From Patescibacteria group bacterium (GTDB taxonomy: Bacteria; Patescibacteriota; Minisyncoccia; JAHIHE01; JAGLIN01): 35,321 nt of DNA. A program made the position numbers and the translations under genes. The DNA is taken from the NCBI GenBank assembly GCA_019428855.1, contig JAHYJV010000011.1, forward strand, positions 1 to 35,321, in the 5' to 3' direction. Shown here in pieces: positions 1-35,321 of this stretch. How positions within the stretch are numbered: the stretch's first letter is position 1; each line of letters opens with the position of its first letter. The notes beneath the pieces are model-generated. The model was not told the DNA's origin. It saw only the letters and a program-made list of their open reading frames with translations, and did no database searches.

Positions 1-2
1 AT

Positions 3-275
3 GAAAAGTGGAAAGATTTCTTGCAAGAAAAGTCATTCAACTTTGAAACAGGAAAACTACATTACACTCACAAAAGATTAAGATCGGCTTATCGAAGTTT
101 AAAAACAAATTTGCCTTATCTTTTTACCTATCAGAAATATCCTCAATTAAAAATTCCCAATACTACTAATTCTTTGGATGGATCATTCTCCTATTTTAAA
201 ACTTTACTGAGAATTCACCGAGGAATGAGCAAGACTAAAAGATACAAGGCAATTTGTGAAATGCTTAAAAATTAA
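3..275 (+). mobile_element. Transposase, C-terminal fragment (5' end runs off the window)
   Basis: Frame 3 is open from the window edge (EKWKDFLQEKSFNFETGKLHYTHKRLRSAYRSL...); motif 'IPNTTNSLDGSFSYFKTLLRIHRGMSKTKR' resembles the C-terminus of DDE-type transposases ('NTTN.L.G.FS.LK...HRGLS'). Confidence 0.7.
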
Positions 276-323
276 GCACCCGAATTGACCATTAAGCCTA
301 ATTTAATAAATAATGAATAGCAA

Positions 324-1661
324 ATGGCCTTGATAGAAGTAAAGAAGGTAAGTGTCATCTACAACAAAGGTTTGACCAATGAATCAAATGCAGTTTTGGA
401 TATAAATTTGGAAATATACCCAGAGGAATATGTGATGATTTTTGGTCCGTCCGGATGTGGAAAATCTACACTCTTAAATCTAATTGCGGGGCTTGAAAAT
501 CCAACCGAAGGTGATATCATAATTGATGGGCAAAACATAAGTGAAATGGATTATGCCCAGATGTCCAGATTTCATTGTACAAAAATTGGCATGATTTTTC
601 AGGCCTATAATTTACTTTCTAGTTTGACTGTCAAAGATAACATTATTCTTCCGCAAGTTTTTTTGGGTAATCATGATTTCAAAGAGCGAAATAACAGAGC
701 TGATGTATTGCTTAAAAAATTTGGAATATATGAACATGCTAATAAAATTCCCACAGAGCTTTCTGGAGGGCAACAACAAAGAATTGGAATCGCGCGTTCC
801 TTAATTAATGATCAGCCAATAATTTTGGCAGATGAACCTGTGGGTAATCTAGATTCAAAATCAGCTGCAAATGTTCTTGATATCATTAAAGAACTTAATG
901 AAAAAAATAAAAAAACCATCGTCATGGTAACTCACAACCCTGAATATCTCGAATATGCACATCGTATATTTTATATGAAAGATGGAAGAATGACACATGT
1001 TGTCGTAAATAAAAAATCAAAACACCTGAAAAAGGATGTCACGCAGAAGGAAAAAGAGTTTGATTTATTAGCAAGATCTTTCCCTGGTCTTTCAGAAGCA
1101 CAACTTCATACCTTGATGATTCCGTTCAAGGCGAAAATTATGTCAGAATATTTATTAACATCTTTGAACACCGATCAAATACAGCGGATAGAAGAATTTA
1201 TTAAAAAGAGAATGTCTGGTAAGTTTTCTAAATATGAATTCAGGATGATGCTTGATAGATCGTTTGAAAAGGGTGGAATTGGCTTAGACGAAAGAACTGC
1301 CATCCAATATTCTTCCGAGACAGAAAAAATTATTCAAGGAGCAGGTTTGTTACAAAAAAATCTGAAAGACAAAGCAGAAAGCTTAAATTTAGAGGAATCC
1401 GTTTTAAAAGCAAAATTAATCTCCAGATATTTAATCCGTTCTTATATAGGAAATATTAGTGAGCAGCAGAAGAACAGATTGGAGCATCTTGTTGATATGA
1501 GATTTAAAAATGAAATTGAAGCAGAAACATTTGACAAAGTTTTGGACATGCCATCAAGTGAAGGCGGAGTTGGACTTGATAAAAGGGTTACTAAAAAAAT
1601 AACCAGAGATTTAGAAATAATACTTCTCGTAAAATTTGGAACTAGCACGGACATTAAATAA
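324..1661 (+). CDS. ABC transporter ATP-binding protein (LolD/MacB type) with ~200-aa C-terminal extension
   Basis: Walker A GPSGCGKST, signature LSGGQQQRIGIARSL, Walker B IILADEP, H-loop VTHNPEY; the extension contains a tandem internal repeat. Confidence 0.93.
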   Translation: MALIEVKKVSVIYNKGLTNESNAVLDINLEIYPEEYVMIFGPSGCGKSTLLNLIAGLENPTEGDIIIDGQNISEMDYAQMSRFHCTKIGMIFQAYNLLSSLTVKDNIILPQVFLGNHDFKERNNRADVLLKKFGIYEHANKIPTELSGGQQQRIGIARSLINDQPIILADEPVGNLDSKSAANVLDIIKELNEKNKKTIVMVTHNPEYLEYAHRIFYMKDGRMTHVVVNKKSKHLKKDVTQKEKEFDLLARSFPGLSEAQLHTLMIPFKAKIMSEYLLTSLNTDQIQRIEEFIKKRMSGKFSKYEFRMMLDRSFEKGGIGLDERTAIQYSSETEKIIQGAGLLQKNLKDKAESLNLEESVLKAKLISRYLIRSYIGNISEQQKNRLEHLVDMRFKNEIEAETFDKVLDMPSSEGGVGLDKRVTKKITRDLEIILLVKFGTSTDIK

Positions 1662-1682
1662 ATAATTATCTTATAATTTCAA

Positions 1683-2903
1683 ATGCAGTCAAAAGATATC
1701 ATACGACTTTCAACAAGAGTTTTCAAAACAAATAAGCTCAGAACTGGTCTTACAATTCTTGGTATTGGTGTTGGTATTGGTACAATCTTGTTTTTAGTTT
1801 CCTTTGGCTTTGGTTTGCAAAAAGTTATTCTAGAACAAATTACGACTTCGGATGCCTTATTAAGTCTGGATGTATATTCAGAATCATCTTCAATTATAGC
1901 ATTAGACAAGGAAAACCTAGAGAAAATTCAAGCAATTCCTGAGATAGATGAAGTAAGTCCGCTGATTGCAGTACCAGCCCAAATTGAAATTGACGGTTTG
2001 AGGAGTGGTACGGTCGTCAATGTTGTTGATGCATCATACTTTAATCTATCAGGAATGCAAATTGAAAAAGGAAGTTTTTTTGCTAAGGGTAATAGCAACA
2101 AGGCAGTTATCTCTTCGGCGACTTTAAGGTCTTTTAATATTGAAGATTTCGGCAGTGCTTTGGATAAGACTGTCACAATCAAGCTCTATCTCTCCCAAAA
2201 AAGAGAATTAGAAAGTGAAGAAATTCCCGTGGCTGAAATTGAAGAAATAAATCTAGCCTATGATTTTGATATTGTCGGTATTGTTGACGATGAGTATAAT
2301 TCCTTTTTATTTATCCCTTCTTCTGAAAATATTAAGAGTATGAATTTGCCCGATTATTCGACAGTAAAGATAAAAGTGAAGACTGAGAATGACCTTGAGG
2401 ATGTGCGAAATAAAATAATTGAAATGGGATTTGGTGTTTCAGCACTATCTGATATTATTGATGAAGCCAATAAAATATTTCAGGCGGTGCAAATTGTCCT
2501 CTCTCTTTTTGGAGCGGTTGCCTTAATTGTTTCTGCGATTGGAATGTTTAATACTATGACTATTGCTCTTTTGGAAAGAATTCAAGAGATTGGAATTATG
2601 AAAGCACTTGGTGCTTCGAGAAGTGATATTTGGAAATTATTTTTGATAGAATCTGTTATTATTGGTTTTCTAGGAGGTGTCAGCGGTATATTGATTGGTT
2701 TTCTGGGAGGAAAAGTCCTAAATTTCGGAATAAATAAATTAGCGAGTTCCCTTGGAGGTCAAGTAGTTGACTTATTTTATACCCCGACTGCTTTTGTTAT
2801 AATTATTTTAGTTTTTTCAACAGTAGTAGGTTTTATGACAGGTCTTTATCCAGCAAGAAGAGCTTCAAAATTAAACGCCTTGGATGCCTTAAGATATAAA
2901 TAG
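1683..2903 (+). CDS. FtsX/MacB-like ABC transporter permease
   Basis: N-terminal TM, MacB-type periplasmic region, C-terminal 'ERIQEIGIMKALGASRSDIWKLFLIES...GLYPARRASKLNALDALRYK' typical of FtsX permeases; adjacent to the ATPase. Confidence 0.92.
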   Translation: MQSKDIIRLSTRVFKTNKLRTGLTILGIGVGIGTILFLVSFGFGLQKVILEQITTSDALLSLDVYSESSSIIALDKENLEKIQAIPEIDEVSPLIAVPAQIEIDGLRSGTVVNVVDASYFNLSGMQIEKGSFFAKGNSNKAVISSATLRSFNIEDFGSALDKTVTIKLYLSQKRELESEEIPVAEIEEINLAYDFDIVGIVDDEYNSFLFIPSSENIKSMNLPDYSTVKIKVKTENDLEDVRNKIIEMGFGVSALSDIIDEANKIFQAVQIVLSLFGAVALIVSAIGMFNTMTIALLERIQEIGIMKALGASRSDIWKLFLIESVIIGFLGGVSGILIGFLGGKVLNFGINKLASSLGGQVVDLFYTPTAFVIIILVFSTVVGFMTGLYPARRASKLNALDALRYK

Positions 2904-2919
2904 AAACCTGATTTTATTA

Positions 2920-2948
2920 TTGATTTATACTTATATTTGTTTTATAAT
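2920..2948 (+). promoter_or_regulatory. Candidate sigma70 promoter for the response regulator gene
   Basis: TTGATT, 17 nt, TATAAT directly upstream of the ORF at 2969. Confidence 0.45.
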
Positions 2949-2968
2949 GTGAATAATGAAAATATTTT

Positions 2969-3355
2969 ATGAAAAAAACAAAAAAAATTGCAGTGGTCGA
3001 AGATGATCCTACCGTTAAGGAGATTTACGAGATTAAATTACGTTCCAATAATTACGAAGTAGTTTCTGCTGATAACGGACTACAAGCAGTAAAGATGATA
3101 ATCAAAGAAAAACCAGACTTGGTTTTGCTTGATATTCTTCTTCCGAAAATGGATGGATTTGATGTTATCGATAAGTTAAAAAAATCAGAGGATGTCAAAA
3201 TCAGAAAAGTTCCAGTTTTTATTGTTTCGAATTTATCAAGTAAAGAAGATATTGAGGAAGCAAAATATCTTGGTGTTGAGGACTATATTGTTAAAGCTAG
3301 GAGCAATCCGAACGATATTATAAAAAAAATAAAAGATTTTTTTGATCATGAATAA
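2969..3355 (+). CDS. Single-domain response regulator (REC)
   Basis: 'AVVEDDPTVKEIYEIKL', phospho-Asp 'DLVLLDILLPKMDGFDV', 'VPVFIVSNLS', 'GVEDYIVKA'; no output domain. Confidence 0.93.
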   Translation: MKKTKKIAVVEDDPTVKEIYEIKLRSNNYEVVSADNGLQAVKMIIKEKPDLVLLDILLPKMDGFDVIDKLKKSEDVKIRKVPVFIVSNLSSKEDIEEAKYLGVEDYIVKARSNPNDIIKKIKDFFDHE

Positions 3356-3386
3356 TGTTAATTTACATCGAAACTAATATAAAAAT

Positions 3387-4067
3387 ATGAAAGAAACCAG
3401 CAAAAAAGAAAGAAAAATATTTAAAAAAGATCCATATATGGAAAAATATGAAAAGAATATTATCCTTTTCGGATTATTTACTTTTATAATTTTATCGGTG
3501 ATATCTTTTGTTTTTATCATGCCGATGCTATTTGGTTTTTATAATAATATTAATCCTCAGCAAGGAGATGTTGCTGATAAGAATCAATATATTCAAAAAA
3601 ATCAAACTTCGTCTGAAACAAACTATAAATCCGGAATAACTCTTTTTGATGAAAAAAATTATTCTTCAGCCTTGGATTTTTTTAAAAAAGCAATTGATGA
3701 AGAGCCTAATAATATAAATTATTTAACAGAATATGCCATAACAAATTACAGATTAAAAAATTATAGTGAGGCGATTAAAACATATCAGAGGATTATTGTT
3801 ATTGATGAAAATAGTGTTTCATCTTACAATAGTATCGGTAATATATATTGGATTATGGAAAACTATGATGCAGCTGAAAATAATTTCAAAAAAGCGATAG
3901 AAATTAATCCAAGCATAATTTCAGCCTATAATAATTATGCTTTAATGCTTGATGAAAAAGGTCAAATTGAAGAAGCAAAAGAAATATTGCAACAAGGGAT
4001 GGAAGCAAACTCAGAAAATACGGAATTGAAACTTACTATGAGAATTATAGAAGGTAATGAGAATTAA
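3387..4067 (+). CDS. Membrane-anchored TPR-repeat protein
   Basis: N-terminal TM (IILFGLFTFIILSVISFVFIMPMLFGF) followed by TPR-like repeats (ALDFFKKAIDEEPNNINYLTEYA..., NFKKAIEINPSIISAYNNYALML). Confidence 0.85.
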   Translation: MKETSKKERKIFKKDPYMEKYEKNIILFGLFTFIILSVISFVFIMPMLFGFYNNINPQQGDVADKNQYIQKNQTSSETNYKSGITLFDEKNYSSALDFFKKAIDEEPNNINYLTEYAITNYRLKNYSEAIKTYQRIIVIDENSVSSYNSIGNIYWIMENYDAAENNFKKAIEINPSIISAYNNYALMLDEKGQIEEAKEILQQGMEANSENTELKLTMRIIEGNEN

Positions 4068-4087
4068 ATAAAAAAAATAATCTTATA

Positions 4088-5962
4088 TTGATGAAAGCCA
4101 AAACAAAAATAATTACCAAACCAGATATGTTGATTGAGATGTCTTGGGAAGTATGTAATAAAGTCGGCGGAATTTTTACGGTGCTGAGTTCAAAGGCAAA
4201 ACAAATGCAAAAGCGTTATCGAAATTCTTATTGTTTAGTAGGACCATATTTTGTTGATAAAAGTAGAGGTGTTTTTAAAGAGGAGCCTATTCCAGAAATT
4301 TATAAACAAGTTTATTCTGACCTAAAAGATGTCGGGATAATTCTTCATTTCGGAACTTGGGTTATTAAGGGAGAGCCGAAAGTTATTTTAGTTGATTTTA
4401 GTAATTTTTGGTATAATAAGGATGATATAAAAAAACAAATGTGGGAAAGCTTTGGAGTGGATTCGATAAGTAGTGCTTATGATTTTGATGAGCCAGTTTT
4501 GTGGAGCTGGACGGTTGGTATGTTAGTTGAAAAAATAGGTCAAGTACAACAAGACAAAAATATCGTGCTTCATGCTCATGAATGGCTTTCTGGAGGAGCA
4601 ATTTTATATCTCAAAAAAAATAATTCAAAAATATGTTCTGTTTTTACAACTCATGCTACAACCCTTGGCAGAACTATTGCAAGTCACGGCTTGGATTTAT
4701 ATTACGAATTAGATAAAATCAAGCCGACGGAAGAGGCGTATAAATATGGAGTTCAGGCAAAACATAATCTCGAAAAGGTATCTGCAGAAAATGCGAATGT
4801 TTTTACAACAGTAAGTCAAATTACTGCTTTAGAAGCCAAATATATTTTGGGTAAGGATGTCGATGTAATTTTGCCTAATGGTCTCGATATGTCTGAATTT
4901 CCGAGTTTCGAAGAGACAGCCTTGAAGCATAAACAATATCGCAATAGATTAAGAAGATTCGCTCTATATTATTTCTCGCCCTATTATAAAATTGATCTTG
5001 AGAACACTTTATTCTATTTTACTGCTAGTAGATATGAGTTTCATAACAAAGGTTTAGACATTTTCATTGAGTCTTTAGGAAAGCTCAATGAAAAAATGAA
5101 AAAAAACAATAGTAAAAAAAATATCGTAACTTTTTTTTATGTACCAGCTCAAATGACGAACATTAATCCAGACATTATTGAAGCCCGCGAATTTTTCAGG
5201 GATATTAAAGATTTATTGGAAGAGGAAGAGGATGATATAAAAGAAAATTTACTTTATACAATTTCGGCAGAAGAAAAAATAAACAAGAAATCAATATTTT
5301 CTGAAAGCTTTAATCTAGCTATGAAAAGTAAGCTTTTGAAACTAAAGTCAAAAAATGGTCCAGCTCCGCTCTCAACACATGAAATTTCTCAAGCAGAAAA
5401 TGATTCAATTTTGCGAGCTTTTAAAGCAGCTGGTCTGGAAAATAAAGAAGAGGACAAAGTTAAGGTTATTTTTTATCCAATATACTTAACTGGTGCAGAT
5501 GGCTTGAGTGACCTTGATTATTATCAAAGTATCCAAGCTTGCCATTTAGGTGCTTTTCCTTCTTATTATGAACCATGGGGTTATACTCCTTTGGAAACTG
5601 CCGCCCTCGGAGTTGCTTCCTTGACGAGCAATCTTTCTGGATTTGGAAAATATTTTTACAGCAATCTTCACGACAAAAAGAATCCCGGAATATATATCTT
5701 AGATATCGAAAATGAAAAAAGAGAAGACATTCTAAGAGAATTTGTCGATATTTTGTATAAGTATACGTTGTTTACCAAAAAACAAAGAATCGAAAATAAA
5801 ATGCAAGCACGGAAGGTGGCCTTTATGGCAGACTGGGAAAATTTTGTTGATTATTATGTTAAAGCACATGGTTTAGCTCTAGAAAGAAGTCAGAGTCAAA
5901 TCGTTTCAAGAGAAAAAACCTGTCAACAAGAGTCTAAATCTTATAAAAAAACCACATCTTGA
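4088..5962 (+). CDS. Glycogen synthase, GT3 (eukaryotic-type) family
   Basis: 'EMSWEVCNKVGGIFTVLSSKAK', 'FTTHATTLGR', 'VILPNGLD', 'ASRYEFHNKGLDIFIESLGKLN', 'FPSYYEPWGYTPLETAALGVASLTSNLSGFG' match GYS/GT3 hallmarks rather than GT5 GlgA. Confidence 0.88.
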   Translation: MMKAKTKIITKPDMLIEMSWEVCNKVGGIFTVLSSKAKQMQKRYRNSYCLVGPYFVDKSRGVFKEEPIPEIYKQVYSDLKDVGIILHFGTWVIKGEPKVILVDFSNFWYNKDDIKKQMWESFGVDSISSAYDFDEPVLWSWTVGMLVEKIGQVQQDKNIVLHAHEWLSGGAILYLKKNNSKICSVFTTHATTLGRTIASHGLDLYYELDKIKPTEEAYKYGVQAKHNLEKVSAENANVFTTVSQITALEAKYILGKDVDVILPNGLDMSEFPSFEETALKHKQYRNRLRRFALYYFSPYYKIDLENTLFYFTASRYEFHNKGLDIFIESLGKLNEKMKKNNSKKNIVTFFYVPAQMTNINPDIIEAREFFRDIKDLLEEEEDDIKENLLYTISAEEKINKKSIFSESFNLAMKSKLLKLKSKNGPAPLSTHEISQAENDSILRAFKAAGLENKEEDKVKVIFYPIYLTGADGLSDLDYYQSIQACHLGAFPSYYEPWGYTPLETAALGVASLTSNLSGFGKYFYSNLHDKKNPGIYILDIENEKREDILREFVDILYKYTLFTKKQRIENKMQARKVAFMADWENFVDYYVKAHGLALERSQSQIVSREKTCQQESKSYKKTTS

Positions 5963-5986
5963 CAATATTTATTGTTTGTATATAAT
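5959..5986 (+). promoter_or_regulatory. Sigma70-like promoter for rpoB
   Basis: TTGACA, 16 nt, TATAAT about 230 bp upstream of rpoB. Confidence 0.7.
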
Positions 5987-6041
5987 GAATATACTTGAAT
6001 ACAAGTCAAAAATTGATATATGATTTATAAAATCATCAGAT

Positions 6042-6123
6042 AAATACGGGATGCCCTTTCATGCCTGCAGTGTTTGCTGTTTAGGCTTGTTTTTGTGTCT
6101 TTGAAATATTTTTTACCGTATTT
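6042..6123 (+). promoter_or_regulatory. Structured 5' leader RNA of rpoB
   Basis: AAATACGG (6042-6049) is perfectly complementary to CCGTATTT (6116-6123); the interior contains GCCTgCAG...CTGtttAGGC. Confidence 0.5.
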
Positions 6124-6216
6124 TAGATTTTCGTTTAAAAGTGTTCTTTTTCGTTATTATATTAAAAATGGATATAATAATTTATTTTGCTAATAATTAA
6201 CTTATTTTTATAAAAT

Positions 6217-9200
6217 ATGTCAATACTCAAAATCAAAGAGGCGACTAGCTTAAAATCAAATAGGAAATATTTTAATGAAATAGATGAAGTAGTAAATGCC
6301 CCTTATCTAATCAAGTCTCAAATAACTTCTTATAATTGGTTTATCGAAATAGGACTTCGCGAATTGCTAGAAGAAGTGTCTCCAATTATTAGCTTTAATA
6401 AACAGCTAGAGCTGGATTTTGTTGATTATTATTTAGACAAGCCTAAATATGATGAAGAAACATCAAAAAAGAAAAATCTTTCTTATGAGGCACCTCTCCG
6501 ATGTAAGGTGAGATTAGTAAGTAAAGAAGATAATTTTAAAAAAGAACAAGAAATTTATTTTGGAGAGTTCCCGCTAATGACAAAGCGAGGAACTTTTATT
6601 ATTAACGGAGTCGAAAGAGTGGTAGTAAGTCAGTTGATAAAATCACCAGGCACATTTTTTTCTCTTGTGACTGAGAAAGAAGATAAGAGATATTTTGGGG
6701 CAAAACTAATCCCGACCAGGGGTGCTTGGCTTGAGGTTGAAACAGAAGCTAGCGGGGCGATTTTTGTGAAGATAGATAAAAAAAGGAAAGTCGCAATAAC
6801 TTCTCTTTTGAGAGCTTTTGGGAATAGTACAGACAAACAGCTTTTGGAATTGTTTTCAGATGTAGATACGGGTAATGTTAAATTTATTGAAGCTACAATA
6901 GCCAAAGATATTGCCAAGACCAAGGGTGAGGGGTTTATTGAAGTTTATAAAAGAATTAGACCGGGAGATCTTGCTACAGCTGATAATGCCAGACAATTAA
7001 TTGAAGGAATGTTTTTCAAATTTGATCGATACGATCTTGGTAAAGTTGGTAGACATAAGATAAATCAAAGGTTAAATATAGATTTAGCAGATACAGTTGA
7101 AAACAGAGTATTTCAATCTAGTGACTTAATTGCTGTCATAAAAGAAATTATTAGATTAAATAATACTCCAGGTTCCGTGGCCGACGATATTGACCATCTT
7201 GGAAATAGAAGAGTAAGAACTGTCGGAGAATTAATTCAGGAAAGATTTCGTCTTGGATTTATGAGAGTTGAAAGAAATATTAAAGACCGCATGAGTACTT
7301 TGGATATTAATACTGCTTCGCCTTCGCAATTAATCAATACTAGACCGTTGATTGCTGTTATTCGAGAATTTTTTATGTCTTCTCAACTTTGTCAGTTTAT
7401 GGATCAAGTAAATCCACTTTCTGAGCTTGAACATAAGAGAAGATTATCAGCTATGGGTCCAGGAGGACTTACCAGGGAAAGAGCTGGCTTTGAAGTTCGT
7501 GATGTGCATCGTTCTCATTATGGCAGAGTATGTCCAATTCAAACCCCTGAAGGACCAAATATCGGTTTAGTGGGACATCTTGCTCTTTATGCCACCATAA
7601 ATGAATATGGTTTTCTGGAAACTCCTTATCGAAAAGTTAAAGATGGGAAAGTGTCAGAAAATATTGAATATCTTGATGCGTCTGAGGAAGAAGAGGCTAT
7701 TATTGCTCATGCGAGTGTTCCATATGACCGAAAAACTCAAATGTTTACCCAAAAAGAAGTGCAGGCCCGAGTCAAAGGAAGGCCAGGAATTATTGAGGCT
7801 GAAAAGGTAAACTATATGGATGTTTCTCCAAATCAAGCAATTAGCGTTGCAACTTCTTTGATTCCTTTTTTAGAAAATGATGATGCTCATCGAGCTTTAA
7901 TGGGCTCGAACATGCAACGACAGGCTGTAACTTGTATTGTGTCTCAATCACCAGTAGTGGGTACGGGTTTAGAAAAAAGAGCCGCTGAAGATTCTGGTCA
8001 TGTTATTCTAGCGGAAGAAGACGGTGAAGTTACTGAATTAGATGGAGCACATATCAAAATCAAAAATAAGAATGGAACTTCTTTGACCTATAACCTTCAT
8101 AATTTTGTCAGGTCTAATGCTGCAACCTGTATGACTCAACATCCAAGAGTTGCTAAAGGGCAGAAAATTAAAAAAGGAGATTTAGTTGCTGATGGCTCTG
8201 GTACTGAAAACGGCGAACTTGCTCTTGGACAAAATCTTGTAGTTGCTTTTATCCCTTGGGCAGGATGTAATTTTGAAGATGCAATTATACTATCTCAAAG
8301 AGTTGTTGAAGAGGACAGATTCAGCTCAATTCATATCGAAGATTTTTCCATTGATGTGCGTGATACAAAATTAGGGCCAGAGGTTGTTACTTGTGATATC
8401 CCAAATATAGGAGAAGATAAATTAAAAGATCTCGACGAAGAAGGTATTGTCAGAATTGGAGCAGAAGTTCGTTCGGGAGATATTTTGGTTGGTAAGATTA
8501 CCCCTAAGGGAGAAAGTGATTTAACTGCCGAAGAAAGACTCTTGCGGTCAATTTTTGGAGAAAAAGCAAGGGATGTTAAAGATACTTCCTTATACCTTCA
8601 ACATGGGGAGCAAGGTAAAGTTGTGGATGTAAAAATATTTTCCAGAGATCAAGGTGATAAATTATCAAGTGGAGTGATTAAGAAAATTCAAGTTAGTGTA
8701 GCCCAACTTCGTAAAATTCAAGTGGGAGATAAGCTTGCTGGAAGGCATGGGAACAAAGGTGTAATTTCCACAATTTTGCCAGTTGAAGATATGCCCTATC
8801 TTGAAGATGGATCTACGGTTGATATAATTTTAAATCCGTTAGGAGTTGCTTCTCGTATGAATATTGGACAGATTTTAGAAACTCATCTTGGTTGGGCTGC
8901 CAGTAAACTTGGATATAAGGTTGCTTGTCAATCCCTCAACGGTGTGACTGAAGAGCAGATTAAGGGAGAACTTCGAAAAGCTGATTTGCCAGAAGATGGA
9001 AAGGTGCAGCTTTTTGATGGTAGAACTGGAAAGGCATTTGAAAATCTTTCGACCGTGGGAGTCACTTACATCTTGAAATTAAATCATCTTGTTGAAGATA
9101 AAATTCATATGCGTTCTATCGGTCCTTACTCTCTCATCACTCAACAGCCACTTGGAGGGAAGGCTCAATTTGGTGGACAGAGGTTTGGAGAAATGGAGGT

Positions 9201-9528
9201 ATGGGCACTAGAAGGACACGGTGCCGCACATACTTTGCAGGAAGTACTAACTATAAAATCAGATGATGTCTTGGGAAGATCAAAGGCCTATGAATCTATT
9301 ATAAAAGGGGAGTCAATAAAGAGTCCTCATATTCCAGCTTCTTTTCATGTTTTAGTGAATGAACTGAAAGCTCTTGGCCTGAGTGTTGATCTTTTAGGTG
9401 CCAAGGAACAAAAAGTGGACGAGGAAGGCGAAGAAAACATTGAAAATGGTGACGATGAAAAGATGGAAGAAAAAATAGAAATCAAAAATAAAACAGAAAA
9501 TGATATTGCTTCTGCAGATAAGATCTAA
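6217..9528 (+). CDS. rpoB: DNA-directed RNA polymerase subunit beta
   Basis: 'FMDQVNPLSELEHKRRLSAMGPGGLTRERAGFEVRDVHRSHYGRVCPIQTPEGPNIGL', 'KLAGRHGNKGVIS', 'GGQRFGEMEVWALEGHGAAHTLQE'. Confidence 0.99.
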   Translation: MSILKIKEATSLKSNRKYFNEIDEVVNAPYLIKSQITSYNWFIEIGLRELLEEVSPIISFNKQLELDFVDYYLDKPKYDEETSKKKNLSYEAPLRCKVRLVSKEDNFKKEQEIYFGEFPLMTKRGTFIINGVERVVVSQLIKSPGTFFSLVTEKEDKRYFGAKLIPTRGAWLEVETEASGAIFVKIDKKRKVAITSLLRAFGNSTDKQLLELFSDVDTGNVKFIEATIAKDIAKTKGEGFIEVYKRIRPGDLATADNARQLIEGMFFKFDRYDLGKVGRHKINQRLNIDLADTVENRVFQSSDLIAVIKEIIRLNNTPGSVADDIDHLGNRRVRTVGELIQERFRLGFMRVERNIKDRMSTLDINTASPSQLINTRPLIAVIREFFMSSQLCQFMDQVNPLSELEHKRRLSAMGPGGLTRERAGFEVRDVHRSHYGRVCPIQTPEGPNIGLVGHLALYATINEYGFLETPYRKVKDGKVSENIEYLDASEEEEAIIAHASVPYDRKTQMFTQKEVQARVKGRPGIIEAEKVNYMDVSPNQAISVATSLIPFLENDDAHRALMGSNMQRQAVTCIVSQSPVVGTGLEKRAAEDSGHVILAEEDGEVTELDGAHIKIKNKNGTSLTYNLHNFVRSNAATCMTQHPRVAKGQKIKKGDLVADGSGTENGELALGQNLVVAFIPWAGCNFEDAIILSQRVVEEDRFSSIHIEDFSIDVRDTKLGPEVVTCDIPNIGEDKLKDLDEEGIVRIGAEVRSGDILVGKITPKGESDLTAEERLLRSIFGEKARDVKDTSLYLQHGEQGKVVDVKIFSRDQGDKLSSGVIKKIQVSVAQLRKIQVGDKLAGRHGNKGVISTILPVEDMPYLEDGSTVDIILNPLGVASRMNIGQILETHLGWAASKLGYKVACQSLNGVTEEQIKGELRKADLPEDGKVQLFDGRTGKAFENLSTVGVTYILKLNHLVEDKIHMRSIGPYSLITQQPLGGKAQFGGQRFGEMEVWALEGHGAAHTLQEVLTIKSDDVLGRSKAYESIIKGESIKSPHIPASFHVLVNELKALGLSVDLLGAKEQKVDEEGEENIENGDDEKMEEKIEIKNKTENDIASADKI

Positions 9529-9571
9529 ACGATGAATAAGCTTTATAGTTATAAATTAATTTTCAAAATAT

Positions 9572-12500
9572 ATGTCAAATATAGGAGCAAAAGTTGAAGA
9601 TTTCGAGGCAGTAAGATTAAAGCTTGCCAGTCCTGAAGCAATCTTAAATTGGTCTCATGGAGAAGTCTTAAAACCAGAAACAATAAATTATCGTACTCAG
9701 AGACCAGAAAAAGATGGATTGTTCTGTGAAAAAATATTTGGACCTACCAAAGATTGGGAGTGCTATTGTGGAAAATATAAAAGAATTAGATATAAAGGAA
9801 TTGTTTGCGATAAGTGTGGTGTGGAAGTTACAAAATCCATCGTCAGAAGAGAGAGGATGGGTTATATTAAACTGGCGGTGCCAATTTCGCATGTTTGGTT
9901 TTTAAGAGGTGTCCCCTCAAGTATTGGGCTTGTTTTGAATATGTCTATTCAAGAATTAGAAAGAGTTATTTATTTCGCAAGTTATTTGATTACCGAGGTT
10001 GATGAAGAAGGGAAAAAAGCCGTTGCTGAACAGATTGAAGCTGAATATAAATCAAAGATAAAAAGTGGAAAGGAAACTTTGACAATTCCTCAAATTAACG
10101 ATATTAAAGAGGCTAAAGATAAAGCCAAGGAAGAACTTAGAGGAATTAAAAAATTTAAAGTTATTTCTGAGATGGAATATAGGGATCTTTCTTTGAAATA
10201 CTCATCTATTTTCAAAGCTGATATAGGAACACATGCGATTCAGAGTGTTCTCCAAAATATAGATTTGAAGAAGTTGGTGAAAATTGTCGAAAAAGATATA
10301 GTCAAACTTGCGCCGTCTTCTGCACAAAGAAAAAAAATGATGAAAAGGTTAAATCTTGTGCAAGGATTTTTAAAAGCTGAAATTAAACCAGAGTGGATGT
10401 GCTTGAATGTTCTTCCTGTCATACCACCAGATCTTAGACCAATGGTTCAGCTTGATGGAGGAAGATTTGCAACATCTGATTTGAATGATTTATATAGAAG
10501 AGTGATTAATAGAAATAATCGTTTGAAAAAACTGATTGAGTTGGGAGCACCAGAAGTTATCTCTCGCAATGAAAAAAGAATGCTTCAGGAAGCAGTAGAT
10601 GCCTTAATTGACAACTCTGCTCGCAGAGGTCAAGCCACGATGGCCGCAACTGGAAAAAGAAGACAACTTCGATCTTTGGCAGACATGCTCAAGGGAAAAC
10701 AGGGTAGATTTCGTCAAAATCTTTTAGGCAAGCGTGTTGATTATTCCGCTCGTAGTGTTATTGTCGTTGGACCAAATTTGAGATTAGATCAATGTGGTCT
10801 GCCGAAAAAAATGGCTCTCGAGCTTTTCAAGCCGTTTGTGATGAAAGAATTAATTGAAGGAAATTATGCTTATAATGTTCGAAGTGCCAACAAATTAATT
10901 GATCAAGGAATTACAGAAGTTTGGGATATTCTTGAAGAAGTAATTAAGAATAAAACCGTTCTTTTGAATCGTGCTCCAACTTTACATCGTCTTGGTATTC
11001 AAGCTTTTTATCCAGTGTTAATTGAAGGAAAGGCTATTCAAATCCATCCGATGGTTTGTAAGGCGTTTAATGCAGATTTTGATGGAGATCAAATGGCAGT
11101 TCATCTTCCTTTGACCAAAGAAGCACAGAGAGAGTCGGCAGAGATTATGCTTTCGGCAAAAAATCTTTTAAAGCCAGCTTCTGGGGATCCGATCGTTGTA
11201 CCATCTCAAGACATTGTTTTAGGATGTTATTATATGACCAAAATCGTTGATGGTAAACTAGGAGAAGGAAAAGCTTTTAATGATTTTGAAGAAGCCGTCA
11301 TCTTGTATGAACTTGAGCAAATAGACTTGAGAGCAAAAATCAAATTGAGAAATAATTCATGGCTCAGCAAAGATGATCAAGCGAAAGTCAATAACAAGGA
11401 AGACTCTTTTATAGAAACATCTGTTGGAAGAATAATTTTTAACCAGCATCTCCCCAAAGAGCTTCTTTTAATTAATAAGTTGATGGATTCAGGTGCGTTG
11501 AAGGGTTTGATTTCAGATGCCTTTGATAAAATCGGACAAGAAAAAACCGTTTTGTTAATAGATACTATTAAACAACTTGGTTTCAAATATGCAACTAAAT
11601 CTGGATTAAGCTGGGGGATGGATGATGTGAAAACACCACCCTCAAAATTTAAGCTCTTTGAGCAAGGAGATAAGTTGATTGATGAACTCAGAGAACAGTA
11701 TGATGACGGTTTGCTAACGGAAAATGAAAGAAGAATAAAATCAATTGAGGTCTGGAATGACATTAAAGGAAAGATTGCCAAAGAAATTCCAAGTACTATT
11801 GGAGAAGAAAGTCCTGTAGCCTACATGATTAATTCTGGGGCAAGAAGCAATTGGGCAGTTGTCACTCAAATGGGTGGTATGAAAGGATTAGTCGTGAATC
11901 CTTCGGGAGAAACAATTGAACTGCCAATTAAGAGTAGCTTTAAAGAAGGTTTTAATGTGTTGGAATATTTCATTTCAACACATGGAACCAGAAAAGGAAT
12001 GGCAGATACCGCCCTCCGAACTGCCAGCGCAGGATACTTAACGAGAAGGCTTGTAGATGTTGCTCAAGATGTAATTATTCATGAAGCAGATTGTGGAGAC
12101 ACGGAAGGTGCGGAAATCATTGGTAGTGAGCATGTTGATATTGGCAGAACGCTGTCTATGAGAATTAGAGGAAAAACAACATTGAAAGATATTAAAGATC
12201 CGCAAACCAAGAAAATCATTGTGAAAAAGGGGGAACAGATTAACAAATATCAAGCTGATGATATACAAAAGGCTGGCATTGAAAGAGTATGGCTTAGAAA
12301 TGTCATTAAATGCAAAGCACAAAGAGGTTTATGCCAACAGTGTTATGGTTATGATCTTGGAAAAAATAAGCTTGTAGAAATTGGGCAAGCTGTTGGTATC
12401 GTTACTGCTCAGGCTATTGGAGAACCTGGAACCCAGTTGACGATGAGAACATTCCATAGCGGAGGTGTTGCTGGAAAAGATATTACACAAGGTCTTCCTC

Positions 12501-13273
12501 GAGTTGAAGAAATTTTTGAAGCAAGACTTCCAAAAGGTAAAGCTATAATTTCGGAGGTTGATGGAAAAGTTGACGACATTAAGGAGACACGAGATTCAAG
12601 AATTATTCAAATTAAATTCAAACCAAAAAATGAAGATTTAACTGCTGAAGAAAGAGCTAATGACATTATGGAATATGTAATTGACAAAGATATTTCAATT
12701 TTAGTTAAGAAAGGGGAGTTAATTAATGCCGGTCAGCAGTTAGTTGAAGGACATGTTGATTTACACGAGCTTTTTAATCTCAAGGGTATTACTGAGATTC
12801 AAAATTATATCGTGAAAGAAGTGCAACAGGTATACACTTCGCAGGGTGAAGGAATTGATGATAAACATATTGAAATCATCATCAGACAAATGCTTTCGCG
12901 GGTTAAAATTACAGATTCTGGTGATACTAATTTGTTAATGGGAGATGTTGTTGAAAAGGCACAATTTCTCGAAGCTAATGAAGCTGTTGAAAAAGAAAAT
13001 GAAGGAAAGACGGGGGTTACAGATAAACTTAAAAAAGTTGCCGTGGCGGAGCAATTATTGCTCGGGATTACCAAAGCATCTTTGACTACAGAAAGTTTCT
13101 TATCAGCCGCTTCTTTTCAGGAAACTGCACGCGTTTTGATTAATGCCGCCGTCACTGGTAAAGAAGATAAACTTCGAGGATTGAAAGAAAATGTTATCAT
13201 CGGAAGATTAATTCCATCTGGAACGGGATATTTCAGAAATATTAATAAAAAGAAAGAAGAAATTGTAGATTAG
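9572..13273 (+). CDS. rpoC: DNA-directed RNA polymerase subunit beta'
   Basis: '[24 protein letters not shown]', '[15 protein letters not shown]', '[16 protein letters not shown]'. Confidence 0.99.
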
Positions 13274-13312
13274 ATTTATTTTGCAAGAGGATGTAAATCG
13301 CAGCAAATCATT

Positions 13313-13340
13313 AGCTCCACTCTCCTGGGTGGAGCTTTTT
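13313..13340 (+). terminator. Rho-independent terminator after rpoC
   Basis: AGCTCCAC tctcctgg GTGGAGCT followed by TTTT. Confidence 0.85.
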
Positions 13341-13690
13341 GTATGAGCAATTATTTTCTCAGAAATAAACCCGCAAGCACAATCCTATAAAAACTAATCA
13401 ATTACTTTTATCCAGAAGAACTATAAACAACGCTGGACAATCAAATATGTAATTTAATTAATTTCAATTAATAGACTATTGAGATAAATTAGTATATAAT
13501 ATTAGTAAGCAGAGTAATTCAGATGTTATTACAATCTCAAATCCGCACAGGGTATCCAGTCTCTGAAAATAAATTTAAAAGATCGTCTTGAATAATCCAA
13601 AAATATCAGGCGATAATAGATAGAAAATATACTATATTTTTTCGCTTTATTTCATAAAATTTTACAAATAATCCATTTAAAATTAAAAAT

Positions 13691-16600
13691 ATGGGAAAAG
13701 AATTTGAGTATTTATTGGATACCGTTCTGAATCGCGGTATAAAACATTTTGAAATAATTTCTGCGATTCAAACAATGGTTTTACAAGAATATACCACTCG
13801 TTATCCAGAAAATCCGGGTGGAGTTGAAGTGATTGTTAATGAAAATACTGGAGATGTACGCTTAATGCTAAGCAAGACTGATATAACTCCAGCTGATTTT
13901 TCAACCATAGCAAGTCAAATTGCACTACAGGTCTTGATTCAAAAATTAAAGAAAAGTGAAGATGAAATTTCACAGCACTCACAAATTTCTCCATCTTCTC
14001 CAGCATTTCAAGTTCCCAAAGAATCAGAGAGTGATATTTACATGGGGGCTATCAATTGGGTTTTAAGCTTTTTGTTTTGGGCATATAATGGTTTTTATAT
14101 TGTGTTGATATCATTATATTTCCTTTATTCCACATTTTCCAAAAGCTATCGAGAGGAGATTGGAAGTTTATTTCTTGATGGTGGCTTAGCAAGAAGATTT
14201 ACCGTGCTGATAATTTTGGCAGTTCCTTGTCTTAGTTTTTACATCGCCTACAAATTGCAAAAAACAAAAAAAGAATTGCAAATCAATAAAATTATTTTTC
14301 AGTTTGAATTGCCACTGATTATTATTTTGATATTTTCACTTTTTGTTCTCGAAAATGCGCCTTTGGCAGTTTGGTTTTTTATTAACATAATTATTTTTTT
14401 TATTGGCATTTTTTTCCTAGATTCTTTAAAAATAAAAACTTATTCTCTGCGACAAAAATGGGTAATTTTCATCTTAAAACAAGCAATTCTAATTTCAGCA
14501 GTATATCTCATCTTCTTATATTTGTTCATCATTCCTATATTAATTAAAACTTCTATATCCTATATCTCGGTTCATTTTATTTTTGCAGACATCTTCGCGA
14601 TATTTCTCAGATTGATTTTAATTATTTTATGCGGTTTATTGTTAGCTTTTCCTTTCTTGATTACATATCTGATTTTCAAATCATTTCGTTATGCTCAACT
14701 GGATTTGGCAAAAGAAGTTAGTACCGAAAAGTTAAAGAGAGCTAATATTATTATAGCCCTAGCTTGGATTTTTCTTGTTTTTGTTTTTTCATATCAACCA
14801 AATTCTGGTCTGGTTCAAAAACTTGAAGATTATAAATCTTTGGAAAATTTTGAACAAAGAGAAGATATTGCTCGGCAAATTATTGAAAAAAAATCAAAAA
14901 TTGAAAAGGAATTAACAGAAATTTCTAAAGAGAAAAGTTCGTATAATATTGATAAAAATAATGATTTTCTGAAGAATGCCTATCGAAAGGAGTTTAAATT
15001 TGATAATACTTTAGCTGGGATTATTCAGAAAGCATTTATCGAGCTTGCTTATCCTTTCGTATATCAGGGAACTTATGACAGATATGGGGAAGCGCTTTTG
15101 AATTACAAATATATCTTTGGGTATGAGTTCGGACAAGAAGGAAAAATTATAAATCAATCAAAAAAAATTCAGCTTGTTTCTCGCAAGATTCATGCCGTTA
15201 CGGAACATCAAGGAGCGTTGGCCACTGTCAGTATTGAGGAAGAGTTTAAAAATACTGTTACTGCAAATCAGGAAGTGGTTTATGAATTCTCGCTTCCAGC
15301 CAATGCCGTAATTATGGATTTGAAGCTTGGTGCCGATTTAGAGTTCGATGGTGTGATTGCTCCGCGTGGGGCCGCTGGAAAAGTTTATCAGGCTCAACTT
15401 GTTCAAAGACGGGATCCTGCCATCTTGGAACAAACTGGACCAAGACAATATCGTTTACGAGTATTCCCTATTCCGAGCAAGAATGATCGAACAACTCTCG
15501 GTGGTAAAAATCAAAAAGTTAAATTCTCCTATGTCACTGAAATAACTTCAAAAGGATATGCCTTGCCGATTTATTCGAAGAAGCAAAATATCAACATTGA
15601 TGATTCGACAGAGATATCTTATTATTTAGATGCTCAGTCTGTTGCTACTAATGGCGATAGTCCATATGTGTTCAACTCATCGTTCACCAATGATAATTTA
15701 TGCAATCTATCAACTGTCTTGGAAGTTAAAGAAAAACCAGTTGATTATATGCCACTTCAGCTTGCAGGCGAAGCAGAAATTAAACCAGTTGATAATATTC
15801 TTGCTCAATTAATTCCATATAAAAATTTCACGGAGCTTAATGCTAGCTATCGATGTGACAAGGAGTTTGGTATTAACTTAATGGGTGCCTTGAAAAATTC
15901 AAAATTTGCTGTTCTTTTTGATGCATCTTATGAGAACAAGGATAATTTGTTCTTGGATGATTTTATAAACAATCTCAAAACTGAAGAAAACTTGCTCAAA
16001 AATAATACAATCGATTTTTATCTATTTAATGATATGCTGAGTAAAAAGAGAACACTGGTTAAAGATCAATTAGATAATTTATCTGATGTGATATATTTTG
16101 GAACAAGTGAGTGGACGAGTCAAATTAAAGAAATCGAAAATCAATATGATTTTATCATTGTCTTTACTTTAGATAGTAAGGTTTTAACTCAGAAAGACAA
16201 TTTAAGTGCTAATAATAAAGCTCCGTTATATATCATTCACAAGGACAATATTGTTCCTCCTTATTCAGCTGAAGTGTCAAATTATATAATGCAAAGTGGA
16301 GGAAAAGTTGCTCTTAATCTCAATGAGGTGATTTCACATTATGTTTTGACAAAACAATTGCGATTTAAAAATTCAGCAAGTCATATCGCATTTAACCCTT
16401 ACTGGATTGTTTCTGTTCCTAATTATGCCCAGAGTTATTTTGATCCTCAAAAGGCTTTAGATTTCTTTTATGTGAAAACAAATGAGAGTGATCCACTACT
16501 GTATTTTATTGATAAAGCCTATCTTGATAAAGTGCTAAGTTCTTATCAAGGTAGCTTGGAAAATGATTTAAAACTTGCGGATAGTTTCCACTATTTTTCG

Positions 16601-16933
16601 CAAAAGAATCACATTGTGTCGCCATATTCTTCACTCTTGGCTTTGGTAAATAAACAGCAAATGCAGGAATTAAAAAATGCATCTCAAGATCGTGATCGTT
16701 ATTCATATGAAATTCCAGATACGCGTAGTACAACTCTTCAGCAGAGCGGTAAAATCGAAGGATGGGGCTCTAAAGAAGCACCCCAATACATTCCAAAAGA
16801 TAATGGGCCTGTTGCAATTAGATATGTGTCTTGGTTTATTATTGTTAATGTCGGCATTATTATCTTGGCGATCGTTGTTCGCTTAATCCTCAGATATCGA
16901 AAAAAGTATTTGAAAAAAACTCGAAAAAGATAG
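13691..16933 (+). CDS. Large multi-TM protein with VIT domain
   Basis: Several TM helices in the N-terminal third; VIT-like 'HAVTEHQGALATVSIEEEFKNTVTANQEVVYEFSLPANAVIMDLKLGADLEFDGVIAPRGAAGKVYQAQLVQRRDPAILEQTGPRQYRLRVFPIP'; C-terminal TM followed by a basic tail. Confidence 0.8.
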   Translation: MGKEFEYLLDTVLNRGIKHFEIISAIQTMVLQEYTTRYPENPGGVEVIVNENTGDVRLMLSKTDITPADFSTIASQIALQVLIQKLKKSEDEISQHSQISPSSPAFQVPKESESDIYMGAINWVLSFLFWAYNGFYIVLISLYFLYSTFSKSYREEIGSLFLDGGLARRFTVLIILAVPCLSFYIAYKLQKTKKELQINKIIFQFELPLIIILIFSLFVLENAPLAVWFFINIIIFFIGIFFLDSLKIKTYSLRQKWVIFILKQAILISAVYLIFLYLFIIPILIKTSISYISVHFIFADIFAIFLRLILIILCGLLLAFPFLITYLIFKSFRYAQLDLAKEVSTEKLKRANIIIALAWIFLVFVFSYQPNSGLVQKLEDYKSLENFEQREDIARQIIEKKSKIEKELTEISKEKSSYNIDKNNDFLKNAYRKEFKFDNTLAGIIQKAFIELAYPFVYQGTYDRYGEALLNYKYIFGYEFGQEGKIINQSKKIQLVSRKIHAVTEHQGALATVSIEEEFKNTVTANQEVVYEFSLPANAVIMDLKLGADLEFDGVIAPRGAAGKVYQAQLVQRRDPAILEQTGPRQYRLRVFPIPSKNDRTTLGGKNQKVKFSYVTEITSKGYALPIYSKKQNINIDDSTEISYYLDAQSVATNGDSPYVFNSSFTNDNLCNLSTVLEVKEKPVDYMPLQLAGEAEIKPVDNILAQLIPYKNFTELNASYRCDKEFGINLMGALKNSKFAVLFDASYENKDNLFLDDFINNLKTEENLLKNNTIDFYLFNDMLSKKRTLVKDQLDNLSDVIYFGTSEWTSQIKEIENQYDFIIVFTLDSKVLTQKDNLSANNKAPLYIIHKDNIVPPYSAEVSNYIMQSGGKVALNLNEVISHYVLTKQLRFKNSASHIAFNPYWIVSVPNYAQSYFDPQKALDFFYVKTNESDPLLYFIDKAYLDKVLSSYQGSLENDLKLADSFHYFSQKNHIVSPYSSLLALVNKQQMQELKNASQDRDRYSYEIPDTRSTTLQQSGKIEGWGSKEAPQYIPKDNGPVAIRYVSWFIIVNVGIIILAIVVRLILRYRKKYLKKTRKR

Positions 16934-16950
16934 GATAGAATAACAAATAA

Positions 16951-16983
16951 AAAGGTGGTTCTTGATAAAGACCACCTTTTTTA
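16951..16983 (+). terminator. Rho-independent terminator
   Basis: AAAGGTGGT tcttgataaag ACCACCTTT followed by a T tract. Confidence 0.85.
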
Positions 16984-17046
16984 TTCTTTGCCTAAGATTA
17001 AATTTTAAGCTATAATAAAAAGGTAAAAATAAGAAGTAATAAGTAT

Positions 17047-19374
17047 ATGGCAAGAAGAAAAAGAAGAAAAAGAGGATATAGTGGTCCCGCGTTTAGGCTA
17101 CCTCAGCTTGAAATTAGTGCTGAGATTAAAAAGGATGTAATTGCGATTTTTCTTTTAGTCTTCGCTCTTTTAAGCTTTTTAAGTTTTTTTGATTTAGCGG
17201 GAGGATTAGGAGGAAAAATTAGTGAAATAATCAAACTATTGTTTGGTTGGGGATTTATTTTGTTTCCCTTCGCTTTGATATCATGGGGTTGGAAGATGAT
17301 TAAATCAGAGAGTATTTTCGATAGTAAGTCTTCTCTTTTTGGGATTATAATTCTGACACTGTCACTTCTTTCTTTATTGCATCTTTTTTATGAACCTTTT
17401 TTGATGTTTTCTTTGGCAAAATCAGGCTCTGGTGGAGGATTTTTGGGTGCAGGACTCGCATGGATATTAATCAGTCTAATTGGAAAGTGGGGATCTCTGG
17501 TGATAATTTTTGCCATGATAACTATCTCTGTTCTTTTGATATTTGACATCTCATTTGTGAACTTGCTGTCAAAATTCAAATTTTCAAAAATAAATAATGG
17601 CATTAGTCTTATTAAAAAGAAAAAAGAATCAGAAACACCAGCAGATCAAAATGATGACGAAGAAGAATTATCAGAAGACGAAGGGGAATATGAAGAGGAA
17701 GTTGTTGTTGATGTTTTGCCAAAAGAAAAAAAAGGAATTATATCTTCGCTCAAAGATAAATTATCCTTGAAAAATCGCGTGCCAGAGTTTTCAATTAAAC
17801 CGCTAGCAGATGATGAAACTTATTTAGAAGAGACAAATAAATATGAAGAACCAGAAGAAAATCAAGATAATAACATAGACAAAGACTTTCGAGAAAGTGC
17901 AGGTGTTGGAGGAGATAAAAATAAAAATTGGCTCCTTCCAGGCATAAACCTGTTAGAGGGAGGGGATAGCAAGTCAACGAGTGGAGACATTAAAGCTAAT
18001 TTAAATATCATCAAGGTTACGCTCGCTAATTTTGGAATTGAAGTTGAAATGGGTGAAGTTAAAGTAGGCCCAACTGTAACGCAATATAAGCTGAAGCCTG
18101 CGGTTGGAATTAAATTAAGCAGAATTACTTCTTTGCAAAATGATCTAGCCCTTGCTTTAGCTGCTCATTCTCTGCGGCTGGAAGCACCGATTCCTGGAAA
18201 ATCATGGGTTGGGTTGGAATTGCCAAATAAGTCGGTCGGTATGGTTAGACTGAAGAGCATGCTTTTATCTTCAGAATTAAAGGACAATAAAGCTAAATTA
18301 AATGTGATTCTCGGAAGAGATGTGTCCGGAAGTGCAATTTTTGCTAATCTGGAAAAAATGCCTCATCTTATGATTGCCGGCTCGACAGGAAGTGGTAAAA
18401 CTGTTTGTATCAACACCTTGATTACGGGTCTTCTCTTTCAAAACTCTCCAGAAAAATTGAAATTTATTATGATAGATCCAAAAAGAGTTGAACTTACTCC
18501 CTATGATGAGATTCCACATCTTTTAACACCTGTTATAACAGATCCAGAAAAAGCCGTTAATTCATTGAAATGGGCGATTGGTGAGATGGAAAAAAGGTAT
18601 GAAACTTTAAGTCACCTCGGTTGCCGAAATATTGAATCTTATAATACGGCAGTTGAAACAAAGTATACTCAAAGAGAGATTCTCCCGTATATAATTATTG
18701 TGATTGATGAGCTGGCAGATTTAATGGCAACTCACGGAAGAGAAGTGGAGGCGACTATCGTTCGGCTTGCTCAAATGGCCAGAGCAGTCGGAATTCATTT
18801 AGTGCTTTCGACACAAAGGCCTTCTGTTGAAGTTATTACGGGATTGATTAAGGCAAATGTTACCACAAGAATTGCCTTTCAGGTTGCCAGCCAAATTGAT
18901 TCTCGGACCATTCTTGATATGTCTGGTGCAGAAAAACTATTAGGAAGCGGAGACATGCTTTATTTATCTGGTGATTCAAATAAACCCAGAAGAATTCAAG
19001 GAGTATTCATTTCAGAAAATGAAGTGAGAAAAGTAGTTGAATTTTTGAAAAATCAAAAGGAAGAAGAAAACGAATATATTGAAGAAATCGTAAAAAATAA
19101 TAAAACAAATTCAGAATCTGATTTTGACCAAGATGATGAAGAGGACAGGCGTTTCAATGAAGCCGTTGAGTTTGTGAGAGACGCAGGAAAGGCCTCGGCA
19201 TCTTTGCTCCAAAGAAGAATGAGGGTTGGCTATTCGCGTGCTGCTCGATTACTTGATTTAATGGAAAACAAAGGAATAATTGGTCCTGGAAGTGGATCAA
19301 AGCCGCGCGAAGTTTATGCTGACATGGAAAGCGGAGAAGAAATAAAAACAGAAGAAGGAGAATTAGAAGAATAA
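17047..19374 (+). CDS. ftsK: DNA translocase FtsK/SpoIIIE
   Basis: N-terminal TMs, 'MIAGSTGSGKTVCINTLI', 'FIMIDPKRVELTPYDEIPHLLTPVITDPEKAVNSLKWAIGEMEKRY', C-terminal gamma winged helix 'ASASLLQRRMRVGYSRAARLLDLMENKGIIGP'. Confidence 0.96.
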   Translation: MARRKRRKRGYSGPAFRLPQLEISAEIKKDVIAIFLLVFALLSFLSFFDLAGGLGGKISEIIKLLFGWGFILFPFALISWGWKMIKSESIFDSKSSLFGIIILTLSLLSLLHLFYEPFLMFSLAKSGSGGGFLGAGLAWILISLIGKWGSLVIIFAMITISVLLIFDISFVNLLSKFKFSKINNGISLIKKKKESETPADQNDDEEELSEDEGEYEEEVVVDVLPKEKKGIISSLKDKLSLKNRVPEFSIKPLADDETYLEETNKYEEPEENQDNNIDKDFRESAGVGGDKNKNWLLPGINLLEGGDSKSTSGDIKANLNIIKVTLANFGIEVEMGEVKVGPTVTQYKLKPAVGIKLSRITSLQNDLALALAAHSLRLEAPIPGKSWVGLELPNKSVGMVRLKSMLLSSELKDNKAKLNVILGRDVSGSAIFANLEKMPHLMIAGSTGSGKTVCINTLITGLLFQNSPEKLKFIMIDPKRVELTPYDEIPHLLTPVITDPEKAVNSLKWAIGEMEKRYETLSHLGCRNIESYNTAVETKYTQREILPYIIIVIDELADLMATHGREVEATIVRLAQMARAVGIHLVLSTQRPSVEVITGLIKANVTTRIAFQVASQIDSRTILDMSGAEKLLGSGDMLYLSGDSNKPRRIQGVFISENEVRKVVEFLKNQKEEENEYIEEIVKNNKTNSESDFDQDDEEDRRFNEAVEFVRDAGKASASLLQRRMRVGYSRAARLLDLMENKGIIGPGSGSKPREVYADMESGEEIKTEEGELEE

Positions 19375-19392
19375 AATATTTAATAACGATTT

Positions 19393-20181
19393 ATGCTAAC
19401 AAAATTCAAGACTAAAAAAATTGTTACAAATATGACAGTTGGAGAGTGCCTTCAAAAGAAAAGAGAAGAGTTGGGCATGAGTATAAAAGAAATTAGTGAT
19501 AAATTGAAAATTAGAGAAAATTATCTTGAAAATCTTGAAAATAATAATTATGATAAATTACCTCCGGATGTTTATGTAAAAGGATTTATAAAAGGGTATT
19601 GCCAGGTCGTAGGATATAACTTTGAAAAAATGCTCACTTTGTATAATAAAGAAAGAGGAATTGATGAAAAGATGCAAAAAAAGAAAGACACAAAGAAAGT
19701 GAAAAAAATATCATTATCTACAGGCTATCCCATTATAACTCCTAAAATTATTACTTTGTTTTTTAGTATTCTTGTTATTGCTATAATCGGATATTACCTG
19801 TGGTATCAAATAAGTTCATTCAGCTCAACGCCCTATCTTTTTGTAGCGAATCCATTAAATGACCGAATTATAAGTGATGCCCATTTACAGGTTTCTGGTC
19901 AAACTGAGGAAGATATAGTTGTTAAGATTAATGGTGAGGATATTTATGTTGATCCCATGGGATATTTTTCTGAGACAATTTATTTAAAACCAGGGAATAA
20001 TAAAATCGAAATAGAGGCAATTAATAAATTTAATAGAATAACTTCGGAAATCAGAAATATAATTTATCAGAAAGAATTAGAACCTGTTCCAGTGCATACA
20101 AAGAAGGAAAATATTGTTGAAGATAGCGGGCTATACGAAATCGAAATATTTGATGAAGACATGGAATTTATTGGACCGTAA
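19393..20181 (+). CDS. RodZ-like HTH membrane protein with C-terminal Ig-like domain
   Basis: 'TVGECLQKKREELGMSIKEISDKLKIRENYLENLENNNYDKLPPDVYVKGFIKGYCQVVGYN' HTH_25 pattern, one TM, then 'VANPLNDRIISDAHLQVSGQTEEDIVVKINGEDIYVDPMGYFSETIYLKPGNNKIEIEAIN'. Confidence 0.83.
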   Translation: MLTKFKTKKIVTNMTVGECLQKKREELGMSIKEISDKLKIRENYLENLENNNYDKLPPDVYVKGFIKGYCQVVGYNFEKMLTLYNKERGIDEKMQKKKDTKKVKKISLSTGYPIITPKIITLFFSILVIAIIGYYLWYQISSFSSTPYLFVANPLNDRIISDAHLQVSGQTEEDIVVKINGEDIYVDPMGYFSETIYLKPGNNKIEIEAINKFNRITSEIRNIIYQKELEPVPVHTKKENIVEDSGLYEIEIFDEDMEFIGP

Positions 20182-20248
20182 GAATAAACAGTAGTGTGTA
20201 ATTTTTTAGGTAGGTATTTTAGACTAACTAATTTTTAAAAATAAATTT

Positions 20249-21295
20249 ATGGTAAAAGAAGAAGATAAAAAAAATAATGAGAAAAATGATAAAAAAGAAA
20301 AAAGGGATAAGTTGGTAAATGAAACCTTAGACGAAATTAGAACTCGGTTTGGGGAGGGTTCTATTATGAAGCTTGGGGAGGCCAGAGCAATGGATGTAGA
20401 ATTTACTCCTACTGGTTCAATCTCGCTTGATATTGCTCTTGGTGGTGGGGTTCCGCAGGGTAGAATAATTGAAATTTATGGTCCTGAAGCTAGTGGAAAG
20501 ACAACACTTTCATTGCATATTGTATCTGAGCTTCAAAAAAAAGGTGGAACAGCTGCCTTTGTGGATGCCGAACATGCTCTTGATCCTGAATATGCTAAAA
20601 AAATTGGCGTCAAAACAAATGATTTAATTATCTCTCAACCTGATAGTGGAGAGCAAGCTCTGGAGATTGTGGAAGCTCTTGTGAGATCAGAAGCGGTTGA
20701 TTTAGTGGTCATTGATTCAGTCGCCGCTCTGACACCAAAAGCAGAAATTGAAGGAGAAATGGGAGATTCTCACATGGGTCTTCAAGCAAGATTGATGAGT
20801 CAAGCCTTGAGAAAATTAACGGGAATTGTCCATAAATCAAATACAACCGTGATTTTTATTAATCAAATCAGAATGAAGATTGGGGTTGTTTTTGGAAATC
20901 CAGAGACAACAACTGGTGGGAATGCTCTGAAATTCTATTCATCGGTCAGAATTGAGGTGCGAAAATCAGCTCAAATTAAACAGGGTGATAATATTATTGG
21001 TAACAGAGTGAAAGTAAAGGTTGTGAAGAATAAAGTTTCTCCACCATTTAAAACAACGGAGTTTGATATTATGTATAATGAAGGAATTGCTTATTATGGA
21101 GATATATTGAACACTGGTGTAAAGTATGAAGTATTAAAAAGGGGAGGTGCTTGGTACAATTACGGCGAGCAAAAACTCGGACAAGGATATGAAATTAGCA
21201 GAAGGTTTCTCAAAGATAATCCAAAAACAACTGAGGAAATTATTAATAAAATTCAAGAAGCAGTCAAAAAAGAAAGAGAAGCCGCTGCGGTTTAA
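20249..21295 (+). CDS. recA: Recombinase RecA
   Basis: '[13 protein letters not shown]', '[17 protein letters not shown]', '[38 protein letters not shown]', '[32 protein letters not shown]'. Confidence 0.99.
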
Positions 21296-21340
21296 ATTAT
21301 TAGTTCTAAGAAAGGGTTATAATAGTTTTTGAAAGAATAA

Positions 21341-21375
21341 AAAATATACCGATTTGAAAGTCGGTATATTTTTTT
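21341..21375. terminator. Terminator between convergent recA and rpsR (probably bidirectional)
   Basis: AAAATATACCGA tttgaaag TCGGTATATTTT, A-tract on the left and T-tract on the right. Confidence 0.85.
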
Positions 21376-21387
21376 AAATAGTTAGAT

Positions 21388-21630
21388 TTATTTGCTTATA
21401 TAAGGAAGCAGTCCCATAAATCTTGCTTTTTTGATTGCATTTGATACATGCCTTTGATGTTTTGTGCAAGCACCAGTTCTTTTAGGCTGTAGAATTTTTG
21501 CACGTTGGGATAAAAATCTTCGAAGTGTTTGAGGATCTTTATAATCAACTTTTCTTTCTCTTTCAATACAGAACAAGCACTGTCTTTGTATTTGTATATT
21601 GTTCTGACTACGATTATGGTTATGATTCAT
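21388..21630 (-). CDS. rpsR: 30S ribosomal protein S18
   Basis: 'VDYKDPQTLRRFLSQRAKILQPKRTGACTKHQRHVSNAIKKARFMGLLPY'; third gene of rpsF-ssb-rpsR. Confidence 0.97.
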   Translation of the reverse strand: MNHNHNRSQNNIQIQRQCLFCIERERKVDYKDPQTLRRFLSQRAKILQPKRTGACTKHQRHVSNAIKKARFMGLLPYISK

Positions 21631-21654
21631 AATAAATATTTAGTTAATAGTTTT

Positions 21655-22116
21655 TTAAAATGGGATATCCTCAATCTTTATTTCTTCTTCTTGGTTATTC
21701 TCGTTATTTGCATTTTTCATTGGGCTATGATCAACAGAACCAGTATTGTCAGCTTGATAAGAAACATTTTCTTCCCCTCCACTACCAGATTTTCTTGGTC
21801 CCATTTGCATATTTTCTGCAATTATTTCAGTTTTAGATCTCTTGACGCCGTCTTGTCCTTCCCATGTTCTTGTTTCCAATCTTCCTTCAAAAAGAACTAA
21901 TTGACCCTTAGATAAGTATTGTTTGCAGATATCTGCAAGCTTGCCCCAAGCAACAATACTATGAAACTCTACTTTTTCTTGTCTTTCGCCACCATTTGTA
22001 TTCCAAACTCTGTTAGTCGCCAGACCAATTGAGGCCACATTTTGACCATTGGGAGTTGTTCTAATTTCTGGATCTTTTGTCACCCTCCCGATTACTATTG
22101 CTTTGTTGAAATTCAT
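21655..22116 (-). CDS. ssb: Single-stranded DNA-binding protein
   Basis: 'MNFNKAIVIGRVTKDPEIRTTPNGQNVASIGLATNRVW', acidic C-terminus ending IEDIPF. Confidence 0.97.
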   Translation of the reverse strand: MNFNKAIVIGRVTKDPEIRTTPNGQNVASIGLATNRVWNTNGGERQEKVEFHSIVAWGKLADICKQYLSKGQLVLFEGRLETRTWEGQDGVKRSKTEIIAENMQMGPRKSGSGGEENVSYQADNTGSVDHSPMKNANNENNQEEEIKIEDIPF

Positions 22117-22150
22117 AATTTTTAGTTATTATTTAATATTACTTATAAAA

Positions 22151-22870
22151 TTATAACATTGTATCTTCAAGAATTTCATCTAATTTTTCCTCTAGGTCTT
22201 CAAGTTTAATTTTCTTTTTTCTGGTCTTGGTAGTTTTCTTTTCTTCCTTCGGTTCTTCTTCCTTAGGCGCTTGAACTTCTTTAACTTCAAGTGGAGCTTT
22301 AATTTCCTTAATATCTTCTTTCGGCGCTGGAACTTCCTTTTTATCTTCTCCCGCCTTTATCTCCTTTGCCTCTTCTTTCGGTGCTGGAACTTTTTTAATT
22401 TCAGTGAGTACTTTTTCTTTCTTTGTCTCCTCTTTCTTTTTTGCTATTTCCTCTTTATCTCCTTCGGCTTTTTTCCGTGCAAAAAGTTTTTGAAGTTGTT
22501 TTAATTGCTCGATATTCATGGGATCTTCTTGAACGATAATATGTCTTAGAACATTTTTGTTTCTTAAAAGATATTTATTTAGTTCTTGTAATATTTTTCC
22601 TTCACTACTAAAATTAAAAAGACAATAAAATCCAAATCTATTCTTTTCAATTGGATAGGCCAACCTTTTTTTGATTATAGGAAGGTCTTGTAATTCAACT
22701 GCTTCCTCTTTAGACACTTCTGTTTTAAGTAGAAATGGATGGTCAAGCAGTGTCTGGAGTTTTTTTCCTCCAAAATTTTCAATTTCTTTTTCAATTTCCA
22801 CAAAAGTTTTTTTAATCTCTGCCCCCGTCATAGTTGACGGCAGAATGTAAAGTAATTCGTAATTATTCAT
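22151..22870 (-). CDS. rpsF: 30S ribosomal protein S6 with long charged C-terminal extension
   Basis: N-terminal 'NNYELLYILPSTMTGAEIKK...LAYPIEKNRFGFYCLFNFSSEG...NVLRHIIVQ' is S6; followed by about 125 Lys/Glu/Pro-rich residues. Confidence 0.94.
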   Translation of the reverse strand: MNNYELLYILPSTMTGAEIKKTFVEIEKEIENFGGKKLQTLLDHPFLLKTEVSKEEAVELQDLPIIKKRLAYPIEKNRFGFYCLFNFSSEGKILQELNKYLLRNKNVLRHIIVQEDPMNIEQLKQLQKLFARKKAEGDKEEIAKKKEETKKEKVLTEIKKVPAPKEEAKEIKAGEDKKEVPAPKEDIKEIKAPLEVKEVQAPKEEEPKEEKKTTKTRKKKIKLEDLEEKLDEILEDTML

Positions 22871-22919
22871 TATTTGATTATTATTTAATTAATTTTTCTG
22901 GTTTTGGTACAAAAAAGAC

Positions 22920-22969
22920 AGATATATATGGACCTTTGGATGTATAAACTTTGTATACACCATATATCT
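22920..22969 (-). promoter_or_regulatory. Hairpin in the rpsF leader region
   Basis: Arms AGATATATATGG (22920-22931) and CCATATATCT (22960-22969) with nested TGTATA/TATACA, about 50 nt upstream of rpsF. Confidence 0.4.
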
Positions 22970-23491
22970 TAAGTAACTATATGCTAGCACGAGGTTTTGA
23001 TTTTGGCAAGAGAAATGGTCTCTCCCCGAATTCAAACCCCGAAGCTCTTTTTTACGGTATCATATAGTGTTCAGCAAATAACATTATAAACCATGTCGAA
23101 AGAAAAAGGATTGAATCAAGATTCTGAATTCTCAAAGGATTCAGAATCTGGAATTTTATAAAAAACCGCTGGATCCATGTCTCCTGGCTGGAGCCTTTTA
23201 TAATTTTCAACCAACTTTTCCCAATTCAAATAAGGCTCACAGGGCTACCGCCACAAGGGAGCCAACCTTCAAATACAAAATGTCAGGCATTAAATATTTT
23301 TGCCAAATAAGTGAGACTCTGTCATTCCACTACCACTACGATCAGAAAGATAATAAAATTACTGTAATTCAGCCACCACCCATTTTGAAAAAAAGCCGAA
23401 AAAAAGGCTCTACACTAATAACTGTGGTGAAAAGCTAAAGAAGTGGTAGAATTATATTGATAAATTATTTTTAAATTACAAAATTCAACAT

Positions 23492-23548
23492 ACTTGTCAC
23501 CCTGATCTTCCCACCATGTCACCCTTCGACAAGCTCAGGGTGACAAGT
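23492..23548. repeat. Palindromic intergenic repeat (GTCACCCTGA type)
   Basis: ACTTGTCACCCTGA (23492-23505) is a perfect inverted repeat of TCAGGGTGACAAGT (23535-23548); interior carries TGTCACCCTTCGACAAGCTCAGGGTGACA. Confidence 0.8.
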
Positions 23549-23580
23549 GTGGCTTAATGTGACAAAAAGGTGTTTCAATC

Positions 23581-23678
23581 TTGTCATCTCAAACGGAGTG
23601 AGAGATCTTAAAATATGGGAAATGAAACTAAATTTACTTTTAGATCCCTCCGTCGCTATCGCTCTTTCGGGATGACAA
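23581..23678. repeat. Bipartite palindromic element, copy A
   Basis: TTGTCATCTCaaacggagtgAGAGATC ... GATCCCTCCGTCGCTATCGCTCTTTCGGGATGACAA; outer TTGTCATC/GATGACAA is perfect. Confidence 0.75.
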
Positions 23679-23762
23679 AAAAAGAAATGCTCATTTCGTA
23701 ATTCAAAAGAATAAACAATTCATACCACTCCTTTGAAAAATGATATCAAAAAAATGTTTTGA

Positions 23763-23886
23763 GATGTCATCCAGAATGACGATAATAATTTGAGAAATCC
23801 TTCTTAAACACACTAAACATTATTAAACATCATTTTCGAATAAGAGCGATTTCTTCACTTTGCTAACACTATGGTCGGAATGATGA
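23763..23886. repeat. Bipartite palindromic element, copy B
   Basis: GATGTCATC...GAGAAATCC...TAAGAGCGATTTCTTCACTTTGCTAACACTATGGTCGGAATGATGA; same layout as copies C and D. Confidence 0.75.
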
Positions 23887-24024
23887 GTAAAAATTACTAT
23901 TTTCTTGAATACAAAGAATCAAAGATAATATGAAAGTTCTTTTATTTTGTCATAACTTTTTTTTGACATTTCTTATAAATTGCCCAAGGGCTACTTAGCA
24001 ATGTATTATTGAGTTTACTATATC

Positions 24025-25095
24025 TTAGATTTTAAATTCAATTACATCTCCGTCTTGGACGATATAGTCCTTTCCTTCGGTACGGAGCAGTCCTTTTTCA
24101 ATCGCATTTGACATTGAACCAGAATCTAATAATTTTTGCCAATTGATTATACTGGCCCGAATGAATTTTTGTTCAAAATCGCTATGAATGGCACTGCCAG
24201 CTTGTGGCGCAGTCGAATTTTTTTTAATGGTCCAGGCGCGAGTTTCAATTTTTCCAGTCGTTAGGAATGTGATTAAACCAAGGAGTTCGTAGCATTTTTT
24301 TACCAGATCGTCCAAAGAAGAAACATTTTCATCTAATTTAGTTTCTGCTTTAAATTCTTGAACTTCCTCTGGTGTAAGATCCATTAAGTCTAATTCAAAT
24401 TTAATCGGGATAAAAAGCTTATTTTTTATTTTTGGCAAAAGCTTATCTTTTTCGATTTTCTGTTCTTCATTAATATTTACGACATAAAGAATCGGCTTAT
24501 TTGTCAGAAGCTGTAATCCTTTAATAGCTTTTTTTTCATTTTTATTTAACTCGACAGTGTTGGCGAATTTTTCACCTTCAAGCGTTAGTTTATATTTTTC
24601 AAGAATGGACTGAAGTTCAATCGCATCTTTTTTACCTGCCCTAACATCTCTTTGAATTTTTTCTAAACTCTTATTAATTGTTTCAAGGTCAGCTAAAATA
24701 AGCTCAAGATTAATAGTTTCAATGTCATCGCTTGGGTCGATTTTTCCACCGACATGAATGATGTTATCATTGGAAAATCCACGAACAATATGGACAATCA
24801 TATCAACTTCACGAATGTTGGAAAGAAATTTATTTCCCAAACCTTCACCTTTGTGTGCATCTTTGACCAGTCCCGCAATGTCCACAAATTCAATGGCAGT
24901 CGGAATAATTTTTTCAGTTTGCGAAAATTCAGCCAGTTTGGCGAGTCTTCCATCGGGCACTTTGACAATACCAACATTAGGATCAATTGTGCAAAATGGA
25001 TAGTTTGAAATGTCAATTTCTTTTTTGGTTATTGTTTTGAAGAGCGTTGATTTGCCGACATTTGGCAAACCGACAATTCCGACTGAAAATCCCAT
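24025..25095 (-). CDS. ychF: Ribosome-binding ATPase YchF (Obg family)
   Basis: 'GIVGLPNVGKSTLFKTIT', 'NYPFCTIDPNVGIVKVPDGRL', 'FVDIAGLVKDAHKGEGLGNKFLSNIREVD', C-terminal TGS domain. Confidence 0.98.
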   Translation of the reverse strand: MGFSVGIVGLPNVGKSTLFKTITKKEIDISNYPFCTIDPNVGIVKVPDGRLAKLAEFSQTEKIIPTAIEFVDIAGLVKDAHKGEGLGNKFLSNIREVDMIVHIVRGFSNDNIIHVGGKIDPSDDIETINLELILADLETINKSLEKIQRDVRAGKKDAIELQSILEKYKLTLEGEKFANTVELNKNEKKAIKGLQLLTNKPILYVVNINEEQKIEKDKLLPKIKNKLFIPIKFELDLMDLTPEEVQEFKAETKLDENVSSLDDLVKKCYELLGLITFLTTGKIETRAWTIKKNSTAPQAGSAIHSDFEQKFIRASIINWQKLLDSGSMSNAIEKGLLRTEGKDYIVQDGDVIEFKI

Positions 25096-25203
25096 ATTTT
25101 TAGGTTATTATTTACCTCTTAAACTTATCTTAAAGTCTTGTTTTAGTCAATAAAAATAAAAAAAAATACAGATTGTCTTAATATTTTATATTTTGACAAT
25201 CTG

Positions 25204-25368
25204 CTATTTAACTTTTTGGCTTAGAATCCAAATCGCCACCGCAGAAAGTCCTCCCAGGGCGAATGCTCCTTCAGCTCCTTTGCCATAATAATAATCTATG
25301 GACAATCCAGCTGCTACTGCTATCGCTAGTAGTACAAATATGACTACTGCTATTTTTTTTTGTTTCAT
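25204..25368 (-). CDS. Small hydrophobic membrane protein (54 aa)
   Basis: Read from the minus strand: MKQKKIAVVIFVLLAIAVAAGLSIDYYYGKGAEGAFALGGLSAVAIWILSQKVK*; two hydrophobic segments; below the ORF-track length cutoff. Confidence 0.55.
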   Translation of the reverse strand: MKQKKIAVVIFVLLAIAVAAGLSIDYYYGKGAEGAFALGGLSAVAIWILSQKVK

Positions 25369-25514
25369 AATATTGATATTATTATAAATTTAAATATAAG
25401 TCAACATAATTAATACATGCCTGAATTCATCCATGCTTGTTTTTGTCAGTTATTTATGTTAAGATTATACTTGTAGATTAAATAAGTTCACTTTATTCTT
25501 AATTTTTTTAAAAA

Positions 25515-26594
25515 ATGATCGATTATTTTCAACAAATCAACCAAGCTCTCGGAATATATACTGGTATCAGCATTGCCTCATATTTAGTGGCAATTCTAAT
25601 TCTCATATCTTTTTTTATAATTGCTCAACTGGTAAATTTTGTATTTAATAAAGTTTTTTTAATTTTAACAGTCAAAACGAAGAATGACATTGATGACGAA
25701 ATAATCAAAATATTGAATATGCCCATATTTTATTCTATCGTTCTTTTCGGAGTTTATCAGTCTTTTTCGTATATTGGAATCTTAAGTAACTTTGCAAGTG
25801 AGTTTTCAAAAATTATACAATCTCTGGCAATTATAATTTGGATATTTGCAATCTCAAATATTGTTAATGTCATTATTGTTAAACTGGGGTTTAAGTTTGC
25901 AGCTCGCACAAAATCCACCCTTGATGATGAGCTAATGCCTCTTTTTGAAAAATTAAGTCGCATTGTTATCTATTTTGCAGGAATTATGATTTTGCTTCAA
26001 ATCTGGAATATTGACATCACTCCGTTTTTAGCTTCGGCTGGAATCGCTGGATTTGTAATTGCTTTTGCGGCTCAAGACACAATTTCTCATTTATTCGGAG
26101 GAATTTCGATATATTTCGATAAACCTTTCAGGGTTGGAGATCGCGTTCAGCTGGACAGTTCTGAAATTGGAGATGTTTTAGAAATTGGTATTAGATCAAC
26201 GAGAATTAAAACTTTTGATGAAACGGTGATTGTTATTCCAAATAATATTATTGCCAGTTCCAAAATTATAAATTATAATCAACCTGCCTCCAAGATTAAG
26301 CAGAAAATTACAGTAAAAGTTGCTTATGGATCTGATATTGATAAGGTAAAAAAAATTCTTTTTGATCTTGCAGTTGGAATTGAGGGAGTTGAAAAAAACC
26401 CAGCCCCATCTGTTTATTTGACAGAATTGGGAGATTTTGGGCTGGACTTTTTAGTTGTAACATGGGTGGATAATCCGAAGAAAAAATTTAATGTCAAAAC
26501 AAAGTTAAGTGAAGAAATCTACAAGCAGTTTAATAAAGAGGGGATAATAATTCCTTATCCAACACAAAACATTTATATGAAAAATAACAAATAA
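25515..26594 (+). CDS. MscS-family mechanosensitive ion channel
   Basis: Multiple TMs, then 'PFLASAGIAGFVIAFAAQDTISHLFGGISIYFDKPFRVGDRVQLDSSEIGDVLEIGIRSTRIKTFDETVIVIPNNIIAS'. Confidence 0.95.
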   Translation: MIDYFQQINQALGIYTGISIASYLVAILILISFFIIAQLVNFVFNKVFLILTVKTKNDIDDEIIKILNMPIFYSIVLFGVYQSFSYIGILSNFASEFSKIIQSLAIIIWIFAISNIVNVIIVKLGFKFAARTKSTLDDELMPLFEKLSRIVIYFAGIMILLQIWNIDITPFLASAGIAGFVIAFAAQDTISHLFGGISIYFDKPFRVGDRVQLDSSEIGDVLEIGIRSTRIKTFDETVIVIPNNIIASSKIINYNQPASKIKQKITVKVAYGSDIDKVKKILFDLAVGIEGVEKNPAPSVYLTELGDFGLDFLVVTWVDNPKKKFNVKTKLSEEIYKQFNKEGIIIPYPTQNIYMKNNK

Positions 26595-26597
26595 AAT

Positions 26598-27797
26598 ATG
26601 CAAGCAGTAATTTTAGCAGCTGGCAGGTCTACTAGAACTTATCCCTTGACATTGACTAGGCCAAAACCTCTTTTGAAAGTAGCCAACAAGACAATTATCG
26701 AGCATAATCTTGAACAGCTTTCAGAGTTTGTTGACGAGGTGGTTATCGTTGTTGGCTATAGATCTAAAATGATAAAAGATTTTTTGGGTAATCGTTTTGG
26801 AAAAACAAAAATTAAATATATTATGCAAAATGATGTGATCGGTAATGCTGATGCTTTAAAGCTTGTTGAGAAAGAAATTAAAGATAGATTCATCTTGATG
26901 TTTGGGGATGATTTGTACAGCAAGAAAGACATTAAAAATCTTTTAAAATATGATAATGCAATTTTGGCTCAAAAGGTTAATAATCCTGAATGTTTTGGGG
27001 TTTTAAAAACTAGGAATAATATTTTTTGTGAAGTTGTTGAGAAACCAAAAGAATTTATATCGGATTTGGTAAATATTGGTTGTTTTGTTTTTTCTAAGAA
27101 GATTTTTGGCGTTTTAGATGACATTAAATTATCTTCTCGCAATGAATATGAGCTCACTGATGCCTATAATTTAATGGCCAAAAAACATAAAATGTATGTG
27201 GTTCAAGTTGCGGATTATTGGTTTCCGATTACATATCCCTGGAATTTGCTTGAAGCAAATGAATATATGATTAAAAATAATATTAAAAATACAAAGAATA
27301 AGAAAGTTACAATCGAGAAATTTACGAACATTAGTAAGAATGTTTCTTTCGGAGAAAATACAATTATCAAATCTGGTAGTTATATTGAAGATGGGGTTAT
27401 TATAGGACAGGATTGTAAAATAGGTCCGAATTGTTATCTGAGAAAAAGCACGACAATTGGGGATAACTGTCATATCGGACAAGCAGTGGAAATTAAAAAT
27501 TCGATTATTGGAGACAACTCTAACATTGCTCATCTTTCTTATATTGGTGACTCGGTGATTGGTAATAATGTCAATCTTGGGGCGGGTACTATTACGGCGA
27601 ATTTGAGGCATGATGGGAAAAATATCAAAACTATGATAAATGGAAATCTAGTTGATACCAGAAAAAATAAATTAGGAATTTTTATTGGTGATAATTGCAA
27701 GACGGGAATTAATAATTCTTTCTATCCCGGAGTAAAAATTGATTCAGGATGTATGATTTTGCCGGGAGAGATTATCAAAAGAGATGTAAGCAAATAA
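26598..27797 (+). CDS. Bifunctional sugar nucleotidyltransferase / left-handed beta-helix protein (GlmU-like)
   Basis: 'MQAVILAAGRSTRTYPLTLTRPKPLLKVANKTIIEHNLEQL' plus C-terminal hexapeptide repeats 'GENTIIKSGSYIEDGVIIGQDCKIGPNCYLRKSTTIGDNCHIG'. Confidence 0.92.
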   Translation: MQAVILAAGRSTRTYPLTLTRPKPLLKVANKTIIEHNLEQLSEFVDEVVIVVGYRSKMIKDFLGNRFGKTKIKYIMQNDVIGNADALKLVEKEIKDRFILMFGDDLYSKKDIKNLLKYDNAILAQKVNNPECFGVLKTRNNIFCEVVEKPKEFISDLVNIGCFVFSKKIFGVLDDIKLSSRNEYELTDAYNLMAKKHKMYVVQVADYWFPITYPWNLLEANEYMIKNNIKNTKNKKVTIEKFTNISKNVSFGENTIIKSGSYIEDGVIIGQDCKIGPNCYLRKSTTIGDNCHIGQAVEIKNSIIGDNSNIAHLSYIGDSVIGNNVNLGAGTITANLRHDGKNIKTMINGNLVDTRKNKLGIFIGDNCKTGINNSFYPGVKIDSGCMILPGEIIKRDVSK

Positions 27798-27807
27798 TAA
27801 AAAAAAC

Positions 27808-28437
27808 ATGAAAATAGTTATAGGGTTTGATGATACAATTTTTAACACTTATAAATTGATAAAAAATATTTTAGATAATCTCAAAAAGGCGGGATACAAA
27901 TCTGAAGAATTTCAAGAAATTTATAAAAAAGCAAAGCAGAAAAAAGTAGACTTCAATCAAAGGGAGGTAGTCACTCTCTTAGAAAAACTTGATTTTAATA
28001 ATAAGTCAGAAGTTGTTCAAGAAATGGTTTTGTTATTAAAAAATGCTGAAAAATTTATTTATCCAGATTTTTATCGGTTTGTTGATAACTTTAAGAAAAA
28101 AGATCTTATCCTTCTTTCTTCTGGAAAAACATCTTTGCAAAAAAAGAAAATTGAAAATTCAAAAATAAGCAATTATTTTGACAAAGTTTTTGTAACCGAG
28201 GATAAAATTAAAAAATTAGAATTAATTTATAAAAAATATTCGAGAGACAGATTATTTTTTATAGACGATAGACCTTCCGATATTGATCAAGCGGAAAGGC
28301 TAATGTTAGGAATTGTAACATTAAAAATGGAAAGAGCAAGAGGTGTTTATACTAAACAAAGTTCCTCAAAAACAAACTTTGAAATAAGAAACTTTTCTCA
28401 AGCCAAAAAAATTATTCAGGAATTAACAAATAAATAA
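27808..28437 (+). CDS. HAD-superfamily protein, copy 1 (nucleophile Asp replaced by Gly)
   Basis: 'MKIVIGFDDTIFNT' at motif I, 'LILLSSGKTSLQKKKIEN' motif II, 'LFFIDDRPSDIDQAE' motif IV. Confidence 0.8.
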   Translation: MKIVIGFDDTIFNTYKLIKNILDNLKKAGYKSEEFQEIYKKAKQKKVDFNQREVVTLLEKLDFNNKSEVVQEMVLLLKNAEKFIYPDFYRFVDNFKKKDLILLSSGKTSLQKKKIENSKISNYFDKVFVTEDKIKKLELIYKKYSRDRLFFIDDRPSDIDQAERLMLGIVTLKMERARGVYTKQSSSKTNFEIRNFSQAKKIIQELTNK

Positions 28438-28458
28438 TCTTTAACATAAAACAAAATA

Positions 28459-29085
28459 ATGAAGATAGTCTTAGATTTTGATGATACCATATTCAACACC
28501 TTTCTTCTTATGCAAGAATTTAGAAAAATTTTTAACAGTCTGGGATTTACAAATGATGAATTTTGGGGTGCTTATAGACAGTGCAAGAAGGATATTAACG
28601 ACTTTGATCCTGATATTTTTTCGGATATAATAGAAAAAATTAGACCCTATGATAGAAACCAGGCCAAGGATGGTATGCAAAGCTTAACTGAAAGCTCCAG
28701 TGATTTTATTTTCTCAGATTTTTTTTGTTTTCTGAGTTTTGCGAAAAAAGAAGAACTAATTCTTCTTTCTTATGGTTTGTCTGATTTTCAAAAAAATAAG
28801 ATTGAAAAATCTGGCATTGTTCCATATTTTAGTGAAATTATCGTTACCGCACGAGATAAAGCAGATGACATCGAGGAAATTCATAAAAAACATAAAGAAA
28901 ATATAATTTTGATAGAAGACAAGGCGGAAAGCATTGATAATGTAAAAAGGAGAGTGCCTGAAGTTACGACGATGAAAATAATCAGACCGCAAGGAGGTCA
29001 TATTAAAAAAAAGTCGGAGCTAACGAATTATATAATTCAAGATTTATTCAAGTTGGAGGATATAATTAATAAACTAAGAGAATAA
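28459..29085 (+). CDS. HAD-superfamily hydrolase, copy 2
   Basis: 'MKIVLDFDDTIFNTFLL' with intact DxD, 'LILLSYGLSDFQKNKIEKSG', 'IILIEDKAESIDNVK'; paralogous to the preceding gene. Confidence 0.82.
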   Translation: MKIVLDFDDTIFNTFLLMQEFRKIFNSLGFTNDEFWGAYRQCKKDINDFDPDIFSDIIEKIRPYDRNQAKDGMQSLTESSSDFIFSDFFCFLSFAKKEELILLSYGLSDFQKNKIEKSGIVPYFSEIIVTARDKADDIEEIHKKHKENIILIEDKAESIDNVKRRVPEVTTMKIIRPQGGHIKKKSELTNYIIQDLFKLEDIINKLRE

Positions 29086-29088
29086 TTT

Positions 29089-30453
29089 ATGACAAAAATA
29101 GATAAATCAATTTTTAAGGCCTATGATATCAGAGGAGTTTATCCCAGTCAGATTAATGAAGAAACCGCTTATAATATTGGTAGGGGATATGCAACTTTTA
29201 TTTTAAGAGATAATCCAAAGGCAAAAAATATTGTGGTCGGATCTGATATGCGTCTTTCTTCACCTTTACTAAAAAAAGAATTAATTAAAGGATTGATTGA
29301 GAGTGGATTGAATGTTATTGATATTGGCTTAGTAAGCACACCCACTTTTTATTTTGCAGTAGGATTTTATAATTATGACGGAGGAATTCAGGTTTCAGCT
29401 TCGCATAATCCCAAAGAATATAACGGTTTTAAGTTGGTCAAAAGAAAATCCTATCCAATTAGTAAAACGAATGGTATTTTTGAAATTAAAGACTATATTC
29501 TCGCAGATGATTTTATTAAATCTAATAAGTCAGGTATTATAATTGAGAAAGAAAATATTTTACAGGATTTAGCAGCTGAGCAATTACGCGATATTGATAT
29601 TTCAAAAATAAAAAAATTCAAAATCGTTGTTGATGCAGCCAACTCCATGGGAGCTCTTGATATGGAAGAATTTTTTAAGTCAATCCCAGTTGATTTAATT
29701 AGGATAAATTTCAAGCTCGATGGATCTTTTCCTTCCCATGAAGCTGATCCCTTAAAAGAAGAAAATCTTGAATTATTAAGTAAAAAAGTTATTGAAACAG
29801 GTGCGGATTTTGGTTTTTCGCCTGATGGTGATGGTGACCGATATTTTTTTGTAGATGAAAAGGGAGATGTTTTGAGACAAGAAATTTTAAGGGGGATTAT
29901 GGCGCAAATTGAATTAGTTGAAAAACCTGGATCAGTAGTTTGTTATGATATTAGACCAGGGAGAATAACAAGGGATATGATTGAAGAAATGGGAGGAAAG
30001 GCGGTGGTGACACCAGTAGGACATTCACTAATCAAGGAAATTATGATTGAAAATAATGCTGAGTTTGGAGGTGAATCTTCGGGGCACTATTTTTATAAAA
30101 AGGAATATGGATATTATGAAATGCCTTTTATTTTAATGGCAAAATTCCTAAAATTTCTTTCTGAAAAAAATCTACCATTTTCTGAAATTGTGGCACCTTA
30201 TAAAAAATACTTTCATTCAGGAGAGATTAATTTCAAAGTTGATAATACGCAAGATAAAATGGAGGAGATTGAGAAGCTATATAAAGACGGTCAAATAATT
30301 AAATTAGATGGTATTACCGTTGAATATCCAGCTTGGTGGTTTAATATTCGCGGATCAAACACAGAGCCTGTAATTCGTTTAAACCTTGAAGCTAAGACCA
30401 AAGAAATTATGGCAGAAAAAGTGAAGGAGATATCTGAAATTTTAAAAAAATAG
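29089..30453 (+). CDS. Phosphomannomutase/phosphoglucomutase
   Basis: 'FKAYDIRGVYPSQINEETAYNIGRGYA', active-site 'QVSASHNPKEYNGFK', metal-binding 'SPDGDGDRYFFVDEKG', 'GGESSGHYFYKKEYG', 'IRGSNTEPVIRLNLEA'. Confidence 0.97.
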   Translation: MTKIDKSIFKAYDIRGVYPSQINEETAYNIGRGYATFILRDNPKAKNIVVGSDMRLSSPLLKKELIKGLIESGLNVIDIGLVSTPTFYFAVGFYNYDGGIQVSASHNPKEYNGFKLVKRKSYPISKTNGIFEIKDYILADDFIKSNKSGIIIEKENILQDLAAEQLRDIDISKIKKFKIVVDAANSMGALDMEEFFKSIPVDLIRINFKLDGSFPSHEADPLKEENLELLSKKVIETGADFGFSPDGDGDRYFFVDEKGDVLRQEILRGIMAQIELVEKPGSVVCYDIRPGRITRDMIEEMGGKAVVTPVGHSLIKEIMIENNAEFGGESSGHYFYKKEYGYYEMPFILMAKFLKFLSEKNLPFSEIVAPYKKYFHSGEINFKVDNTQDKMEEIEKLYKDGQIIKLDGITVEYPAWWFNIRGSNTEPVIRLNLEAKTKEIMAEKVKEISEILKK

Positions 30454-30456
30454 ATT

Positions 30457-30879
30457 ATGAAATTATTTGAAAATCGGCATCCGAAAAGATTCATAAAATT
30501 TGCAATCATAGGAGGTATTAATTTTTTTCTTGATATAACAATTTTGAACTCATTGAGCTATGTTACGGGATTTAACAAGGGTTTTTTAGCTGCAATTTTC
30601 AGTGCAGTTTCTTTTTTAATCGCAAATATAAATAGCTATTTTCTCAACCGTAAATGGACATTTAAAAGTAGTAGTAATGACTTGGGATATAAATCATTTC
30701 TGACGATAAGTCTTTTTGGTGTGATTGCAAATGTGATAATTGTTTTTTCCCTAACTTCATTTGTAAAACAAAATTATTTTTCAGATATCATATGGCTGAA
30801 TATTTCCAAGTTTGTCGCCGTCGCCTTTGTCGCCGTATTCAACTATTTTGGTTATAAAAAATATGTGTTTAAATATTGA
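30457..30879 (+). CDS. GtrA-like membrane protein
   Basis: 'RFIKFAIIGGINFFLDITILNSLSYVTGF...SFLIANINSYFLNRKWTFKSS...KFVAVAFVAVFNYFGYKKYVFK' GtrA pattern, four TMs. Confidence 0.92.
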   Translation: MKLFENRHPKRFIKFAIIGGINFFLDITILNSLSYVTGFNKGFLAAIFSAVSFLIANINSYFLNRKWTFKSSSNDLGYKSFLTISLFGVIANVIIVFSLTSFVKQNYFSDIIWLNISKFVAVAFVAVFNYFGYKKYVFKY

Positions 30880-30922
30880 AACTAAAATTTATTATTTAAT
30901 ATTTACAAATTAAACTATTAAT

Positions 30923-31909
30923 ATGATTGGAGCTATTTTATGTGGAGGATTCGGAAAGAGGCTTAAACCTTTGACTGATAATTTACCAAAACCTCTTTTG
31001 GAAATCAAGAAAGATTACACAATTTTAGATAAACAGATTTTGCAATTCAAATATGCTGGTATAAATCAGGTTGTTTTACTTTGTGGCCATTTGCATGAAA
31101 AAATTCAAGAGAAATTTGGCGATAGCTGGAATGGAGTGAAGATTAACTATCTGATTGAGGATGAACCTCGAGGAACTTTGTTTGCGATTAATAATTTGCT
31201 GGAAAATTTTGAGGTCGATAATTATATCATCAGAAATGGAGATGTGGTTTGTGATGCGAATATCAAGGAAATGATTGCAGAACATAAGAACCAAATGATA
31301 ATGTATATTACACCTCTTATTTCTCCTTATGGAATTGCAGAATTATCAGAAAAGAAAATTATTGGATTTAAGGAAAAGCCAAAATTAAATCACTATCTCA
31401 ATGCTGGAATATATATCATCTCTAAGAATCTTAAGCCTCTTATTTTAAAATATAAAGAAGGATCAATCGAAGATTTAATTTTTCCAGAGATAGCGAGAAC
31501 AGGATTAATGGATTATTACAAGGAAGATGTTTTTTGGCAATCAGTTGATTCAATCAAAGATCTGCAAAGAGTAAATGAAGAATATTCAAACAAAGAAGAC
31601 AAGCCGTGGGGATATGAAAAAGTTATTGTTCTAACAGATAAGTATTTAACAAAAGAATTATATTTAATGAAGAATGAAGGAACTTCTCATCACAAGCATG
31701 CCCAAAAAGATGAAACAATGCATGTTGTCTCAGGAGAGGTGATAATTAAATTTGATGATAAGGAGGTTGTTATTAAAAAGAACAAGACAATTAGAATCGA
31801 GCCTTGCACTCCTCATACAATCTGGGCAGTTCAAAACACAATTTTGCAAGAGTATTCCACTCCTCATCCTGATGATACAATTAGAATTAAAGATAAATAT
31901 AAGAGATAA
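30923..31909 (+). CDS. Sugar nucleotidyltransferase fused to a cupin (mannose-6-phosphate isomerase-like)
   Basis: N-terminal 'MIGAILCGGFGKRLKPLTDNLPKPLLEI'; C-terminal 'KPWGYEKVIVLTDKYLTKELYLMKNEGTSHHKHAQKDETMHVVSGEVIIKFDD...EPCTPHTIWA' cupin with metal-ligand histidines. Confidence 0.92.
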   Translation: MIGAILCGGFGKRLKPLTDNLPKPLLEIKKDYTILDKQILQFKYAGINQVVLLCGHLHEKIQEKFGDSWNGVKINYLIEDEPRGTLFAINNLLENFEVDNYIIRNGDVVCDANIKEMIAEHKNQMIMYITPLISPYGIAELSEKKIIGFKEKPKLNHYLNAGIYIISKNLKPLILKYKEGSIEDLIFPEIARTGLMDYYKEDVFWQSVDSIKDLQRVNEEYSNKEDKPWGYEKVIVLTDKYLTKELYLMKNEGTSHHKHAQKDETMHVVSGEVIIKFDDKEVVIKKNKTIRIEPCTPHTIWAVQNTILQEYSTPHPDDTIRIKDKYKR

Positions 31910-31918
31910 ATTAAGAAA

Positions 31919-31947
31919 TTGACACTATTTTTAATTTATAATATACT
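31919..31947 (+). promoter_or_regulatory. Sigma70-like promoter
   Basis: TTGACA, 17 nt, TATACT directly after the NTase-cupin gene. Confidence 0.7.
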
Positions 31948-31994
31948 TGTTAAAGCGTAATAGTTTTTAATAAAAATATTTCAATGAATTTACG

Positions 31995-32103
31995 AATTCG
32001 GGAAAAATCTCTTACTAAATTTCATCTCAAGTGTTTTTTATATTTTTCGAATTTACTACTCACAACAAGATAACCTCAATTAAGAGGTTATCTTTTTGTG
32101 AGT
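31995..32103 (+). promoter_or_regulatory. Structured leader: two successive hairpins, the second terminator-like
   Basis: AATTCGggAAAAA (31995-32007)/TTTTTCGAATT (32043-32053); ACTCACAAcaAGATAACCTC aattaa GAGGTTATCTttTTGTGAGT (32058-32103). Confidence 0.6.
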
Positions 32104-32162
32104 AAAAAATTTTGCTCGTTTACAAAATATTAAATAGAAATAAAAACAAAAGGAGGATTACT

Positions 32163-32426
32163 ATGGAAAGAACAGAAGATATATTACTAGCTGAATTTGT
32201 CGAGGATATTATTAATAATCTTCAAAATGAACCTCCGACTTTTTCAGAATTAGTAGATTTTATACAAACAAAAACAAAAGGAACGGTTATTCGTCGAAAA
32301 ATAATTGAATATTTACGACGGATGGAAAAAGCCGGAATATTTAAAATTGAAATAGGTATAATTGATCCAAAAAAATATTTGTATGGAAAAATTATTATAC
32401 CAAAACCGCAGGCATTATCAAAATGA
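32163..32426 (+). CDS. Small winged-helix-like protein of unknown function (87 aa)
   Basis: Canonical SD AAAGGAGG upstream of ATG; MERTEDILLAEFVEDIINNLQNEPPTFSELVDFIQTKTKGTVIRRKIIEYLRRMEKAGIFKIEIGIIDPKKYLYGKIIIPKPQALSK. The ORF-track start at 32112 is probably too early. Confidence 0.7.
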   Translation: MERTEDILLAEFVEDIINNLQNEPPTFSELVDFIQTKTKGTVIRRKIIEYLRRMEKAGIFKIEIGIIDPKKYLYGKIIIPKPQALSK

Positions 32427-32529
32427 CCTGCCTTTTATTTTGTAAATTAATTTGTAGATTTAATAGTTTTATCTAGCTGAACGTTCTATTCTCATTTTTT
32501 TAATTTTGATTAGCCTTTTTAAAAATCGC

Positions 32530-32558
32530 AAAAGGCTCCAGTCAGGGGACTGGCGCCA
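32530..32558. repeat. Short GGCTCCAG hairpin repeat, second copy near 23170-23199 (inverted)
   Basis: AAAAGGCTCCAGTCAGGGGACTGGCGCCA versus reverse complement of 23170-23199, AAAAGGCTCCAGCCAGGAGACATGGATCCA. Confidence 0.6.
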
Positions 32559-32570
32559 ACAGTTTGTGAT

Positions 32571-32688
32571 GTCAATTCCGACTAAACGACAGCGAATAGA
32601 GGAATCGCTTTTTAGCTTACCATACTTTCCAATAAAGCCTTGCTTGCCCAGAGAAATCTCTTAGCTTCTCTTGTTGCTCAAGATGACA
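32571..32688. repeat. Bipartite palindromic element, copy C
   Basis: GTCAATTCCGAC...GAGGAATCGCTTTTTAGC...GAGAAATCTC...TTGCTCAAGATGAC: inverted orientation of the copy B/D layout. Confidence 0.7.
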
Positions 32689-32696
32689 AAATATTT

Positions 32697-33794
32697 TTAT
32701 AAAGCTTCTTTTTCATAATTAACGCCGATTTTTTCCTTCACTTCTTTCATTGTTTTTTGCGCAATAACTCTGGCTTTTTCGGCTCCTTCTTTTAATATTT
32801 TTATTACTTCTTTCGGATTACTTTCAAGTTCTTTTCTTCTTTCACGGAATGATTTGAAGTGATTGGTGATGTCTTCGGCGAGGGTAGTTTTTAATTCAGA
32901 GAATTTTATAGTATTATTTTTAAATTTCTCAGAAAAATATTTTTGATGCTCTAGTGTACCAAAATTATCTAAGAGCATATTGAAATTTACAACACTATGA
33001 GCCGCTATTTTGTTTTCTATACTGTTCTCATTTCCTTCTATATAACTTATTTTTATGTGACCTAAATTATTATAACCTAACTCTAATACTCCCAAGTCAA
33101 CTAATTCTTTAAAATCTGAAACTGACATTGCTTTTCTCACCTTTTTTTGAATAACTTCTGGTTCGTCATTAATTGCGATATAAGATTTTGGTCCCGAAGA
33201 TTTACTCATCTTTTTCGTTGGGTCAAGCAGACTCATAACTCTCGGAGTTTTCGTGATTAAATATTTCGGTTCAGGGAAAGTCTCACCAAATTTATTATTG
33301 AAAAAGCGAGCAATTTTACGAGTGAGCTCCACATGTTGAATTTGGTCTTGTCCTACTGGCACGGTAGAAGATTTATACATCAAAATATCTGCCGCTTGCA
33401 AAACGGGATAATCAAGCAATCCCATATTAATATTTTTATCTTGTTGTTGTGACTTGTCTTTGAACTGGGTCATTCTTTGTAACTCGGCAAGGGGAGTGAT
33501 GGTATTGAAAATCCAAGCCAGTTCGGTATGCTCTGGAACTTGTGATTGCACGGCAATGGTGCATTTTTTGGGATCAAGTCCAATTGCCAAAAAATCAAGA
33601 GCCAAACCTATAATCTGTTTTTTCTTTTCAGTTGGATTATATTCTCCTGAAATGGAATGATAATCTGCAATAAAAAAATAGCATTTGTATTCTTCTTGAA
33701 GCTTTACAAAATTTTTGAGAGCTCCTAGATAGTTCCCAATATGCAATTCCCCCGAAGGCTGAATTGCACTGAAAATAGTTTGTTTTTTTGTCAT
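32697..33794 (-). CDS. trpS: Tryptophanyl-tRNA synthetase
   Basis: 'IFSAIQPSGELHIGNYLGALKNFV', 'DYPVLQAADILMYKSSTVPVGQDQIQHVELTRKIARFFN', KMSKS motif 'DPTKKMSKSSG'. Confidence 0.98.
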   Translation of the reverse strand: MTKKQTIFSAIQPSGELHIGNYLGALKNFVKLQEEYKCYFFIADYHSISGEYNPTEKKKQIIGLALDFLAIGLDPKKCTIAVQSQVPEHTELAWIFNTITPLAELQRMTQFKDKSQQQDKNINMGLLDYPVLQAADILMYKSSTVPVGQDQIQHVELTRKIARFFNNKFGETFPEPKYLITKTPRVMSLLDPTKKMSKSSGPKSYIAINDEPEVIQKKVRKAMSVSDFKELVDLGVLELGYNNLGHIKISYIEGNENSIENKIAAHSVVNFNMLLDNFGTLEHQKYFSEKFKNNTIKFSELKTTLAEDITNHFKSFRERRKELESNPKEVIKILKEGAEKARVIAQKTMKEVKEKIGVNYEKEAL

Positions 33795-33925
33795 GATTTT
33801 GATTATTTTATTAATTTCTTTTACTGCTAATATTAAATTCGATACTTTATCTCTTTGTTTTTCAATTTTATTATAGCTTTATATGGAAAGTTTATCAATT
33901 TATAAATTTGGGGGATATTTTTGAT

Positions 33926-34237
33926 TTATATCCCCGCCCTTCTTAACATGGTTTTTCCGCTGTTGTTTGTTTTGTAAAATTCTTTTTTACATTCTGGACT
34001 TTTACATTTCTGGACTATTCCAAATCCGAAAGGATACTTTTCAATTGGTTCTAATTTTCCTCCACAAGCTGGACAGATGATTTCATTGTTACTGTTCATT
34101 TTATTTTCTCTGTCACAATTCGTACAATGTTTCGTATATGTTATTTTTTCTCCGAATTTTCCTTCCTGTTTGGTTGTAATTATATCTATGGATTCACCAC
34201 AAGTTGGACACTTTAAATTTAGGTTTTCTCCTGCCAT
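33926..34237 (-). CDS. Zinc-ribbon protein with four Cys-pair motifs
   Basis: CPTC, CTNC, CPAC, CKSPEC; RBS-like GAGGTG upstream of ATG at 34237 (track start at 34246 is a GTG inside the SD region). Confidence 0.75.
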   Translation of the reverse strand: MAGENLNLKCPTCGESIDIITTKQEGKFGEKITYTKHCTNCDRENKMNSNNEIICPACGGKLEPIEKYPFGFGIVQKCKSPECKKEFYKTNNSGKTMLRRAGI

Positions 34238-34281
34238 TATATTCACCTCGTCTTTTATATTTGTTTGTATTTTTGAGAAAT

Positions 34282-34566
34282 AAAAAAACTTCTCGTCTTT
34301 GAATACATAAAAACATTATGTATGCAAGGACGAGAAGTTTCCCGTGGTACCACCTTGATTGTTTGAGGTCATCACTAACAAAAAAATCTGCTAGATAGCG
34401 GACCTCAAACCACTTTACCGACTCTGACCCTTGCAAGAGCAAGACGACATCAGTTTATCCCATGATTACGGGGGAGACCGGATTTCCACTAGAGCAGAAA
34501 TCATCCTTTCGCAAGATATTTGCGAAGAAACTAGACCCAGCCCCGAACTATAAATTCGAGATCTAG
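34282..34566 (-). promoter_or_regulatory. T-box leader (antiterminator plus terminator) with candidate short Stem I
   Basis: Minus strand has AAGGTGGTACCACGGGAAACTTCTCGTCC (T-box/antiterminator) then terminator AACTTCTCGTCcttgcATACATAA tgttt TTATGTATtcaaaGACGAGAAGTTTTTTT; 10-bp stem GTTTGAGGTC/GACCTCAAAC upstream of it. Confidence 0.88.
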
Positions 34567-34611
34567 CTTATGGATTTTATGATTATGCAAAGAACATTTA
34601 TTTCTGAGATA

Positions 34612-34639
34612 AGAATAGCACATATATTTTTTATGTCAA
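34612..34639 (-). promoter_or_regulatory. Sigma70-like promoter of the T-box transcript
   Basis: Minus strand TTGACA, 16 nt, TATTCT about 45 nt upstream of the candidate Stem I. Confidence 0.6.
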
Positions 34640-34791
34640 ATTAAGAGAATATTTTTTGGATTTAGAAATGTTAAAAATTAGCTAGCCAAAGTTGTATTAG
34701 TTTTTGCTTCACTGCTAAGCTTGATCACCACACTTTTTAGCAGAGAGCAAAAAATAAACGAGGTTCGAATTTCTTACTTATTTTTTTTAGA

Positions 34792-34895
34792 TGTCATCTT
34801 GAGCGACGTGAGGAGCAGAGGGATCCCTCTTGATTAGTTTAACATTTATACTAGATAAGAGCGATTTCTCCGCTCCACTACCTTACGGTCGGAAT
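34792..34895. repeat. Bipartite palindromic element, copy D
   Basis: TGTCATCTTGAGCGACGTGAGGAGCAGAGGGATCCC...ATAAGAGCGATTTCTCCGCTCCACTACCTTACGGTCGGAAT; closely parallels copy B. Confidence 0.75.
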
Positions 34896-34933
34896 ACAGC
34901 TAAAAATTAAAACAAATCTAAAACAATACAATT

Positions 34934-35321
34934 TTATACTTCAATTATCACTGGCAAAATCATTGGTCTTCTTTTGGTTTTGGTAAACAAGAATTGGCCG
35001 ATTTGATCTCTGATATTATCTTTTACATAAGACCAGTTGGCGCTATGTTCAGGGGCAGTTTTTTTGTTGATGATTTCCGAAATCTTTGTTTTAGTTTCTT
35101 GGATAAGTCCAGTTGATCCTTTCATATAGATAAATCCTTTGGAGATGATATCTGGTGAACCGACAATTGTTCCTGTTTTACTATCAACAATAACAATCAC
35201 CGTAAACATTCCGTCCTCACTCATTTGTTGGCGATCACGCAAAACAACATTGCCAACATCACCAACTCCAAGACCATCAACCATAACATAATTTGCGGGA
35301 ATTTTTTCTTTGGAGATGATA
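34934..35321 (-). CDS. rnj: Ribonuclease J, C-terminal part (runs off the window)
   Basis: 'NYVMVDGLGVGDVGNVVLRDRQQMSEDGMFTVIVIVDSKTGTIVGSPDIISKGFIYMKGSTGLIQETK...RRPMILPVIIEV' is typical RNase J C-terminus; the frame stays open to the window end. Confidence 0.92.
   Translation of the reverse strand, partial: IISKEKIPANYVMVDGLGVGDVGNVVLRDRQQMSEDGMFTVIVIVDSKTGTIVGSPDIISKGFIYMKGSTGLIQETKTKISEIINKKTAPEHSANWSYVKDNIRDQIGQFLFTKTKRRPMILPVIIEV

What the first reader, a model, noticed from the sequence alone, without database searches (positions are those of the whole stretch)
34282..34639. T-box riboswitch with an apparently minimal Stem I and candidate UGG specifier, upstream of a zinc-ribbon gene and trpS
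Seen: minus-strand promoter, then leader with canonical T-box sequence (AAGGTGGTACCACGGG...CTCGTCC) and a mutually exclusive strong terminator. The 5'-most helix CTAGATC/GGTCTAG encloses a short hairpin CTCGAA-UUUAUAG-UUCGGG and an asymmetric 3' bulge GCUGGG holding UGG at 34537-34539. That matches a Trp specifier, and trpS is the second downstream gene. Established: T-boxes are best known in Firmicutes/Actinobacteria and usually have a long Stem I; ultrashort Stem I forms are known for actinobacterial ileS translational T-boxes. A transcriptional T-box with a minimal Stem I in a CPR-like genome would be unusual. Inference: the specifier assignment and Stem I fold.
Basis: partly seen in the sequence, partly recalled or inferred. 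Interest (0 to 1): 0.85.

Follow-up and report, generated by a model that had tools for sequence, protein, structure and literature searches.

The report
Trp-sensing T-box with tiny Stem I
Upstream of a tryptophanyl-tRNA synthetase operon in a tiny, uncultivated bacterium lies an RNA switch that very probably reads uncharged tryptophan tRNA with a much shorter "arm" than textbook switches that work by stopping transcription, and dozens of relatives show this short form is widespread in the candidate-phyla bacteria.

Summary
The T-box is real: Rfam RF00230, 44.5 bits, E 3e-8 (below Rfam's 93-bit cut-off), no Stem I aligned. It is a transcriptional, tRNA-Trp-specific T-box: promoter, 36-nt Stem I, stem II, IIA/B pseudoknot, stem III, UGGN antiterminator and a competing -25.6 kcal/mol terminator. 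A genome-wide pattern taken only from stem II and IIA/B found 82 loci, nearly all in Patescibacteria. Their Stem I, not used in the search, varies with heavy compensatory change (12 of 13 pairs; covariation score 0.865 against 0.305 shuffled), while UGG stays fixed in the side bulge. Genes downstream include trpS, trpE, trpB and trpD. All 15 tRNA-Trp genes examined have G73, matching UGGC or UGGU. Correction: T-boxes are common here (126 of 380 sampled genomes of the phylum). The surprise is a Class IV-like Stem I without an elbow-binding module in a transcriptional T-box, with a side hairpin in place of the K-turn and an extra helix before stem III. The same genome has Gly and Thr T-boxes that also lack stem II. 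New variant of a known kind; no bench evidence.

The parts
34612..34639 (-). sigma-70-like promoter TTGACA-16-TATTCT with TG before the -10
   Evidence: 10 of 12 consensus matches; a similar promoter at the same place in the homologues L006-L011
34572..34575 (-). 5' strand of the closing helix (AUCC), pairs with GGAU 34506-34503
   Evidence: 4-bp pairing in 67 of 74 Trp-type leaders against a mean of 50 and a maximum of 59 in shuffles; compensated sets such as AUCC/GGAU, ACUC/GAGU, AUUC/GAAU, GCCU/AGGC, UCUC/GAGA
34531..34566 (-). minimal Stem I, 36 nt: base helix CUAGA/UCUAG, side bulge with specifier, distal hairpin
   Evidence: 42 distinct homologues: 98.0% of cells paired, 12 of 13 pairs with compensatory change, covariation score 0.865 against 0.305 shuffled
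34537..34539 (-). specifier UGG (Trp codon), followed by G34536
   Evidence: UGGG in 78 of 79 distinct parsed Stem I elements although the helices on both sides vary; pairs with the CCA anticodon of the genome's tRNA-Trp
34508..34526 (-). side hairpin UUCGCAAAUAUCUUGCGAA, at the junction of the closing helix and Stem I
   Evidence: present with variable length and sequence in 61 of 76 Trp-type leaders; the other 15 have a short K-turn-like junction
34503..34506 (-). 3' strand of the closing helix (GGAU)
34481..34502 (-). stem II: GAUUUC/GAAAUC with conserved UGC...AGUG apical part
   Evidence: conserved across the Trp-type leaders; accepts insertions in the loop (L011, L130)
34458..34480 (-). 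stem IIA/B pseudoknot with F-box: CGG/CCG helix, loop UCCC pairs with GGGA
   Evidence: compensated loop-tail pairings in relatives, e.g. GUCU/AGAC (L124), GCCUU/AAGGC (L138), AUUCU/AGAAU (L102)
34417..34454 (-). extra helix with conserved internal loop UGUC/GAG, between the pseudoknot and stem III
   Evidence: closing 5 bp paired in 93.9% of cells against 81.1% shuffled, maximum 86.1%; goes with the side-hairpin form, 45 of 61 against 1 of 15, Fisher p 2e-6
34361..34410 (-). stem III, preceded by AAGUG and followed by AA
   Evidence: RF00230 alignment and minimum-free-energy fold
34325..34357 (-). antiterminator CAAGG-[UGGUACC]-ACGGG...CUCGU-CCUUG
   Evidence: RF00230 alignment; -8.8 kcal/mol, overlaps the terminator
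34346..34352 (-). T-box bulge UGGUACC; the UGGN base U faces G73 of tRNA-Trp as a wobble (C in about half the relatives)
34282..34339 (-). intrinsic terminator, 11 outer pairs and U-tract
   Evidence: -25.6 kcal/mol; a hairpin plus T-run follows the T-box in 74 of 75 Trp-type loci
33926..34237 (-). first gene: 103-aa double zinc-ribbon protein
   Evidence: Pfam DZR E 1e-4, below the curated cut-off
32697..33794 (-). second gene: trpS, tryptophan-tRNA ligase
   Evidence: TIGR00233 304 bits against a cut-off of 177

Best explanation
It is a transcription-attenuating T-box riboswitch for tRNA-Trp. RNA polymerase starts near 34605 and makes the leader. The UGG in the side bulge of the short Stem I pairs with the CCA anticodon of tRNA-Trp, held in place by stem II and the IIA/B pseudoknot (inferred from the N. 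farcinica ileS structures). When the bound tRNA is uncharged, its 3' end pairs with the UGGU bulge and stabilises the antiterminator, so the zinc-ribbon gene and trpS are transcribed. When it is charged, the stronger terminator forms. With no tRNA-elbow module, affinity probably comes from the stem I-stem II groove, perhaps helped by the side hairpin and the extra helix. Shown here: elements, covariation, specifier and discriminator agreement, gene context. Inferred: tRNA binding and antitermination.
For: RF00230 match; 12 of 13 Stem I pairs compensated in 42 homologues; UGGG fixed in 78 of 79, mostly in loci selected by a pattern that did not include Stem I; trpS, trpE, trpB and trpD genes downstream; all 15 tRNA-Trp genes examined G73, T-box UGGC or UGGU; Thr and Gly T-boxes all UGGA, matching U73; terminator in 74 of 75.
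Against: No bench data. The score is below Rfam's curated cut-off. In the window the UGGN base is U, a wobble with G73. A good promoter match (TTGATA-17-TATAAT, 33898-33870, 11 of 12) lies between the zinc-ribbon gene and trpS, so trpS may be only partly under T-box control. Some Trp-type loci have first genes of unknown function or lead to tyrS.
Confidence: 0.93

Rival explanations
1. A T-box with another specifier (for example a codon in the UUUAUAG apical loop) or a degenerate one that reads a different tRNA.
For: The UGGN base is U in the window, which prefers A73.
Against: The apical loop is not conserved in sequence or length; UGG is the invariant part and the downstream genes are Trp genes. 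UGGU is also common in relatives whose tRNA-Trp is G73.
Confidence: 0.04
2. The T-box acts on translation or through a protein; the terminator is incidental.
For: Known short-Stem-I T-boxes (Classes III and IV) mostly act on translation (PMC10482949).
Against: The terminator is strong, overlaps the antiterminator and follows the T-box in 74 of 75 relatives; the Shine-Dalgarno sequence at 34249 lies downstream of the terminator hairpin, not inside it.
Confidence: 0.04
3. A decaying remnant of a canonical T-box that lost its long Stem I.
For: Low Rfam score; several close relatives in the family lack a detectable T-box.
Against: Strong compensatory conservation of the short form across many families of the class and its neighbours.
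Confidence: 0.02

Closest known systems
Class IV T-box (Actinomyces odontolyticus ileS; class definition in PMC10482949)
   Same: Stem I of reduced length without the interdigitated double T-loop module; [quoted passage not shown] stem II and IIA/B pseudoknot present
   Different: Class IV mostly acts on translation; this one has a transcription terminator, reads Trp, has a side hairpin at the Stem I base and an extra helix before stem III
Class III T-box (Nocardia farcinica ileS)
   Same: short Stem I without elbow module, reliance on stem II; 15 of the Trp-type relatives have a K-turn-like short junction and a few hold UGG in an apical loop (UAAAUGGG, UGAUUGGG)
   Different: specifier of the window element is not apical; transcriptional; Trp
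Class I T-box (B. subtilis tyrS)
   Same: transcriptional attenuation, stem II, IIA/B, stem III, UGGN antiterminator, aminoacyl-tRNA synthetase target
   Different: about 36-nt Stem I instead of about 100 nt; no distal T-loop module
Class II T-box (B. subtilis glyQS)
   Same: the Gly and Thr T-boxes of the same genome also lack stem II and IIA/B
   Different: those also lack the long Stem I; the window element has stem II and IIA/B

Membership tests
T-box riboswitch (RF00230) | covariance-model match | tested here: met
   44.5 bits, E 3.3e-8; below the 93-bit curated cut-off
T-box riboswitch (RF00230) | UGGN bulge in an antiterminator, variable base complementary to the tRNA discriminator | tested here: met
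   UGGUACC 34352-34346; G73 in tRNA-Trp gives a wobble here, Watson-Crick (UGGC) in about half the relatives
T-box riboswitch (RF00230) | specifier codon cognate to the regulated amino acid | tested here: met
   UGG fixed; trpS, trpE, trpB, trpD downstream
T-box riboswitch (RF00230) | response to uncharged tRNA | not testable with these tools
   needs an in vitro antitermination or binding assay
Class I transcriptional T-box | long Stem I with distal double T-loop module (elbow contact) | tested here: not met
   36-nt Stem I; none of the model's Stem I positions filled in the RF00230 alignment
Class IV T-box | short or intermediate Stem I without T-loop module, specifier in a side bulge between two helices | tested here: met
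Class IV T-box | mostly translational control | tested here: not met
   terminator overlapping the antiterminator; terminator in 74 of 75 relatives
Class III/IV T-box | stem II and IIA/B pseudoknot | tested here: met
   compensated pseudoknot pairings; pseudoknot-like F-box in 20 of 20 Trp leaders
Class III/IV T-box | K-turn at the base of Stem I | tested here: not met
   a side hairpin sits at that place in the window and in 61 of 76 relatives; whether it bends the RNA in the same way cannot be told from sequence

The most novel reading that the evidence does not exclude
Patescibacteria hold a large, hitherto undescribed set of transcription-attenuating T-boxes that dispense with tRNA-elbow recognition: a Class IV-like Trp form with a three-way junction and an accessory helix, Class III-like Ile, Asp and Asn forms, and Gly and Thr forms reduced to a specifier hairpin plus antiterminator, lacking both the T-loop module and stem II. 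The last would be a new structural class and would show that neither of the two known affinity aids is indispensable.
Probability: 0.6. Interest if true: 0.85.

Novelty: new variant of a known kind. Interest (0 to 1): 0.72.

Why it matters
Reviews hold that transcriptional T-boxes generally need a long Stem I that grips the tRNA elbow, because binding must be fast (PMC7583486). A conserved transcriptional T-box without that grip makes this directly testable. It also shows that starvation sensing by tRNA is probably common in a phylum with very small genomes, and that the standard Rfam cut-off misses most cases (none of 384 genomes sampled in the class passes it).

Tried and rejected
Anti-TRAP analogy: the first gene is a small zinc-ribbon protein, as with the tRNA-Trp-controlled anti-TRAP of B. 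subtilis (from memory), but none of the 20 genomes searched, the window's included, has a TRAP match over the Pfam cut-off. MicroRNA matches on the terminator hairpin are chance hits on a long perfect hairpin. A pairing of UC with the GG of the specifier was considered; the alignment shows instead that C closes the distal helix and only U pairs, with the G after UGG. Two first attempts at a tRNA-Trp pattern had a wrong spacer and mostly hit non-tRNA sequence; the corrected one worked. The original Actinobacteria paper (PMID 25583497) is not held.

Full report
What is there. On the minus strand of the window a promoter (34639-34612) is followed by a leader that ends in a strong terminator (34339-34282) just before a 103-aa zinc-ribbon gene and trpS. 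Rfam's T-box model matches 34521-34323 with 44.5 bits, E 3.3e-8, from stem II to the T-box; none of the model's Stem I positions finds a counterpart. The leader is far more stable than shuffles (z -6.3). The genome (0.98 Mb, 52 contigs, 100% complete) has two more T-boxes: before glyS (L002) and before thrS (L003).

Homologues. RF00230 finds seven such Trp leaders in the window's family, its own included, and 74 of 384 genomes of the class have T-boxes at E<=1e-4, none over Rfam's cut-off. Over the phylum it is 126 of 380, 13 over the cut-off. A pattern made only from stem II and the IIA/B pseudoknot found 82 loci in 84,980 genomes. All are named as Patescibacteria groups or as unassigned bacteria, except two contigs of one bin called Lysobacteraceae, probably misbinned. 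Matching contig lengths (G007:C17 = JAGLJF010000024.1, Candidatus Paceibacterota; G275:C21 = MFSE01000021.1, Moranbacteria; G172:C30 = JACRAK010000012.1, Azambacteria) place the window's class with Paceibacteria (inference).

Stem I. Because the pattern did not touch Stem I, its conservation is an independent test. 92 leaders (79 distinct) could be parsed: UGGG in 78 of 79, UC on the 5' side in 75 of 79. The one exception is a mis-parse (L112/L220; by eye it too has UGGG). The others not parsed are cut short (L215), have a large insertion (L160, L011; UGG present) or have a mismatch (L165, L191, L225; UGGG present by eye). On 42 aligned sequences, 98.0% of cells pair; 12 of 13 pairs change on both sides; the covariation score is 0.865 against 0.305 for shuffles and at most 0.177 for slid partners. 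RNAalifold independently gives the same fold, with the five-base side bulge R-Y-U-G-G between a base helix and a distal helix. A further 4-bp helix closes the domain (67 of 74 against at most 59 in shuffles).

Specificity. UGG reads tRNA-Trp(CCA), present in the genome. Genes under Trp-type T-boxes include trpS, trpB, trpD-like and trpE; in one lineage a small zinc-ribbon gene and tyrS follow. The UGGN base agrees with the discriminator across the class: Thr 15 of 15 and Gly 12 of 12 UGGA, with U73 in this genome's tRNAs; Ile 24 of 25 UGGU with A73; Asp/Asn mostly UGGC with G73; Trp 39 UGGC and 34 UGGU with G73 in all 15 tRNA-Trp genes examined. For the other T-boxes of the class, a hairpin loop holding the codon of the downstream synthetase occurs in 54 of 68 leaders against 31 expected and at most 44 in 5000 label shuffles.

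Mechanism. The antiterminator (34357-34325, -8.8 kcal/mol) and the terminator (-25.6 kcal/mol) share CUCGUCCUUG, so without tRNA the terminator should win. A terminator hairpin with T-run follows in 74 of 75 relatives. The IIA/B pseudoknot is kept by compensated pairings. So by anatomy it works as a transcriptional T-box; tRNA binding itself is inferred.

What is unusual. In the four-class scheme of PMC10482949, Classes I and II are transcriptional with a long Stem I and elbow module; Classes III and IV have a short Stem I and mostly act on translation. The window element has a Class IV-like Stem I in a transcriptional T-box. At the base of Stem I, where the K-turn is expected, 61 of 76 relatives have a side hairpin. 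Those carry an extra helix with a UGUC/GAG internal loop between the pseudoknot and stem III in 45 of 61 cases, against 1 of 15 in the K-turn-like form (p 2e-6, not corrected for relatedness). Its role is unknown; a docking or tRNA contact is a guess. Gly and Thr T-boxes of the class lack the pseudoknot (0 of 12 and 14 of 15 without it) as well as a long Stem I. Canonical long-Stem-I T-boxes also exist in the class (L005, L060, L089; by eye).

Literature. No paper in the held library joins T-box riboswitches with Patescibacteria, the candidate phyla radiation or Parcubacteria; most subscription papers are not held, so priority is not established. TBDB (PMC7778990) searched its short-Stem-I model in Actinobacteria and applied it to class I hits with a truncated Stem I.

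Caveats. trpS may also have its own promoter (33898-33870). Relatedness of sequences inflates counts. E-values of RF00230 for single weak hits (about 1e-5) are modest, though their gene and codon agreement supports them. Gene names of relatives rest on Pfam for one representative per cluster and on sequence inspection.

Noticed in passing
L002 (G000:C8:3238-3355), L003 (G000:C43:13193-13316): The same genome has very small T-boxes before glyS (loop CCUGGAAA, codon GGA) and thrS (loop ACUAACCAA, codon ACC), with no long Stem I and no stem IIA/B pseudoknot; the same holds for nearly all Gly and Thr T-boxes of the class.
   Followed up: partly
window 34454-34417 and relatives: Extra helix with conserved UGUC/GAG internal loop, found almost only together with the Stem I side hairpin.
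   Followed up: partly
window 33926-34237; L184, L228, L210, L219, L224, L163, L227: Small zinc-ribbon proteins of different families are repeatedly the first gene after a Trp T-box, often ahead of trpS or tyrS; function unknown, no TRAP partner found.
   Followed up: partly
L168, L181, L185, L191, L198, L207, L209, L212: A recurrent two-gene set under the Trp T-box: an amidoligase-like protein followed by an AstE/AspA-like deacylase; possibly a tryptophan-related pathway not known to me.
   Followed up: no
L005, L060, L089: T-boxes with a canonical-looking long Stem I (AGCGAGC...GGUGAAAGC) in the same class, ahead of genes that are not obvious synthetases.
   Followed up: no
L174, L217 (JAACEG01, 'Lysobacteraceae OTbin.42'): Two contigs of a bin named Lysobacteraceae carry this Patescibacteria-type T-box; probably a misbinned or contaminated assembly.
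   Followed up: no
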